Part shown: one piece after another, positions 1 through 64,000 of the stretch | Layout of the letters: each line of letters starts with the position of its first letter | Numbering within the stretch: the stretch's first letter is position 1 | DNA from: Geothrix sp. | Lineage (GTDB): Bacteria; Acidobacteriota; Holophagae; Holophagales; Holophagaceae | Length of the DNA stretch: 64,000 bases | Direction of reading: 5' to 3' | Assembly (NCBI RefSeq): GCF_020622065.1 | Contig: NZ_JAHRYQ010000001.1 | Location: 620,001 to 684,000, forward strand | Position numbers and translations under genes: made by a program | The notes under the pieces: model-generated | What the model was told of the DNA's origin: nothing | Seen by the model: the letters and a program-made list of their open reading frames with translations, nothing else | Database searches by the model: none

Positions 1-1
1 C

Positions 2-1639
2 CTGCTGCTGGGAGGCGTCATCCTCATCCACGGGCTCTTCCGCGCCAAGGCCGCGGAGGCCGCGAGCCTGGAGGTGGCGCGGGCCGGGGCCCGGGAGGAT
101 GCCGACAAGCTCTCCGCGGTGCTGAGAGCCACGCCCTTGCCCACCTGGATCGCCGAGGATCCCGAGTGCCGGGTCGTCCACGGCAATCCCGCCGCCGCCG
201 ACCTGCTTCGGGTGCCCGTCGATGCGAACCACTCCGCTTCGGTTGCCCAAGAGGTCGGGGAGACCCAGGTGGCATGGACGGGCCACTTCCGGCTGGTGCA
301 GCACGGGCGGGAGCTCCGGCCGGACGAGATGCCCATGCAGCGGGCTTGTCTAAAGGGGGAGGAGGTCCGGGAGGAGCCTCTGGATCTGATCTTTGACGAC
401 GGGATCGTGCACCACCTCATGACCTATGCCACGCCCCTGCGCCTTGGGGATGGCCGCATCCATGGGGCCGTGTGCTGCATGGTGGACCTGACGGAATTCC
501 GCCGGGTCGAGGGCGCCCTGGCCAAGGCGCACAAAATGGAGAGCCTGGGCATGCTCGCCGGGGGGCTCGCCCACGACTTCAACAACATCTTCCAGGTCAT
601 GGTGGCCAATCTCGAGATGGCCCGATCCAGCGCGCCGGGGGAGTCCCCCGTGCGGAGCTACCTCGACCGCCTTCAGGCGGGCCTGGACAGGGCCTCCAAC
701 CTCAGTCGCGACATCCTCCACTGCTCCGGGGGGGATCTGCGGCGACCCGAGTCCCTGGACCTGTCCTCCCTGGTGGCGGGTGTGCTCGACCAGGTGGGTC
801 TGGGGGTGACCCGCGACCTGGCGACCGTGCTGCCGCGGGTGATGATGGATCCTGTCCTGGTGGGTCGCGTGGTCGAGGGCCTGGTGACCAATGCCCTGGA
901 GGCGAACTCGGCGCCGGGCGCCGTCCGCGTGCGGACCTTCATGCGGCAGGTCACCTCCGTCGAGCTGGCCGCGGGGCACTGGCCCGAGCCGGTGGAGCCC
1001 GGCCTGTACGCGGTGCTGGAAGTGACGGACCAGGGTGACGGCATCGATGCGGCCACCCTGCCGCGGATCTTCGATCCCTTCTTCTCGACCCGGGACATGG
1101 GGCGCGGCTTGGGCCTGCCCGCGGCTCTGGGGATCCTCCGGGGCCACCGCGGGGGCATCCAGGTGGAAAGCATCCCCGGGGCCGGCAGCGTCTTCCGGGG
1201 CTACTTCCCCTCGCCTGAAAGTCTGGAGACGCCCACCGTGCCGCCGGCCGATGGTTTGCCCACCCGCAACCTCGTGCTGCTGGCGGACGATGAGGCCGAG
1301 CTGAGATCGGTGCTGGCCGAGATGCTCCAGGAGTGGTTCGGGCTGGAGGTGGTGTGCGCCTCGGACGGGCAGGAGGCCCTTGAGATCTTCAACCACCGGC
1401 CCGAAGCCTTCGATCTCGTGTTCCTGGACGCGACCATGCCCCGCATGAACGGGGTGGAGGCCTTCCGGCGCATGCGCCAGGTTCGGCCGGGACTGCCGGG
1501 GATCCTGTGCAGCGGCTATGCCCTCCCGGCCTCCCGGGAGCAGGCCGTGGCCGAGGGGTTCGCCGACTTCCTGAAGAAGCCCTTCACCAGCAAGGAACTC
1601 CGGGAGATCCTCGACCGGGTGCTGACTTCCAGGGCCTGA
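2..1639 (+). CDS. Hybrid sensor histidine kinase/response regulator, 5' end outside window
   Basis: Two-component signalling protein. The reading frame is open to the left edge, so the start lies outside the window; a GTG at 74 is internal, because the upstream codons encode a hydrophobic segment (LLLGGVILIHGLF) typical of a last membrane helix. In order it shows a PAS-like sensor region (about nt 110-520), a dimerisation/phosphoacceptor region with H-box HDFNN near nt 570, a HATPase domain (N-box TNALEAN, G1 DQGDGID, F-box DPFFST and a GLGL motif), and a C-terminal receiver with the acidic pair DD, phospho-acceptor in FLDATMP and the Lys of KKPF. The HDFNN box is typical of PAS kinases fused to receivers. 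The signal and output are unknown. It ends back-to-back with the convergent nucleotidase gene. Confidence 0.93.
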   Translation: MLLGGVILIHGLFRAKAAEAASLEVARAGAREDADKLSAVLRATPLPTWIAEDPECRVVHGNPAAADLLRVPVDANHSASVAQEVGETQVAWTGHFRLVQHGRELRPDEMPMQRACLKGEEVREEPLDLIFDDGIVHHLMTYATPLRLGDGRIHGAVCCMVDLTEFRRVEGALAKAHKMESLGMLAGGLAHDFNNIFQVMVANLEMARSSAPGESPVRSYLDRLQAGLDRASNLSRDILHCSGGDLRRPESLDLSSLVAGVLDQVGLGVTRDLATVLPRVMMDPVLVGRVVEGLVTNALEANSAPGAVRVRTFMRQVTSVELAAGHWPEPVEPGLYAVLEVTDQGDGIDAATLPRIFDPFFSTRDMGRGLGLPAALGILRGHRGGIQVESIPGAGSVFRGYFPSPESLETPTVPPADGLPTRNLVLLADDEAELRSVLAEMLQEWFGLEVVCASDGQEALEIFNHRPEAFDLVFLDATMPRMNGVEAFRRMRQVRPGLPGILCSGYALPASREQAVAEGFADFLKKPFTSKELREILDRVLTSRA

Positions 1640-3109
1640 TCAGGTCATCCGTTCGTGGGGCAAGGCCGGCACGGGGGCATAGACCGTGGCATGGGGGTCG
1701 TACATGTAGAGGTTGCCGACCTTCCCGGTGTAGGCGCACGCGAACTGCTGGATCTGGTCCGCGAAGCGGGTTTGCTCGTCGCGATCCCGGAAGATGGGCC
1801 CCCAGAGAGGATTGAAGGCCGCCTCCACGGTCTGGGTGAGGGCATCCAGTTCGAGGGTCTGCAGCTCGACGCGCCGCTGGAGGGCCTCGGCGCTGCTGGC
1901 CAGGTGCGCGGCCTCGTGGTCCAGGGCGATGGTGGCTTCGGAGCTCAGGCGAGGGCCCAGCAGATGCCGGCGCACCCGGTTGCGTTTCCACTGGTCCAGC
2001 AGCACCGAGGCCCGGCGCAGGGTCCGCCGTCGAACAGTCTCGAGGTGCAGGAGCTCCCGCATGTCCTGGCTGCGGGACTCCAGCAGCTTCAGTTCCCGTT
2101 CCAGCTCTGGCACCAGCAGCAGGGTGCGCCAGGAGGCGTTCTTCTTCGAACGCAGGACATCGCCGTAGATGTGGTCGCCCACATAGAGCACCTGCTCGCC
2201 CTCGGCGCCCAGCATGGATTCCAGCCAGGCGGCATGTCCCCCCATGAAGCAGCGGGGCTGGCCCTCGACGGGAACTGGCGGAGGCGTCTCGAGGAAGAAC
2301 GCGGGCTTGCGGCTGCTGACCACCACCAGATCGAAGTAGTCGGTCCACAGGGGGCGGGCCTCGTCCTGGCCGTTCAGGAGGTGCCCGAGCACGCCCGCGG
2401 TGAAGCTCCATTCGCTGTTGGTGAGAAGGAAGAGCTTCTTGCCTTCGCGCTTGAGGCGGTCCAGGGCCAGGGCCAGCTGAGGATCCTGTGGAATGAAGAA
2501 GTGGCGGTGCTCCAGGATCTCGGCCTTCATCTCGCCGTTCCGGTGGGCGGTGTCGACGGCCCAGCGCACATCCCGGAAGAGCTGGAGGTAGTTCTCGGCC
2601 TTCAGGCGGCCGCGGTCGAAGCCATCCACCATCTGGGCGTAGAGGTGGCTCTCGGGGATCTCGAAGAGGGTGTCGATGCTGCGGAATCCCTTGGCCGCCG
2701 TGGACAGCCGCCGGCGGCTGTAGATGGCTTCCGCCTCGAGGCGCGAGAGGGCGCGGCCTCCGTGGCTGGCCCGGACCACCTGCCGCTCCCGGTTGAGCTT
2801 CAGCAGGTTGCCCCGCAACCCGTCCAGCACCAGGCCCCGCACCGCAAAGGCCGGGTCGTAGTCCACCTCCAGCAGCCAGGGGGAGTAGCCGCGGTCGCGG
2901 ACCAGCAGCCGGGCCGCCTTTTTGAAGGCCAGCTCGTCGATCTCCGGCGAGCGGTAGCGGGCCAGGGTATGGTCCATGTCGAAACCGATGGCCCGGATCT
3001 CCCCCAGCGGCAGCGTCCGCAGCGCGAAGAGCTTGTGCTCCGGCGGCAGCCGGTCGTCCGCATCCAGCAGGGGCGGAGCGGCGAGCAGGGCGGGGTCCCA
3101 GGCGGTCAT
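1640..3109 (-). CDS. HAD-superfamily 5'-nucleotidase (cytosolic IMP/GMP-type)
   Basis: 489-aa cytosolic phosphatase of the HAD-IG 5'-nucleotidase family, which dephosphorylates purine nucleoside monophosphates such as IMP and GMP. The HAD motif I is seen as FDMDHTLARY near residue 45, with the nucleophile and acid/base Asp pair; motif II is in LFLLTNSEW, and motif IV is YVGDHIYGDVLRSK followed by a conserved W. The length agrees with the bacterial members of the family. ATG at 3109. The last codon abuts the stop of the upstream convergent kinase gene with no gap. The substrate is inferred from the family. Confidence 0.88.
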   Translation of the reverse strand: MTAWDPALLAAPPLLDADDRLPPEHKLFALRTLPLGEIRAIGFDMDHTLARYRSPEIDELAFKKAARLLVRDRGYSPWLLEVDYDPAFAVRGLVLDGLRGNLLKLNRERQVVRASHGGRALSRLEAEAIYSRRRLSTAAKGFRSIDTLFEIPESHLYAQMVDGFDRGRLKAENYLQLFRDVRWAVDTAHRNGEMKAEILEHRHFFIPQDPQLALALDRLKREGKKLFLLTNSEWSFTAGVLGHLLNGQDEARPLWTDYFDLVVVSSRKPAFFLETPPPVPVEGQPRCFMGGHAAWLESMLGAEGEQVLYVGDHIYGDVLRSKKNASWRTLLLVPELERELKLLESRSQDMRELLHLETVRRRTLRRASVLLDQWKRNRVRRHLLGPRLSSEATIALDHEAAHLASSAEALQRRVELQTLELDALTQTVEAAFNPLWGPIFRDRDEQTRFADQIQQFACAYTGKVGNLYMYDPHATVYAPVPALPHERMT

Positions 3110-3278
3110 GGGGCGAGTGTAGCTCGGGAGCAGCCGGAGGATGCAGAAGGCTGGTCAGTCCCGGGGGCGGCGGCAGGAGATGGCTGGCGGGCCAGGCATG
3201 GAGGCCTATGCTCTAACAAACCGAACGACACCAGGTAGTCGTGAATGAGTCTGGGGTGCCTGGTAGAAGGAGGATCCC

Positions 3279-3914
3279 GTGCGACTTGGTCCTGCCTTGA
3301 GTTGCCTGCTGGTGCTGGTGGTTCCCCAATGGGGTTGCAAGTCCATGCTCTACCCGCTCGCCCGTGCTTTCGGATCTCCTTCCGAAGGGGAATTGAAGCG
3401 ATGCCGGGCCACCTTTGAACAATTCAAGTCGCAGAGGGGCACCGCACGCATCGTGGTGCATTCCGCCCTGGATCCGAGGGGGCCTCAGAGTGCCTGGGGT
3501 CCAGGTACGGCGGACCAACTGGTGGCCTTAATGCGGCAACAGGGCATGTCGTACGCCGTGCCCGTCCCCGCTCCGAAGGACATCGACCCGACACCGCTCG
3601 GGGCGAACCAGATGCGCTACACCTGGAAACGGGCCCATGCCTACGCAGATTGGATCCGGAGGACCCGACCGGAGGGCGATTTCTTCGTGTTCGTGGAACT
3701 GCTGCACCATCCCACAGGGGAGATCGTCGGCATCCAGACCTATGTCCTGGCGGCATCGGGTGACATCGCCTACGCCCGACAGCTGAACAGCCACCAATTT
3801 GGGCGTCCCGTCCTCTCGGATCCGCAGAGCGCCATCGACTTCCTGCACGGTGTCCTCCAAAGCGCGCTGTCGCGTCCGGCCAACGAGGTGTTCCCCCCGT
3901 ACGGCGTGGGGTGA
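3279..3914 (+). CDS. Putative lipoprotein of unknown function
   Basis: 211-aa protein beginning at GTG 3279, chosen because AGAAGGAGG sits just upstream at 3264-3272. The N-terminus is a lipoprotein-type signal peptide: Arg, hydrophobic stretch, then QWGC as a plausible lipobox, with Cys20 as lipidation site. The mature part is a compact alpha/beta-looking domain with no cysteine motif or catalytic signature I recognise. It stands alone, between a gene ending toward it from the left and a convergent SprT-like gene on the right. The envelope location is inferred from the signal peptide only; no function can be assigned. Confidence 0.78.
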   Translation: MRLGPALSCLLVLVVPQWGCKSMLYPLARAFGSPSEGELKRCRATFEQFKSQRGTARIVVHSALDPRGPQSAWGPGTADQLVALMRQQGMSYAVPVPAPKDIDPTPLGANQMRYTWKRAHAYADWIRRTRPEGDFFVFVELLHHPTGEIVGIQTYVLAASGDIAYARQLNSHQFGRPVLSDPQSAIDFLHGVLQSALSRPANEVFPPYGVG

Positions 3915-3951
3915 TCCACGAAAGCAGGCCCGACCCACGCGATGGGTCGGC

Positions 3952-4347
3952 TCATTCCGGTTCTGTGCCGATGCCGTGGGTGATGCTCTGGTGTCCGAAC
4001 ACTTCCCAGGCCAGCTGCCGGAAGCGTTCGCTGTGTCCCCAGTCCTTTTCCCGGTCCATCCAGAGCTTGTAGTGGATCAGCTCGTGCTCGAGGATGCGCC
4101 GTTGGACTTCGTCGGGTGCGTGGCAGTTCATGCCGCACACCTGCTGGGGCCAGGGCCAGTCCCGGCGGCGCAGCAGGGGGATGCTGAGGCGAATTTCGGG
4201 ATGCCACTTGCCCCGCGAGTCCTTTTCGATGAGGAAGAGCCCCGCGCACCGCGCCATGCGCGGCGACCAGAGCACCGGCGGCGCCGGGAGCTCCCAGCCC
4301 GCCTCGCGAAGGATGGTTTGGGCGCGCTGGCGGAGGGTGATGGTCAC
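3952..4347 (-). CDS. SprT-like zinc metalloprotease-fold protein
   Basis: 131-aa protein with the zincin signature HELIHYKLW (two zinc-binding His and the catalytic Glu) and a downstream HSERFR that offers the usual third histidine of SprT/YgjP-like domains. It lacks the C-terminal zinc ribbon of full-length SprT and is only core-domain size. Proteolytic activity is not proven for such small members. The start is a GTG at 4347 with only a weak ribosome binding site. It follows an unknown gene on the same strand after 55 bp and may be cotranscribed with that gene and aspS. Confidence 0.75.
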   Translation of the reverse strand: MTITLRQRAQTILREAGWELPAPPVLWSPRMARCAGLFLIEKDSRGKWHPEIRLSIPLLRRRDWPWPQQVCGMNCHAPDEVQRRILEHELIHYKLWMDREKDWGHSERFRQLAWEVFGHQSITHGIGTEPE

Positions 4348-4402
4348 GGGCCTGGTCTGCGACGGATCGGGGCGCTTGGCTGGGGCGGCGGGCCGGAGGA
4401 GC

Positions 4403-4987
4403 CTACTTCCGGGGCTTTTCCTGAACCTTGCTGTGGCGGTAGGACCCCATCAGGAGGTTGGGCCCCAGCTCGGCCATGCCCGCTTCCAGGGTCTCGGCGC
4501 CCAGGTGGAACTGGTGGCCCATATAGGAGAGTGGGGGTGGCTCGAGCTCCGGGAAGCTGCGGAGGACGGCGAAGACCAGGTGCACCAGGGCATCGTAGGC
4601 CTGGTAGTGGATGGTCGAGGTCCGGTCCAAGAGCAGGTTGTCTTCGTATTTATTGGCCGGGCGGGAATAGAAGATGATCTTCCCGTCGAACGAGATGTGG
4701 GAACCGTCCGTGGAGATGCTGCAGAGCTTGGCCTTGTCGGTGACATCGAACTGGAAGGCCGTCCCCTTCTTGAAGGCCGCGATGAGGCTCTGGAACTTGG
4801 GATGGCTGAGATACGGGGCCCCGTAGTTGACCTTCTTGACGGTGGGGCGCCGCTCCCCGGCCGTGGGGCCGTACATCATGTGGTTGTAGCGCAGGGCCTC
4901 GAGGCGCTCCTCGGGGGTCTGCCGCTTCTCCTTTTCCTTCTTGGGGGCTTTTCCGGGCGTCGCAGTCATGGGTTCCTCGTCGCTCAT
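4403..4987 (-). CDS. Conserved-looking hypothetical protein
   Basis: 194-aa protein without a family I recognise. The first 30 residues are Lys/Glu/Pro-rich and probably disordered. The rest is a folded domain with aromatic-rich segments (HMMYGPTAGERRP, KIIFYSRPANKYEDN) ending in a basic tail. There is no signal peptide or membrane segment, so it is probably cytosolic. ATG at 4987 is one start; a second in-frame ATG at 4969 has a better ribosome binding site (GAGGAA just before it) and would shorten the protein by six residues. It lies 37 bp downstream of aspS on the same strand and is likely read from the same transcript. Confidence 0.7.
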   Translation of the reverse strand: MSDEEPMTATPGKAPKKEKEKRQTPEERLEALRYNHMMYGPTAGERRPTVKKVNYGAPYLSHPKFQSLIAAFKKGTAFQFDVTDKAKLCSISTDGSHISFDGKIIFYSRPANKYEDNLLLDRTSTIHYQAYDALVHLVFAVLRSFPELEPPPLSYMGHQFHLGAETLEAGMAELGPNLLMGSYRHSKVQEKPRK

Positions 4988-5024
4988 CGTGGCCAGTGGG
5001 TGGATCGGCCGGTTTCCCTGGGGA

Positions 5025-6995
5025 TCAGAACTCGAAGGTCGGCCCGCTGAGGGTCTGGGCGTCCAGGATCTGGCCCTGGGGGTCGAGGGTGACGAGACCT
5101 TGGGTCTGCTTGGGGGTCATCTGGCTGATCTGCTGCAGGGCCTGGCCGCGCAGTTCGGGACTCCCCCCCTCGGCGGACTCGAAGAACACGGCACCCACGC
5201 GATAGGTCTGTTTGGCGTCCTGCAGGAGGTGCAGCTCGCGGAGCTGGCGTTCGTCCACGGGGCTGGGCGCGTCCGTCATGAGGCAGCGGGCCTGGGCGGT
5301 CTTGGGGAAGGCGATGACCTCGCGGATGTTGTCTTCGCCCGCCAGCAGCATGACGAGGCGGTCCAGTCCCAGGGCCAGGCCGCCATGGGGCGGCGCGCCG
5401 AAACTGAGGGCGTCCAGCAGGTAGCCGAATTTGGCCCGCGCCTCCGCCTCGTCGATGCCAATGGTGCGGAACATGAGGCTCTGGGTTTCGGCGTCGTGGA
5501 TGCGGATGCTGCCTCCGCCCAGCTCATAGCCGTTGAGCACCAGGTCGTAGGCCACGGCCCGGCAGGCCCCTGGGTTGGATTCCAGCAGATCGAGGTCGTC
5601 CGGGTGGGGGCTGGTGAAGGGGTGGTGGCAGGCCACGAAGCGCTGCTCGTCCTCGTCCCACTGGAGGAGGGGGAAATCCACGACCCACAGGAACTCGAAG
5701 GCGGAGGCATCCGTCAGACCGAAGGTCCTGGCCAGCCGCAGGCGCAGGTCGCCCAGCACGCGGGAGGTCTGGTCATCGGTGCCCACGGCGAAGATGGCCA
5801 GGCCCTCGCCCTGGATACCCAGCGATGCCTTCAGCTCGGCTTCCAGTTCGGCGCTGATGAACTTCTTGAAGCTGGAGGCCAGGCCGTCCTTGCCCCACTT
5901 GGCATAGGGCAGTCCGCCGGCGCCGAGCTTCTTGGCGGTCTCCTGCAGCTCGTCGAGCTGCTTGCGGCTGTAGGCGCCGGCCGCCTCGCCCGGCAGGAAG
6001 AGGCCGCGGACCCGGCGCTGGCCCTGGGAGTCGGCGGCGGCGCGGAAGAGGTTGAACTCGCTGCCGGCGAACAGGCCCGTCACATCCTGGATCTTGACCT
6101 TGCAGCGGAGATCGGGCTTGTCGGAGCCGTACCACTCCATGGCGTCCCGGTAGGTCAGGCGCTGGAAGGGGGCGACGGCCTGCTGGCCCACCAGGGGGCA
6201 AAGCTCCACCATCAGGCCCTCGATGAGTGCCTGGACATCCTCCTGGCGCACGAAGCTCATCTCCACATCCACCTGGGTGAATTCGGGCTGGCGGTCGGCG
6301 CGGAGGTCCTCATCGCGGAAGCAGCGGCAGATCTGCACATAGCGCTCGAAGCCCGAGACCTGGAGCATCTGCTTGTAGAGTTGGGGGCTCTGGGGCAGGG
6401 CGAAGAACTCGCCCGCGTGCACGCGGCTGGGCACCAGGTAGTCGCGGGCGCCTTCCGGCGTGGACTTGCCGAGGATGGGCGTTTCGAACTCGACAAAATC
6501 GTTTTTCCGGAAGTAGTTCCGGATGATGTTGGAGGCCTCGCTGCGGAGGATCATGTTGCGCTGCAGCTGCTCGCGGCGAAGATCCAGGAAGCGGTAGGTG
6601 AGGCGCAGATCCTCGCCCACGCCTTCGTCTTCCAGCGGGAAGGGCAGGGGGGCGGCGGTGTTGAGGATCTTCAGGCCCGTCAGCCGGATCTCGATGTCGC
6701 CGGTGGCCATGTTGGGGTTCTTGCTCTCGCGCTCGGCCACCACGCCTTCGGCGGCCAGCACGAACTCGCTGCGCACGGCCTTGAGCTTGGCCAGCAGCTC
6801 GGGATCAGCGGTCTCCTCGTTGGCCACCAGCTGCACCAGGCCCCAGCGGTCGCGGAGATCGAGGAAGACCAGCGAGCCCAGGTTGCGGACCCGGCGGCAC
6901 CAGCCGAGCAGGCGCACGGTCTGGCCCGCGTGGCCGAGGCGCAGATCGCCGTTGCGGTGGGTGCGTTGGAAGTCGCCGAGCCGATCGAGTTTCAT
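5025..6995 (-). CDS. aspS: Aspartyl-tRNA synthetase
   Basis: 656-aa class II synthetase charging tRNA-Asp in the cytosol. An N-terminal OB-fold anticodon-binding domain comes first (about residues 15-110), followed by the catalytic domain with motif 2 (CFRDEDLRADRQPEFTQ), a bacterial-type GAD insertion in the middle, and motif 3 near the C-terminus (GLALGLDRLVMLLAG). The length exceeds the E. coli enzyme (590 aa), and I did not place the extra residues. An upstream in-frame ATG at 7013 would add six residues; I chose 6995 because MKLDRLGDFQRTHR matches the usual N-terminus. It is 104 bp downstream of mdtC on the same strand. Whether it also mischarges tRNA-Asn cannot be told from the sequence alone. 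Confidence 0.96.
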   Translation of the reverse strand: MKLDRLGDFQRTHRNGDLRLGHAGQTVRLLGWCRRVRNLGSLVFLDLRDRWGLVQLVANEETADPELLAKLKAVRSEFVLAAEGVVAERESKNPNMATGDIEIRLTGLKILNTAAPLPFPLEDEGVGEDLRLTYRFLDLRREQLQRNMILRSEASNIIRNYFRKNDFVEFETPILGKSTPEGARDYLVPSRVHAGEFFALPQSPQLYKQMLQVSGFERYVQICRCFRDEDLRADRQPEFTQVDVEMSFVRQEDVQALIEGLMVELCPLVGQQAVAPFQRLTYRDAMEWYGSDKPDLRCKVKIQDVTGLFAGSEFNLFRAAADSQGQRRVRGLFLPGEAAGAYSRKQLDELQETAKKLGAGGLPYAKWGKDGLASSFKKFISAELEAELKASLGIQGEGLAIFAVGTDDQTSRVLGDLRLRLARTFGLTDASAFEFLWVVDFPLLQWDEDEQRFVACHHPFTSPHPDDLDLLESNPGACRAVAYDLVLNGYELGGGSIRIHDAETQSLMFRTIGIDEAEARAKFGYLLDALSFGAPPHGGLALGLDRLVMLLAGEDNIREVIAFPKTAQARCLMTDAPSPVDERQLRELHLLQDAKQTYRVGAVFFESAEGGSPELRGQALQQISQMTPKQTQGLVTLDPQGQILDAQTLSGPTFEF

Positions 6996-7099
6996 AGCCT
7001 TACAGGATCGCACCCGGGAGGCCCAGGCTCAAGCGGGGTGAAAGGACTGCCGCGAAGGGACATGAAGGCGGGTCACGGTGGTCTGGAGGCACCTGTCGA

Positions 7100-10000
7100 T
7101 CACTCGTGGAGGGCTTTTCCCACGGACGGCAAGGATTTCCGACTGGACCGGAGCCGGGCCCACCGCAGCCGGGCCCGGTCCATGTAGAGGTAGATCACGG
7201 GGGTGGTGTAGAGGGTCAGGATCTGGCTGAAGAGCAGGCCGCCCACGATGGCGATGCCCAGCGGGCGGCGCAGCTCGGAGCCGGTGCCCATGCCGATGGC
7301 CAGGGGCAGGCCCCCGAGGAGGGCCGCCATGGTGGTCATGGTGATGGGCCGGAAGCGCAGCAGGCAGGCCTGGAAGATGGCGGCTTCGGGCGTGACCCCC
7401 TCCCGGCGCTCGACCTCGATGGCGAAGTCGATCATGAGGATGGCGTTCTTCTTCACGATCCCGATGAGGAGGATGATGCCGATGAAGGCGATGACGCTCA
7501 GCTCGGTGCGGAAGGCGAGCAGGGCCAGGAGGGCGCCCACGCCCGCGGAAGGCAGGGTGGACAGGATGGTCAGGGGGTGGATGAGGCTTTCATAGAGCAT
7601 GCCCAGCACGATGTAGACCACCAGGAGGGCCGCCACCACCAGAAGGGGCTGGTTCGACAGCGAGGCCCGGAACGCCTGGGCGGTGCCCATGAAGCTCCCC
7701 CGCAGGGTGCCGGGGAGGTGGATCTCCTGCTCGGCCTTGTCGATGGCGGCGACCGCATCGCCCAGGGCCACGCCCACCGGCAGGTTGAAGGACAGCGTCA
7801 CCGAGGGCAGCTGGCCCTGGTGGTTCACGGAGAGCGCGGTGTTCCGCCGTTCCAGGGTGGTGAAGGCGCTGAGCGGCACCAGGTTGCCGGCGGTGGAGCG
7901 TACATAGGTGTGGCGCAGGCCGTCGGGCGTCTGCATGAAGGGCGTATCCACCTCCATGACCACATGGTACTGATTCAAGGAGGTGTAGATGGTGGAGACG
8001 AAGCGCTGGCCGAAAGCATCGTAGAGGGTGCTGTCGATGGCCTGGGGCGTGATGCCCAGGCGGGAGGCGGTGGCCCGGTCGATGACCAGGGAGGCCTCCA
8101 GCCCCTTGTTCTGCAGGTCGGAGTTCACATCGGCCAGCTGGGGCACGGAGCGGAGCTTCTGGAGCACCTTCGGCGCCCACTCGAACAGCTCCCGGGCGTC
8201 GTCGCCCTGGAGGGTGTACTGGTACTGGGAGCTGGAGGGGCGCCCGCCGATGCGGAGGTCCTGGACGGGCTGCATGAACAGGGTGCCGCCGGGGAGGTGG
8301 GAGGTCTTGCCGCGGAGGCGGGCGATGACCTGGTCCGCGGTCTCCTTGCGCTGCTCGGTGGGCTTCAGGGAGGCGAACATGCGGCCCGTGTTGCCCCCGC
8401 CGATGAAGGCGGTGACATTCTCGATGGCCGGGTCCGCCTGCACGATGGCCACATACTCGGTCATCAGCTTCTCCATGCCGGCGAAGGAGATGTCCTGGGC
8501 GGCCTGGAGGGAGCCGTTGATGCGGCCCGTGTCCTGCTGGGGGAAGAAGCCCTTGGGGATGGCGATGTAGAGCCCGACGGTGGCCAACATGGTCCCCAGG
8601 GCCACCGCCAGGGTGAAGCGTTGGTGCCTCAGCACCCAGCCGAGGGACGATTCGTAGTGGCGCATGATCCACTGGAAGACGCGCTCGGTGGCCTGGAAGA
8701 CCCGTCCGTGGCGTTCTTCGCTGTGGGGCCGGAGGAGGCGCGAACACATCATCGGCGTGGTGGTCAGGGAGACCACCATGGACACGACGATGGCCACGGA
8801 CAGGGTGACGGCGAATTCGCGGAAGAGCCGACCGACGATGCCTCCCATCATCAGGATGGGAATGAAGACCGCGATGAGCGAGATGCTGATGGAGACCACC
8901 GTGAAGCCGATCTCCTTCGCGCCGTGGAGGGCCGCCTCCATGGGCTGCATGCCGTTCTCCAGGTGTCGTGTGATGTTCTCCACCACCACGATGGCGTCGT
9001 CCACCACGAAGCCCGTGGCGACGGTGAGCGCCATGAGGGAGAGGTTGTCGATGGTGTAGCCCAGCATGTACATGGCGCCGAAGGTGCCGATGAGCGAGAT
9101 GGGGACCGCGACGCTGGGTATTAGGGTGGATCGGACGCTCCGGAGGAACACGAAGACGACGAGGATCACCAGGCCGATGGAGATGGACATGGCCAGCTGC
9201 ACATCCTTCACCGAGGCGCGGATGGTGCGGGTGGCATCGATGAGGACCTTCAGCTCCATGGCGGGCGGAAGGGAGGCCTGGAGCTGCGGCAGGACGGCCC
9301 GCACCCGGTCGACGGTCTCGATGATGTTGGCGTCAGGCTGCCGGAAGATGGGGACGATGATGGCGGGGACGCCGTTGGACAACCCCCGGTTCCGCACATT
9401 CTCGACGGAATCGGTGACCTGGGCCACATCGGACAGGCGCACGGCGCTGCCGTTCCGATAGCGGATGATGAGGGGCTGGTAGTCCTCGGCGGTCATGAGC
9501 TGATCCGTCGTGGCGATGGACCAGGTGGTGCGATCGTTGGTCAGGTCGCCCTTCGGCCGGTTGAGGTTGGCGGCGGCCACGGCGACCCGGACATCTTCCA
9601 GGGCCAGGCCCTGGGCGTTCAGCAGGGCCGGGTTCACATCCACCCGCACGGCCGGCAGCGCGCCGCCCCACACGAAGACCTGGCCCACGCCCTGGATCTG
9701 GGACAGCTTCTGCTGGAGCACCGAGGAGGCGACATCGTACATGCGCTCGCGGGGAATCAGGTTGGAGGTGAGGGCCAGCATGAGGATGGGCGAGTCGGCC
9801 GGGTTGACCTTCCGGTAGGACGGGTTGTTGGGCAGGTTGGAGGGCAGGTCGCCCCGGGCCGCGTTGATGGCGGCCTGCACATCCCGGCCCGCGGCGTCGA
9901 TGTTGCGGCTGAGGTCGAACTGGAGGGTGATGTTGGTGGATCCCAGGGAACTCGAGGAGGTCATCTCCGTGATGCCCGCGATGCGCCCGAACTGGCGCTC

Positions 10001-10201
10001 CAGGGGCGTGGCCACGGACGAGGCCATGGTCTCCGGGCTGGCGCCCGGCAGGCCCGCCTGCACCTGGATGGTGGGGAACTCCACCTGGGGCAGGGGCGAC
10101 ACCGGCAGGAACTGATAGGCGATGGCGCCCAGCAGGGCCAGGGCCACCGTCAGCAGCGTGGTGGCCACCGGGCGGCGGATGAAGGGGGTGGAGATGCTCA
10201 T
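7100..10201 (-). CDS. mdtC: RND efflux transporter subunit, MdtC-like
   Basis: 1033-aa inner-membrane proton-driven RND pump. Close similarity to E. coli MdtC is visible at the N-terminus ([27 protein letters not shown]) and in the long conserved stretches [11 protein letters not shown] and [11 protein letters not shown]-like C-terminal segment. Twelve membrane helices with two large periplasmic loops are expected; the proton-relay pair is seen in [18 protein letters not shown] at 10201 overlaps the mdtB stop as ATGA, so translation is coupled. In MdtABC systems B and C form a heterotrimeric pump with adaptor MdtA and an outer-membrane channel; no TolC-type gene lies in this window. Substrates are unknown; in Enterobacteria bile salts and novobiocin are exported. 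Confidence 0.95.
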
Positions 10202-13200
10202 TGGGGAGGGATCCCCCGCAGGCCGCGCACGCGGCGTGCGAGGCGATCGAAAGCCAGGTAGATGACGGGCGTGGTGTAGAGCGTGAGGATCTGGCTGAAG
10301 ATGAGGCCGCCCACGATGGCGATGCCGAGGGGGCGGCGCAGTTCGGCGCCCACGCCGGAACCCAGGGCCAGGGGCACGCCGCCCAGCAGGGCCGCCATGG
10401 TCGTCATGATGATGGGCCGGAAGCGCAGCAGGGAGGCCTGGTAGATGGCCTCCTCCGGCGGCAGGCCATCCTTCCGTTCGGCTTCGAGGGCGAAGTCGAT
10501 CATCATGATGGCGTTCTTCTCGACGATACCGATGAGCAGGATGATGCCGATGAGGGCGATGACGCTGAAGTCCGTCCGGCAGAGCATGAGGGAGAGCAGG
10601 GCTCCCACGCCGGCCGAAGGCAGGGTCGACAGGATCGTGATGGGGTGGATGTAGCTTTCGTACAGCACGCCCAACAGGATGTAGACCGTGAGGACCGCCG
10701 CCAGGATGAGCAGCGGCGTGTTGGAGAGGGAGGCGCCGAAGGCCTGGGCCGTGCCCTGGAATCCGGCCTTGATGCTGGGGGGCAGGTCCAGGTCCTGGCG
10801 GGCGCGCTGGATGGCCTTCACCGCATCGCCGAGGGAGGCCCCGGGGGCCAGGTTGAACGACACGGTGGCGGTGGGGAACTGGCCCTGGTGGTTCACGGCC
10901 AGCGGGGCGGTGATGGTTTCGATGCGGGTGAAGGCGCTGAGGGGCACGGACCCGCCGGAGGCGGACCGGACATAGATGGACTGGAGGTCCTCGGGCCGCT
11001 GGTACTGCCCGGGGTGGGCCTCCAGCACCACGCGGTACTGGTTCAGCTGCGTGAACATGGTGGAGATCTGGCGCTGGCCGAACGCATCATAGAGCGCGTC
11101 ATCCAGCATCTGGGGCGTGATGCCCAGGCGGGAGGCCGTGGTGCGGTCGAGGACGATGCGGATCTGGAGCCCGGCGTTCTGCTGGTCGCTGGCCACATCC
11201 CGCAGCTCGGGCAGGGCCGAGAGGCGTTCCACGAACCTCGGCACCCAGGTGGCCAGTTCCTTGGCATCGGCGTCTTCCAGGGAGTACTGGTATTGGGTGC
11301 GGCTGACCCGGTCTTCGACCGTGAGATCCTGCACGGGCTGCAGGTAGAGGCGGATGCCGTCGATCTTGGCCAGCTCCGGCTGGAGGCGGTGGATGACCTC
11401 GCTGGCGCTGAGCCCGCGCTCTTCCAGGGGCTTCAGGTTGATCTGGATGCGCCCGCTGTTGAGGGTGGTGTTGGTGCCGTCGATGCCGATGAAGGAGGAC
11501 AGGCTTTCCACGGCCGGATCCTTGAGGATCTCGGTGGCGAGGGACTGCTGCCGCTCGGCCATGGACTGGAAGGAGACGGTCTGCGGGGCTTCGGAGATAC
11601 CGAGGATCACGCCCGTGTCCTGCACCGGGAAGAAGCCCTTGGGTATGACGAGGTAGAGCAGGACGGTGGAGACGAGGGTGGCCACGGCCACGACCAGGGT
11701 GCCGGTCTGGTGCTTGAGCACCCAGGAGAGGGTGCGGCCGTAGAAGGCGATGACCCGCTGGAAGACCCGCTCGGAGGACTGGTAGAACCGGCCCTGTTCT
11801 TCCGGCGGCGTGTGCTTCAGCAGCTTGGCGCACATCATCGGCGTCAGGGTGAGCGACACCACCGCCGACACCAGGATGGTGACGCTCAGGGTGACGGCGA
11901 ACTCGCGGAAGAGGCGGCCCACGATGTCGCCCATGAAGAGCAGCGGGATGAGCACGGCGATGAGCGAGACGGTGAGGGACAGAATGGTGAAGCCGATCTG
12001 GCCCGAGCCCTTCAGCGCCGCCTGGAGGGGGGGCTCGCCCTCCTCGATGTAGCGCATGATGTTCTCGATCATCACGATGGCGTCGTCCACCACGAAGCCC
12101 GTGGAGATGGTGAGCGCCATGAGCGTGAGGTTGTTCAGGCTGTAGCCCAGCAGGTACATCACGCCGAAGGTGCCCACCAGCGACAGCGGCACGGCGACGC
12201 TGGGGATGATGGTGGCGGCCAGGGTGCGCAGGAACAGGAAGATGACCATCACCACCAGGGCGATGGTGAGCATCAGCGTGAACTCCACATCCGCCACCGA
12301 GGCGCGGATGGTGGTGGTGCGGTCCGTGAGGATGGTGAGCTCCACGGCCGCGGGAAGCGAGGCCCGCAGCTGGGGCAGCAGCTCCTTCACGCGGTCCACC
12401 ACCGCGATGATGTTGGCGCCGGGCTGGCGCTGGATGTTGAGGATGACGGCCGGAGTCCGGTCCATCCAGGCGGCGAGCCGCGCGTTCTCCACATCGTCGC
12501 TGACGAGTGCGACTTCGGACAGCGTCACGGGCGCGCCGTTCTTGTAGGCGATGATGAGCGGGCGGTAATCCTCGCTGGAGAGCAGCTGATCGTTGGCGCC
12601 GATGGCGTAGGCCTGGCGCAGGCCATCGAAGCTGCCCTTCGCCTGGTTCACATTGCTCTGGGCTACCGCGGTGCGGACATCGCCCAGGGTGAGGCCATTG
12701 GCCGCCAGGGCCGAGGGGTTGGCCTGGATGCGGACAGCGGGCTTCTGGCCGCCGCTGATGCTGACGAGGCCGACGCCCGGCAGCTGCGAGATCTTCTGGG
12801 CCAGCCGCGTATCGGCGAAGTCCTCCACCTTGGACAGGGGCAGGGTCTTCGAGGTGAGGGCCAGCGTCAGGATGGGCGAGTCGGCGGGGTTGATCTTGCT
12901 GTAGATGGGCGGATTGGGGAGGTCCCGCGGCAGGTAGGTCCCTGCGGCGTTCACGGCCGCCTGCACCTGCTGCTCCGCGACATCGATGTTCAGGTCCAGC
13001 ACGAACTGGAGCGTGATGATGGAGCTGCCGCCGGAGCTGGTGGACGACATGCGGTTCAGACCCGGCAGCTGGCCGAACTGCCGCTCCAGGGGTGCGGTGA
13101 TGGCGGAGGCCATGACATCGGGGCTGGCGCCGGGATAGAAGGTGACCACCTGGATCGTGGGGTAGTCCACCTGGGGTAGGGCCGAGACCGGCAACTGGCG

Positions 13201-13287
13201 GAAGGCGAGCAGGCCCACCAGCAGCAGCCCCACCATGAGCAGCGAGGTCGCGATGGGCCGGAGGATGAACGGCCTTGAGGGATTCAT
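10198..13287 (-). CDS. mdtB: RND efflux transporter subunit, MdtB-like
   Basis: 1029-aa RND pump subunit, paralogous to the downstream MdtC-like protein. It starts [17 protein letters not shown] at ATG 13287; an in-frame extension to 13377 is spurious because it overlaps the adaptor gene and is Arg/Pro-rich. Hallmarks are [18 protein letters not shown], the transmembrane [15 protein letters not shown] with the acidic relay pair, and [13 protein letters not shown] near the end. Its start is four bases after the mdtA stop and its stop overlaps the mdtC start, a tightly coupled mdtA-mdtB-mdtC unit. The presence of two different pump subunits in tandem is what distinguishes MdtBC from single-subunit AcrB-type pumps. 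Confidence 0.95.
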
Positions 13288-13291
13288 TTGT

Positions 13292-14479
13292 TCAGCCCTT
13301 CGCGCCGGGAGGCTTGGGCAGGGCGATCTTGCTGCCGGGTCGCAGCTTCTCGATGCCGTCGGTGACCACGGTCTCACCGCCGGTCAGGCCCTTCTTCAGG
13401 GCCGTCTCGCCGCCATCGGTGGCCAGGATCTCCACGGGGCGCATCTCCACGGTGCTGTCGGTCTTCACCACATAGACGAAGGATCCCTGGGGGCTGCGCT
13501 GCACGGCCTCCGTGGGCACGATCACCACGCCGCGGAGGGTGTCCACCAGCAGGCGGGCATTGACGAACTGATTGGGGAAGAGCGTCCGGTCGTCGTTGCC
13601 GAACAGCGCCTTGAGCCGCACGGTACCGGTGGCGGGATCCACCTGGTTGTCGATGGCCGCCAGGGTTCCGGCGGCGAGCCGGGCCTTGAGGTCTCGGTCC
13701 CAGGCCTCCACGGGCAGCTTCCCGGCTTTGGCCGACTGCCCGAGCACCTTCTGGATCTGGTCGGCAGGCACGGCAAACACCACATTGATGGGCTGGATGG
13801 GCGCGATGACGGCCAGGCCGCTGGCGTCGCTGGCGCGCACCATGTTGCCGGCGTCCACCTGGCGGAGACCCACCCGCCCGGCGATGGGGGCGGTGATGCG
13901 GCTATAGGTGAGGTTCAGCTTGGCGCTCTCGACCTGAGCCTGGTCCGCCTTGAGCGTGGCCTCGTACTGGGCGACGGCGGAGCCCTGGGTATCCAGCTGC
14001 TGGCGGGAGATGATGCCCTGCTGGACCAGCCCCTGGAGGCGCCTCAGATCTGCGAGCGCGTTCTGGTAGGCGGCGGTGTCCTTGGCCAGCTGGCCCTCGG
14101 CCTGCATGAGCTGCACCTGGAAGGGACGGGGGTCGATTTCGGCGAGCAGGTCGCCCTGGCGCACCATCTGGCCCTCGGTGAACGCCACGCGCACCAGCTG
14201 GCCGTCCACGCGGCTCTTCACGGTGACGGTGTTCAGGGCCGTGACGGTGCCGAGCCCCGTGAGGTTCACGGCCATGTCGCCCTGGCGGGCCTTGGCCACC
14301 ACCACGGGAACGGGGCGTCCACCGGCCGGATTGGGGCCGGACGGCTTCGTTCCGCCCCGGGCCAGGAAGCCCAGGACGAGGGCCAGGCCGGCCCCGAGGA
14401 GGGCCCAGAGGCGCCAGCCGCGCAGCAGGGCGGGGCGGGCGGACCCGGATTCAGAGGAGAGGAGGTCGGGAGCATCCAT
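13292..14479 (-). CDS. mdtA: RND efflux periplasmic adaptor (membrane fusion protein), MdtA-like
   Basis: 395-aa adaptor that links the RND pump to an outer-membrane channel. It has a short cytoplasmic N-terminus, one hydrophobic anchor ([17 protein letters not shown]), a biotinyl-lipoyl half ([19 protein letters not shown]), an alpha-hairpin coiled coil (about residues 100-180), the second lipoyl half ([20 protein letters not shown]), then beta-barrel and membrane-proximal domains. I chose ATG 14479; a TTG seven codons upstream (14500) has no ribosome binding site. It lies between the lactamase-fold gene and mdtB in the operon. Confidence 0.93.
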
Positions 14480-14533
14480 ACGGGAATCGAGCCTTTTCAA
14501 ACAAGTGGAGATGGGGGCGATACGGGCGGACAG

Positions 14534-15463
14534 TTAGGGGCGGGTCACACGGCCCGGCCCCTTGCCGAGAGCCGCCGAGAAGAGGGTTTCCCAGGTCACG
14601 AAGTCCGGGCGGGGTTTCCACTCGGGCCAGGCGGCGGCGTCGAAGGAGGCGGCCAAGGCGGAGGCCTCTTTGCCGGGGTTGGCCTTCACATGGGCCTGCA
14701 CGGCCTGGAGGAAGTCCCGGTAGCGGAGCAGGCCCTTCTTGCCGCAGACGGGGCCGTGGCCGGGAATGATGCGGGCCCCTTCCGGAATCCAGGCGGCCAC
14801 CGAGGAGATCTGGGCCACCAGGCCCTCGAAGCTGCCGCCGCCTTCGAGATCCACAAAGGGCAGCATGCCGAGGAAGAAGAGGTCGCCCATGTGCATGACG
14901 AGGGCCGAGGGGATCCCCACGATCACATCGCCGTTGGTGTGGCCCGGACCCAGGTGGAGGAGGTGGATCTCGGTGCCGTCCAGGTGGATGTTCAGGCGGG
15001 CCCGTTCGTTCGCATCCTCGGATCCGAGGGCCAGCTCCGGCAGGCCACCCCGCTTGGCGGGCTCCAGCTTGGCCTGCTCGGTGACCATGCGCCGGCGGAC
15101 ATTGGCGTGGGCGATGATGGCCGAGACCTGCTTCTCCAGGACCACATTGCCGCCCACATGATCACCGTGGCCATGGGTGTTGATGAGGTACTTGATGGGT
15201 TTGTCCGTGACGGACCGCACGGCCTCCACCAGTCCCGGCACCAGGCGCTCGAACTGGTCGTCGATGAGCACCGCGTGCTTCGCGGTGACGATGAGCCCGA
15301 TGTTCCCGCCCTGGCCGAAGATGCAGTAGGCGTTCTCGGCCAGCTTCTCGACGCGATGGACCTTGGGTGTCTCGGCCGGAGCCGGGGCTGCGCTGGGCCG
15401 GGCGTGGGCGGCCAGGGGAAGGCCCACGGCGGCCATGAGGCTGGCGGCAATCAGGACACGCAT
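14534..15463 (-). CDS. Exported metallo-beta-lactamase-fold hydrolase
   Basis: 309-aa protein starting at ATG 15463 behind a strong GGAGG, with a signal peptide (MRVLIAASLMAAVGLPLAAHA) ending near residue 21. The MBL zinc motif is intact as HTHGHGDHVGG, with further ligand candidates in HLGPGHTNGDV and the C-terminal IIPGHGP. It belongs to the broad glyoxalase II/quinoprotein-relay MBL group rather than clearly to true beta-lactamases. It probably acts in the periplasm. It sits between marR and mdtA in the efflux operon, so it may degrade or modify a toxic compound that the pump exports; this is inference from context only. Confidence 0.88.
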   Translation of the reverse strand: MRVLIAASLMAAVGLPLAAHARPSAAPAPAETPKVHRVEKLAENAYCIFGQGGNIGLIVTAKHAVLIDDQFERLVPGLVEAVRSVTDKPIKYLINTHGHGDHVGGNVVLEKQVSAIIAHANVRRRMVTEQAKLEPAKRGGLPELALGSEDANERARLNIHLDGTEIHLLHLGPGHTNGDVIVGIPSALVMHMGDLFFLGMLPFVDLEGGGSFEGLVAQISSVAAWIPEGARIIPGHGPVCGKKGLLRYRDFLQAVQAHVKANPGKEASALAASFDAAAWPEWKPRPDFVTWETLFSAALGKGPGRVTRP

Positions 15464-15513
15464 GGGGCCTCCGTGGGGGGTCGGCGACGGCAATCCCTGG
15501 GGGGAAGTCCCGG

Positions 15514-16005
15514 TCACGAAGCCGCGGCTTCGCTGGAGCCCAGGGCCTGGCCGGCGGCGAGCAGGTCGTCGAGGTTTCCGAGCATGGTCTGCAGGCCGTG
15601 GCGCACGATGGCGCGCTCCTGCTCGTTCAGGCCCGTCACCAGGGACTCCTTGAGCCGCTCGGTCATGGCCCCGAGCTCCCGGGCCAGGGGCAGGGCCTCC
15701 GGCGCCAGATCGATGAGGATCCGCCGGCCGTGGTGGGGGTCGGGCATGGTGGTGAGCCATCCGCGACCCACCATGGCCTTCACCACACGGCTGGCCGTGG
15801 GATCGTCCATCCAGACCTGCTGGGCGAGGGGGTGCAGGGAGGAGGGGCCCTTCTCGAGGAGCACCAGCATCACCCAGAGCTGCTGGGGGCTGAGGCCGTA
15901 GGGCGTCAAGCGGGCCCAGACCACCTGCTTGAGGCGGCGACGCACGGCCGAAGCGAGGACGCCCAGGCCGACTTCCGATGTGGGGAGGGGGGTCTGTTCT
16001 TGCAT
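15514..16005 (-). CDS. MarR-family transcriptional regulator
   Basis: 163-aa winged-helix DNA-binding repressor of the MarR family. The core is seen in LSPQQLWVMLVLLEKGPSS (helix-turn-helix region), DDPTASRVVKAMVGRGWL (recognition helix) and HHGRRILIDLAPEA (wing). The first ATG is at 16005; a TTG at 16011 is possible but neither has a Shine-Dalgarno sequence, which fits leaderless translation from the promoter just upstream. It heads the operon with the MBL-fold gene and mdtABC, and a perfect palindrome lies on its own start, so it probably represses the operon until a small ligand binds. Confidence 0.9.
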   Translation of the reverse strand: MQEQTPLPTSEVGLGVLASAVRRRLKQVVWARLTPYGLSPQQLWVMLVLLEKGPSSLHPLAQQVWMDDPTASRVVKAMVGRGWLTTMPDPHHGRRILIDLAPEALPLARELGAMTERLKESLVTGLNEQERAIVRHGLQTMLGNLDDLLAAGQALGSSEAAAS

Positions 16006-16014
16006 AAGCAAGAA
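15997..16014. promoter_or_regulatory. Candidate MarR operator palindrome
   Basis: TTCTTGCATAAGCAAGAA is a perfect inverted repeat: 7-bp arms and a 4-bp centre. It covers the marR start codon and the expected transcription start, directly downstream of the predicted -10 box. MarR proteins usually bind 16-20-bp palindromes at their own promoter, so autoregulation and control of the efflux operon is likely (inference). Confidence 0.6.
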
Positions 16015-16042
16015 GATTGTGTCCGGGCTACCCTCGTGTCAA
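16014..16042 (-). promoter_or_regulatory. Predicted sigma-70 promoter of the marR-mdtABC operon
   Basis: On the minus strand a perfect -35 TTGACA (16037-16042) is followed after 17 bp by a weak -10 CAATCT (16014-16019). Transcription would begin around 16007, only a few bases before the marR ATG, so the message would be leaderless or nearly so. The weak -10 lowers confidence. Confidence 0.5.
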
Positions 16043-16059
16043 GGGGTATATCGCCGGGC

Positions 16060-17355
16060 TCACTTCCCGCGGGCACCGGGTCGTGAAGGATGGCGGCCAC
16101 GCTCGCCCCGGGGGGCCGGAGCCGCCGCGGTGCGGGGGCGGGCAGGGCCCCGGCTGCGTCCGCCACCGCCGCCCTGCCGGCCGGTCAGGATGGGCTCGGC
16201 GGGGATGCTGGGGTCCGGGGCGTAGCCGTGGACCACATCCCGGGGCAGTTCCTTGCGGAGCAGCTTCTCGATGTCCTTGAGCAGCTTGTGCTCGTCCACG
16301 CAGACCAGGGAGAGGGCCTCGCCCTCGGCGCCGGCACGGCCCGTGCGGCCGATGCGGTGGATGTAGTCCTCGGGCACCTGGGGCAGCTCGTAGTTCACCA
16401 CATGGGGCAGACTGTCGATGTCCAGACCCCGCGCGGCGATATCGGTGGCCACCAGGACGCGGACGGCGCCCTTCTTGAAGTCCTCCAGGGCCTTGATGCG
16501 CTGGGGCTGGCTCTTGTTGCCGTGGATGGCCATGGAGCTGATGCCGTCCTTGTCCAGCTGCTCGGAGAGCCGGTTGGCCCCGTGCTTGGTGCGGGTGAAG
16601 ACCAGCACCTGCTCCAGCTTGCGGCTGGTGATCAGGTGGGCCAGCAGGGCGCGCTTGCGCTCGCGGTCCACGGGGTGGACCACCTGGCGGACCAGCTCGG
16701 CGGCGGTGTTCTGGGGTGTGATCTGCACCGAGGCGGGGTTCTTGAGGAACTTGGAAGCCAGCTGCTTGATCTCGTCCGTGAAGGTGGCCGAGAAGAGCAG
16801 GGTCTGCCGGCTGGTGGGCAGCAGGGCGAGGATCTTCTGGATGTCGCGGATGAAGCCCATGTCGAGCATGCGGTCGGCTTCATCCAGCACGAGGACTTCG
16901 AGCTGGCTGAAGTTCAGGTTGCCCTGGCCCTGGTGATCCAGGAGGCGGCCGGGGGTGGCGACGAGGATCTCGACGCCGGCCCGGAGGGCCTTGGTCTGGG
17001 GGTTGATGTTCACGCCGCCGAAGATGGTGGTGGACCGCAGGGGGATGTACTTCCCGTAGGTGCGGACGCTCTCCTCCACCTGCATGGCCAGCTCGCGGGT
17101 GGGCGTGAGGATGAGGGCGCGGATGGGGTGGCGCGCGGGCGAAGCCGAGGTGTTGGCGTGGTGCGCCAGCCGCTGCAGCATGGGCAGCGTGAAGCCGGCC
17201 GTCTTGCCGGTGCCGGTCTGGGCCCGGCCCATGAGGTCACGGCCCTCCAGCACCAGGGGAATGGCCTGGACCTGGATGGGGGTGGGGTGTTCGTAGCCCT
17301 GCTCGCGTACGGCGCGCAGGAGCTCGGGCATCAGCCCGAGGGTATCGAAGGACAT
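16060..17355 (-). CDS. rhlE: DEAD-box ATP-dependent RNA helicase, RhlE-like
   Basis: 431-aa RNA helicase. The Q motif region ([20 protein letters not shown]), motif I AQTGTGKT, motif II DEAD ([13 protein letters not shown]), motif III SAT, and motifs V-VI ([22 protein letters not shown]) are all intact. The last 50 residues are Gly/Arg-rich and basic, an RNA-binding tail typical of RhlE. The RhlE subgroup remodels rRNA precursors and mRNA. It is the last gene before marR on the same strand, but a separate promoter precedes marR. The 135 bp upstream to hisS contain no other gene. Confidence 0.94.
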
Positions 17356-17490
17356 GGTCGCTCCTTGAAGGGCCCGCCCGCGGAAGGATTCCGGGGGCCC
17401 GGTCAGGGCGAAAAGTGGGGTATTCGGACTGAAAAGAGGCGGAGACCGGGGGTCGCCTGCGATCGCGAAGTGCTTAGTTTATCTGAATGG

Positions 17491-18738
17491 TCAGGATTTG
17501 GCCAGCCGCGTCGCAACTTCCTCCAGGGACCAGCTTTCCTGTTCACCCGTGGCCATGTGCTTGACGGTGACGGTGCCGCCGTCCAGCTCGCCGTCGCCCA
17601 GGATGAGCACGGTCTGGACGCCCATGCGGTTGGCGGAGGCCATGGCCTTTTTGAGCGCGCCGCCCCGAGTCTCCAGCTGCAGGGCCACGCCGGCCTCCCA
17701 GAGGCTGCGCGCGAGCTTGAGGGCCTCGGTGGCGGCGCGGTCCCCCAGGGGGATCAGCACCGCCGGGACTTCGCGGGGCGCTTCGCCATGGACCTGCTGC
17801 AGCACCATGGCGAGGCGGTCCAGGCCGATGGCCCAGCCGAAGGCCGGGACATCCGGCCCCCCCAGGTGCTTCACGAGCAGGTCGTAGCGCCCCCCGCCCA
17901 GCAGGGCGCTCTGGGCGCCCAGGTCGGAGCTGAGCACTTCGAAGGCCGTGCGGGTGTAGTAGTCCAGGCCGCGCACCAGGCGGGGATCCTCCTTGAAGGG
18001 GATCCCCAGTTCCGTGAGCAGGACCTTCAGGCGCGCGTGGTGCTTGGCGGAGGCTTCGTCGAGGTGATCGGTGATGACCGGATGCCCCTCCAGCGCGGCC
18101 TGGCACCGCTCGTTCTTGCAGTCCAGCACCCGCAGGGGGTTGGTCTCGATGCGCCGGTGGCAGTCTTCGCAGAACTGAGCTTCGCGCTCGGCGAAGAAGG
18201 CGCGGAAGGCGGCGTGGAACGCCGGCCGGGATTCGGGTGTGCCCACGCTGTTGATGGAGAAGACCAGGTGCTTGAGGCCCAGCTCCGTGAGGAAGCCGTG
18301 GAGCATGAGCAGGGACTCGGCTTCGGATTCCGGCGTGGCCACGCCGAAGCTCTCGGCGCCGATCTGCCAGAACTGGCGGTAGCGGCCGGTCTGCATGCGC
18401 TCGTACCGGAACTGCTGGCCGATGTAATAGAACAGGACGGGATCGTTGGAGGTCAGCAGCTTGTGCTGGATGGCGGCCCGCACCACGCCGGCGGTGTTCT
18501 CCGGGCGCATCACCACCTGGCGGCCGCCCTTGTCCGTGAACTCGTACATCTCCTTGTTCACGATGTCGGAGCTTTCGCCCACGCTGCGCTTGAAGACATC
18601 GAGCTCTTCCAGGATGGGGGTGCGGATCTCGCCGTAGCCGTGGCGCCCGAACACGCGGCGGGCGGTTTCTTCGATATGCTGGAACCAACGCAGCTCCGCC
18701 CCGAAGAGATCCCGCATACCTTTCACCGACTGGGCCAT
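17491..18738 (-). CDS. hisS: Histidyl-tRNA synthetase
   Basis: 415-aa class II synthetase charging tRNA-His. The N-terminus MAQSVKGMRDLFG matches the family start; motif 2 is in FRYERMQTGRYRQFWQ, the histidine-binding signature is LVRGLDYYTRTAFEV, and an anticodon-binding domain fills the last 95 residues (VLIPLGDRAATEALKLAR onwards). It starts at ATG 18738, preceded by GGGAG. That start codon overlaps the ATG of the divergent amidase gene, so its promoter and ribosome binding site must lie inside the amidase coding sequence. Confidence 0.95.
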   Translation of the reverse strand: MAQSVKGMRDLFGAELRWFQHIEETARRVFGRHGYGEIRTPILEELDVFKRSVGESSDIVNKEMYEFTDKGGRQVVMRPENTAGVVRAAIQHKLLTSNDPVLFYYIGQQFRYERMQTGRYRQFWQIGAESFGVATPESEAESLLMLHGFLTELGLKHLVFSINSVGTPESRPAFHAAFRAFFAEREAQFCEDCHRRIETNPLRVLDCKNERCQAALEGHPVITDHLDEASAKHHARLKVLLTELGIPFKEDPRLVRGLDYYTRTAFEVLSSDLGAQSALLGGGRYDLLVKHLGGPDVPAFGWAIGLDRLAMVLQQVHGEAPREVPAVLIPLGDRAATEALKLARSLWEAGVALQLETRGGALKKAMASANRMGVQTVLILGDGELDGGTVTVKHMATGEQESWSLEEVATRLAKS

Positions 18739-19537
18739 GATCCGACTCCCGAGCACGCTGGTGCTCACCTTCAGCCTACTGTCTTGGGCGCAGACTCCCA
18801 AACCCGCCCCCCTCGGAGGCCCTCCCGGGCCCCAGCCTCCGCGTCTGAAGGTCATGGTGGATCCGGGCCACGGCGGGGATGACGGGGGCGCCAAGGGCCC
18901 CCGGGGCCTGAAGGAGAAGGCCGCCGCGCTGGAGATCGGCCGGGCCGTGGCCGCCCGGCTGGAGGCCGCCGGGTTCGAGGCCGCCTTCACCCGGGACGAC
19001 GACACCTTCATCCCCCTCTGGGACCGGGCCCGGGCGGCCAACGCCCAGGGCGCCGACCTCTTCATCAGCCTCCACCTGAACGCCGCCCGGGCCCGGGCCG
19101 CCCGGGGTTCCGAGGTCTACTTTCTGAGCCTGGGCAAGGGCGATGACGAGGAGGTGGTGGCCGCCGAGAACGCCGGGGCGGGAGCAGGCCCCGGGAGCCC
19201 CGACAGCGTGGTGGCCAGCATCCTCGACGACCTGGCCCAGAAGGCCTTCCTCCAGGATTCCGAGCGCCTCGCCGTGGCCATCCAGGGGCAGCTCAACCGC
19301 CTGGCGGGCATCAAGGAACGCGGCGTCAAGCAGGCTCCCTTCATCGTGCTCCGGGGGGCAGCCATGCCCGCGGTCCTCGTGGAGGTCGCTTTCATCTCCA
19401 ACCCCAAGGAAGAGGCGAAGCTGAAGGAGGCCGCCTTCCGCGCCAAGGTGGCCGAGGCCATCACCCAGGGCGTCCGCCGCTATTTCGCCGAAACCAACGG
19501 CGGTGTGCGGCGCCGGACGGTGGGTGGGCCGGGTTGA
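18737..19537 (+). CDS. N-acetylmuramoyl-L-alanine amidase (AmiA/AmiC type)
   Basis: 266-aa cell-wall hydrolase that cleaves the lactyl-amide bond between MurNAc and the stem peptide. A signal peptide (MIRLPSTLVLTFSLLSWAQ) exports it to the periplasm. The Amidase_3 domain follows: zinc ligand in MVDPGHGGDD, Glu in LKEKAAALEIG, a second His in ISLHLNAA, and the catalytic Glu in VLVEVAFISNP. It has no AMIN or LysM domain. The signal peptide fixes the start at 18737, so the ATG overlaps the hisS ATG on the opposite strand. No good ribosome binding site is visible, which leaves some doubt about how it is translated. Confidence 0.92.
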   Translation: MIRLPSTLVLTFSLLSWAQTPKPAPLGGPPGPQPPRLKVMVDPGHGGDDGGAKGPRGLKEKAAALEIGRAVAARLEAAGFEAAFTRDDDTFIPLWDRARAANAQGADLFISLHLNAARARAARGSEVYFLSLGKGDDEEVVAAENAGAGAGPGSPDSVVASILDDLAQKAFLQDSERLAVAIQGQLNRLAGIKERGVKQAPFIVLRGAAMPAVLVEVAFISNPKEEAKLKEAAFRAKVAEAITQGVRRYFAETNGGVRRRTVGGPG

Positions 19538-19560
19538 GGGGCGCCATCCCCGCCCCGACC

Positions 19561-19589
19561 TTGAACTGCAGCCCGTTCACGGCCATGAT
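19561..19589 (+). promoter_or_regulatory. Predicted promoter of tRNA-Arg
   Basis: TTGAAC (19561-19566), a 17-bp spacer and CATGAT (19584-19589) form a sigma-70-type promoter. It ends 11 bp before the mature tRNA, which fits transcription starting about 5 bases upstream of the 5' end. Confidence 0.5.
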
Positions 19590-19600
19590 GAAGAGTCGTA

Positions 19601-19677
19601 GTACCCGTAGCTCAGCTGGATAGAGCGTTGGCCTCCGAAGCCAAAGGTCGCTGGTTCGATTCCAGTCGGGTGCACCA
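19601..19677 (+). tRNA. tRNA-Arg (anticodon CCG), CCA encoded
   Basis: A full cloverleaf folds by hand. The 7-bp acceptor is GTACCCG with CGGGTGC (one U-G wobble at pair 2-71). The D-stem is GCTC/GAGC, the anticodon stem TTGGC/GCCAA with loop CTCCGAA (anticodon CCG, decoding CGG), the variable loop AGGTC and the T-stem GCTGG/CCAGT with loop TTCGATT; discriminator A and CCA follow. Its 3' 46 bp are repeated at 22969-23014, so it is the attachment site of the element downstream. The repeat copy has A at position 71, which would restore Watson-Crick pairing. Confidence 0.96.
19632..19677 (+). repeat. attL: tRNA-Arg 3' half
   Basis: Left copy of the 46-bp direct repeat, running from the last base of the 5' anticodon stem to the CCA. 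It differs from the right copy only at T-loop bases (TT here, CC there) and at position 71 (G here, A there). As part of the functional tRNA this copy was probably brought in by the element. Confidence 0.85.
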
Positions 19678-20687
19678 GTTGAAGCCCCTGAAACCTAAGC
19701 ACAGCAAAGGTTTTGGGGGTTTCCCCTATCCAGCCAAAGATCTCGGACGCCACCCGCGAGTGAAGCCTAAGTGTAGATCTTTCCGGGGTCAGTACACGAC
19801 ATGTACACGCATGTTTTCGAGCCAAACGCGCACTGTTGTTGACTTCATGCCGGATCGCCCCTTAACGCAGTGCCATTCCAAGCCCTGCTGGAGTCCCGCT
19901 GACCACAGAGAGTCCTCGGACCCTCTACCTATTGGTATTTCCGTCAATCCAGCCCCGCCACCTTCACCTTGACCACCGGAGGGGAGGGGTTTTTCTAGAC
20001 TCCGAGAGCGCGTAGGAAAGACCCACGGGTGGTCAACCTAAGAACTGATGGTCATGGGAGCAGCATCAACAGTCTGAGCGGTTGATCTATAGACAGTTAC
20101 TGTCCAATGACGACCAGCCTAACTTGTTAGCCCCATGAGTCCAGTCAGACTCAATGATGTTGTTATTTTCAACATTATTGCCCCCCTTCATCTGCCTGGT
20201 CACGCGCTCCTCATCGAATATCGGCTAGGCTGCCGATCCGAGAAGAGTGCTTACTTTGCCTCTAGTCCGGCTCGGTTGTGGATACCCACCTATCAGGTTA
20301 TTTCGACTTATTAGGATGTAATTACTTCTTTAAAATTGAATTTGGCTGGTGGCACTTGAAAAGTGCGAGGGGAGATCCAGCCCATGAACCTATCTGACCA
20401 AACGAACTATCCAGTCAACCGTGCCCCTCCCGGCTGACCCTCTCATCAAGGGTCGCGCTAAGCGTGGCTGATGAACTCTGGTGGTAATCGAAACTGACGC
20501 CCGATCTCGGAGTGCTAGCCTCCGTGCCTCGTGCGCCCACGCCCTACACCAACAGGGCACTGCACCAAACCCGTGGTCAACGAGGGTAACCACTGGTAGC
20601 AAGTAACTCCCTCACCCCGCGACTGCAACGCAGGACGCCGCCGAAGGCTTGCCTGCAACCCATCTCAACACCTCACAGGAGAACTCC
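19678..20687. other. 1-kb gene-poor left arm of the element
   Basis: No open frame here has a ribosome binding site and credible protein. Visible structures are imperfect tandem TACACG-CATG units at 19793-19813, a perfect 13-bp palindrome GACAGTTACTGTC at 20092-20104, the motif CCTAACTTGTTAG at 20118-20130 that recurs beside attR, and a short hairpin GCACTTGAAAAGTGC at 20352-20366. A 17-codon frame starts at ATG 20384 behind AGGGGAG but is too small to call. An AT-rich stretch at 20295-20345 may hold the promoter of the downstream cistron. Confidence 0.5.
20118..20130. repeat. CCTAACTTGTTAG, left copy (candidate recombinase arm site)
   Basis: 13-bp sequence containing the palindrome CTAAC-TT-GTTAG. 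An identical copy lies at 22926-22938 beside attR. Paired short repeats near both ends suit arm-type binding sites of a tyrosine recombinase or its directionality factor (inference). Confidence 0.45.
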
Positions 20688-21269
20688 ATGCAACACGAAT
20701 ACGCGTACCCCGAATTTACCAATTCCAACGACTCAGACGAGCGTGACCACAACTGCCTGGAACCCGAAGACTCTTACGCTGCGATCTTCTGGGAAACGGT
20801 TCACAAGATGAAGGAGGATGCCGATTGGCTGACGGCTCAGCCTCGTAAGGAGTCAGATCTTCTCTACCGCTACTTCGGGTCCTGTGTCAGCCGGATGAAG
20901 GATCTTCCTGATTACCGCACGGTCATGGACGACTGCCTCGATTACTTGAAGCACCTTGAGGTCCAGGTCGTTGAGCGCATTCCGGTGTTCGGCTTGCCAG
21001 ACTCCGTCATGGAAGCGACCCCAATGGATCTCTTCCTCGACTCTGCTTTTGCCATTCTCAAGGCGAGCAACCCGTGGCTCTGTGAGCAGCCTCGAACTAC
21101 TCCGGAAATTGTTCAGCACCTCTTTGAGGAGGAGTGGGGGATCGAGGAACAGCGTGTAGATCTTCAGTTGACCATCGCCGCCTGCCTCATGGACCTCGGA
21201 TATCGTACCCAGTCGCACTCTGACTCGGAGGTCACCTGGAAGTGGTTTCCCCGGAAGGCGCTGGTGTAA
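20688..21269 (+). CDS. Element-encoded protein of unknown function
   Basis: 193-aa acidic protein starting at ATG 20688 with AGGAG eight bases upstream; a TTG at 20649 is also in frame but poorer. Most of it is predicted helical. The last 45 residues (LTIAACLMDLGYRTQ, ending VTWKWFPRKALV) loosely recall the winged-helix tail at the C-terminus of phage/plasmid replication helicases and primases, but I would not assign that function. It is the first of three genes with abutting or overlapping ends: its TAA is followed at once by the ATG of the 52-aa gene, so coupled translation is likely. Codon use is unlike the core genome. Confidence 0.7.
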   Translation: MQHEYAYPEFTNSNDSDERDHNCLEPEDSYAAIFWETVHKMKEDADWLTAQPRKESDLLYRYFGSCVSRMKDLPDYRTVMDDCLDYLKHLEVQVVERIPVFGLPDSVMEATPMDLFLDSAFAILKASNPWLCEQPRTTPEIVQHLFEEEWGIEEQRVDLQLTIAACLMDLGYRTQSHSDSEVTWKWFPRKALV

Positions 21270-21428
21270 ATGACAACCAGCACTGCGAAAAACACCCCTA
21301 CTCGAAAAGTGCCACCCCCCCTCTTCATTAGGGGCGAAGCCCCGCCCGGTATCTATATAGAGCAAGATACCGTCCACCAGATCCACCGTGACCATCGCCT
21401 CTCCGTTTCCGGGGAGGTGTGGTCATGA
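21270..21428 (+). CDS. Small 52-aa element protein
   Basis: Short frame starting with the ATG directly after the TAA of the previous gene and ending in TGA that overlaps the next ATG (ATGA at 21425-21428). The product begins MTTSTAKNTPTRKVPPPLF and ends with a charged segment containing HQIHRDHRLS. The perfect fit between both neighbours, and not its sequence, argues that it is a real gene. Size and position would suit an excisionase, a DNA-binding accessory factor or a replication cofactor, but no helix-turn-helix is evident. Confidence 0.55.
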   Translation: MTTSTAKNTPTRKVPPPLFIRGEAPPGIYIEQDTVHQIHRDHRLSVSGEVWS

Positions 21429-22084
21429 AAGGATTTGACCGTAGCACCGTCAGCAGCCTCGAAGGGATCGCCTCGTATGGGTGCGTCTTCCTGGAACTGC
21501 AACCCGGCAAGAAGATGCCCACCCGCGCATGGGATGACTTCCTATACCTGCATGACCAGCAAGGGCAGTCCAGGCTCGACCTGGCATTTGCGTGGCTGAA
21601 ACGAGGCAACGGCGTGGGCTACCTATTTCGGAACCGCCTAGCAGCCGTGGACTGTGACAGCCCAGAGACCGTTCAACGGGTCATCCGATTCAACCAAGAG
21701 CGGGGAATCAAATGCCCCATAACATGGACTCCCAGCGGCGGGCGGCACTTCCTATTTGAGTTGCCACAAAGCGTTGACCAGCATCGCCTGAAGCACCATG
21801 TCTGCCACCCGAAAGAGGCGGGCGTCGTCATGCCCTGGGACTTCAAGTTGGGTTCAAGGACCATGCTGGTCGCGCCAGGAACGATCAGGTTCGATGCTGA
21901 CGGGAACGAGATTGGTCGCTACAAAGCCTCACCCTGGATGCAGCCGCCCGTGGTCGACCCGAGGGATCTAGCACCGGGGCTGAGTATCTACCCCGAGTTC
22001 CCCGCAGACCTTCTGGAGCGCCTTCTTCGTGAACTGGGAGCGGTGAGGCTTCCCGTCCTCTGCGGGGAACACCCACTCACTTAG
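21425..22084 (+). CDS. Primase-polymerase (PrimPol/AEP-type) domain protein, probably C-terminally truncated
   Basis: 219-aa protein at ATG 21425 with GGGGAGG upstream. It matches the bifunctional DNA primase/polymerase N-terminal domain: metal-binding acidic motif VDCD at residues 75-78 after GVGYLFRNRLAA, the nucleotide-binding SGGRH at 104-108, and a third acidic position in WDFK (138-141) followed by LVAPGTI. Such domains prime replication of plasmids, phages and integrative elements and are usually fused to or followed by a helicase. Here none follows: the 3' end runs 117 bp into the oppositely oriented integrase gene, and the last 25 or so residues look like antisense read-through. I infer a deletion joined the two genes. 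Confidence 0.78.
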   Translation: MKGFDRSTVSSLEGIASYGCVFLELQPGKKMPTRAWDDFLYLHDQQGQSRLDLAFAWLKRGNGVGYLFRNRLAAVDCDSPETVQRVIRFNQERGIKCPITWTPSGGRHFLFELPQSVDQHRLKHHVCHPKEAGVVMPWDFKLGSRTMLVAPGTIRFDADGNEIGRYKASPWMQPPVVDPRDLAPGLSIYPEFPADLLERLLRELGAVRLPVLCGEHPLT

Positions 22085-22837
22085 CACGGGCTTTGGCATT
22101 CCGTGGATCGCACTCCAGACCCAATCTGGAACGGGGATGACGCGGGCTTCCTTCCCCTTTGCCTTGCCGACCACATAGGTCCTCTGTTCTGGATCGAACC
22201 ACTCCCAGCGCATCCCCAGGACCTCAGCCTCACGGAGCCCCAATCCGAACATGACGCGGATGATGACGGGGATATGGGGGTTGCGGGCTGCCTTATTCAC
22301 AGCCTCTAGGAATTCGTGAACCCGGTTCGCTGGCACGATTGCCCGTGGTTGCTTCTGAACTTTCAACTTCGGCAGATGAAACGGAATCTCCTGGGCGTAC
22401 TTCATCCGGATCCCGAAGTTGAAGATCGCCTTCAGGGTCTTCATGGTGTTGTTGGCATAAGTCGCGGAACACCCCGCCTCCAGCATCCGGGCACGAAGTT
22501 CCATCACCTGTGAGGTCGTTACTTTCGTGACGGGTAATGTGCCGATGACCGGCATCACCCACAGGCGAAGCGCACACTCCGCACTGGAGAGGTATCCACG
22601 GGAGAAGGTCGCCCGGTTGACCCGAAGCCACTCACTGATCAGAGCCGACGCTGCAATGATCCTTGTCGGACGCTTGAGTTGACCGTCAATCAGAGCGCGA
22701 CGCTTCTCCTCCAGCACCTTTCGGGCTGTCGCTAAGTCTGTTGCACGGGTTGAGCCATGAGCCCGCTGTCCATGTGCTTGGATGATGTATTGCCAGTAGC
22801 GCCCTTTCTTGTAGAGCCCTGGATGTGGGGTTGCCAT
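21968..22837 (-). CDS. Tyrosine recombinase/integrase, truncated before the catalytic C-terminus
   Basis: 289-aa phage-type integrase. It has an N-terminal arm-binding region, a SAM-like core-binding domain (about residues 60-160) and the start of the catalytic domain with the first active-site Arg (Arg202 in GLGLREAEVLGMRW) and the beta-hairpin Lys (KAKGKEARVIP). The frame then stops at LGVDTQPRC, before the HxLRH box, the following His/Trp and the nucleophilic Tyr; none of these is found in any frame downstream. Usual length is 350-400 aa. ATG 22837 has GGAGG upstream. The protein cannot catalyse recombination, though DNA binding might remain. Confidence 0.85.
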   Translation of the reverse strand: MATPHPGLYKKGRYWQYIIQAHGQRAHGSTRATDLATARKVLEEKRRALIDGQLKRPTRIIAASALISEWLRVNRATFSRGYLSSAECALRLWVMPVIGTLPVTKVTTSQVMELRARMLEAGCSATYANNTMKTLKAIFNFGIRMKYAQEIPFHLPKLKVQKQPRAIVPANRVHEFLEAVNKAARNPHIPVIIRVMFGLGLREAEVLGMRWEWFDPEQRTYVVGKAKGKEARVIPVPDWVWSAIHGMPKPVLSEWVFPAEDGKPHRSQFTKKALQKVCGELGVDTQPRC

Positions 22838-22840
22838 TGA

Positions 22841-22861
22841 CCGCCTCCGTGAGAGAGGCGG
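22841..22861. promoter_or_regulatory. Hairpin over the integrase ribosome binding site
   Basis: CCGCCTC and GAGGCGG (7-bp perfect arms, 7-nt loop) flank the start of the integrase message. The GGAGG Shine-Dalgarno lies partly in one arm, so folding would hide it and keep integrase translation low. Seen in sequence; the effect is inferred. Confidence 0.4.
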
Positions 22862-22925
22862 GTAGCGATTCGAGAGTTACTTTCCAGGGGGTGTTCGGCA
22901 TGTACCGCGATACCGATGCACGGCT

Positions 22926-22963
22926 CCTAACTTGTTAGTAAAAGGACCGTTATAAATACTAAC
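22926..22963. repeat. CTAAC/GTTAG cluster beside attR (candidate arm sites)
   Basis: Contains CCTAACTTGTTAG (22926-22938), identical to the left-arm copy, and a second inverted pair GTTAGTA (22934-22940) with TACTAAC (22957-22963). Three CTAAC half-sites in 38 bp, ending five bases before attR, suit recombinase or excisionase binding. Confidence 0.45.
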
Positions 22964-22968
22964 GATTC

Positions 22969-23014
22969 CCTCCGAAGCCAAAGGTCGCTGGTTCGACCCC
23001 AGTCGGGTACACCA
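22969..23014 (+). repeat. attR: displaced 3' half of tRNA-Arg
   Basis: Right copy of the 46-bp repeat, ending ACACCA. With the current tRNA 5' half it would give a fully Watson-Crick acceptor stem and TTCGACC as T-loop, so it is probably the original host 3' end pushed downstream by integration. Confidence 0.85.
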
Positions 23015-23017
23015 ATG

Positions 23018-23049
23018 AGCCAAGGGGGGCCAAGCCGTTCCCCTTGGCT
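23018..23049. terminator. Hairpin just past attR, probably the original tRNA terminator
   Basis: AGCCAAGGGG and CCCCTTGGCT form a perfect 10-bp stem with a 12-nt loop, four bases after the displaced CCA. There is no strong U-tract. Its place suggests it ended the tRNA-Arg transcript before the element inserted. Confidence 0.45.
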
Positions 23050-23207
23050 TGCTCCACGCGAAGGGTCCCAGGCTCCCGGGGCCTTCCGATGACCGTTGGC
23101 TTCGGAGGCCAAGGTCCCTTCACCCGGCTACCCTGAGGGCCCATGAGCCCTCTCCATGCCTCTCTCGCCACGCCGGCCGCTCCCGTCCACTGGCTGCCGG
23201 TGGCGGC

Positions 23208-23678
23208 ATGAGGGCTTGGCTGAAGGCCCGGATCTGGGACCCGCTGCTCGGGCTGCTCCGGAAGGGGCTCAGCCCGGAGGCGCTGGCCTGGAGCGTGGCG
23301 GTGGGGTTGGCCCTGGGGATCACGCCCCTGTACGGCACTTCCACGGTGCTCTGCCTGGGGGTGGCCTCCGCCTTCCGGTTGAACCAGCCCGCCATGCAGG
23401 TGGCCAACTACCTGGCCTACCCCCTGCAGCTGGCTCTGCTCATCCCCTTCATCCGCCTGGGTGAGCGGCTCTTCGGGGCGCCGCGCCTGCCGCTTTCCCT
23501 CCCCATCCTAGAGGAGGCACTGAAGGCGGATGCCTGGGGGGCGTTGGGCCTTTTCTGGACCAGCCTCTGGCATGCGGGCGTCGCCTGGTTGCTGGTGGTT
23601 CCCCTGCCGATGGCGGCACTCGCCTGGGGGCTGGGGGGGCTGTTCCGCCAGGCGAAGCGGCCCTTTCGGCAGCCCTGA
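23208..23678 (+). CDS. DUF2062 membrane protein
   Basis: 156-aa inner-membrane protein of the DUF2062 family, function unknown. The family signature is visible as LAWSVAVGLALGITPLYGTSTVLC followed by NQPAMQVANYLAYPLQL (interpreted as two membrane helices with a Pro/Gly-rich turn), then an amphipathic segment and a third hydrophobic region (AGVAWLLVVPLPMAALAWGLG). I start at ATG 23208, since the upstream in-frame stretch is Arg/Pro-rich and lacks a ribosome binding site. Family members often lie beside glycosyltransferase or lipid A genes, which is not the case here. Confidence 0.8.
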   Translation: MRAWLKARIWDPLLGLLRKGLSPEALAWSVAVGLALGITPLYGTSTVLCLGVASAFRLNQPAMQVANYLAYPLQLALLIPFIRLGERLFGAPRLPLSLPILEEALKADAWGALGLFWTSLWHAGVAWLLVVPLPMAALAWGLGGLFRQAKRPFRQP

Positions 23679-23736
23679 AGCCCTCCCGATGGGCCGGAAT
23701 TTCGTGCAGGTTTTGCCGGGATCGCGAGGGGATGGC

Positions 23737-23780
23737 TTGACGGACCTCACTTTGCGATGCACATTAAAGGCATCGAAGTG
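23737..23780 (+). promoter_or_regulatory. padR promoter region with inverted repeat
   Basis: A good -35 TTGACG (23737-23742) is followed by an imperfect inverted repeat, 23748-23780, with inner arms CGATGC/GCATCG and outer arms CACT/AGTG around an AT-rich centre. The -10 is uncertain (CACATT or CATTAA). The repeat is a plausible PadR autoregulatory operator. Confidence 0.4.
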
Positions 23781-23799
23781 CCCTAAACCGGAGGACCCC

Positions 23800-24126
23800 G
23801 TGGACCGTGAACTGCTGAAGGGCAGCACACCCCTGCTGCTGTTGTCGCTGCTCTGCGAGGGGCCCATGTACGGCTACCAGATCATCGAAACGGTCCGCCA
23901 GCGCACGGGGGGCACCTATACGCTGAAGGAAGGCGCCCTGTATCCGGCCCTCCACAAGCTGGAGGCCACCGAGTTCATCGCCTCTTATTGGGAAACCCAG
24001 GAGAACGGCCGCGAGCGGCGCTACTACGCAATCCAGCCCGCCGGCCACGCTTTCCTGACGGCCAAGAAGAAGGAGTGGAACCAGTTCGTGGACATGGTCC
24101 AGGCCTTCGTGGGGCCCAAGGTCTAG
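23800..24126 (+). CDS. PadR-family transcriptional regulator
   Basis: 108-aa winged-helix repressor. The PadR core is complete: GSTPLLLLSLLCEGPMYGYQI (helix-turn-helix start), LKEGALYPALHKLEATEFI (recognition helix), ENGRERRYYAIQPAG (wing) and a short C-terminal dimerisation helix. GTG start at 23800 with GGAGG upstream; the long in-frame extension overlaps the DUF2062 gene and is not credible. The next gene starts 14 bp later and encodes a membrane protein of the kind commonly paired with PadR, so the two probably form an operon that senses and responds to envelope stress or a drug. Confidence 0.9.
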   Translation: MDRELLKGSTPLLLLSLLCEGPMYGYQIIETVRQRTGGTYTLKEGALYPALHKLEATEFIASYWETQENGRERRYYAIQPAGHAFLTAKKKEWNQFVDMVQAFVGPKV

Positions 24127-24140
24127 GTCCAGGAGATCCC

Positions 24141-24899
24141 GTGTCCCGGGCGTTGGAAGCCTATCTCTCCCAAGTGGGTTCGGGCTTCAAGGGCCTGACC
24201 CGGAGGCGTCGGCTCACCCTCTTGCGGGAACTGGAAGCGCATCTCAGGGATGAGGCCGAGGCCCGGGGCATCGACTCCGAAGCGGGCATGTCGGCCATGC
24301 TTTCCGAGAAGGAGCATCCCACCCTGCTGGCCGAAGAACTCTCCGCCGGGGAAGGCCAGGACGCCAACCACCGGGGCAGCACGGCCCTGGCCGCCGGCAT
24401 GATCATCGGCCTCGCCACGGGCGCACACATGTGGTTCGAGGGCTGGCGCTGGTACATCAGCCTGGCGTTCGCCGCGGCCCAGGGCCTGGCCGTGGGTACA
24501 GGCTATTTCTGGGTCCGCCGCCACTGGCTCCGCCTCAATCCCTGGGCGCGCACGGCGGTGGCCGTCCTCATCACCTCCCTGCTGTCCATCCCCCTGGGCT
24601 TCACCACCCACCACGGGTTCAAGCCCACCCGCCTGCTCTACGGCGCCTACACGGGCTTCCTCCTGGAGCGCCACAGCCAGGAGCGACCCTTCTGGCAGAC
24701 CCTCCTGGAACCCGTCCTCTTCACGGCCTTCATGTTCATCCTCGAGGCCGGCTTCCTGGGCCGGGTCCGCTTCCAGTGGTGGAAGGTGCCCCTGGAACTC
24801 AGCTTCAACGCCACCCTGCTGCTCAGCGTCATGGGGGCCCTGAAGCTGAAGCGTCTCCTGGCCGAGCGCTGGGTGCTGACCCCCCAGGAGCAGGGGTAG
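24141..24899 (+). CDS. Membrane protein with HAAS-like N-terminal domain, PadR partner
   Basis: 252-aa protein with a GTG start at 24141 (AGGAG upstream). The first 80 residues are a helical cytosolic domain (YLSQVGSGFKGLTRRRRL... LRELEAHLRDEAEARG) like the HAAS/DUF1700 signalling domain; the rest holds about six membrane helices (ALAAGMIIGLATGAHMW, WARTAVAVLITSLLSIPLGF, LLEPVLFTAFMFILEAGFLG). HAAS proteins are encoded next to PadR regulators and are thought to transmit a membrane signal to them. The role is inferred from this pairing. Confidence 0.72.
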   Translation: MSRALEAYLSQVGSGFKGLTRRRRLTLLRELEAHLRDEAEARGIDSEAGMSAMLSEKEHPTLLAEELSAGEGQDANHRGSTALAAGMIIGLATGAHMWFEGWRWYISLAFAAAQGLAVGTGYFWVRRHWLRLNPWARTAVAVLITSLLSIPLGFTTHHGFKPTRLLYGAYTGFLLERHSQERPFWQTLLEPVLFTAFMFILEAGFLGRVRFQWWKVPLELSFNATLLLSVMGALKLKRLLAERWVLTPQEQG

Positions 24900-24928
24900 G
24901 GAACGGCCTGATCGTCTCTCCGCCCCGG

Positions 24929-24955
24929 GAATCCCCCTTGAGCCACCGGGGATTC
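24929..24955. terminator. Weak hairpin after the padR pair
   Basis: GAATCCCC and GGGGATTC form an 8-bp stem with an 11-nt loop, about 30 bp after the membrane-protein stop. No T-run follows, so this is only a candidate. Confidence 0.3.
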
Positions 24956-25040
24956 GGCGGTAAGCTGTTCGTCTTGCGTGGACAAGCCGCGTGCAGATAC
25001 CCCGCTCATGGGGGCATCCGGTCGGTCCCAGGAGGAAGCG

Positions 25041-25295
25041 ATGAAGGACAAGATTCACCCCGAGCTGCACGAAGTCAAAGTCCACTGTGCCTGTGGCAAT
25101 GAGTTCATGACGCGCTCCACGAAGAAGGAGCTGCGCGTGGAAATCTGCTCGGCCTGCCACCCGTTCTTCACGGGCAAGCAGCGCCTGATGGATACCGAAG
25201 GCCGCGTGGAGAAGTTCAACAAGAAGTACGCGAAGAAGGAAGCCGCGGCCCCTGCCGAGGCCGCGCCCGAAGTCGCGCCGACCACCGAAGCCTAG
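25041..25295 (+). CDS. rpmE: 50S ribosomal protein L31
   Basis: 84-aa ribosomal protein of the large subunit, zinc-containing (C+) form: cysteines 16, 18, 36 and 39 (HCACGNEF and EICSACHPF) form the ribbon, and [22 protein letters not shown] is the family signature. A 17-residue Ala/Pro/Glu tail extends past the usual end. ATG 25041 is preceded by GGAGGAAG. A strong terminator follows directly, so it is likely a single-gene transcript, with prfA read separately. Confidence 0.97.
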
Positions 25296-25308
25296 CTCCG
25301 CTGTTCCA

Positions 25309-25346
25309 AAGAACGGGCCGAGTTCCTCGGCCCGTTCTTCTTTTTT
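25309..25346 (+). terminator. Rho-independent terminator of rpmE
   Basis: GAACGGGCCGAG and CTCGGCCCGTTC form a perfect 12-bp stem with a 3-nt loop, followed by CTTTTTTG. Confidence 0.92.
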
Positions 25347-25402
25347 GTCGACTCCCAATTCCGGCTCCGCCGGGATGTTGGAGATAGCTGAAAAGGTGGA
25401 TC

Positions 25403-26476
25403 ATGCTCGATCAACTTGAAGCCGTCGAAGCCCGCTTCCAGGAAGTGGAGGCGCAGCTCCAGGATTCCGCCGTGGTATCGGATCCCAAGCGCCTCCGGGA
25501 GCTGTCCAAGCTCCGGGCGGAGCTGGAGCCGGTGGTGCTGGCCTTCCAGGCCCAGCGGAACCTGATCAAGCAGCTCGAGGAGGCCGAATCCATCCTGGGT
25601 GACAAGACCATGGACGCCGACCTCCGCGAGATGGCCGAGATGGAGATCCCCGACCTGAAGAAGGCCATCGCCGAGGGCGATGCGGAGATCAAGCGCCTGC
25701 TCATCCCCAAGGATCCGGCCGATGCCAAGAATGTGATCCTCGAAGTCCGCGCCGGGACGGGCGGCGAAGAGGCGGCGCTCTTCGCTGCGGAGATCTTCCG
25801 GATGTACATCCGTTTCGCCGAGCGCCGGGGCTTCAAGGTCTCCGTACTGGACGAAAGCGATGCCGATGCGGGCGGCTTGAAAGATGCCACGGCCGAGATC
25901 CAGGGGGAGGGGGCCTACAGCCTCTTCCGCTTCGAGAGCGGCGTCCACCGCGTGCAGCGGGTACCCAAGACGGAAACCCAAGGCCGCATCCACACCTCCG
26001 CCTGCACCGTGGCCGTCATGCCCGAGGCCGAGGAGGTGGACATCGAGATCCACCAGAAGGACCTTCGCGTCGATACCTTCTGCTCCGGCGGCAAGGGCGG
26101 CCAGAGCGTGAACACCACCTACTCCGCCGTGCGCCTCACCCACCTGCCCACCAACACCGTGGTGCAGTGCCAGGACGAGCGCAGCCAGATCAAGAACATG
26201 GCCAAGGCCATGACCGTGCTGCGCAGCCGGCTGCTCCAGAAAGCCCAGGACGAGGCGGACGCGATCCACTCCGCCATGCGCAAGTCCCAGGTAGGCAGCG
26301 GCGACCGCAGCGAGAAGATCCGCACCTACAACTTCCCCCAGGGCCGCGTCACCGACCATCGCGTGGGTGTCACCGTCCACCAGATCGACAGCTTCATGGG
26401 CGGCATGATCGAACCCATCATCGAGCCCCTGCGGGCCGCGTTCGAGGCGGAGCGATTGCAGGCGTTGGAGGCCTGA
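25403..26476 (+). CDS. prfA: Peptide chain release factor 1
   Basis: 357-aa class I release factor that reads UAA and UAG. It has the N-terminal helical domain, the codon-recognition domain 2, and the catalytic GGQ loop in [23 protein letters not shown] 25403 with AGGTGG upstream. The C-terminal 27 codons (26396-26476) are duplicated at 26612-26691 after a 135-bp palindrome-rich insert. prmC, which methylates the GGQ glutamine and often follows prfA, is not adjacent here. Assignment to RF1 rather than RF2 rests on overall similarity and the absence of the prfB frameshift site. Confidence 0.95.
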
Positions 26477-26611
26477 AGCTCCACCGCTGAGCGCTCGCCG
26501 CAAGCGGCTCTGCGCACGCGGTCACTGGCAGCCCGCGATGGGGCGGTCCGCGGGACCGCCCTCCCGTTCGCTGGGCCCTTCGGGCGCTGCGCTCACGGAG
26601 CGGGGCCCCCC
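26477..26611. repeat. 135-bp palindrome-rich insert between duplicated prfA ends
   Basis: Contains a perfect inverted repeat GGGCGGTCC-GCG-GGACCGCCC at 26541-26561 and further GC-rich complementary segments. It carries no gene. It looks like a REP-type element or the remnant of a larger insertion and is flanked by 80-bp copies of the prfA 3' end. Confidence 0.6.
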
Positions 26612-26691
26612 ATGGGCGGCATGATCGAACCCATCATCGAGCCCCTGCGGGCCGCATTCGAGGCGGACGATTGCAGGTCCTGGAGGCCTGA
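26612..26691 (+). pseudogene. Duplicate of the prfA 3' end
   Basis: 80-bp near-copy of 26396-26476: about three substitutions and one deleted G that shifts the frame. It begins at the internal ATGGGCGGC and ends at the matching GGAGGCCTGA. It is too short to be functional. Confidence 0.85.
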
Positions 26692-26710
26692 GTGGCCGAT
26701 TTCCCCAGAT

Positions 26711-26758
26711 CACCTCAAAGAAACGGGGGAGGCATCGCCTCCCCGTTTCTTTGAGGTG
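26711..26758. terminator. Bidirectional terminator between prfA and the convergent lipoprotein gene
   Basis: Two arms of 22-23 bp, CACCTCAAAGAAACGGGG... and its complement, pair with one bulged G and a 3-nt loop. With A-rich and T-rich outer parts it can stop transcription from both sides. Confidence 0.85.
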
Positions 26759-26764
26759 AAGAAG

Positions 26765-27607
26765 CTACTTCTTCAGGGTGACCCGCTCCGGCGCGGTCAG
26801 GCTGAAAGCCACCGGCTTGGAAGCGGGGATCCGGACGATGGTATCGGCGGTGCCGGCCGCCACGGCAGTGCCAGCGGCGGCGCCGATAGCCGCGCCGCCC
26901 AGGGCGTGATCACCCTGGTTCTTCTTGTCGGAGAGGAGGCCGACCAGGGCACCCAGGGCCGCGCCGCCGCCGATGAACTTGGCATTGCGCTCCCCGCGGG
27001 CGCTGGCCACCACGACATGGGTGTCGGTGTCGATGCCCACACCAGCGATCTCAGTCAGGCGGATGCCCAAAGCCCCCTGGCCATTGCTGAGGCGGCCTGC
27101 CGCCGCGCTCTGGGTGACCACGCCGCGGGCGGGGCTGCCGGCGCTCCAGACCAGCTTGCCGTCCACCACCACATCCGCGGCCAGGGAGCCTTCCCAGGCA
27201 TCCCCCGGCTGCTCTTTGTCCGTCGCGAGGTCGCGGGCAAGGGCGATCTCGAGCTTCGTGCCGGTGGGGACTTCCACCACCACTGCCTTCGGGGCGTCCT
27301 TGGGGGCGGGTGCGGCGGCGAGGGTGATGGCTTCCTGCTTCTTGGCCTCGGCCCGCTTCTTCGCATCGGCCACCTGCCGCTCCAGGGCCTTCACCTGGGA
27401 CTTGGTGATGTGCTGGACGGTGTCGCTGTCGGCGCCGGCGACCTTGCCGGACTTGGCCTCGGCCAGCTGCTGCTCCAGCTGGGCGACCTTGGACTCGGCG
27501 GCTTTGGCGGCTTCCTCAGCCTGGATGGCCGCTTCGCTCTTGCGGTTGCAACCCAGGGAAACGACCAGGATCGCGGCGAGGGACAGACTGGAGAAGATGG
27601 TGCGCAT
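26765..27607 (-). CDS. Lipoprotein with coiled coil and glycine-zipper segment
   Basis: 280-aa protein starting at ATG 27607. The signal peptide ends in a lipobox (LVVSLGC, Cys20), so it should be anchored in a membrane. A coiled coil of about 60 residues follows (AEEAAKAAESKVAQLEQQLAEA..), then a beta-rich domain (EVPTGTKLEIALARDL) and a glycine-rich zipper (GGGAALGALVGLL.. GGAAIGAAAGTAVAAG) that may insert in the membrane. Function unknown; the architecture suggests an envelope structural or outer-membrane role. It is divergent from hrcA, with 58 bp between the starts. Confidence 0.78.
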   Translation of the reverse strand: MRTIFSSLSLAAILVVSLGCNRKSEAAIQAEEAAKAAESKVAQLEQQLAEAKSGKVAGADSDTVQHITKSQVKALERQVADAKKRAEAKKQEAITLAAAPAPKDAPKAVVVEVPTGTKLEIALARDLATDKEQPGDAWEGSLAADVVVDGKLVWSAGSPARGVVTQSAAAGRLSNGQGALGIRLTEIAGVGIDTDTHVVVASARGERNAKFIGGGAALGALVGLLSDKKNQGDHALGGAAIGAAAGTAVAAGTADTIVRIPASKPVAFSLTAPERVTLKK

Positions 27608-27665
27608 GGGGCCTCCTTGGGGGGAATCTTGCCGTATAGTATGACACCCCAGAGGGTTTCCTTTC

Positions 27666-28712
27666 ATGGCGCGACCCCACCTCAATCCCCGCGGCGAGTC
27701 CGTGCTCCGCACCCTCATCGAGACCTACCTCGAGGCGGGGGAGCCGGTGGGGTCCCGCCTGCTGGCCAAGCGCTACCCCGAGCCGCTGTCCAGTGCCACG
27801 ATCCGGAATGTGCTGTCGGATCTGGAAGATGAATCGATGGTGGCCCAGCCTCACACCTCCGCGGGCCGGGTGCCGACGGAGCGGGCCTATCGCTACTATG
27901 TGGACCGCTGGCTGAAGGCGCAGCCCCCGGGGCCGGAGATGGAAGGGCGCCTGGCGGCCACGCTGGAGGACCTGGACCTTGATCCCGAGACCTGGGCCCG
28001 GCACGCGGGACGCACGCTGGCCGAGGTGATGGGGGGCGTCTGCGTGGCGCTGCCGTTGCCGCTCACCCACAGCCGCCTGGCCCGGCTGGAGTTCGTGCCC
28101 GTGGGACCGGGCCGGTTGGTGGCGGTCTGGGTGGGCAGCCAGGGGGAGGTGGAGCACCGCCTCATGGAAAACGCCTGGAGCTATCCCGAGTCCGTCCTCG
28201 TCGAGCTGGGGAACTACGCCACGGCCCGGTTTGCCGGTCTCACCCTGGTGGAGATGCGGTCGCGCCTGCTGGATGTCCTCCAGGCCGAGGCGCAGGAAGG
28301 GGAATTCCTCCGTGCCCGGCTGCGTGACCTGGCTTCGCGCTGGCCAGACGAGCGCCCGGCCGGAGAGCCGCCGGTGATGGTGTCGGGCCTGGGGCGGTTG
28401 GGCGGGTTTCCCGAGTTCGAGGATGCGGCCCGGTTCCGCGGCCTCGTGGCGGCCTTCGAGGAGCACGGTCGCCTGGCCCGCCTGCTGAACGCCTTCGCAG
28501 ACCGGGCCTCCGAGGATGTCCAGCTCCTGCTGGGTTCGGAGAACCCCTACCTGGAGGGCTGGCCCCTGGCCACCGCCGTCCGCACTGTTCGGCTGGGTTC
28601 CGCAGGCTTCGTGACCTTCGCCCTGGTGGGGCCCCTCCGGATGGACTATGCCCTGGTCATGGGCGGGCTGCGCTGGTGGTCGGGGCAGGTCAACCGGCGC
28701 CAGGGGGTGTAG
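27666..28712 (+). CDS. hrcA: Heat-inducible transcription repressor HrcA
   Basis: 348-aa repressor of chaperone genes. The winged-helix N-terminus is clear: RGESVLRTLIETYLEAGEPVGSR, LSSATIRNVLSDLED and the downstream HTSAGRVPTERAYRYYVD signature. The large C-terminal GAF-like/dimerisation domain shows the ligand-sensing scaffold. It heads hrcA-grpE-dnaK-dnaJ. HrcA normally binds the CIRCE inverted repeat, but I see no CIRCE-like TTAGCACTC/GAGTGCTAA upstream of hrcA, grpE or dnaK, so its target may be elsewhere or diverged. A TATAGT at 27634 could be its -10. Confidence 0.95.
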   Translation: MARPHLNPRGESVLRTLIETYLEAGEPVGSRLLAKRYPEPLSSATIRNVLSDLEDESMVAQPHTSAGRVPTERAYRYYVDRWLKAQPPGPEMEGRLAATLEDLDLDPETWARHAGRTLAEVMGGVCVALPLPLTHSRLARLEFVPVGPGRLVAVWVGSQGEVEHRLMENAWSYPESVLVELGNYATARFAGLTLVEMRSRLLDVLQAEAQEGEFLRARLRDLASRWPDERPAGEPPVMVSGLGRLGGFPEFEDAARFRGLVAAFEEHGRLARLLNAFADRASEDVQLLLGSENPYLEGWPLATAVRTVRLGSAGFVTFALVGPLRMDYALVMGGLRWWSGQVNRRQGV

Positions 28713-28763
28713 GTCCGCCCGGGCACGGCCCCGGGGCTTGCGGGGATTGCGTATACTGCTGCG

Positions 28764-29432
28764 ATGACCACCGGCCTTCCCCACGAACCAGACGCCCATC
28801 CCGACCATCGTCGTACGGGCCCCCATCCCGCCGGGGAACCCGAGGATGTGGTGGACCTCAACCTGGACGATTCCCTGGATGAGGACCTCCAGTCCGTGGC
28901 CGACGAGGTGGCCTCGGAATACCCGACCCAGATCGTGCCCGAGGTGGACCTGGAGTCGGCGCTGGGCGACGCGGAACGACAGATGGAGGAGATGCTCCGG
29001 CGCGAGGCCGAGCTGATGGATCAGCACCGGCGCCTGGCGGCGGACTTCAACAATTTCAGGAACCGGGCCCAGCGGGACATCGCCCTGGCCGTGGAGCAGG
29101 CCGAGCGCAAGATCCTCCTGGAGCTGCTGCCGGTCCTCGACAACTTCGACCGGGGGCTCGACGCCACCTATCAGGATGTCGAGTCCTTCCGCTCCGGCGT
29201 GGAACTCATCCGCAAGCAGTTCCAGGAGGCCCTGCGCCGCATGAATGTCGAGGCCCTGCCGCTGCAGGTGGGCGAGCCCTTCGACGCCCTCCATGCCGAG
29301 GCCCTCACCACCTTCAGCGATCCCAACCTGCCGGATGGAGCCGTGGCCGCCATCTACGAGCGGGGCTTCAAGCTCAAGGGTCAGCTCCTGCGGGCCGCAC
29401 GCGTCGTGGTGAATCGACTTCAGAGTTCTTAA
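28764..29432 (+). CDS. grpE: Nucleotide exchange factor GrpE
   Basis: 222-aa DnaK cochaperone that releases ADP. An acidic, probably disordered N-terminus of about 70 residues precedes the long dimerising helix (RREAELMDQHRRLAADFNNFRNRAQRD) and the compact beta-domain (VGEPFDALHAEALTT, ending YERGFKLKGQLLRAARVVV). It lies 51 bp after hrcA and 86 bp before dnaK on the same strand. The start ATG at 28764 has no obvious Shine-Dalgarno sequence. Confidence 0.95.
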   Translation: MTTGLPHEPDAHPDHRRTGPHPAGEPEDVVDLNLDDSLDEDLQSVADEVASEYPTQIVPEVDLESALGDAERQMEEMLRREAELMDQHRRLAADFNNFRNRAQRDIALAVEQAERKILLELLPVLDNFDRGLDATYQDVESFRSGVELIRKQFQEALRRMNVEALPLQVGEPFDALHAEALTTFSDPNLPDGAVAAIYERGFKLKGQLLRAARVVVNRLQSS

Positions 29433-29518
29433 AAATCCTAGTCGCATTCAATGCTTATGATGGATGTAATGTCCATAACTCATTACCATGACCTCGCGAT
29501 CCCCCTGGAGTTCCACCC

Positions 29519-31384
<1,866 letters not shown>

Positions 31385-31423
31385 CCCCGCATCATCGGCT
31401 ATCCTGGAACCCAGGATGGATGC

Positions 31424-32590
31424 ATGAAGCGAGACTACTACGAGGTTCTCGGGGTCACCCGGGAAGCGGGATCCGACGAACTCAAGAAGGCCTATCGCAA
31501 GCTGGCCATGGAACTGCACCCCGACCGCAATCCGGGCAACAAGGAGGCGGAGGAGAAGTTCAAGGAGGCCGCAGAGGCCTACAGCGTGCTCTCCGACCCC
31601 GAGAAGCGGAAGGTCTACGACCAGTTCGGCCATGCGGGTCTGGGCGGCGCGGGAGGCGGCGGCCAGCAGTTCCAGTTCGATCCGAACCAGTTCGCGGACT
31701 TCGAGGACATTCTCGGCAGCTTCTTCGGCGGCGGCCTCTTCGGCGACCTCTTCGGAGGGGGTGGCGGCCGTCGCCGCGCCGGTGGGGAGGAGCGCGGCTC
31801 GGACCTGCAGTACAACCTGAAGCTGAGCTTCCGCGACGCCATCTTCGGGAAGGATTCGGTCGAACTCAGCATCCCCCGGCTGGAGGCCTGCGACACCTGC
31901 CATGGCTCCGGCTGTGAGGCGGGGTCCCGCCCCGAGACCTGCCCCCAGTGCCGGGGCGCGGGCCAGGTGGCCGTGCGCCAGGGTTTCTTCCAGATGCTCA
32001 CCCCCTGTCCGCGCTGTGAAGGCCGGGGGCGCATCATTCCCAAGCCCTGCCGGACCTGCCATGGCGAAGGGCGCACCCACCGCAAGTCCAAGGTCAGTTT
32101 CAAGATTCCCGCGGGCGTGGACCGGGGCACGCGGCTGCGGCTCCAGAACCAGGGTGAGGCCGGGCGGTTCGGCGGTCGGACGGGCGACCTCTATGTGGTG
32201 TTCGATGTGGAGCCGGATCCACGCTATGAGCGCGACGGCAGCGACCTGCACCAGCGGCTGGAGGTCTCCTGGCCCCTGTTGGTGACCGGCGGCTCGCTCG
32301 AGGTGGAGACGCCCTACGGCCCGGACAAGGTGAAGCTTGCGGCGGGCACTCCGGCGGACCATGTCGTGAAGCTGGTGAATGCCGGCGTCCCGCGCCTCCA
32401 GGGCAGCGGGCGGGGCGACCTGTATCTCCATCTCCGGGTGGCGGTGCCGAAGTCCCTCAGCGCCGAGCAGCGCCAGCTCGTCGAGCAGCTCCGCCGCAGC
32501 CTGGACGGCGAGGCCGCCCCGGGCGAAGGAGAGGGCTTCCTCGCCAAGGTGTTCGGCTCCGAGAAGGGCGGAAAAAAGAAGCGGAAGTAG
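31424..32590 (+). CDS. dnaJ: Chaperone DnaJ (Hsp40)
   Basis: 388-aa class A J-protein that delivers substrates to DnaK and stimulates its ATPase. It has the J-domain with HPD in [10 protein letters not shown], a Gly/Phe-rich linker (residues about 72-125), four zinc-finger CxxCxGxG repeats ([32 protein letters not shown]), and two C-terminal beta-barrel domains. The protein ends in a lysine-rich tail. It lies 39 bp downstream of dnaK, the last gene of the cluster before a strong inverted repeat. Confidence 0.96.
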
Positions 32591-32592
32591 GA

Positions 32593-32641
32593 GGTCGTAA
32601 TTAAAGCCCCTCAAGCGGCGTCGTAGGGCTTTGTTACGACC
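32593..32641. terminator. Long inverted repeat after dnaJ
   Basis: GGTCGTAATTAAAGCCC and GGGCTTTGTTACGACC pair over 15-16 positions around a 16-nt loop. It starts 3 bp after dnaJ and separates it from the convergent cyclase gene; a second GC-rich hairpin follows at 32642-32665. A bidirectional terminator is likely, although no T-run follows. Confidence 0.55.
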
Positions 32642-32671
32642 GCTGAGGCGCCCGGGCCTCGGCCCAGCGGT

Positions 32672-33832
32672 CTACGAGCGCGCCATCACCACCCGTCCCT
32701 TGCCTTCCTCCTTGGCTCGCAGAAGGGCGCGGTCGGCCTGTTCGATGAGGTGGCCGGCCCCGTCGGCATGCTCAGGGAAGGCGGCGACGCCGGCGCTGAG
32801 GGAGATGGCGAGGTGGTTGGAGCCGAACGCCACCGGCTGCTCCCGGAGCGTCTGCAGCAGCCGCTCGCCGAGCTTCCGGGCGCCCCGGGAAGTCGTGCTG
32901 GGCATGAGGATGCAGAACTCGTCGCCGCCGTAGCGGTAGAGGCGGTCGTGCGCCCGGCAGAGGCGCTGGGCCGTGTGGGCCACAGCCTCCAGCAGGATGC
33001 TGCCCGCGGGATGGCCATGGCTGGTGTTCACCCGCTTGAGGTCGTCCACATCGAGGAACAGCAGCGCGAGGGGCTCCCCCTTGGCGGCGGCGGTCCGGAC
33101 GGCCTGGGGCAGCTCCGCCTCGAGGCAGCGGCGGTTCTGGGCGACGGTGAGATCGTCCTTGAAGGAGAGGGCCCGGCTCTCCTCCAGGCGCCAGGCGTTG
33201 AGCAGCAGGGGCTCCACATCGTCGAAGCCGCGGAGGCAGCGCTCCGGGGCCTCCTTCGGATCCAGCAGCCGCAGAATGCCCAGCTGTTCCGAGGCGGCCA
33301 GGAGGAAGGCCTCGCCGCGGCGCACCAGGTCCGCGGCCTCCTGCCGGGGCAGGGGGGCCTCGGGGAAGGCGCCATCGCCGGCACGCTGGTAGAAGAGGTC
33401 ATCGCGCCGCAGCCAGATGGCGCCGCCCCGGGCCCCGGACAGCCGGATGGCCCGTTCCAGCACGAGACGCAACAGATCATCCAGCGAGGCCAGATGCAGC
33501 ATCTGGCGCAGCCAGCCCTCGCTGCCCAGGTCCCGGTGCCGCAGGTGATGCAGGGCCTCCCGGACCGCCTCCAGGGGATGATCCTGCAGCAGGACCCAGC
33601 CCGGTCGCAGGCCCAGGACGGCGCTGACTTCTTCGGCGCTGGCCTCCTGGACCCACCACAGCAACTCCGAACCTTCGGCCGGGATCAGCCGCGGGTCGGG
33701 CCGTTCGGCCACCAGGACAACGGAGCCTGGTCCTGGCCCGGGGATGGCCTCGTAGCCCCACTCAGCCAACGCCACGCGGAGGGCGTCTCCGGCCCTGGAG
33801 GGATGCGGCTCCAGCCAGTGGATGCGGTGCAT
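32672..33832 (-). CDS. Diguanylate cyclase (GGDEF) with N-terminal sensory region
   Basis: 386-aa enzyme that makes c-di-GMP from GTP. Residues 1-100 look like a receiver-type fold without the conserved acidic phospho-site; residues about 105-230 resemble a GAF domain. The GGDEF domain (about 235-386) has an intact active site at 302-306 and an allosteric I-site RxxD (RAHD, 293-296) five residues before it, so product inhibition is expected. ATG 33832 is favoured (GGAG upstream). No TM segment is visible, so it is cytosolic. The pilB gene about 2 kb away encodes a c-di-GMP-binding domain. Confidence 0.9.
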   Translation of the reverse strand: MHRIHWLEPHPSRAGDALRVALAEWGYEAIPGPGPGSVVLVAERPDPRLIPAEGSELLWWVQEASAEEVSAVLGLRPGWVLLQDHPLEAVREALHHLRHRDLGSEGWLRQMLHLASLDDLLRLVLERAIRLSGARGGAIWLRRDDLFYQRAGDGAFPEAPLPRQEAADLVRRGEAFLLAASEQLGILRLLDPKEAPERCLRGFDDVEPLLLNAWRLEESRALSFKDDLTVAQNRRCLEAELPQAVRTAAAKGEPLALLFLDVDDLKRVNTSHGHPAGSILLEAVAHTAQRLCRAHDRLYRYGGDEFCILMPSTTSRGARKLGERLLQTLREQPVAFGSNHLAISLSAGVAAFPEHADGAGHLIEQADRALLRAKEEGKGRVVMARS

Positions 33833-33888
33833 GGGACTCCGATGGATCGATTCAATCAGGGGCGGGGGTGGCGAGGGCCGGGGGGCGC

Positions 33889-35847
33889 TCAGCCCAGGGC
33901 CGCTTCGAGCCGCAGGGCCAACTGGCGCAGGTGAGCGGCCAGCTGTTCCAGCGCGGGAAGAGAGCCCTCGCGCTGGCTGCGTTCGGCCCGCACCCACCGT
34001 TTGAGGAGGGTCAGGGCCTGAGAGTCACGGACGCCCAGCCGCTTGGCGGTCTGGATGAGCTTGTGGGAAAGCCGGGTGCGTTCGGGGCCCGTGGGGCCCT
34101 GCTTCAAGCTGGCCACGAGCCTCAGGGCCTCCTGGGCGACTTCGAGGTCCTGCCGGATCAGCGGCACCCGCGCATTGATGCGCAGCAGGAAGAGCTCCAG
34201 GAAGCGCATCAGCTCGCCCAGCAAGTCCATCCCGTCGCGAAGGGCCTGGGGCACATCCTCCGGGGACTCGAGCAGGCGCCCCAGGTCCTGGATGAGCCGC
34301 TCGCCTTCCTCCCGGTCGGGCCGCCGCATCAGGGGGAACTCCGGGCTGCGTCGGAAGGCCAGCAGGTGACGGTAGGTCTGTGACAGGCCGAGGGCCAGCC
34401 GGGGCCAATCCTGGAGTTCAAGGTGGAGGAGAAGCTGGCCGTGCAGGGGGGGGACCTGTTCCCAGAGCCGCTGGATCCGCAGCCGGAGCCGCTCGCCCTC
34501 CTCCATCATGCTGGGCGATTCGGGGAAGAGCCGATGCTGGACATCCGGCGAGAAGATCCCCACCAGCTCGCCCATGAGCTGCTTTTGGTGGTTCACGAGG
34601 AGGGCCTTCAGGCTGTCGAGGGTCTGGGCCAGCTGGTCAGCATCCTGGCCAGCCAGCGCCTGCTGGAGGAGGCTCCGCAGGGTCCCCTGGTCCTGCTGTA
34701 GGCTCAGCACTGCCTGCCGCAGGTAGGCCCGGAGCCTGGGGGCCTCCGGCCGGTCCGGGTCCAGGAGGGCGGCGCGCTCGGGATCATAGGCCCGCTCCGA
34801 CATGCGGCCCAGTTCCGATTCGACGACGAAGAAGGTGGGGACGGCGGCGTAGCGGTCGCGGAGGTTCCCCCCGGCGGCGGGCTCGATGGATTCCAGCAGG
34901 CCCAGCAGGGAAATGTGGCTGGCCAGGGCCCGGGCCACCACGGAGAAGGCCGCCCGGTCCTCCTGGCGGATCTGCCCCAGCAGGCGCCGCAGCTCGGTGG
35001 GCATGCGGTCCCTGAGCAACTCGGCGTCCATGCGGGGCAGGGTCCAGCCCAGGTTGTCCCAGAGCCAACGCAGGCTGCCCCGGACCTGCTCCACGGCAGG
35101 CCAGTGGATGCCCCGGTCGAGGGGGCGCAGCAGGCTCAGGCGGAGGTTGGAGATGACATGCTCGAGGAGGATCAGCGGCTCCACGCGGGCGTGGATCTCC
35201 TTGGGAATGCAGGATTCCAGCTGCTCCGCCAGCCGGGCCAGGGCCTCCTCCAGCCGCCCCTGCCCCTGGATGGCGCGGTTCAGGGACTTCATCTGGGCAT
35301 TCAGCCGCGCCACGGCTTCGGAGCCGCCTTCCGAGGCCTGGATCGCGGCCAGGATCTGCCGGAAGGAGTCGCGGTGGTCCGCCAGGAAGGCGGCCCAGAG
35401 GGTCCGGAGGGCTCCGGCATCCTCGGCAGGGGTGGGGGCCATGGCCCGCAGAGAAGCCAGGAGATCCAGCAGCTGACCCACCCATTCAGGTTGCTGCAGC
35501 TCCACCATGAGCTCCCGGTGGGCCGCCTCGGCCTGATCGCCCAGGCGCCCCAACCCGTGCTGCATGACCAGAGCCATGGCCGCACGGGACTCCCCGAGGC
35601 GGCGGGCGGAAAACTGATGCAGGAAGGCCAGGAAGAGTCCCAGATTGCGTCGCAAGCTGGCCTGGGCCGTCGATTCCTCGACCGAAGCCGCCTCCTGTGG
35701 GGCCGAACCGAGCAGGGGGTCCAGGTCCCCGGCCCCTTCCCGGAGGATGTCCTCCAGCAGCGTCAGGTCGCTTCTGGACAGGCCCTTCTCCCGGATCAAC
35801 TGCCGGGCCAGCAGCAGGCGCTGGGGCGGGGTTCCTGGGGCGGGCAT
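33889..35847 (-). CDS. Large alpha-helical protein of unknown function beside the pilus genes
   Basis: 652-aa protein, almost entirely predicted helix, rich in Leu, Arg, Gln and Glu and with very few aromatic clusters. No signal peptide, membrane helix, nucleotide-binding loop or known motif is visible. I chose ATG 35847; another ATG at 35862 would add five residues, and neither has a good ribosome binding site. It reads away from pilB with 79 bp between the starts, and it is upstream of the diguanylate cyclase on the same strand (56 bp gap), so those two may be cotranscribed. The pilus and c-di-GMP context is suggestive only. Confidence 0.75.
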   Translation of the reverse strand: MPAPGTPPQRLLLARQLIREKGLSRSDLTLLEDILREGAGDLDPLLGSAPQEAASVEESTAQASLRRNLGLFLAFLHQFSARRLGESRAAMALVMQHGLGRLGDQAEAAHRELMVELQQPEWVGQLLDLLASLRAMAPTPAEDAGALRTLWAAFLADHRDSFRQILAAIQASEGGSEAVARLNAQMKSLNRAIQGQGRLEEALARLAEQLESCIPKEIHARVEPLILLEHVISNLRLSLLRPLDRGIHWPAVEQVRGSLRWLWDNLGWTLPRMDAELLRDRMPTELRRLLGQIRQEDRAAFSVVARALASHISLLGLLESIEPAAGGNLRDRYAAVPTFFVVESELGRMSERAYDPERAALLDPDRPEAPRLRAYLRQAVLSLQQDQGTLRSLLQQALAGQDADQLAQTLDSLKALLVNHQKQLMGELVGIFSPDVQHRLFPESPSMMEEGERLRLRIQRLWEQVPPLHGQLLLHLELQDWPRLALGLSQTYRHLLAFRRSPEFPLMRRPDREEGERLIQDLGRLLESPEDVPQALRDGMDLLGELMRFLELFLLRINARVPLIRQDLEVAQEALRLVASLKQGPTGPERTRLSHKLIQTAKRLGVRDSQALTLLKRWVRAERSQREGSLPALEQLAAHLRQLALRLEAALG

Positions 35848-35926
35848 GGCAAAAGCATACAATGGGTTGGACTTCAGGACGCTTCGGGTGGTGATACCAT
35901 CGCCTCACCCCATCCGGAGGCAGCCA

Positions 35927-37765
35927 GTGGTCAGCAAGCTCGGGGAAATGCTCGTCAAGGCCCAGCTCATCACGGATGCCCAGCTGGAAGAAGTGATGAA
36001 AATCCAGCGGCGGGAGGGGGGCAAGCTTGGAAGCATCGTCGTTCGGCAGGGCTTCTGTTCGGATCAGGACATCGTGAGCTTCCTGGGCATGCAGTACGGC
36101 GTGCCCGCCGCGGACCTGGAACAGTGGCCGCCCATCGATTCGAGCGTCATCGCCCTCATCCCCAAGGACTTGGCCCAGCGCCACAAGGTGCTGCCCCTCC
36201 AGCGCACGGGCAATGTGCTGACCCTGGCCATGTCCGATCCCACCGACATCTTCGCCATGGATGATGTCCGCTTCCACACGGGCTACAATGTGGATCCGGT
36301 GGTCTCCAGCGAGATGGGGCTCGTCCGGGCGGTCGAGAAATACTACGGGGGCGCCAGTGCGGTGCGCCTGGCCGACGGCACCCAGGGTCGGAGTTCCTAC
36401 GCGGGCGGGGCCGCCGCCGCCGGGCCCACCGACACCAGCGGGGGAACCTCCCCTTTCAATGAGGCGGACGAGCAGTTCGATCTGGCAGACCTGGAACAGG
36501 AACTCGACGCCGACGCCGAATTCGACACCACGGACGACGAGGAAGACAGCATCAATGTCGGCGCCCTGAAGAAGGGCAGCGAAGACGCGCCGGTGGTCAA
36601 GCTCGTGAACATGGTGCTCATCGACGCCATCAAGCGCGGCGCCTCCGATATCCACATCGAGCCCTACGAGAAGAACTACCGCATCCGGTTCCGCATCGAC
36701 GGCATCTTGATGGAGGTGATGCGCCCGAACCTGAAGCTGAAGGACCCCCTCACCTCCCGCGTGAAGATCCTGGCCAAGCTCAACATCGCCGAGAAGCGCC
36801 TGCCTCAGGACGGCCGCATCAAGTTGCGCGTGAACATGGGCGGCAAGCAGAAGGTCATCGACTATCGCGTGAGCATCCTGCCGACCCTCTTCGGCGAGAA
36901 GATCGTGCTGCGGCTGCTCGACAGCGACAAGCTCATGCTCGACCTCACCAAGCTGGGCTTCGAGCAGGAGAGCCTCGACCGCTGGGACCGGCAGATCTCC
37001 AAGCCCTACGGCATGGTGCTCGTCACCGGGCCCACGGGATCGGGCAAGACGAACACCCTGTACTCGTCCATCGCCAAGCTCAACACCGTGGACACCAACA
37101 TCCTCACGGCCGAGGATCCCGTGGAATTCAACTTCCCCGGCATCAATCAGGTGCAGATGAAGGAGCAGATCGGCCTGAACTTCGCCGCGGCCCTGCGCTC
37201 GTTCCTGCGGCAGGATCCCAACATCATCCTGGTCGGTGAGATCCGCGACTTCGAGACGGCCGAGATCGCCATCAAGGCGAGCCTCACGGGCCACCTGGTG
37301 TTGTCCACCCTGCACACCAACGACGCCCCCAGCACCATCAACCGCCTCATGAACATGGGCGTGGAGCCGTTCCTGGTGGCCACCTCCGTGAACATCATCT
37401 GCGCCCAGCGTCTCGTGCGGCGCCTCTGCACGAACTGCAAGGCCGTGGACACCCATCACCAGCCCGAGGAGGCCCTCCTCAAGGTGGGCTTCACGCCCGA
37501 AGAGATCCAGAAGGGCATCACCTTCTACAAGACCGTGGGCTGCGAGGTCTGCAACAAGCGCGGCTACAAGGGTCGGGTGGGCCTCTATGAAGTGCTGGAG
37601 ATGTCCGAGACCCTCAAGGACATGATTCTCACTGGCGCTTCGGCCATTGAGCTGCGCGAGCAGGGGCAGAAAGAGGGCATGATCACCCTCCGGCGCTCGG
37701 GCTGCCGCAAAGTCCTGGACGGTGTCACCACCATCGAAGAGATCATCCGCGAAACCGTTCTCTAG
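35927..37765 (+). CDS. pilB: Type IV pilus extension ATPase PilB, with MshEN domain
   Basis: 612-aa hexameric ATPase powering pilus assembly at the inner membrane. GTG 35927 follows GGAGG at six bases. Residues 4-27 and 33-56 are two 24-residue KLGxx-type motifs with a five-residue spacer, the c-di-GMP-binding arrangement of MshEN domains. An acidic low-complexity linker (about 145-215) leads to the ATPase: Walker A GPTGSGKT, Walker B ILVGEIRD, His box, and a four-Cys zinc site (CTNC and CEVC). First gene of pilB-pilT-pilC, 11 bp before pilT. Confidence 0.96.
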   Translation: MVSKLGEMLVKAQLITDAQLEEVMKIQRREGGKLGSIVVRQGFCSDQDIVSFLGMQYGVPAADLEQWPPIDSSVIALIPKDLAQRHKVLPLQRTGNVLTLAMSDPTDIFAMDDVRFHTGYNVDPVVSSEMGLVRAVEKYYGGASAVRLADGTQGRSSYAGGAAAAGPTDTSGGTSPFNEADEQFDLADLEQELDADAEFDTTDDEEDSINVGALKKGSEDAPVVKLVNMVLIDAIKRGASDIHIEPYEKNYRIRFRIDGILMEVMRPNLKLKDPLTSRVKILAKLNIAEKRLPQDGRIKLRVNMGGKQKVIDYRVSILPTLFGEKIVLRLLDSDKLMLDLTKLGFEQESLDRWDRQISKPYGMVLVTGPTGSGKTNTLYSSIAKLNTVDTNILTAEDPVEFNFPGINQVQMKEQIGLNFAAALRSFLRQDPNIILVGEIRDFETAEIAIKASLTGHLVLSTLHTNDAPSTINRLMNMGVEPFLVATSVNIICAQRLVRRLCTNCKAVDTHHQPEEALLKVGFTPEEIQKGITFYKTVGCEVCNKRGYKGRVGLYEVLEMSETLKDMILTGASAIELREQGQKEGMITLRRSGCRKVLDGVTTIEEIIRETVL

Positions 37766-37776
37766 GCGAGGTTCCC

Positions 37777-38958
37777 ATGAGTGAAGTCGGTTCGAACTAT
37801 GTGGCCCCGTTGCAGCAGCTCCTCAAGACCATGGTGGAGTACGGGGGAACGGACCTCCACATCACCACGGATTCCGCGCCCCAGATCCGGATCGACGGGC
37901 GCATGGTCCCCCTCAAGCTGCCGCCCCTGGACGCTTCCCAGACGCGCTGGCTTTGCTACGGGGTCATGACCGACCAGCAGAAACACCGCCTGGAGGAAGA
38001 CCTGGAGGTGGACTTCTCGTTCGGTCTCCAGGGCGTGGCCCGGTTCCGCGCCAATGTCTTCAACCAGCGCGGAGCCACAGCGGGCGTGTTCCGCACCATC
38101 CCCGAGAACATCCGCAGCTTCGAGCAGCTGGGGCTCCCTCCCTCGGTGCAGGCTCTCTGTGACAAGCCCCGGGGCCTGGTTCTGGTCACGGGCGTGACCG
38201 GATCCGGCAAATCCACCACCTTGGCCGCCATGGTGGACAAGATCAACGCCGAGGAGCCGGTCCACATCCTCACCATCGAAGATCCGGTGGAATATGTCCA
38301 CAAGCACCGCCGGGCCCTGGTGAACCAGCGCGAGATCCATGCGGATACCCACAGCTTCAAGAAGGCGCTGCGCTCAGCCCTCCGCCAGGATCCCGATGTG
38401 GTGCTGGTGGGCGAGCTCCGGGACCTCGAGACCATCGAGTCGGCCCTCACCATCGCCGAGACGGGCCACCTCACCTTCGCCACCCTGCATACCAACAGCA
38501 CGGTGCAGACCATCAACCGCATCATCGATGTCTTCCCGTCGCACCAGCAGCCGCAGGTGCGGGCCCAGCTCTCGCTGGTGCTGGAAGGCGTCATCTGCCA
38601 GAGCCTCATCCCCAAGGCCGGCGGCAAGGGCCGCGCCCTGGCATTGGAGATCATGATTCCCAACGCCGCCATCCGGAACCTCATCCGCGAGGACAAGATC
38701 CACCAGATCTACGGCACCATGCAGGCCGGCCAGACGAAGTACGGCATGCAGACCTTCAACCAGAGCCTGTCCGACCTGGTGCTGAAGAAGGAGATCACCC
38801 AGGAAGCCGCCTTCGACTACTCCTCCAACACCGACGAATTGCGCGAGCTCATCAACCGGGGCGTGGGCGTCGGCACCGCCGGCGGCCGGACCGCCACCCC
38901 GGCCACGCCGGTCAATCCGGCCCTTGGGGGGCGGAACCCCAACATCAAGTACACCTAG
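37777..38958 (+). CDS. pilT: Type IV pilus retraction ATPase PilT
   Basis: 393-aa ATPase that depolymerises the pilus, giving twitching motility. It shows the PAS-like N-domain (GGTDLHITTDSAPQIRIDG), Walker A GVTGSGKST, Asp box, Walker B VVLVGELRDLETI, and the PilT-specific AIRNLIRE motif. ATG 37777 with GAGG upstream; 11 bp after pilB. The C-terminus has a Thr/Pro/Gly-rich extension of about 35 residues beyond the usual end. Confidence 0.96.
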   Translation: MSEVGSNYVAPLQQLLKTMVEYGGTDLHITTDSAPQIRIDGRMVPLKLPPLDASQTRWLCYGVMTDQQKHRLEEDLEVDFSFGLQGVARFRANVFNQRGATAGVFRTIPENIRSFEQLGLPPSVQALCDKPRGLVLVTGVTGSGKSTTLAAMVDKINAEEPVHILTIEDPVEYVHKHRRALVNQREIHADTHSFKKALRSALRQDPDVVLVGELRDLETIESALTIAETGHLTFATLHTNSTVQTINRIIDVFPSHQQPQVRAQLSLVLEGVICQSLIPKAGGKGRALALEIMIPNAAIRNLIREDKIHQIYGTMQAGQTKYGMQTFNQSLSDLVLKKEITQEAAFDYSSNTDELRELINRGVGVGTAGGRTATPATPVNPALGGRNPNIKYT

Positions 38959-39028
38959 GTCTTCTCGAATGCGCCATTCCTGCCTATCCTGGGTTCACCA
39001 CCGTTCCTAGCCGCTCGCCGAGGTCCGC

Positions 39029-40231
39029 ATGCCCGCTTACGCATGGAAAGGCAAGAATCGAATGGGGGAGGTCCAGGAGGGCGTCCTGGTCTCCGATTCC
39101 CGCGACTCGGCCGCCAATACGCTGAAACGCAACGGCATCGAAGTCATGAGCGTCAACCTCATGGCGGGCAAGAGCAGCAAATCCATCGGCAAAGTGCGAC
39201 CCAAGGAACTGGCCATCTTTACCCGGCAGTTCAGCGTGATGATTGATGCGGGCCTGCCCCTGGTGCAGTGCCTGGAGATCCTGGGCGCCCAGCAGCAGAA
39301 CAAGGGCTTTCAGCGCATCATCGAAGCTGTGCGAGGGGATGTGGAGCAGGGCCTCACCCTGCAGGCCGCTCTCTCCAAGCATCCCAAGGCCTTCAACGAC
39401 CTCTATGTGAACATGGTGGGCGCGGGCGAAAGCGGCGGCATCCTCGACATCATCCTCCAGCGCCTGTCGGGCTACATCGAAAAGGCCGTGAAGCTCACCG
39501 CCAAGGTGAAGGGCGCCATGACTTACCCTGTGGCCGTCATCACCATCGCCATCGCCGTGGTGGTCATCATCATGGTGAAGGTCATTCCGGTCTTCTCGGC
39601 CATGTATGACGGCCTGGGCAGCAAGCTGCCCTTCCCGACCCTGGTCTGCATCGCCCTGTCGAATGCCCTCATCAACTACAGCTGGCTCATCATCATTGCC
39701 GTTGCCCTCATCGTGGTCGGGCTTCGGCAGTACTACAAGACGATGGCGGGCCGCCTCCAAATCGATGCTCTTCTCTTGAAGATACCCATCATTGGCGATG
39801 TGCTGCGGAAGGTGGCCGTGGCCCGCTTCTGCCGCACCCTGGGCACTCTCATCAGTTCGGGTGTGCCCATCCTGGAAGGCATGGACATCACCGCCAAGAC
39901 GGCCGGCAACATGGTCATCCAGAACGCCATCCTCAAGTCCAAGGATGCGGTGGAACAGGGCCGGAACATCAGCACGCCGCTGGCAGAGACCAAGGTCTTT
40001 CCGCCCATGGTGGTGCAGATGGTGGGTGTGGGCGAGGCCACGGGCGCCCTCGACGCCATGTTGTCCAAGGTGGCTGATTTCTATGAGGACGAAGTCGATA
40101 ACGCCGTGACCAACCTCACCAGCCTCATGGAGCCCGTCATGATCGCCATGCTGGGCGGCATCATCGGCTTCATCGTGATCGCCATGTATCTGCCCATCTT
40201 CAATCTGGCCAATGTGTTCGGCAAAGATTGA
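39029..40231 (+). CDS. pilC: Type IV pilus inner-membrane platform protein PilC
   Basis: 400-aa polytopic platform protein that couples the PilB/PilT motors to pilin. It has two GspF domains (residues about 65-190 and 270-395), each with the repeated signature (FTRQFSVMIDAGLPLVQCLEIL; FCRTLGTLISSGVPILEGMDI), and three membrane segments. ATG 39029 with GAGG upstream. It is 70 bp after pilT and 45 bp before a prepilin gene. pilD, pilMNOPQ and the secretin are not in this window. Confidence 0.95.
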   Translation: MPAYAWKGKNRMGEVQEGVLVSDSRDSAANTLKRNGIEVMSVNLMAGKSSKSIGKVRPKELAIFTRQFSVMIDAGLPLVQCLEILGAQQQNKGFQRIIEAVRGDVEQGLTLQAALSKHPKAFNDLYVNMVGAGESGGILDIILQRLSGYIEKAVKLTAKVKGAMTYPVAVITIAIAVVVIIMVKVIPVFSAMYDGLGSKLPFPTLVCIALSNALINYSWLIIIAVALIVVGLRQYYKTMAGRLQIDALLLKIPIIGDVLRKVAVARFCRTLGTLISSGVPILEGMDITAKTAGNMVIQNAILKSKDAVEQGRNISTPLAETKVFPPMVVQMVGVGEATGALDAMLSKVADFYEDEVDNAVTNLTSLMEPVMIAMLGGIIGFIVIAMYLPIFNLANVFGKD

Positions 40232-40276
40232 CGCACGATCCTTGCTTGCTTAGCGGATTCCCGGCCTGGAGGCCTT

Positions 40277-40708
40277 ATGCCTGATCGAGCCCGTTCCCGT
40301 GGTTTCTCCCTGGTCGAACTGCTGCTGGTGCTGGCCGTCATAGGTGCCCTCGTCGGCATCGCCGTTCCTTCCCTCACCGGGCAGCGCCAGCGCGCCAAGA
40401 GGATTGGTGACGCGGAAGCCAATGCCCGGACGATTGCCATGGCCATGGAGGCCACGAAGGCCGAGAACGGCATTTACGGTCCCGCGAATGCCACCGCCAC
40501 CTGGACCCCCACCGCTGCCGCGCCTACCCTGACCGGCTTCACCGTCAGTCCGGCGCCGTCGTTCAAGGCCCAGGGCAACAGCCAGATGACCTTCGTCCTG
40601 ACAGCCCAACCCCTGACCTATAGAATCGAGGTCTATGAGGGGGGGACTGCCGGCACCAAGTTGATCAGCATGGATCAGTCTGGAGCGAAGACGGTCTACG
40701 CCCCTTAG
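40277..40708 (+). CDS. Type IV prepilin-like protein, plus-strand copy
   Basis: 143-aa prepilin. The short basic leader ends before Phe in RSRGFSLVELLLVLAVIGALVG: Gly(-1), N-methylated Phe(+1) and Glu(+5) are in place for PilD processing. The rest is a short globular domain with no cysteine pair. ATG 40277, GGAGG upstream. It is the last gene of the pilB-T-C series and differs clearly from the three prepilins further on: it lacks the DPPSERK segment they share. It may be a minor pilin. Confidence 0.88.
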   Translation: MPDRARSRGFSLVELLLVLAVIGALVGIAVPSLTGQRQRAKRIGDAEANARTIAMAMEATKAENGIYGPANATATWTPTAAAPTLTGFTVSPAPSFKAQGNSQMTFVLTAQPLTYRIEVYEGGTAGTKLISMDQSGAKTVYAP

Positions 40709-40783
40709 CCACTGCGATCTGCTTCGATCGGAACTAAGGACCAAGGCGAGGTTCTGCCTCGGGCAGGGCACCCTTCCATTACC

Positions 40784-42682
40784 ATGGGGCCTATGTCCAA
40801 GTGCCTGGCTTTCCTGTTTGGCTTCGCCATCGTGGTGGCGCATGTGCCTTCCTGGAGCCAGCCCTCACTGGAGCCCAAGAGTGCGCTGCTGCTCACGGCA
40901 GGCGCGTTGGCCTGGGGCTGGCAGGGGTGGAAGGCCCGCCCCATGGCGGCTTATCCATGGACCTTGCTGCTGCCGCTTGGATGGTTGCTTCTGAGCGCCT
41001 GTTGGAGTCCTGCCCCGTTTTTTGGGCTGCAGCGCGTCATCTGGTTGGCAGCGGCCATGGGCGTCGGAACCTGGCTCGTGGCCGAAGAGGGTCGATTCCC
41101 TTCCTTCATGGGCGGATTCACGGCCGGGACCGGGATCCACGCATTCCTGATCCTGGTTCAGTGGATTCCCTCCATGCGCGCCATGTTGCCACCCAGCCTC
41201 GGGATCGATCCCTTCCAGGGCATCGGCCGAGGGTTGTTCCACAACACGAACATGGCGGCGCTTCCCTTCGTCATTCTCGCGGGGTGGCTCTTGTTGTCCG
41301 ACCAGGGCCGATCTCGGGTCCTTCATCTCGGTTGGGTGCTACCGGCCCTGACGCTGACCCAGAGCCGCCTGGGCATCGGCGTTTGTGCGGGCCTCCTGGC
41401 CTATTCAGCCCTGTACCAGAGCACCCCGGGGGAGTCTTCTTCCGGCCGCACATGGCTCAAGGTCGCGCCGCCGTTCGTGTTGGCCCTGGCCTGGAGCCTG
41501 ACCGCCCATCGCTGGGGCTGGCTCCTTCCATTGGGGGGAGGGGTGCTGGCCCTTCTCAAGAAGCCTCGGAAAACCGAATCGGCCCGATCCGGGCGTTTTT
41601 CCGAACTGCTCCCAATCCTTGGTCTCAGCTTGGCCATCCTCGCTGGGATGGCCACCCGGGCGCCCAAGAATGCCGCCCAGACCGTCGTTCGGGGAACCTT
41701 GGTCCAGGGGGATGTCTCCCTTACCCAACGGCTGAGCTACTATCGCGCCGCTACCCTGGCCCTCCTGGATCATCCTTTCACGGGGCAAGGGTTGGGTTCC
41801 GCACGCCCCATCTACCCGCAGTTCGTCGATCGAAGCCGTCCGGCTGCCGAGATTGCCTACGGCGATTTTCAGCGACCCAACAACCTGCACAGCGAAGCGC
41901 TGGAATGGCTGGTGGAAGGAGGACTCCTCGCGGCGCTGATGGCGCTGCTGGGGCTTTGGCTGGATCGGAGCGGTCATTACCGGGAGACACGGCGCGCCTT
42001 GCTGGTCCCGGTCGCGCTGATCGCCCTCTTGGATTTCCCTTTCCACAACCCCCTGGGACTTCTCTGGGCGGGGATCACACTGGCCCCACTGGCCCAGCCT
42101 ACCGGCGGCACCACCGGGCGCGCCGCCCGAGCCCTGCACGCCCTGGCCGCCCTCGGCCTTCTGGCTCTGGCCGGATTGCAGATCCGTGTCGCCGTCTTGC
42201 GGCCGGGAGTCGAACAGCGATTCGAAGCTTCAAACCGTCCTACTCAAACCTTGGAAGAGGCTCGCAGCCTATGGACATGCTATCCATTCACGGCTGACCT
42301 CTTCGACCTCTACAGCAAAGCCGCAATCCAAAACGCAGCACTGACCGTGGACGCATCCACCATCCGGGAACTGGACCAGCTCCTGCAGCGCGACCCGTTC
42401 GACCATCACCTGCTGCTGTGCCGCGCCCAGATCGCCCGGCGCTTGGGCGACTCGCAGGCCACGCAGAGCCTCTTGAGCCGCTATGCCGCCGTGGCTCCCC
42501 ACGACCCCGACCGGTATCTCCGCCTCGCCAGGACGGCCCTGGAACAAGGCAAGCCAGAATCGGCGCGTCAGCTCATGGCCGAGGCCCAGCGCCAACCTGG
42601 GTTCTCTCCCAGGCACGCGAGCGCCATCGAGGCCCTCAATTCACAGATACGGTCTTGGTCAGGCCCTGAATATCACCCTTAA
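40784..42682 (+). CDS. O-antigen ligase/O-oligosaccharyltransferase-like membrane protein with TPR-like C-terminus
   Basis: 632-aa protein with about 11 membrane helices followed by a soluble C-terminal region. The Wzy_C/WaaL-type core lies in residues 100-430, including TLTQSRLGIGVC and, before the last helices, a long periplasmic loop with HPFTGQGLGSARPIY and NNLHSEALEWLVEGG, typical of O-antigen ligases and pilin OTases. Residues about 490-620 form TPR-like helical repeats (LQRDPFDHHLLLCRAQIARRL). It follows a prepilin gene by 75 bp, which favours pilin glycan transfer; lipid A-core ligase or polymerase remain possible. Its 3' end overlaps the convergent pilin gene by 47 bp. Confidence 0.8.
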   Translation: MGPMSKCLAFLFGFAIVVAHVPSWSQPSLEPKSALLLTAGALAWGWQGWKARPMAAYPWTLLLPLGWLLLSACWSPAPFFGLQRVIWLAAAMGVGTWLVAEEGRFPSFMGGFTAGTGIHAFLILVQWIPSMRAMLPPSLGIDPFQGIGRGLFHNTNMAALPFVILAGWLLLSDQGRSRVLHLGWVLPALTLTQSRLGIGVCAGLLAYSALYQSTPGESSSGRTWLKVAPPFVLALAWSLTAHRWGWLLPLGGGVLALLKKPRKTESARSGRFSELLPILGLSLAILAGMATRAPKNAAQTVVRGTLVQGDVSLTQRLSYYRAATLALLDHPFTGQGLGSARPIYPQFVDRSRPAAEIAYGDFQRPNNLHSEALEWLVEGGLLAALMALLGLWLDRSGHYRETRRALLVPVALIALLDFPFHNPLGLLWAGITLAPLAQPTGGTTGRAARALHALAALGLLALAGLQIRVAVLRPGVEQRFEASNRPTQTLEEARSLWTCYPFTADLFDLYSKAAIQNAALTVDASTIRELDQLLQRDPFDHHLLLCRAQIARRLGDSQATQSLLSRYAAVAPHDPDRYLRLARTALEQGKPESARQLMAEAQRQPGFSPRHASAIEALNSQIRSWSGPEYHP

Positions 42683-43142
42683 TATCGCGGAAGACGCCCG
42701 TGATCGTGATGAAAGCGTCCTGGGTGGTATTGGCGGTGGAGGCGTCCAGGTAGACCGCCCCGAGGGTGCCTCCTCCGGGTGCAGGAGTCGGCGCGGCCAG
42801 GTAGGCCCCGCCGCCACCGGTGTACGGATTGCGCGCGGAGGTGAAGTTGGGGCGCGCCAGTACCAGGGTGATCGCATCCTGGGCTTTGGTTTGATTGTCC
42901 CCAGCCGTCCCCAGGTAGCTGGTCGTGGGATAGCCGGCTTTCCGCTCTGAGGGGGGGTCGGCCAGTTCATTGATCACGGAGCCCAAGTCCCCCACCACCC
43001 TCACCGTCTGGTCCTTGAGGGCGTTCATCTTGGCCTTCTCCCGCTGATTCAGCAGGGAGGGGACTGCGATGGTAGCGAGAATGCCGATGATGGCCAGCAC
43101 CAGCAGCAGCTCGATCAGGGTGAATCCAGCAGCGCGTCTCAT
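42636..43142 (-). CDS. Type IV prepilin, third tandem copy (divergent)
   Basis: 168-aa prepilin with leader MRRAAG and mature start FTLIELLLVLAIIGIL (Phe+1, Glu+5). It is homologous to the two upstream pilins (shared DPPSERK, NQTKAxDAIT, SARNPY, GAVYLDASTANTT) but much diverged, with a Gly/Pro-rich insertion near residue 120. No cysteines. It lies furthest downstream of the three on the minus strand and its 3' end overlaps the ligase gene. A candidate promoter element (TGGCATATTATTTCCT, 43172-43187) precedes it but matches sigma-54 poorly. Confidence 0.9.
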   Translation of the reverse strand: MRRAAGFTLIELLLVLAIIGILATIAVPSLLNQREKAKMNALKDQTVRVVGDLGSVINELADPPSERKAGYPTTSYLGTAGDNQTKAQDAITLVLARPNFTSARNPYTGGGGAYLAAPTPAPGGGTLGAVYLDASTANTTQDAFITITGVFRDIKGDIQGLTKTVSVN

Positions 43143-43201
43143 GTTTCCTCAATCCATTCGGCAGGTTTCGGGATTGAGTAGGAAATAATATGCCAAAACG
43201 C

Positions 43202-43234
43202 AAAAAGGGGGGCCTCCTCGGCCCCCCTTTTTTT
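43202..43234 (-). terminator. Rho-independent terminator of the second pilin gene
   Basis: GGGGGGCC/GGCCCCCC stem with a 5-nt loop, flanked by A-run and T-run on both sides, 14 bp beyond the pilin stop. The flanking runs allow action in both directions. Confidence 0.9.
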
Positions 43235-43248
43235 GTGGTCAGATCGCT

Positions 43249-43740
43249 TTAGTTGACGGCCACATTCTTGGCCAGGGTGTCCTGGACGCCCTTGGAGTTC
43301 ATGAACACACCGGTGACGGTGATGACCGGGTCGGTGGTGGTATTGGCAGTGGTCGCGTCGAGGTAGACAGCACCGCTGACCGTGCCCTTCGCCGTGGCGA
43401 TGTAGGCGGGGCCGGAGCCATAGGGGTTCTTGGCGGTGTTGAAGTTGGTCTTGGCCATGACGGCGGTGATGGCATCGGTGGCCTTGGTCTGGTTCATGCC
43501 CGCCGTGCCGTCGTAGAGGGTGGTGGGCAGGCCGGTCTTGCGCTCGGACGGGGGATCGCTCAGCTCGCCGAGGGTGGAGGTGAGGTCGGCGATGACGGAG
43601 GTGGTGTTGTCCTTGGTGGCCTGCATGCGGGCGCGCTCACGCTGGCCGAGGAGGGCGGGCACCGCGATGGCGGAGATGATGCCGATGATGGCGAGCACCA
43701 ACAGCAGTTCGATGAGGGTGAAGCCTGACTGTTTTTTCAT
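43249..43740 (-). CDS. Type IV major-pilin-like prepilin, duplicate copy B
   Basis: 163-aa prepilin: leader MKKQSG, mature start FTLIELLLVLAIIGII with Glu+5, then a globular domain rich in Thr/Ala and without cysteines. It is nearly identical to the copy at 43889-44380; I see about five base differences over 492 bp, changing Lys2 to Gln and one residue near the C-terminus. ATG 43740 with AAGGAG upstream. A sigma-54-like promoter lies 36 bp upstream and a strong terminator follows, so it is a self-contained unit. Probably a main pilus subunit. Confidence 0.93.
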   Translation of the reverse strand: MKKQSGFTLIELLLVLAIIGIISAIAVPALLGQRERARMQATKDNTTSVIADLTSTLGELSDPPSERKTGLPTTLYDGTAGMNQTKATDAITAVMAKTNFNTAKNPYGSGPAYIATAKGTVSGAVYLDATTANTTTDPVITVTGVFMNSKGVQDTLAKNVAVN

Positions 43741-43775
43741 GAGGTGCTCCTTGGTGGCGATGGCCGCTGATGTTT

Positions 43776-43791
43776 ATCAAGTCCCATGCCA
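43776..43791 (-). promoter_or_regulatory. Sigma-54-like promoter of pilin copy B
   Basis: Minus strand TGGCATGGGACTTGAT: the -24 TGGCAT and -12 TTG are spaced as in sigma-54 promoters (consensus TGGCAYRN4TTGCW); the -12 GC is GA here. The same 16 bases precede copy A. Pilin genes are often sigma-54 dependent. Confidence 0.55.
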
Positions 43792-43843
43792 GGTCCAGGA
43801 TGAGGCGAAAGCCTGCTCCGGGCTCGGGTAATTTTCGAAGATC

Positions 43844-43873
43844 AAAAAAAGGGGGCCGAAGCCCCCTTTTTTA
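43844..43873 (-). terminator. Rho-independent terminator of the first pilin gene
   Basis: GGGGGC/GCCCCC stem with a 4-nt loop, with A7 on one side and T6 on the other, 15 bp past the stop of copy A. Confidence 0.9.
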
Positions 43874-43888
43874 AATTCGCAAACCGGC

Positions 43889-44380
43889 CTAGTTGACGGC
43901 CACGGTTTTGGCCAGGGTGTCCTGGACGCCCTTGGAGTTCATGAACACACCGGTGACGGTGATGACCGGGTCGGTGGTGGTATTGGCAGTGGTCGCGTCG
44001 AGGTAGACAGCACCGCTGACCGTGCCCTTCGCCGTGGCGATGTAGGCGGGGCCGGAGCCATAGGGGTTCTTGGCGGTGTTGAAGTTGGTCTTGGCCATGA
44101 CGGCGGTGATGGCATCGGTGGCCTTGGTCTGGTTCATGCCCGCCGTGCCGTCGTAGAGGGTGGTGGGCAGGCCGGTCTTGCGCTCGGACGGGGGATCGCT
44201 CAGCTCGCCGAGGGTGGAGGTGAGGTCGGCGATGACGGAGGTGGTGTTGTCCTTGGTGGCCTGCATGCGGGCGCGCTCACGCTGGCCGAGGAGGGCGGGC
44301 ACCGCGATGGCGGAGATGATGCCGATGATGGCGAGCACCAACAGCAGTTCGATGAGGGTGAAGCCGGACTGTTTTTGCAT
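43889..44380 (-). CDS. Type IV major-pilin-like prepilin, duplicate copy A
   Basis: 163-aa prepilin, leader MQKQSG and mature start FTLIELLLVLAIIGII, otherwise as copy B, exactly 640 bp away. ATG 44380 with GGAG upstream; a longer in-frame extension (to 44428) overlaps the promoter and is not used. It has its own sigma-54-like box and terminator. The near-identity shows a recent tandem duplication or gene conversion, and gives a dose increase or a template for antigenic change. Confidence 0.93.
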   Translation of the reverse strand: MQKQSGFTLIELLLVLAIIGIISAIAVPALLGQRERARMQATKDNTTSVIADLTSTLGELSDPPSERKTGLPTTLYDGTAGMNQTKATDAITAVMAKTNFNTAKNPYGSGPAYIATAKGTVSGAVYLDATTANTTTDPVITVTGVFMNSKGVQDTLAKTVAVN

Positions 44381-44416
44381 GATGCGCTCCAGGATGGCGA
44401 TGGCCAGGGATGATTT

Positions 44417-44432
44417 ATCAAGTCCCATGCCA
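44417..44432 (-). promoter_or_regulatory. Sigma-54-like promoter of pilin copy A
   Basis: Minus strand TGGCATGGGACTTGAT, identical to the box before copy B, 37 bp from the start codon. Sequence immediately around it differs between copies (for example, TGATTTATCA against TGTTTATCAA), so the box itself is conserved. Confidence 0.55.
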
Positions 44433-44621
44433 GGTTAAGGGGATGCCAACAAGGTGCCTTGACCTTGGTTTGGATGCAAGAGGTAAAGCCCGAAATCCTC
44501 TGGTCCTTGGTGGGTCCGTCGCAGAGCACCCGCGTCATGTCCCCGACCCAGGTCCGAGGGCGACGGATTGCGTCAGGCCATGGCCCAATCGCGACCATGG
44601 GGCCTTCCTCTGAAGGGGGCC

Positions 44622-45626
44622 TCAACCTGGGACCTTTTCAGATTCCTGCAAGGACCGGCGCACGAAGAAGGCGCATTGAGCCAGCATCAGGGCGAGGGTG
44701 GGCCAGCAGACCCAGGCACTTCCCGGGAACCCCGTGGGGCCCACGGCGAGGGCGGTCGCCTCGAACCAGAGCAGGGGAACTGCCCACCGCTCCCCAATGA
44801 TCGAGGCCCACTGGTGGTGGAGATGGTTGCGATCCCCGGCTCCGAGCGGGCGGCCCCGGAGGAATCGAATCGTGATGACCAGTGCCATGTCCAGGATCGG
44901 ATAGGCGAAGACCCAAAGGGCCAGCGAAGGAAATTCGAAGGCCCTGGTTCGAAGCGCCAGCAACCCGAGGAGGCCCCCGAGAAAATAGGCGCCGCAATCT
45001 CCCAGGAAGTGGAAGGCCCTCGGCCAATTCAGGAGAAAAGTGGCCAACAGGGCGCCAAGGAGAAACGGGGTGCCCGTGAAGCCCCGTCCCACGAGGAGGA
45101 AGGAGGCGATGAGCAGAGCCAAGCCGGTGGCGAGGCCATCCATGCCATCGATGAGATTGAATGATTGAGGGATCGCCCAGAACCAGAGCACCAGGAGCGG
45201 GAGGGTCAGGTACGGCGGGTTCGTCGGAATGGACAAGCGCATCAGCATCGCCACGGGGCGGTCCAGGGCGAAGGCGTAGGCCACCGGGATGGCCAGGGTG
45301 AAGGCAAGCCCGAGACCTGCCAGGGCCTTGATCCGTGGGCTCAGGGAATGGCGGTCGTCGAGAGCGCCCATCAGGGCGAGTCCGTGGAGGCAAATCCATT
45401 CGCTTCCTGCGATGGGCAACTGGAGCCACCCAAAGACATGTCCGAGGGTCAAGGCTGCCCAGAGGGCCGCGCCTCCTGTTCGGGGCCTGGGATGCCCATG
45501 GTGCTTCCGTCCATCAGGCACATCCATCCAGCCCTGAGGTCCCAGGATGCGAAGTGCGAAAAAAGATGCGAGCCCGGCCGAAAGCAGTCCTCCCAGGAAT
45601 CGAGCGAGGCGGGGGTCGAGTGGCAT
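44622..45626 (-). CDS. WecA/MraY-family polyprenyl-phosphate sugar-1-phosphate transferase
   Basis: 334-aa multi-spanning enzyme of the GT4/WecA family that starts glycan building by moving a sugar phosphate, such as GlcNAc-1-P, to undecaprenyl phosphate. Visible signatures are the Asp pair in ALDDRHSLSP, the catalytic NLIDGMDGLATG, FLGDCGAYFLG, and the carbohydrate-recognition motif GDRNHLHH. About ten membrane helices. ATG 45626 is preferred over an upstream in-frame ATG at 45638. It is divergent from the glycosyltransferase series starting at 45696, sharing a 69-bp promoter gap. It probably makes the first lipid-linked sugar of the cluster. Confidence 0.9.
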   Translation of the reverse strand: MPLDPRLARFLGGLLSAGLASFFALRILGPQGWMDVPDGRKHHGHPRPRTGGAALWAALTLGHVFGWLQLPIAGSEWICLHGLALMGALDDRHSLSPRIKALAGLGLAFTLAIPVAYAFALDRPVAMLMRLSIPTNPPYLTLPLLVLWFWAIPQSFNLIDGMDGLATGLALLIASFLLVGRGFTGTPFLLGALLATFLLNWPRAFHFLGDCGAYFLGGLLGLLALRTRAFEFPSLALWVFAYPILDMALVITIRFLRGRPLGAGDRNHLHHQWASIIGERWAVPLLWFEATALAVGPTGFPGSAWVCWPTLALMLAQCAFFVRRSLQESEKVPG

Positions 45627-45695
45627 GGGTGGCTGCACCGTAGGCTGGGAAAACGATCAAGGCTACTATGGCCAGGCACAGCCTAAGGGAACACT

Positions 45696-46877
45696 TTGCC
45701 TCAACCCCCGCGCATCGCCTTGTTCGCCAACACCGAATGGTATCTCTACAATTTCCGATTGCCCTTGGCAAAACGCCTTCAGGTCGAGCTGGGGGCAGAA
45801 GTGTGGGTGATCTGCCCTGACGGTCCCTATCGCCCGAGGTTGGAAGCGGAGGGATTCCATTGGATCTCCGCCGAGATCGACCGGCGGGGACTGAACCCTG
45901 TCCGCGACCTGGCGGCTGCCTCGCGGTTGGCGCGAGACCTGCGCAAGGCTCGACCGGATCTGCTCCACAATTTCACGCTCAAATCCATCTTGATCGGAAC
46001 TTTGGCCGCCCGACGCGCTGGAACGCCGCGAATCGTCAACGCGGTGACGGGACTCGGGAGCATGTTCAGTTCCAGCCATTGGGGACGCTACCGGCTTCCC
46101 CGCACCCTCCTGGAGGTGTTCCTCCGATGGACCTTCCGGAACCCGGGCATCAGGACGATCTTCCAGAATCCGGGCGACCTGGCGCAGGTCGCCACGCACG
46201 CGGGTCACCAGGGTCGGTGTCGGTTGATCGCAGGGTCCGGCATCGACACGGATCGCTTCCATCCTTCAGGCCACCCGTCGACCCCCCCCACGCTGATCCT
46301 GGCTTCCCGCCTGCTCAAGGACAAGGGGGTCGGTGATTTCTGTGAGGCGGCCAGCATCGTGCATCAAAGCTGCCCCGAAGCCGTGTTCCAAGTGGCAGGG
46401 GAGATCGATGAGGGCAACCCCGGATCCTTCTCTTCCGTCGAATTGGAAGCGCTGAAGGCCAACTTCCCGATGGTCCAATTCCTGGGCCACCGGGACGATA
46501 TGCCGGACCTGTACCGGCAGGCTACGCTCGCGATCCTGCCCTCCCGGTACCGTGAGGGTGTCCCGAGAAGTCTCCTGGAAGCAGCGGCCTCGGGTCTGCC
46601 TCTCGTGGCGGTCGACGGCGAAGGGATCCGGGACATTGTCCGCCACGGGAGCAATGGCCGCCTGGTTCCGCCGAAAGATGGCGGCGCACTGGCCGAAACC
46701 CTGCTGGAACTGCTGGCGGATTCTGGTACCCGGGAGGCCTATGGCCGGGAGAGCCGAAGGCTGGTGGTGGAGGGATTCGACCAGAGCCGGGTCCTGGATG
46801 CCACCTTCGCCGTCTACCAGGAGCTGGGCTTCCCGCCCCGCTCTGATGCCCCAGAAAGGATGCGTGTCGAGCCATGA
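45696..46877 (+). CDS. Glycosyltransferase, GT4 (GT-B fold)
   Basis: 393-aa cytosolic transferase of the GT-B type. The N-terminal acceptor domain starts RIALFANTEWYLYNFRLPLA; the C-terminal donor domain has the GT4 signature ASRLLKDKGVGDF, and the nucleotide-sugar-binding motif in SRYREGVPRSLLEAAASGLPLV with the usual E-x7-E pattern. I accept a TTG start at 45696 with AAGGGA just upstream, since the sequence MPQPPRIALF is the natural N-terminus. It overlaps the epimerase gene by four bases (ATGA). Specificity unknown. Confidence 0.88.
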   Translation: MPQPPRIALFANTEWYLYNFRLPLAKRLQVELGAEVWVICPDGPYRPRLEAEGFHWISAEIDRRGLNPVRDLAAASRLARDLRKARPDLLHNFTLKSILIGTLAARRAGTPRIVNAVTGLGSMFSSSHWGRYRLPRTLLEVFLRWTFRNPGIRTIFQNPGDLAQVATHAGHQGRCRLIAGSGIDTDRFHPSGHPSTPPTLILASRLLKDKGVGDFCEAASIVHQSCPEAVFQVAGEIDEGNPGSFSSVELEALKANFPMVQFLGHRDDMPDLYRQATLAILPSRYREGVPRSLLEAAASGLPLVAVDGEGIRDIVRHGSNGRLVPPKDGGALAETLLELLADSGTREAYGRESRRLVVEGFDQSRVLDATFAVYQELGFPPRSDAPERMRVEP

Positions 46878-47812
46878 AGATTCTGGTCACGGGGGGGGCG
46901 GGATTCATTGGATCCCATGTGGTGGAGGCCCTCCTGAAGCGGGGCGATGAAGTCACCGTCGTGGACGACTTCAACGACTATTACGATCCGGCTATCAAGC
47001 GGCGAAATCTGGCCGGTGTGCTGGGTCACCCCTCCTTCCGCCTCGTCGAGGGGGACATCCGGGATCGAGCCCTCATCGAGACGCTGCTCGAGGGTGAATT
47101 CGAGGTGGTGGTCCACCTGGCTGCACGGGCGGGGGTGCGCCCCAGCCTGAAAGATCCCGTGCTCTATGAAACGGTGAATGTGATCGGTCTCCTGAATCTT
47201 CTTGAGGGCGCCGTCAAATTCGGGAAGCCCCGATTCGTGTTCGCCTCCTCGTCATCGGTGTACGGCCTCAGCCCAAGGCTCCCGTGGCGTGAGGACGATC
47301 CCGTGGACTGCCCCATCTCACCCTATGCCGTCACCAAACGGATGGGTGAGCTTCTCTGCTACAACTACAACCACATCCATGGGTTGGACACGGTTGCCCT
47401 GCGCTTCTTCACCGTTTACGGGCCTCGACAGCGGCCAGATATGGCCATCGCGAAGTTCACCCGGGCCATTCTCGAGGGGAATCCCATCACGGTCTTCGGA
47501 GATGGAAGTGCGATCCGGGACTTCACCTATGTGGGGGACATCGTCGATGGGGTCCTGGCTGCGGTGGAGCGACGATTTGGGTTCGAGATCATCAACCTTG
47601 GCGGGGCCCAGTCCATCACGGTCTTGGAACTGATCCAAGCCGTCTCGCGGACGGTCGGACGCGAAGCCAAACTCATCTTCCAGGGCCCTTTCCCTGGGGA
47701 TGTCCCAGCGACCCTGGCGGACAGCGCCAAAGCCCAGCGACTATTGGGCCTCTCCCCGAAAACCTCGATTGAACAGGGGCTCCAACGGTATCTGGAGTGG
47801 CTGGCTCCATGA
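46874..47812 (+). CDS. NAD-dependent nucleotide-sugar epimerase (SDR, UDP-glucuronate 4-epimerase-like)
   Basis: 312-aa extended SDR enzyme. N-terminal Rossmann loop GGAGFIGSH, catalytic Ser-Tyr-x3-Lys seen in ASSSSVYG and SPYAVTKRM, and the family motif FFTVYGPRQRPDMA place it with GalE/UDP-glucuronate 4-epimerases. It probably supplies one donor sugar for the glycan made by neighbouring transferases. ATG 46874 overlaps the preceding stop and the next gene begins 16 bp later; these form an operon. Confidence 0.9.
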   Translation: MKILVTGGAGFIGSHVVEALLKRGDEVTVVDDFNDYYDPAIKRRNLAGVLGHPSFRLVEGDIRDRALIETLLEGEFEVVVHLAARAGVRPSLKDPVLYETVNVIGLLNLLEGAVKFGKPRFVFASSSSVYGLSPRLPWREDDPVDCPISPYAVTKRMGELLCYNYNHIHGLDTVALRFFTVYGPRQRPDMAIAKFTRAILEGNPITVFGDGSAIRDFTYVGDIVDGVLAAVERRFGFEIINLGGAQSITVLELIQAVSRTVGREAKLIFQGPFPGDVPATLADSAKAQRLLGLSPKTSIEQGLQRYLEWLAP

Positions 47813-47828
47813 TCGGGAAGAGGGGGAG

Positions 47829-48953
47829 ATGAAGCTTCGCGTCCTCCATCTGATCACCGGCCTCACGCGCGGGGGTGCCGAGTCCATGCTGGTGCGCCTC
47901 CTGGGGGCCATGGACCGGGAGGCCTTCGACTCACGGGTGCTGTGCCTGGGGGCTGAAGCGCCGTTGGCCGCGGAGCTGAGGGAACAAGGGGTGCCCACCC
48001 TTTGCCTGGGGCTTGGGAGAGGGGTGCCGGGTTTGTGGCGCCTCCCGGGCTTCTTCTTCCGCGGGGCACCTTGGCAACCCCACATCATCCAGGGGTGGAT
48101 GTACCACGGCAACCTCGCCGCCTACCTGGCTGTCCGCTTCCTGCCCGGTCATGCGCCGCTGCTCTGGAACATCCGAGTGGGGATCGACACCATGGCCACC
48201 TATCGCCCCATGACGCGGGCGCTCATCCACCTGGGCGCCAGGCTTTCCTCCACCGCGGATGTCGTGCTCTACAACGCCCACTCGGCCCGGAGGCAACACG
48301 AGGCCATTGGGTACCGGGAGGATCGTAGCCGCTGGATTCCGAACGGTTTCGCGCTCGACCGTTTCCAGCCAGATCCCTCGGCCCGCGTCCAGGTCCGAAA
48401 GGAGTTGGGCCTGGGAGCGGAGGCCCGGCTGATCGGGCAGTTCGCACGATTCCACCCTGAAAAGAATCATCGGATGTTTCTGGATGCCTTACGGAGGCTG
48501 CCTCTTGAGGTGCACGGTGTGTTTGCCGGGCAGGGCGTCCATCAGGACCAGCCAGAGCTGGCTTCCGCATTGCGCGATCCGGCGTTGACGGGGCGTGTGC
48601 ATCTGCTCGGGGAACGCACCGACCTGCCCCGCTTGACTGCGGCTCTGGATATCGCGGTTTCCCCATCCTGGAACGAAGGCTTCTCCAATGCTCTCGGCGA
48701 GGCCTTGGCTTGCGGCGTGCCCTGCGTGGCAACCCGGGTGGGTGATTCCGCGGCTTTGGTCGGAGTCGCAGGTCGGATCATCCCGGCCGGCGACACGGCT
48801 GCGCTGGTGGAAGCGGTCCGCTCGCTCCTCTCCCTTCCTGCTGAACAGCGGATTCAGCTGGGGGAGCTGGGGCGCGCGAAGATGGAAACTGAATTCAGCA
48901 TCCGATCTGTGGCGCTTCAATATCAATCGCTGTACCAATCCCTGGTGCGATAG
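47829..48953 (+). CDS. Glycosyltransferase, GT4 (GT-B fold)
   Basis: 374-aa transferase starting MKLRVLHLITGLTRGGAESML, a typical GT4 start with the glycine-rich GGAE loop. Its donor-binding region shows IGQFARFHPEKNH and a GT4 retaining signature SPSWNEGFSNALGEALACGVPCV. ATG 47829 is preceded by GGGGGAG. It probably adds a sugar on the cytosolic side. 29 bp upstream of the flippase gene. Confidence 0.9.
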   Translation: MKLRVLHLITGLTRGGAESMLVRLLGAMDREAFDSRVLCLGAEAPLAAELREQGVPTLCLGLGRGVPGLWRLPGFFFRGAPWQPHIIQGWMYHGNLAAYLAVRFLPGHAPLLWNIRVGIDTMATYRPMTRALIHLGARLSSTADVVLYNAHSARRQHEAIGYREDRSRWIPNGFALDRFQPDPSARVQVRKELGLGAEARLIGQFARFHPEKNHRMFLDALRRLPLEVHGVFAGQGVHQDQPELASALRDPALTGRVHLLGERTDLPRLTAALDIAVSPSWNEGFSNALGEALACGVPCVATRVGDSAALVGVAGRIIPAGDTAALVEAVRSLLSLPAEQRIQLGELGRAKMETEFSIRSVALQYQSLYQSLVR

Positions 48954-48982
48954 TTGCTGCAGGCGAGGAGACCCCTCCGGAC

Positions 48983-50548
48983 ATGAACCGCGACCTTCCC
49001 GAGGACTCTGTGCCTCGTTCCGATTGCCCTCGACCCCCCGACCCGGAGATGCCCCGGGCCACTGCAGCGGGTCGGGCGACGGTGCGCGAGGATGCGCCGA
49101 TCCGCTCCCTGACGCGTACCATGGTGAAGGGCGTTGGAGTGATGGTGACCACGGGGGTCATCGCGCGCCTTTTCAGCCTAGTCTCTGCCCCGATCCTGAC
49201 CCGGCTCGTGGGTCCTTCGCCCTATGGCATTCTCGCCCTGATCGGCACCGTATCTTCCCTTGCCGCTTCGGTGGCCTTGGTGGGCATCGATCTCGCCTAT
49301 GCACGGTATTTCTTTGCTGGACGCGGTGATCATTCTTCTGCCGTGGAGAGCTTCTGCTGGCGTTTTGCCCTTGGCCTGGGCCTGCTTTTTTCGATGACGG
49401 CGGGCATCGGCTGGTGGCGCCTGATTCCCTCGGCCTCGGTCCACCGGGACCTGGCCCTCATGGCCGGGCTGACGACCATGGCCGCCGTGACCAGCGTCAT
49501 GGCCACGACCCGCCAGCGGATTCGCGGAGCCTATGCCCGGATTGCCATGGCCACACTGGCCGGGACCGGGGTGGGGATTCTGGTCTCTCTCCTGTTGGCC
49601 AGGTTCTGGCGTCCAGATTCATGGGCCATGCTCTCTGGCACCCTGGTTGGGTCCATCTTGTCTCTGGGGATCTTGGGACTTCCCCGGGGCCAATTCCTGC
49701 TTCAGAAATCCACCTTGGATTCCAGGGAGCGGAGAGGGCTCCTAGGGCTTGGATTGGCCAGCATGGCGACCGCCCCGATGTTCTGGGTCATCAACTCGGC
49801 GGATCGTTGGTTCCTAGGCCTCTGGGTGGGGGCGGGCGCGGTGGGGGTGTACGCCTTCTCCGCCAGTCTCGGGCTCTCGGGAATGATGATCAACAGCGCC
49901 ATCACCACGGCCTGGTTCCCGGAAGTGAGCCGGGAATTCGAGCATTCCGGTGAGTGCGCCCCCCGCAACATCGCCCGGCTGTGGGCTCGGCTGGCGGGCC
50001 TCCACATGGTGACCTGGCTGGCTGTAACCGCTGCGGGGGGAGATCTCGTCCGGTGGCTCGCGGATTCGAGATTCCACGGGGGTGCGAACCTCATTCCCTG
50101 GATTGCAGGGGGTGTCTTCTTCAGCGGCCTCGCCGACTTGGCCAACACGGGGTTGTTCTTGAAGAAAGATCTCAAACCCACGGCTCTCTGGTGGGCCGCG
50201 GGGGCCACCTTCAATGTGGCGGCCAACTCCCTGGTAATCCGATCCTTTGGGCCCATGGGGGCGGTCATCGTCAACTGCCTCACTTTCGCCCTCATCGCTG
50301 GGGGAATGATCTGGTCGGCCCAGTCGAGGCTCTACCTTCCTCTCCCCTGGGGTCGTCTAGGGGTTGCCGCGCTGGTCGCGTTGGTGGCTGGGAATTTCCT
50401 GGCCCTCCCATGGAGCGAGTCGGCGTGGAGGAGCCTGCTCCTCAAATTCCCAGTCGGAATCCTCACGGGAGGCCTCTTGGGGTGGGTGCTGGCCCCGGAT
50501 TGGATGCGGCGAATCTTCCTAATCCAGCGTTCACCTTCATTGGTCTGA
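48983..50548 (+). CDS. Polysaccharide flippase (Wzx/PST-type, MOP family)
   Basis: 521-aa polytopic protein with about 13-14 membrane helices after a 50-residue Pro/Arg/Asp-rich cytosolic start. It belongs to the multidrug/oligosaccharidyl-lipid/polysaccharide exporter family: VIARLFSLVSAPILTRLVGPSPYGIL at the first helix is a recognisable signature. It should flip lipid-linked oligosaccharide across the inner membrane so that the ligase or polymerase can use it. ATG 48983; GAGGAG lies a little far upstream. Same strand as the preceding transferases. Confidence 0.88.
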   Translation: MNRDLPEDSVPRSDCPRPPDPEMPRATAAGRATVREDAPIRSLTRTMVKGVGVMVTTGVIARLFSLVSAPILTRLVGPSPYGILALIGTVSSLAASVALVGIDLAYARYFFAGRGDHSSAVESFCWRFALGLGLLFSMTAGIGWWRLIPSASVHRDLALMAGLTTMAAVTSVMATTRQRIRGAYARIAMATLAGTGVGILVSLLLARFWRPDSWAMLSGTLVGSILSLGILGLPRGQFLLQKSTLDSRERRGLLGLGLASMATAPMFWVINSADRWFLGLWVGAGAVGVYAFSASLGLSGMMINSAITTAWFPEVSREFEHSGECAPRNIARLWARLAGLHMVTWLAVTAAGGDLVRWLADSRFHGGANLIPWIAGGVFFSGLADLANTGLFLKKDLKPTALWWAAGATFNVAANSLVIRSFGPMGAVIVNCLTFALIAGGMIWSAQSRLYLPLPWGRLGVAALVALVAGNFLALPWSESAWRSLLLKFPVGILTGGLLGWVLAPDWMRRIFLIQRSPSLV

Positions 50549-50615
50549 ATCCACTCTGGAACTGGCCCCTGGGCCCTCTCGCTAGGATTTGCCTCATGTC
50601 ATACGCTCGCATCTC

Positions 50616-51401
50616 ATGAGTCTTCCTGAACCCAGGCCGTCTCTCCGACTGAGAGCCGTTGCGGTACTGGACCGGGCCGCTGCGGGCCTGTACGACCGGA
50701 TCTGTGGCGTCCACCCCACCATCTATCCCTGGCACTGGCAATGGATGGCCGTACGCGACCTTCACCGGGACCTTCGAACCAGCCTTGCCACTGTGACAGG
50801 GCGGGTCCTGGATGTCGGTTGCGGGAGCAAGCCCTACCTCACCTGGTTCAAGTCGGTTCCCCCCCCATCCATTGTGGGGATCGACATCGAACCTGGGCCT
50901 GGCGTCGATGTGGTCATTGGGGAAGGTCAGCCCTGGCCTTTTTCAGTGGCATCGTTCGACATGGTTCTGTGCACCCAGGTGCTGGAACATGCCTCGGATG
51001 TGGATTTCGTACTGGCGGAAATCCATCGGGTCCTGGCCCCCGGCGGGCAAGTGGTGATCACAGTCCCCTTCATCTACTTCGAGCATGGGGCGCCCAGGGA
51101 CTTTAGGCGCTTTTCCAGGCATGAAACAGAGCGACTTCTTCCTGGGTCGTATGACATTCTCCGGAACGACACCCAGGGGGGATTGGGAAGCACACTGTGC
51201 GTCCTCTTGTTGGCCTGGCTTCGGACCATGTGGGACCGAAGATCTCCGACCCGGATGTTGAAAATACCGTTGCTCCCACTGTGGCTGGTCGTGACCGCAT
51301 TATTGAACGGGATGGCCGTGGCCGTTGATTTCCTGGACCGGACTTCTTCCTTCTATAGCAATGTGATTCTGGTGGCCCGGAAACGAGGGCCAGATCGATG
51401 A
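50616..51401 (+). CDS. SAM-dependent methyltransferase
   Basis: 261-aa class I methyltransferase. SAM-binding motif I is RVLDVGCGSKPYL, motif II GIDIEPGPGVDVV, and motif IV FDMVLCTQVLEH, with LAPGGQVVITVPF after it. A C-terminal segment LLPLWLVVTALLNGMAVAVDF is hydrophobic and may be membrane-associated. The start is uncertain: ATG 50616 is used, but a TTG at 50589 is in frame. It likely methylates a sugar or lipid-linked glycan. Convergent with the next gene. Confidence 0.82.
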   Translation: MSLPEPRPSLRLRAVAVLDRAAAGLYDRICGVHPTIYPWHWQWMAVRDLHRDLRTSLATVTGRVLDVGCGSKPYLTWFKSVPPPSIVGIDIEPGPGVDVVIGEGQPWPFSVASFDMVLCTQVLEHASDVDFVLAEIHRVLAPGGQVVITVPFIYFEHGAPRDFRRFSRHETERLLPGSYDILRNDTQGGLGSTLCVLLLAWLRTMWDRRSPTRMLKIPLLPLWLVVTALLNGMAVAVDFLDRTSSFYSNVILVARKRGPDR

Positions 51402-51529
51402 GTTCCAAACCGGGAGAAGGTCATCGCACTTCAGGCTGGGTCGCGCCATCCGGTGACCTAGCTTTGAGATTCTTCTCGGGCCCGCTAGTCATCTGGCGCT
51501 GATCAACTGGGTGGCTGAAGTGAGGAAGA

Positions 51530-52300
51530 TCAACCCTTTCTCTTGAGATCGATGAGCGCGAACAATCCCAAGCGCTCAAGGCCAAGGCGCCGCTCTAGGG
51601 TCCGGCAACTCCGGTAGCTCCAGCCAGGCGCGCCAATGGGCCTGGAAACGCCACCTGAAAGAAGATAGGCGAAGGGCATCATGGGTCGAATGATATCGAC
51701 GCTCATTTCGGGGAAAGTCTCTTCAAACCTGGTCTGGTCCCGGCGGAACAGGATCCAGGGCAGGGCATTGTTGGCGCTGCTCAAGGGGCCCGTGAAAGGG
51801 AATTTCCAGGTTGCCCCGGGGTCGAAGGGCTCACTGTGCAGGTGACGGTAGACCTGTCGGGACCAGGCTGTGTTCCAGGGCTCGACCATGACCACATGTC
51901 CGCCTGGCCGGAGGCAGCGGACGGCCTCGGTCATGAATTGGGCGACATCTGGAATGTGGTGGAGGACATTCGTCATCACGATGGCCCCCAATCGTCCCTC
52001 CTTGAAGGGGAGCCGGCACGCATCCGCCGAGAGAGAGAGGCCCGGAACCCTGATCAGATCACTCTGGATGACGCCAGTCCGGAACTCTGAAAGAAAGCCG
52101 CCCCCCGATCCCAATTCAAGCACCGGGTCGAGGCCTTGGATCCGTGCCGCCAGGAGGGAGTACCACTCGAGGTAGAGGCATCGCAGGAATGGTTTGTCCT
52201 GCAGCAAGCGGCGCCTGAGAAGGGTCGTGCGGGGATCATCCACGCCCATTCCGGCATCCTGGCGAAGGACCTCCCGGAGCCTCCTGCGAAGTGCGTTCAT
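51530..52300 (-). CDS. SAM-dependent methyltransferase
   Basis: 256-aa class I methyltransferase with motif I VLELGSGGGFLSEF, motif II LSLSADACRLPF and motif IV IVMTNVLHHIPD, then LRPGGHVVMVEPWNTAWS. Its ATG (52300) overlaps the stop of the upstream fusion gene as ATGA, so it is cotranslated with it. The acceptor is unknown; context suggests a glycan. Two methyltransferase domains in the pair may act on successive positions. Confidence 0.85.
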   Translation of the reverse strand: MNALRRRLREVLRQDAGMGVDDPRTTLLRRRLLQDKPFLRCLYLEWYSLLAARIQGLDPVLELGSGGGFLSEFRTGVIQSDLIRVPGLSLSADACRLPFKEGRLGAIVMTNVLHHIPDVAQFMTEAVRCLRPGGHVVMVEPWNTAWSRQVYRHLHSEPFDPGATWKFPFTGPLSSANNALPWILFRRDQTRFEETFPEMSVDIIRPMMPFAYLLSGGVSRPIGAPGWSYRSCRTLERRLGLERLGLFALIDLKRKG

Positions 52301-53730
52301 AGAAACTTGATCTTCCGCGCGCCGAAGAGAACCATCTTCAGCAACAGCCACCCGTGTCGCCAGCGCTGGATGTTGGTTTCGCCGTACCGGCGCATCCGAT
52401 AACGCACGGGGACCTCCATGAATCTCAGATTGAGCCTCGCCGCCCCGAAGAGCAGGTCAAAGTCACCGAAGGGATCGAAGTCGCCAAAATGGGATCGATT
52501 CCGGGCGATCTGGCGGTAATCCCGCCTCCAGAGCACCTTCGTTCCGCACAGCGTGTCGCGGACGGGTTGACCCAGTAGCCAGCTGAAGACCCAGGAGAAA
52601 AACTTGTTGCCCACCAGGTTGGCGAAGCGCATGGCGTGGTCCTCCATGGGATAGACCAGCCGGACGCCATTGATGAACTCGGCCTTCCCCGAGGCGAGGG
52701 CTTCGTAGAACCGGGGGAGGTCCTCCGGTGGTACGGTAATGTCCGCATCGAGAATCATGAGGATGTCGCCCTTGGCCTCTGAAAAGCCAAGGCGCACGGC
52801 GTCTCCCTTCCCGCGACCGCTCTGCTTCAGCAGTCGGCAACTGCGCTCCGGGTGAGCCTGAATCGCCCTCTGGATCACCTCGTAGGTATCGTCGGTGGAG
52901 TTTCCTTCCACGAAAAGAATCTCGGTGGCCGAACCCATGTCGGGAATCCTGGAAAGCAGTTCCTCGATATGCCCGGATTCATTTCGTGCGGCGATGACCA
53001 CGGTGACCGAGGGCTCCTGTATCTCCGGTGGCGTGAGCGGCCGGGCGACCAGGAAGTTGGTCATGGCCAGCCAGGAGAAGGGGAGGATCTTCGAAAGGTA
53101 GCGGTTGGCAACACCGGACAAAAGTGGAATCCAAAGCGGAACGCAGACTTCTTCCCATCCTCGCAGCGGCTCGAACCCCGCCAGCTCCAGAAGGTTGTTC
53201 AGGTCCTTCCGAGTCAGCCAGTTCTGGGGGAGCGTTGGTTGGGCCAAATCCAGAGCCTGGGCCACTCGCAGGGGGCCGCTCCACAAGTGGCTGAAGTAAT
53301 TGAATACGAGGCGAGTCTGGGGTCCGCAGAGGGGGCGGATTCGTGCGAGCGCTGCCTGCACATCCCAGAGGTCGTTGACGACATCCGATAAGATGATGAA
53401 ATCGAAGACCTGCCCTTCGAGCCCGAGTTCGTGGACATCGGCCACGATGAAGTCCAAGCCCGGATGGTCGGTCCGGGCCAGGTCGATCATTCGCGCGGAC
53501 AGGTCGATCCCGACTCCGTGGGAAGGCGAGAGGGCGGCCAGCAGGTTGCCGCGACCACACCCGATTTCGAGGACGCGGCTCCCCGGAGGGATGAGCTCCC
53601 GATAAACGGAGAGGAGCCTTTGGCGATAGTAGCGGCCCAGGCTGGCTCGCGACCTCCCTGCTACGCCATCCCAGTGAGTGCTTCGCGCCGCGCGGTAAGT
53701 CTCGGATTCAAGTGAAGGAAGAAGAGGCAT
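52297..53730 (-). CDS. Methyltransferase-glycosyltransferase (GT2) fusion protein
   Basis: 477-aa two-domain protein. The N-terminal 230 residues are a class I SAM methyltransferase (VLEIGCGRGNLLAAL, FDFIILSDVVNDLW); the C-terminal 230 residues are a GT2, DPM1-like transferase (SVTVVIAARNESGHIEELL, DxD as LDADITVP, a substrate loop near RVRYRMRRYGETNIQRWRH-type basic segment). ATG 53730 is eight bp after the stop of the preceding gene; a GTG at 53790 is possible. It probably transfers a sugar to a lipid carrier and methylates an intermediate. Confidence 0.85.
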   Translation of the reverse strand: MPLLPSLESETYRAARSTHWDGVAGRSRASLGRYYRQRLLSVYRELIPPGSRVLEIGCGRGNLLAALSPSHGVGIDLSARMIDLARTDHPGLDFIVADVHELGLEGQVFDFIILSDVVNDLWDVQAALARIRPLCGPQTRLVFNYFSHLWSGPLRVAQALDLAQPTLPQNWLTRKDLNNLLELAGFEPLRGWEEVCVPLWIPLLSGVANRYLSKILPFSWLAMTNFLVARPLTPPEIQEPSVTVVIAARNESGHIEELLSRIPDMGSATEILFVEGNSTDDTYEVIQRAIQAHPERSCRLLKQSGRGKGDAVRLGFSEAKGDILMILDADITVPPEDLPRFYEALASGKAEFINGVRLVYPMEDHAMRFANLVGNKFFSWVFSWLLGQPVRDTLCGTKVLWRRDYRQIARNRSHFGDFDPFGDFDLLFGAARLNLRFMEVPVRYRMRRYGETNIQRWRHGWLLLKMVLFGARKIKFL

Positions 53731-53737
53731 CAGATTC

Positions 53738-55624
53738 TCATGGAAGCGATGATGGCTTGACGGAGCGGAGTGGACGAGAATTCGGGTCACTCAAGATCCA
53801 CTCGCTGGATTCCTGAAGCACGACGATTCTTGTGTCATGGCCCGGCGAGTCGGGCCATGCATTCCCTGTTGCGAGAAACAGCGTTGCGTTTTCTCGAGGG
53901 AGCGACTTCAGGAATGAGCGGGCGCTTTCAGGCGAGATCTTGGGATGGGCATTTTCAAGAAGTTGATTGAGCGGAATTGGAGGGAACCGCTTCTCCTGAA
54001 TCAGCCATCTCCAGGACCTCCACCTTTCCTGGTTTGGAATCGAGTTCAGGGAATCGGGCGATCCCACGCCAGAGTCGATGCGAAGGGTGGAACCCGGGAC
54101 GGCGGATAACCGCATCCTTTCTGTGGATGTCCTGGGCATGTGCGGCAGGGAGAATAAGAGGAGGAGACCGGAATAAGCCATTAACATTCCACGGAAGACC
54201 GTGGCGGAATTGAATGAGGGATGAGTTGGTGCATGGCTGGTCTTCAACCATGCACCGGTCGAAGCCAACCAGCAGAGGGCAGGAATGGTGGCGGCGTAAA
54301 TTCTCATGTAGTCGGAATCCCAGGGCGGGGCAAAGGGAACGGAGAGGATGATTCCGGCGAGGTAAGCCAACAGCAGGGAGAATGTAACGGTGGAATGGGG
54401 CCGCCGCCATGTGAACAAGCCCCGGAGGGCGAGCAAGGTGACAAGCCGGCCCCCCAGAGAAATGGGCGCAAATGGATGAGGAGAATCCACGAAGCTGAAG
54501 GCTTGGGGGAGAAAACTCACCCAAGCCCTAAAAGCCCCTTTGATCAGGGAGAAGGGGTGAGTTCCGATTTGAGCCAGGGCCAGTTGGAACACAGTGACAG
54601 CTTGCCGTTGGGGTTCGACCGCGCCCAGCTCCGGGTGTTGAGTCAGAGCCAGCTGCCAATTCCCCCCATGAACAAGCCCGTAGAGCGTGAATGAGGCGTT
54701 CGAAAAGGCCAAGCCTGGGCGACCTCCAGATAGAATCAGGACGCCATAGTTCACGCAGAAGGACAAGACGATGGCGGTGCACCCCATTCCCAGGAGCGGC
54801 CAAGAAACCCGGTGACTATTCTGCGCGAAATATCGACTTCCCCAAACCAAGAGGGACGGCAGGACGAAAAAGGCCCCAGCCCGTGCATTCAAAGCGAGGC
54901 CTGTTGTGAATAGTCCAAGGGTAAACAACCGGATGGAGCGGTCGTGAACCGCCTCCACGATGGCCAGGAATCCGAACGCGCCTAACAGCAGCCCGAGATG
55001 TTCCGTGGTGGTGGTTCCAATGAAGCGGCGAAAGAACAACCACAGGAGCATTCCGAATACGGAGGCGCTGAAGGTGTCTCGGCTTCTCTTCAGCAGGCCC
55101 CAAGTGACACATCCGATAGAGCAGGATACTAGAAGTGTCTGAAGCCATAGCGTCCAACGCAGATGGTTCCCTGTGACTTTCAAGAGACCTGCGAGGAAGG
55201 CCGCGTACAGAGGGCGTCTGGAAGAGAAAGCCGTGATTGGTTCGCCGACCAGGATCCGCTGAGCGTCACTGAAGTACCCGGCAGCATCGGAATAGGGGAA
55301 GAGGCCCGCCAGGGTGAATCCGTCGGAAAGGCCACTGTGCCAAAGGGCCAGAAGGGTGACGGTGCCAAGACCTGCGAACCCCACCATCAATCCCGGGAGG
55401 ATCCAGGGGCGCGGCAGGCGCGTCGCCAGGAGACATCCGCAGAGGGAGATCAGGCCGGAACTTGCCCAGTGCCATTTGAGGTCGGCCCCTAGCACCGGCA
55501 TGTAGGCGCAAAAAAGGAGGATGGCCAATCCTGCAAACACTTTCCCGTGAAGGGTTCCGCCAATTCGGGCCTGGCGGAGCCGTGAGGAGGCTTTGAACAG
55601 AAAATGCCTGCCTTGGACGCCCAT
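53738..55624 (-). CDS. Integral-membrane glycosyltransferase-like protein (GT-C/ArnT-PMT type)
   Basis: 628-aa protein with about 12 membrane helices and a long C-terminal soluble part. A conserved acidic loop after the first helices (PYSDAAGYFSDAQ) and the general plan match GT-C enzymes that use polyprenyl-linked sugar donors in the periplasm. The exact family is not certain. ATG 55624. Base composition is more AT-rich than the flanking glycosyltransferases, which suggests separate acquisition. First gene of the minus-strand series ending at 51530; it may use the sugar phospholipid made by the GT2 fusion. Confidence 0.72.
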   Translation of the reverse strand: MGVQGRHFLFKASSRLRQARIGGTLHGKVFAGLAILLFCAYMPVLGADLKWHWASSGLISLCGCLLATRLPRPWILPGLMVGFAGLGTVTLLALWHSGLSDGFTLAGLFPYSDAAGYFSDAQRILVGEPITAFSSRRPLYAAFLAGLLKVTGNHLRWTLWLQTLLVSCSIGCVTWGLLKRSRDTFSASVFGMLLWLFFRRFIGTTTTEHLGLLLGAFGFLAIVEAVHDRSIRLFTLGLFTTGLALNARAGAFFVLPSLLVWGSRYFAQNSHRVSWPLLGMGCTAIVLSFCVNYGVLILSGGRPGLAFSNASFTLYGLVHGGNWQLALTQHPELGAVEPQRQAVTVFQLALAQIGTHPFSLIKGAFRAWVSFLPQAFSFVDSPHPFAPISLGGRLVTLLALRGLFTWRRPHSTVTFSLLLAYLAGIILSVPFAPPWDSDYMRIYAATIPALCWLASTGAWLKTSHAPTHPSFNSATVFRGMLMAYSGLLLLFSLPHMPRTSTERMRLSAVPGSTLRIDSGVGSPDSLNSIPNQERWRSWRWLIQEKRFPPIPLNQLLENAHPKISPESARSFLKSLPRENATLFLATGNAWPDSPGHDTRIVVLQESSEWILSDPNSRPLRSVKPSSLP

Positions 55625-55711
55625 GGACTTCAACAAATGGCCGCCTCATGAATTCGATCGATGGGTGAAGGAAAATCTGGATTGCGTCAGTTAACTTAGG
55701 TGGCTGGGGCT

Positions 55712-55725
55712 CGATAACTTTATCG
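55712..55725. promoter_or_regulatory. 14-bp palindrome upstream of asnB
   Basis: CGATAACTTTATCG is a perfect inverted repeat (6-bp arms, 2-bp centre) in the 165-bp divergent gap between the membrane glycosyltransferase and asnB. A regulator site is possible; no family is indicated. Confidence 0.3.
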
Positions 55726-55789
55726 GGTCCTTCATCTGCTGGGCTATTCACAAATGCCGGGTGCAAACTGGAAACCTTGAAGGAATCGT

Positions 55790-57721
55790 ATGTGTGGACT
55801 GACGGGGTATTGGGATGTGAAGGGCCGCCATACCTCGAAGGCGTCGCTCGACATCCTTGCGGGCATGACCGGTTCCCTCCAGCACCGCGGACCTGATGAC
55901 GAGGGTCACTGGCAGGATCCCGAGGCCGGTGTCGGTCTTGGGTTCCGCAGGCTCTCCATCTTGGACCTCAGTCCCGAAGGACACCAACCCATGCAGGCCC
56001 ACTCAGGTCGCCATGCCATGGTCTTCAATGGTGAAATCTACAATTTCCAGGAGCTTCGCGCCGAACTTGGAGGCTCCTGGCGAGGCCACTCCGACAGCGA
56101 AGTTGTCCTGGAGGCGATCGAGCATTGGGGGTTAGAAACAGCATTGACGCGGTTCAACGGCATGTTCGCCATGGCGTTGTGGGACAAGAACGCTCGGGTG
56201 CTGAATCTCGCCAGGGACTCCTTCGGCAAAAAACCCCTCTATTACGGGTGGGGAGACGGGGTCTTCCTTTTCGGCTCGGAACTGAAGGCCCTGCGAAGAC
56301 ACCCAGCCTTCTGCCTCGACCTGGACCGCGAGGCCATGGCAGCCTTCCTGCGCTTTGGCTACATCCCCGGACCCGCCACCGTCTACTGTGGAATTCGGAA
56401 GCTGCCGCCGGGGACTTTCCTACGGCTGGGCGTTCCCGTGCCTGGCCAACTGCCTGGACCGGAGGTGTACTGGGATTCGAGGGTAGAGGCTTTCCGAGCC
56501 CGGGAGCAGGGGTTCGGGGGAAGTTTCCAGGAAGCCACAGATGAATTGGAAGCGCTATTGCTCGACGCCACCCGGAGGCGCTGCGTGGCAGATGTCCCCT
56601 TGGGCGCCTTTCTATCGGGGGGGATCGATTCCAGCCTGGTGACGGCCCTGATGCAGCAAGGAAGCCACTCCCCAGCACGCACCTTCACCATCGGATTCGA
56701 AGAACGCGACTTCGACGAGGCACCCTACGCCAAGGCGGTCGCCCACCATCTGGGGACCGAGCACACGGAGCTCTACCTCGCTTCCTCGGAAGCCCGAGAG
56801 GTGATTCCGCTGCTCCCGACCGTGTACGACGAGCCCTTTGCGGACCCCTCCCAAATCCCGACTTTCCTGTTGTCCCGCATGACGCGTCAGCATGTGACGG
56901 TGGCGCTTTCCGGAGACGGGGGGGACGAACTCTTCGGGGGGTACGATCGGTACCGAGTGGGCCAGATGCTGATGGGCCGGTTTCAGAAGCTGCCGCAAAG
57001 CCTCCGCCGGATGACAGCCTGGGCATGTGGTCAGATCCCGGGCCCCGGGTGGGACCGAACCATGGGCGCGCTCCTGGGGCCCAGGTGGTCCTCGTCCCGT
57101 TTCCAAAAACTTGGGCGCCTCATGCTCCCCGAGGGAAGCCAGGCCGTCTATCGGGACATGATGTCCTACTGGCAGGCACCCGAGCAGCTCCTGTCCCTGC
57201 CATCGAACCCCGGCGCCCCCGCCTGGAGGCAGGATTCCCTTCCTGCGGACTGGGAGCCCGTCTCCCGGATGATGCTGACGGACACGCTCACCTACCTCGT
57301 GGACGACATCCTCGTGAAGGTTGACCGGGCGAGCATGGCCAACAGCCTGGAAGTACGGAATCCCCTTCTGGACAAGCGCGTGTTCACCTTCGCATGGAGG
57401 CTGCCCCTGGCGTTCAAATTGGACGGGGGCCAGGGAAAGCAGGTTCTCAAGGAGATTCTGCACCGGCATGTGCCTCGGGAGCTCGTGGAGCGAAAAAAGA
57501 TGGGGTTCGGCGTGCCGCTTGGGGCTTGGCTCAGAGGACCCCTCAGGCCCTGGGCGGAGGCCCTGCTCCGCCCAGATCGCCTGGCGGAAGCCGGTATTGC
57601 CCGGCAAGCCGTGGATTCCGCCTGGCAGGGCTTCTGCCATCGAGGGGAACCGAACCAGGATCGGCTTTGGCCCCTCCTTGTGTTGCTTCAGTGGATGGAA
57701 TCCCAGGGGGTGGGCCATTGA
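55790..57721 (+). CDS. asnB: Asparagine synthase (glutamine-hydrolysing)
   Basis: 643-aa enzyme that transfers ammonia from glutamine to an acceptor acid using ATP. N-terminal class II glutaminase: Cys2 nucleophile in MCGLTGYWD, GEIYNFQELRAEL and RGPDDEGHW. C-terminal synthetase: the ATP pyrophosphatase loop FLSGGIDSSLV and SGDGGDELFGGYDRY. ATG 55790 with AAGGA upstream. It lies among glycan genes, where AsnB-like proteins often amidate uronic acids or amino sugars; hence asparagine itself may not be the product. A glycosyltransferase gene follows after 61 bp. Confidence 0.92.
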   Translation: MCGLTGYWDVKGRHTSKASLDILAGMTGSLQHRGPDDEGHWQDPEAGVGLGFRRLSILDLSPEGHQPMQAHSGRHAMVFNGEIYNFQELRAELGGSWRGHSDSEVVLEAIEHWGLETALTRFNGMFAMALWDKNARVLNLARDSFGKKPLYYGWGDGVFLFGSELKALRRHPAFCLDLDREAMAAFLRFGYIPGPATVYCGIRKLPPGTFLRLGVPVPGQLPGPEVYWDSRVEAFRAREQGFGGSFQEATDELEALLLDATRRRCVADVPLGAFLSGGIDSSLVTALMQQGSHSPARTFTIGFEERDFDEAPYAKAVAHHLGTEHTELYLASSEAREVIPLLPTVYDEPFADPSQIPTFLLSRMTRQHVTVALSGDGGDELFGGYDRYRVGQMLMGRFQKLPQSLRRMTAWACGQIPGPGWDRTMGALLGPRWSSSRFQKLGRLMLPEGSQAVYRDMMSYWQAPEQLLSLPSNPGAPAWRQDSLPADWEPVSRMMLTDTLTYLVDDILVKVDRASMANSLEVRNPLLDKRVFTFAWRLPLAFKLDGGQGKQVLKEILHRHVPRELVERKKMGFGVPLGAWLRGPLRPWAEALLRPDRLAEAGIARQAVDSAWQGFCHRGEPNQDRLWPLLVLLQWMESQGVGH

Positions 57722-57782
57722 ACCGGGTTCCCGTTTCTTCTGCCACTCTGGGCCGCCTGGTCGCGGCCTTCCCCGGCCATCC

Positions 57783-59018
57783 ATGAATACGCCATCGGAT
57801 GCCCGGCCGACTTCCGTTGTTGGGGGAACGGAGGGAAGCGCCTCCGCTACCCCCAGGCTTATTCTGTTCACCCATGCCATCACCAGTGGCGGGGCGGAGC
57901 GGGTGCTGACCACCCTGGCCAATGCGTGGGCGGCCAAGGGCTGGAGTGTCACCCTGGTGACCCTGGACGATGGCCAGGTCCCCCCGTTTTATCCCGTCGA
58001 TCCCCTCGTCCGCCAAGTCAAGTTGGCTGTCTCCCGGCGGTCCGCCGCAGGTCAGGCCTTGGTGGAGGCAGGCGCGGACCGGGGTGTCCTTCGATGGTTG
58101 ATGCGAACCAAGCTGGCCACTCTCTGGAACCTGTCCCGGCGGGCGCTGAGGGTCCGTCGGGGGCTGGTGGACCTTGATCCCGATCTGGTGATCAGTTTCA
58201 TCGACCAGATCAACATCCTGACCCTTGTGGCACTGGCCGGAACCGGGATCCCCGTGATCGTCTCCGAACGAATCGACCCAGCCCATCACCGAATTGGCTG
58301 GGCTTGGAATGCCCTGAGGGTCATGACCTACCCCTGGGCGGATCGGCTCGTGGTTCAGGGCGAGGGGATCCAAAGGCAATTTCATGGCCGCGTTCGTCGA
58401 CGATCCCGTGTGATTCCAAACCCCGTCATCTGCGCGCCCGTTCCCGCCGTACCCGCAGACCTGACACGGACAGACCGAACCCTGGTGGCGGTGGGACGGC
58501 TCGTCCCGCAGAAGGGGTTCGACATGTTGCTCAAGGCCTTTGCCCGTCTGGCCCCCGAGCATCCGGATTGGAAGCTGGTGATCTGGGGTGAAGGGCCTGA
58601 GCGCCCAGTCCTTGAGCAGCTTCGGAGGGAACTCGGCCTTGAGGGGTGCAGCACCCTCCCGGGCAATCACCCGAGGATCTATGAAGCCTTGGCCGAATCC
58701 GATCTGTTCGTGCTGTCCTCCCGCTTCGAAGGATTCCCCAACGCCCTCTGCGAGGCCATGGCCACAGGTCTTCCGGTGGTGTCCTTCGATTGCCCCAGCG
58801 GCCCGGCCCAGATCATCCGGCCAGGCCTGGACGGCTTCTTGATCCCCTTGGGCAATCAGGAAGCGCTGACGCAGGCCCTCAGCAGGCTCATGGCAGATGC
58901 TTCGTTACGGGCTTCCATGGGGGAGAGGGCCCGAGAGGTCGTTGATCGGTTCAGCCTGGGAAAGGTTCTCGGATTGTGGGAAGCCTGCATCGCCGAGGTT
59001 TGGCCACCGAAACGGTGA
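57783..59018 (+). CDS. Glycosyltransferase, GT4 (GT-B fold)
   Basis: 411-aa transferase beginning at ATG 57783. After a 25-residue variable N-terminus comes the GT4 fold (ILFTHAITSGGAERVLTTLANAW), then a donor domain with VAVGRLVPQKGFDMLLKAF, WGEGPERPVLEQL and the retaining motif SRFEGFPNALCEAMATGLPVV. It resembles GalNAc- and other amino-sugar transferases of this family, but the donor cannot be told. It ends back-to-back with the convergent methyltransferase (TGATCA). Confidence 0.9.
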   Translation: MNTPSDARPTSVVGGTEGSASATPRLILFTHAITSGGAERVLTTLANAWAAKGWSVTLVTLDDGQVPPFYPVDPLVRQVKLAVSRRSAAGQALVEAGADRGVLRWLMRTKLATLWNLSRRALRVRRGLVDLDPDLVISFIDQINILTLVALAGTGIPVIVSERIDPAHHRIGWAWNALRVMTYPWADRLVVQGEGIQRQFHGRVRRRSRVIPNPVICAPVPAVPADLTRTDRTLVAVGRLVPQKGFDMLLKAFARLAPEHPDWKLVIWGEGPERPVLEQLRRELGLEGCSTLPGNHPRIYEALAESDLFVLSSRFEGFPNALCEAMATGLPVVSFDCPSGPAQIIRPGLDGFLIPLGNQEALTQALSRLMADASLRASMGERAREVVDRFSLGKVLGLWEACIAEVWPPKR

Positions 59019-59915
59019 TCAACGCCGCTGCCCCAGCCAGAACAGGTGGGGTCCCGAACCCACTCTCCGGGCGAAGGCCAAGCCCCCCTTGGGCCGCCCG
59101 GGCAGGTGTAGGGCATCGCCCGAGGCGGCCCCAGCGCGAAGAAGCGTCTTCAAGATGTAACGCGGACTCCATTCCAAGGGGCCCCTTAGGAGAGGTTCCT
59201 GGAAACGGGCGAAATCCGTCGCCTCGCAGGCCAAGGTGGAGAACCCCTCTCGTTCCATCAGCTCCGTCAGAGAAGCCTTGGTGAATTGCGAGAGATGCTG
59301 GTACCGATGGAAGACGCTGCCACATTCAGGACAGAACACCTGGGCTCGGGCGAGATCTTCGGCGTGGGGAGTCGTGATGAACAGCCTCCCGCTTCCTGGT
59401 TTCAGCATCCGGCACAGCCTCTGCAGGATGGACGGGAGGCCGGGGGGCAGCAGGTGCTCAATGGTCTCCACGCAGATCACGAGGTCGAGGAGCCCCTCCC
59501 GCTCGTCGGAGAAAACGGGATCGATGACGCGAGCCCCGCGCCAGAGGGGGTGTTCCCCAAGGCGCTGGTTGGCCGCAGCCACAGTGGCCTCCGACAGGTC
59601 CGCGCCTTCACAGCCCACGCCCATGGCGAGTAGCCGCTCCACCAGGTAACCGGGACCACAGCCATAGTCGAGTACGCGTCCTGCCAGGGGCGTCAGAGCT
59701 TTGAGAACCCCCACGATGCCGGTTCCGGATTGATAGCTGAAGTAGTCTTCCTGCCAACTCTCCCGCGTGGCCGCGAAATCCCAGAAGCGGCGGATGGTCT
59801 CTTCATCCCATTCCAGCTGGTGAACATCGCGATCCGGCACCGGTCCCCTCTCGAAGGGATGACTATAGCGCGGCCATGGAGGGGCAACGCATGGAGGTTG
59901 GAATGTCGGAGTCAC
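59019..59915 (-). CDS. Class I SAM-dependent methyltransferase
   Basis: 298-aa methyltransferase with motif I GRVLDYGCGPGYLVERL, motif II CEGADLSEATV, and motif IV LVICVETIEHLLPP. A CPEC pair (FCPECGSVFHRYQHLS) lies after the catalytic core; it may bind metal but has only two cysteines. The GTG start at 59915 overlaps the preceding stop as GTGA, so its translation is coupled. This type of enzyme is found with polysaccharide genes and may methylate sugars. Confidence 0.85.
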   Translation of the reverse strand: MTPTFQPPCVAPPWPRYSHPFERGPVPDRDVHQLEWDEETIRRFWDFAATRESWQEDYFSYQSGTGIVGVLKALTPLAGRVLDYGCGPGYLVERLLAMGVGCEGADLSEATVAAANQRLGEHPLWRGARVIDPVFSDEREGLLDLVICVETIEHLLPPGLPSILQRLCRMLKPGSGRLFITTPHAEDLARAQVFCPECGSVFHRYQHLSQFTKASLTELMEREGFSTLACEATDFARFQEPLLRGPLEWSPRYILKTLLRAGAASGDALHLPGRPKGGLAFARRVGSGPHLFWLGQRR

Positions 59916-60898
59916 GCTCCAGGCGGGAGCTTCCGCGCCACCAGGAAGAATCCAGTCACACTCAGATCCGCAGGAGGAACGCCCTCGAATTCCGAAGCGA
60001 AGTATTCCTTGCGGGAAGCGACGACAGCCAGCGCGCGATGTCGGAGGTCGCTTGGAATCGCCTCGTAGGGCATGTGGGGGTCGATGTCTCCCACGCCAGC
60101 CAGGCGGGTGATCAATAGATCGACCTCCAGGGGCAGCGAGGTCAAGGTCGACCGGTATCGGTGAAGCAGGACCCGGTTCGGGCGGCCGCTGGCCCGCGAC
60201 ATCCGGCGGTGGATTCGGCCCGGGGTTTCAAGCCACTTCAACTCGCCATGGTGATCGGAGAACATGCCATGGTCCCGGAGATCCACTTTGTGGAGGAGAA
60301 GCCCCCCTGGGCGAAGCGCCTCAGTCATTCGCCTGAGCGCAAGCAGGGGGTCCCGGACATGCTCGAGGACCGCCCTGGACAAGATCAGGTCGTACTCCTG
60401 GCCTTCATGAAAAAAGGACTCGGCGCTGGCCGCTTCGCCGTAGTGCCGCTGGATGCCAGGGAAGGTGCCTTCATCCTGGAGGCAGGCCCCCTTTAGGATT
60501 CGCGCCACCCCGGGATGATGCTCCGCCAACTGCCGGTAGATTTCGGCCTGTCGCTCCGGATCCCGGCGCGCATAGAAGCGATCCACCAGGTCGACCGACT
60601 GGCAGCCCCCCTCCAGGAGAAGAAGCCCGACTCCGCAGTTGTCGCCGGGGCCGACTTCTGCGGCCTTTCCTCGGAGGGACGCTCCGCCGGAATACCGAGC
60701 GTAATCCGAGAGGAGCCCCTGGATGTAGTCGAGCGATTCAGGTGGCTCCAGTGACTCATGCAAGGTCCCTGAATGCGAGACGATGTTGCCCCATCTGAAG
60801 CGCAAGCCAGCCAAGCAATCGGTCCAGAGGTAGTAGAAGGCCGTCAGGGCGTAGCTCTGCTTGACCAGGCGGGCCAGCGCTGACCGGAGGCTTTTCAA
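59912..60898 (-). CDS. SAM-dependent methyltransferase-like protein
   Basis: 328-aa protein. A class I methyltransferase core is seen: AEVGPGDNCGVGLLLLEGG as motif I, VDLVDRFYARRDPE as motif II, and YDLILSRAVLEHVRDPLLAL as motif IV, then LRPGGLLLHKVDLRDHG. The first 70 residues form an extra N-terminal region (SALARLVKQSYALTAFYYLW). I start at TTG 60898, which overlaps the TPR gene stop as TTGA and has GGAG upstream; longer starts run into that gene. It is followed by a second methyltransferase through GTGA. Confidence 0.82.
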   Translation of the reverse strand: MKSLRSALARLVKQSYALTAFYYLWTDCLAGLRFRWGNIVSHSGTLHESLEPPESLDYIQGLLSDYARYSGGASLRGKAAEVGPGDNCGVGLLLLEGGCQSVDLVDRFYARRDPERQAEIYRQLAEHHPGVARILKGACLQDEGTFPGIQRHYGEAASAESFFHEGQEYDLILSRAVLEHVRDPLLALRRMTEALRPGGLLLHKVDLRDHGMFSDHHGELKWLETPGRIHRRMSRASGRPNRVLLHRYRSTLTSLPLEVDLLITRLAGVGDIDPHMPYEAIPSDLRHRALAVVASRKEYFASEFEGVPPADLSVTGFFLVARKLPPGA

Positions 60899-61977
60899 AG
60901 GCTCTCCACCAACTCCCTCGCCCCCCGGTGCTTCGGGTCGAGCTTGAGGGCTTCCTGGGCGGCTCTGCGCGCTTCTTCTTGGCGCCCGAGGGCCCGCAGG
61001 ATCTGGCCTTTGCGCCACCAGGCGCCGGGGTAGCCGGAGGAGCCGCCTTCGAGGGGTTCGCGGAGCACTTGATCGAGGGCGGCGAGACCCTCCTGGCGGT
61101 GCAGGCCGCTGACGGCGGCGACCTTGCCGAGCTGTAGCCGCAGCAGGCTGGGAGCGTCCACCTGGGTGAGGTGCGCCTGGGCGGTCCTCCAGGCGGCCTC
61201 GGGGTTGCCGCCGTGCAGGTAGGCCTCGCTGACGGCGGCCACGCCGCGGGCGCGGGTGTGCACGCCGGGGAGCAGGCGAGGGGCCTCGGCCAGCAGGCGG
61301 GCGTTCTTCCCGGCCTCACCCAGGGCCTTCTTGGCGGGGCGGCGGTCCAGGGCATCCAGCCACTGGCCCACCACTTCGGGATCCTGCGGGGCCTGGGCCA
61401 GGGCGCGCTGGAAGTAGGGCTCGGCCTCGCGCCACTTGTCCTCCTCCACGAGGATGAGGGCCTGCAGCAGGTCGCCCTGGGCGGGTGCCACGCGGCGCAG
61501 GCGCTCGGCGCATTGCAGGGCCTTGCGGGTGGAACCGCCCAGCAGGCCGGGCAGCATCTCGTAGGCCAGGCCGAGGCTCATCCAGGCCGGGGCCAGGGTG
61601 GGATCGGCCTCGGTGGCGGCGCGCAGGTCGTCCATGGCGCCGAGGGCGCCCCGCAGGCTGCCGAGGTCGCGCTGGCGGATGGCTTCGCCGGCGCGCGCCA
61701 GGCCCCGGGCCAGCAGGGCCTCCGCCAAGCCGGGTTTCAGGGAGACGGCCCGTTCCGCCGCGGCACGGGCTTCGGCGAAGCGCTGGAGGCTCGACAGGGC
61801 CTGGGATTTCGCCGCCCAGGCCCCAGCCTCGTTGGGATCCAGCCGAAGCCTGCCTTCAGCCTCGGCCAACACTTTGAGGTAGTGTCCCGCATCCAGGTCG
61901 GCGCGGAAGGCGGGGGCCGGGGTCGGGGCCAGAACAGTGAGGGCGGCGGGAACAAGGAGGAGCACGGGGACCTTCAA
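60895..61977 (-). CDS. Exported TPR-repeat protein
   Basis: 360-aa protein starting MKVPVLLLVPAALTVLAPTPAPAF, a signal peptide ending near residue 23. The rest is tetratricopeptide repeats: GAWAAKSQALSSLQRFAEARA, PAWMSLGLAYEML, GDLLQALILVEEDKWREAEPYFQRAL and GAWWRKGQILRALGRQEEARRAAQEAL fit the TPR pattern. Such proteins serve as protein-protein scaffolds in the periplasm. The gene is followed by two methyltransferases with overlapping ends, which is odd for an exported scaffold. Function unknown. Confidence 0.85.
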   Translation of the reverse strand: MKVPVLLLVPAALTVLAPTPAPAFRADLDAGHYLKVLAEAEGRLRLDPNEAGAWAAKSQALSSLQRFAEARAAAERAVSLKPGLAEALLARGLARAGEAIRQRDLGSLRGALGAMDDLRAATEADPTLAPAWMSLGLAYEMLPGLLGGSTRKALQCAERLRRVAPAQGDLLQALILVEEDKWREAEPYFQRALAQAPQDPEVVGQWLDALDRRPAKKALGEAGKNARLLAEAPRLLPGVHTRARGVAAVSEAYLHGGNPEAAWRTAQAHLTQVDAPSLLRLQLGKVAAVSGLHRQEGLAALDQVLREPLEGGSSGYPGAWWRKGQILRALGRQEEARRAAQEALKLDPKHRGARELVESL

Positions 61978-62050
61978 GATGGATGCGAGGACAGGATTAG
62001 CAGGATTGCTTGGAATGAGATACGGCCAGCCTGCATCCTGACTCCGGGTA

Positions 62051-62076
62051 TAGCGCAGGGACGCGGTTTTGCGCTA
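62051..62076. promoter_or_regulatory. Inverted repeat upstream of fabI
   Basis: TAGCGCA and TGCGCTA are perfect 7-bp arms with a 12-bp centre, 41 bp before the fabI ATG and between the divergent TPR gene and fabI. An operator for a lipid-synthesis regulator is possible; the sequence does not match the FapR consensus. Confidence 0.4.
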
Positions 62077-62116
62077 TCCTAAGTGCTTGTTCGGACACGA
62101 CTCCGGAGGAGATCGC

Positions 62117-62896
62117 ATGGTGACCAAGGGCGGGCTGTTGGAGGGCAAACGCGGTCTGATCATCGGCGTGGCCAACAAGCGGTCCATCGCCTGGGGCATC
62201 ACGCAGAAGGTCGCGGAGGCCGGGGCCCAGCTCTGCCTGACCTATCAGAACGAGCGGCTGGGCGAGAATGTCCGGGAGCTGGCGGCCGAGTTGAAGAATC
62301 CCATCCTGCTGCCCATGGATGTGGGCAGCGACAGCCAGATTGTCATGGCCTTCGACGAGATACGGAAGAAGTGGGGGAAGCTCGACTTCGTGGTGCATGC
62401 CGTGGCCTACGCGCCGCGCCAGGCTCTAGAGGGTCGCTTCGTAGAGACCAGCCGCGAGGACTTCCGCGTGGCCCACGACATCAGCGCCTACTCCCTGGCC
62501 GCCGTCTGCAATGCGGCCCAGCCCCTCATGGCCGAAGGCGGCTCCATCGTGACGCTGAGCTACCTGGGCGGCGAGCGGGTGGTGCCTGGCTACAATGTGA
62601 TGGGCGTGGCCAAGGCCGCCCTGGAATCCTGCGTCCGCTACCTGGCCGCCGACCTGGGCCCCCAGGGCATCCGCGTGAACGCCATCTCGGCGGGACCCAT
62701 CAAGACCCTGGCGTCCTCGGCCATCCCGGGCATCGGCTCCAAGCTCAAGCAGCACCGCTCCCACACGCCCCTGCAGCGGGACACCGACCAGCTGGAAGTG
62801 GGCGATGCCGGCGTCTTCCTGGTCAGCGACATGGGCCGTGGCATCACCGGCCAGGTGCTCTATGTCGATGGTGGCTTCAGCATCATGGCGGGGTGA
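62117..62896 (+). CDS. fabI: Enoyl-[acyl-carrier-protein] reductase (NADH)
   Basis: 259-aa SDR enzyme that completes each cycle of fatty-acid elongation by reducing trans-2-enoyl-ACP; in many bacteria it is the triclosan target. The FabI-type nucleotide loop is IIGVANKRSIAWGI, the active site is Tyr-x6-Lys (YNVMGVAK), and the C-terminus is VDGGFSIMAG. ATG 62117, with GGAGGAG just upstream. An inverted repeat lies in its upstream region. Other fatty-acid genes are not adjacent. Confidence 0.95.
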   Translation: MVTKGGLLEGKRGLIIGVANKRSIAWGITQKVAEAGAQLCLTYQNERLGENVRELAAELKNPILLPMDVGSDSQIVMAFDEIRKKWGKLDFVVHAVAYAPRQALEGRFVETSREDFRVAHDISAYSLAAVCNAAQPLMAEGGSIVTLSYLGGERVVPGYNVMGVAKAALESCVRYLAADLGPQGIRVNAISAGPIKTLASSAIPGIGSKLKQHRSHTPLQRDTDQLEVGDAGVFLVSDMGRGITGQVLYVDGGFSIMAG

Positions 62897-62926
62897 GCGC
62901 CGGCTGCCCGAAAGGCTTGGACAGGA

Positions 62927-63400
62927 TCAGCCTTTTTGCAGGGCTGCCAGGACCTCGAGCACGGCCTCGACATGTCCCTTCACGCTGACCTTGGGCCAGA
63001 CATGGCGGATCACGCCCTTGGGGTCGATCAGGAAGGTGCTGCGGATGATGCCCTGCACCCCCTTGCCGTACATGAGCTTCTTCCCGAAGGCGCCCAGGGG
63101 GTTGAGCAGGGCGCAGTCGGGATCGGAAAGCAGGCGGAAAGGCAGGCTCTGCTTGGCGATGAAAGTCTGATGGCTCTTCAGGCTGTCGCGGCTGATGCCG
63201 CAGACCTGGGCGCCCAGGGACTGCACGCGGGCCAGGTTGTCCCGGAAGTCGCAGGCTTCCGTCGTACAGCCGGGGGTGCTGTCCTTGGGGTAGGCGTAAA
63301 GCACGGTCCAGTGGCCCTTCAGGTCCTTGTTGGTGACGGTGTGGCCCTGGTCGTCCTGGAGGGAGAATGCGGGAAGGGAGGTGCCGGGCTGGATGCTCAT
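62927..63400 (-). CDS. bcp: Thioredoxin-dependent peroxiredoxin, BCP type
   Basis: 157-aa peroxiredoxin reducing peroxides via thioredoxin. The peroxidatic Cys45 and resolving Cys50 (PGCTTEAC) have the same spacing as in E. coli BCP, and PKDSTPGC is the family motif. I chose ATG 63400; an upstream frame adds 166 residues of Gly/Gln/His-rich sequence that is antisense to the next gene. Convergent with fabI by 30 bp and divergent from the desulfidase gene. Confidence 0.94.
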   Translation of the reverse strand: MSIQPGTSLPAFSLQDDQGHTVTNKDLKGHWTVLYAYPKDSTPGCTTEACDFRDNLARVQSLGAQVCGISRDSLKSHQTFIAKQSLPFRLLSDPDCALLNPLGAFGKKLMYGKGVQGIIRSTFLIDPKGVIRHVWPKVSVKGHVEAVLEVLAALQKG

Positions 63401-63475
63401 GGGGCCAGGGTAGCGGAGGCCTGGATGTGACCCAAGCCCTTCGGGGGTGGGGTGGAATGAAGGGTGAGGCCGATC

Positions 63476-64000
63476 ATGCGCTTTTCCGAGTTCCTGGATG
63501 CCGAATGGAAACCCGCCCTGGGGTGCACGGAGCCCGCCGCGGTGGCCCACGCCACCAGCCTGGCCGCCGCCCAAGGGACGGGCGAGATCCAGCAGGTGAG
63601 CCTGGTGGTGGATCCCCGCACCTACAAGAACTGCCATGCCGTCGGCATCCCCAACAGCGGTGGGCGCACCGGCGTGCTCTGGGCCCTGGCCCTGGGCGCC
63701 CGGTTGCCGGACCCCTCCCTGGGGCTGGGCTGCTTCGCCGCCGTGGATGCGGGGCTCCTGGCCTCGGCGAAGGGCCTCCTGGACCAGAAGGCGGTCCGCG
63801 TCGAGGTGGACCCGTCCCACCCGGACCTCTACATCGATTGCACGGTGGCCCGCGAGGGTGGCATGGGCCGGGCGGTGCTGGAGGTGGAGCACACCCACCT
63901 GGCCCGGCTGGAGGCGAATGGCGTCCAGATCGGCGGCAGCCCGTCCCTGAGCGGCGCGGCGGGCCTGTCCTCCCCGCGGGCCACCGTGGGAGCCATGGGC
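63476..64000 (+). CDS. L-cysteine desulfidase/UPF0597 family protein, 3' end outside window
   Basis: 175 codons, open to the right edge. The family hallmark KPALGCTEPAAVA (Cys17, an iron-sulfur ligand in this group) and VDPRTYKNCHAVGIPNSGG match the CdsB/CyuA (YhaM) family, which converts L-cysteine to pyruvate, ammonia and sulfide; relatives act on serine. ATG 63476. Substrate cannot be settled from this part. Starts 76 bp from the divergent bcp start. Confidence 0.88.
   Translation, partial: MRFSEFLDAEWKPALGCTEPAAVAHATSLAAAQGTGEIQQVSLVVDPRTYKNCHAVGIPNSGGRTGVLWALALGARLPDPSLGLGCFAAVDAGLLASAKGLLDQKAVRVEVDPSHPDLYIDCTVAREGGMGRAVLEVEHTHLARLEANGVQIGGSPSLSGAAGLSSPRATVGAMG

Follow-up and report, generated by a model that had tools for sequence, protein, structure and literature searches.

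A tRNA-integrated element of Geothrix, probably decayed, whose PrimPol and integrase genes are both cut short at an inferred deletion scar

The window examined here is a 64,000-nucleotide stretch of a Geothrix sp. genome (contig NZ_JAHRYQ010000001.1 of assembly GCF_020622065.1, forward-strand positions 620,001 to 684,000). Its locus of interest holds three tightly joined frames on the plus strand: a 193-aa frame (20688–21269) that stops at a TAA (21267–21269), a 52-aa frame (21270–21428) whose ATG follows directly on that TAA, and a 219-aa PrimPol frame (21425–22084) whose ATG at 21425 overlaps the TGA of the 52-aa frame (ATGA). An earlier sequence-only reading had taken these frames for a minimal replication-like or defence-like cassette, and its frames, coordinates and joins were all confirmed. 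It missed a tRNA-Arg gene, a 46-bp repeat and the overlap of the PrimPol frame with a truncated tyrosine-recombinase integrase gene on the minus strand (21968–22837, 289 aa), the 3′ ends of the two genes meeting head-on over 117 bp. Codon composition supports three of the stretches as coding: the 193-aa frame (z 6.5), the core of PrimPol (z 5.5) and the integrase gene (z 8.0).

The tRNA gene, a plus-strand tRNA-Arg (CCG) at 19601–19677 identified by ARAGORN and by the Rfam tRNA family, is the integration target. A 3,337-bp insertion, which contains all three frames, lies at its 3′ end and is flanked by a 46-bp repeat whose two copies are 93% identical: attL (19632–19677, plus strand), the 3′ part of the present tRNA, and attR (22969–23014, plus strand), the right end of the insertion. 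GC content is 0.57 in the insert versus 0.66–0.69 in the flanks. The corresponding site is empty in a relative, G027, whose flanks are 93–95% identical to those of the window; there the tRNA leads to the same downstream gene with no insert, and the spacing is 178 bp in both. Because the tRNA end of G027 is identical to attR over 46 bp and differs from attL at three positions, attR is the displaced 3′ part of the original host tRNA and attL was brought by the element. Both an att repeat at a tRNA 3′ end and an empty site in a relative, the marks of a tRNA-targeted integrative element, are present. Rfam matched the tRNA alone in this region, and promoter and terminator scans gave chance-level results only. 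The earlier suggestion of a satellite element stands as far as the tRNA, the repeat and the empty site indicate a small mobile element, but genes of the kind with which phage satellites exploit a helper (PICI, P4 or PLE type) had no match among the four proteins of an element whose middle is lost and whose relatives' cargo was only sampled.

The first gene encodes a protein of two similar tandem units (about residues 26–100 and 105–186). Relatives of its N-terminal half occur in three of 77 family genomes, its own included, the other two being G244 (52% identity) and G027 (38%), and a single-protein search reached 6 of 396 phylum genomes at E 0.01, again with its own. In G027 a 125-aa relative lies directly before a PrimPol-like gene and overlaps its start. 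The C-terminal half is similar to units in two genomes, G087 and G390, and to a protein of 105 aa encoded close to a Rep-like gene in G324; the G087 unit is the start of a 355-aa protein of element L060, which together with its kin is called Rep-like here. From these similarities, the 193-aa protein looks like a relative of small proteins that stand beside, or are fused to, Rep-like proteins. Compared with each other by hhalign of their alignments, the two halves gave a probability of 46% and E 2e-4. The structural model, of low confidence (pLDDT 57), has helices at 29–43, 45–50, 55–66 and 70–86 and then at 112–127, 129–133, 139–150 and 156–173, and it had no significant fold match. The protein thus appears to be a tandem repeat whose units may be winged helices, the term winged-helix-like being suggested by the helix pattern and a terminal W-x-W.

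No match to the 193-aa protein was found in PHROG, NCBIfam or PADLOC, in solved structures or in viral contigs, and the best Pfam match (SpecificRecomb, E 0.061, under the cut-off) was put down to chance along with the other sub-threshold ones. It had been proposed that the trio's interpretation would fail if this protein were a degraded known helicase; a helicase remnant was rejected, as Pfam, PHROG, NCBIfam and PADLOC lent it no support, and the C-terminal half resembles the start of a Rep-like protein instead. A further apparent relative in L007 (G242) failed on re-examination. Upstream of the gene, the plus-strand segment 20449–20657 is a candidate promoter or origin region; it is 81% identical over 210 alignment columns to positions 9643–9851 of L022 in G244, a different species, although the protein encoded next to it shares only about 50% identity. 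This leader is a possible origin or regulatory region by sequence conservation, and a structured DNA origin within it is unsupported (DNA fold z −0.25).

For the 52-aa frame, searches at E 0.001 found no relative in 77 family genomes, its own not counted (best E 0.011, within a frame of 229 aa), or among 16 fetched loci (best E 0.036). Matches that 38 of the 77 genomes give at E up to 1 do not rise above chance, its own place aside. The absence of conserved relatives, which had been named beforehand as evidence against a real trio, was thus borne out. Its coding signal (z 2.3) is no higher than that of the PrimPol tail, which is read as antisense integrase (also z 2.3); base shuffles would give an open frame of its length in 19% of cases, so codon composition offers no real evidence of coding. 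At its end lies an 18-bp RNA hairpin (21387–21427, plus strand) in which the Shine-Dalgarno sequence (GGGGAGG) and ATG of the PrimPol gene are paired with the end of the 52-aa frame. The fold of 21262–21434 has a z of −5.44, with 0 of 200 shuffles as stable, and the 72-nt PrimPol start region alone has a z of −5.43. None of six PrimPol relatives (L020, L023, L077, L043, L041 and L072, the TTG start of L077 being a guess) has a comparable start hairpin, all at z −1.9 or weaker, and this hairpin may be particular to the window element; L073 was left out of the comparison, the position used for it not being a start codon. Most likely, the 52-aa frame acts in cis, perhaps as a leader for coupled translation, a role predicted from one fold: ribosomes translating it would open the hairpin and thereby allow translation of PrimPol.

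The third frame is a PrimPol as earlier proposed, matching Pfam PF09250 at E 7.9e-7 with 30.1 bits against a cut-off of 22.8. PrimPol/AEP active-site motifs are named DxD/E, sxH and hD, and the window protein carries VDCD, SGGRH and PWDFK, with residues D76, D78, H108 and D139; the positions D73, D75, H106, D137 and K139, in the numbering of relative L020, are invariant in eight aligned rows including the window. A PrimPol profile (A1) has matches in 17 of 77 family genomes and 5 of 11 genera at E 1e-5, the weakest of these genomes holding distant relatives, and a single-protein search with the window PrimPol reached 6 of 396 phylum genomes at E 0.001, its own included. Ten places each cover more than 300 of the 402 profile positions in open frames of 395–531 aa, and the window frame covers positions 3–212. 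A 712-aa frame with a profile match in L082 (G166) looks by eye like a PrimPol–helicase fusion. Weak matches came from L011–L013, and a genome contig search yielded one relative, in Geothrix limicola. Beyond these, the profile had two chance-level matches among solved structures (E 0.34 and 0.92), a PrimPol alignment (A4) had no match in viral contigs, the L020 PrimPol had none in plasmids, and a phage search returned three Enterococcus records at E 4–5e-3 with partial coverage.

Among six long relatives, only L020, L073 and L077 pass the Pfam Prim-Pol model, while L043, L010 and L072 are unmatched, so the more distant PrimPol assignments rest on alignment. No helicase domain was detected by Pfam in the long relatives tested, nor was any helicase matched in the four proteins of the window element, in keeping with the earlier remark that none is present. 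The relative in G087 (L020) is a PrimPol of 411 aa, 52.5% identical to that of the window; the homology spans residues 9–181 of that relative and ends near nucleotide 21991. Its AF2 model (pLDDT 85.8) consists of a core (about 1–185), a mostly helical region (194–321) and a winged-helix-like end (332–404). The core is closest to the PrimPol of pRN1 (Z 12.7, rmsd 3.5, 175 aligned; Foldseek E 7e-7; identity 13–16%), followed by NrS-1 (Z 10.0, rmsd 3.3, 140 aligned) and RepB′ (Z 9.4, rmsd 3.7, 148 aligned), and residues about 304–404 resemble the P4 origin-binding domain at a middling Z of 5.6 (rmsd 3.8, 84 aligned). In the window PrimPol the core occupies codons 1 to about 190 and the remainder is the antisense of the integrase gene, so that a counterpart of L020 residues 194–404, both the helical part and the winged-helix-like end, is missing. 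For pRN1, PMC8076596 describes polymerase activity of the core alone, and priming that cannot do without the helical domain. On this analogy, the window PrimPol would lack the parts that prime, bind and perhaps unwind DNA, and the remaining core could at most extend primers.

The integrase is cut in a similar manner. It matches Pfam Phage_integrase (E 2e-9) and PHROG 1 (E 2e-33), shares with PHROG 1 integrases and other tyrosine recombinases the N-terminal and core-binding parts together with the first catalytic Arg and the Lys (R202 and K227), and, in contrast to them, lacks the HRLR-type and LGH-type motifs and the terminal tyrosine, all of which would lie beyond its end. An active tyrosine recombinase has the set Arg-Lys-HxxR-H/W-Tyr; by this comparison, the fragment might bind DNA and could not cut it. 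Within the genus, 12 of 47 genomes hold relatives at E 1e-30. Nine full-length relatives of 344–366 aa have the HxxR/H/Tyr region, and their homology to the window protein ends at window residue 283/284.

Both truncations fall at one place, an inferred deletion scar at 21980–22003 that joins PrimPol (about codon 190 of about 410) to the integrase (codon 284 of about 350). Integrase homology begins at 22004 at the DNA level and reaches 21986 at the protein level, and PrimPol residues 191–219 align to the antisense of the integrases of L020 (E 0.004) and L039 (E 0.34). Since a single deletion would place both gene ends at one scar, we infer that one internal deletion probably removed everything from about codon 190 of PrimPol to about codon 284 of the integrase: both C-termini and any cargo between them. 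One observation speaks against the scar: a tblastn piece of the L037 integrase runs about 17 codons past it, through a stop and with weak similarity, which we read as over-extension into PrimPol DNA. The searches yielded no intact parent that carries near-identical genes at this tRNA-Arg (CCG) site, so the case for a deletion is built on relatives at 52–55% identity. Separately, the integrases of L037 and L041 share the C-terminal sequence MVDPPSAAAAAV despite an overall identity of 58%, and their dN/dS of 0.40 is above that of other pairs; recombination between elements is a possible source of this shared end.

The fuller relatives indicate what may have been lost. L020 (G087) is a 6.7-kb element bounded by tRNA-Met copies, in which an integrase of 356 aa and the 411-aa PrimPol, 55% and 52% identical to the window copies, respectively, face each other across about 3.2 kb. 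The same genome holds L060, a 4.4-kb element bounded by tRNA-Phe and carrying an integrase and the 355-aa Rep-like protein. Rep-like proteins are similar to the C-terminal regions of PrimPols (pairs with L041, E 1e-5 and 2e-5) and, weakly, the C-termini of phage primases (E 0.06–0.15), with no significant match in Pfam. A 390-aa protein of L040 (13559–14731, minus strand) with an HPHTQF motif looks by eye like an HUH Rep, without a Pfam match, which suggests that replication modules swap between elements.

Twelve elements have two tRNA/att copies, one in G027 among them; L046, for which one tRNA copy was found, was left out. Their integrase is full length in six (L020, L060, L039, L040, L041 and L043) and C-terminally cut in the other six, at residue 282 in the window, 80 in L022, 144 in L044, 270 in L045, 201 in L062 and 199 in L063 (of 356). 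Beside five of the six cut integrases lies a piece of a replication-region gene, which is most of one in L044 and is split over two frames in L045; L062 has none. Two of these elements reside in the window's own genome (G000), both with the integrase cut near residue 200: L062, a 2.97-kb element at tRNA-Arg (acg) (C1, 1801250–1804218), and L063, a 1.9-kb element at tRNA-Phe (C2, 960999–962913) that retains a C-terminal part of a PrimPol. Most cut elements were found through the integrase query, so copies without any integrase were missed. No internal stops interrupt the six cut integrases where they match, and dN/dS is 0.05–0.15 in five integrase pairs with at least one cut member, some of which have a high dS. 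These open frames and low ratios suggest that either the decay is recent or the pieces are still under selection.

Some members of the family carry defence-like cargo. Six of eight hand-picked cargo proteins match PADLOC at E 0.001, and Pfam agrees for most: an ApeA-like HEPN protein in L022, a PDC-M02 pair in L046 (one tRNA copy seen), a type I methylase-like protein in L043 (921 of 1,026 aa given), an HNH/type IV-like protein in L042 (second tRNA copy not found) and, as a weak match, a Peptidase_M78 protein in L040. None of the four window proteins matched a PADLOC defence family at E 0.1, and the notion of a defence-like cassette is unsupported for these genes; the window element either lost such cargo or never had any.

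The integrase gene has a hairpin of its own. An 8-bp hairpin covers its Shine-Dalgarno sequence (22841–22861, minus strand), and the Shine-Dalgarno lies within a hairpin just before the ATG in all 16 family integrases that have one, namely those of the window, L015, L016, L020, L022, L037–L045, L059 and L060; the 18 integrases examined also comprised L046 and L036, which lack a Shine-Dalgarno, and L035, whose start was not located, was left out. Among long frames of the window that lie beyond the element, 3 of 22 showed the same state; some of these 22 are perhaps not genes. Shuffle rates of 0.58 for the family integrases and 0.26 for the window frames mean that part of this excess is due to composition, and some of the 16 leaders are near-identical. 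The MAFFT alignment of the leaders is not structure-aware, and a test in which the outer arms of 12 dissimilar leaders were dealt anew was used instead. The observed stability of −171.8 compared with −118.6 (sd 10.2), the observed 46 paired bases of 64 compared with 27.7 (sd 5.3), and neither was reached in 500 trials. The variable outer stem covaries. This suggests a translational restraint of the integrase. IS10 and IS50 are protected from host read-through transcripts, and one possibility, by analogy, is that the integrase hairpin guards against such transcripts as well.

The element has both similarities to known systems and differences from them. AICEs are integrative elements that target tRNA genes. 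Those with a Prim-Pol, as described in PMC3218068, likewise combine a tyrosine integrase, a PF09250 protein and small replication partner genes; however, no FtsK/SpoIIIE-type Tra protein was matched among the four element proteins, the host is not an actinobacterium and the element is far smaller. The helicase-less PrimPol-PV1 families RepE/RepS and PrimHYQ, and also ColE2 Rep, share with the Geothrix family the AEP core, a mostly helical domain and an end that resembles winged-helix folds at a middling Z, as judged from the L020 model, as well as the lack of a helicase domain in the relatives tested. They differ in that the relatives have no PriCT or ColE2-replicase match in Pfam, helices occupying 194–321 in the L020 model, and in that nothing beyond the core is left in the window copy. 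PMC5862659 describes families with AEP, PriCT-1 and HTH domains in which a helicase is absent from both protein and element, and it cites ColE2 Rep as unwinding DNA with PriCT-1 and HTH; it also asks how replicons without a helicase unwind their DNA. The pRN1 ORF904 primase-polymerase, the best fold match of the L020 core, carries a helicase domain according to PMC8076596, unlike the family PrimPols tested.

We regard the region as very probably a decayed element of 3,337 bp, one of a family of small elements that sit in tRNA genes of Geothrix and its close kin; here an internal deletion would have cut the ends of both PrimPol and integrase. Most likely, the element is immobile and non-replicating. 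A fuller relative would be arranged as a tRNA copy, an integrase, variable cargo, a replication protein in which no helicase was detected and a second tRNA copy, the replication protein comprising a PrimPol core, a mostly helical domain and a winged-helix-like end, with small winged-helix-like proteins added in some. For the intact state, we propose that the small proteins would bind an origin on the element and that PrimPol would prime replication of the excised circle, its C-terminal part binding the template and perhaps unwinding it by analogy with pRN1 and ColE2 Rep.

A functional non-autonomous element could have kept both its short PrimPol core and an integrase fragment without catalytic activity for use, for instance with the fragment occupying att and locking the element in place, and be excised in trans. 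The stop-free matched parts and low pairwise dN/dS of the six cut integrases, the retention of both ends beside a cut integrase in six of the 12 bounded elements, and an AICE with a truncated integrase that is reported in PMC3218068 to excise are all in its favour. However, the low dN/dS may predate the cuts, retention of the integrase N-terminus is partly ascertainment, as the integrase query found most cases, and the six cut points all differ, as expected from separate decay events, with the Rep piece of L045 split over two frames. The own genome contains only three close integrase matches, all cut, and no close intact one; four more distant recombinase-like matches (E 3.5e-5 to 0.0135) could supply the function. 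On balance, such an element is unlikely. An extended version of the idea is somewhat less probable again: tRNA elements of Geothrix would repeatedly give rise to short, locked forms that are selected and in which both att ends survive along with the DNA-binding half of the integrase and some of the replication region, the fragment holding att against re-excision or incoming elements under a conserved, translation-lowering hairpin.

The view of the sequence-only reading, a complete and compact three-gene replication or defence cassette, draws on the tight gene joins, on the lack of a Pfam helicase domain in the PrimPol relatives searched and on the overlap of a first-gene relative with a PrimPol-like gene in G027. 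This last arrangement does support the pairing of the first gene with PrimPol in one relative, but completeness fails, as PrimPol lacks the C-terminal half of its relatives and ends in antisense integrase, both genes being cut at one scar. No relative of the 52-aa frame turned up, so no other element was seen to carry the whole trio, and PADLOC matches none of the proteins; a complete cassette is already largely refuted and very improbable. A false join in the assembly that removed the middle of the element would likewise account for both truncations at a single stroke, but the genome is given as 100% complete in two contigs and the same kind of cut recurs in elements of other genomes, which leaves such an artefact with the smallest probability of the explanations weighed here.

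A literature search for integrative elements of Geothrix found no description of such a small tRNA-integrated family, which is apparently undescribed, yet of a familiar kind. Recognizing the decayed, tRNA-integrated element for what it very probably is guards against cataloguing a deletion scar as if it were a minimal replication module. In addition, the covarying hairpin before the integrase start provides a testable control device. Finally, Geothrix and its kin have a family of small tRNA-integrated elements with PrimPols in which no helicase domain is detected, some of the elements with defence-like cargo.
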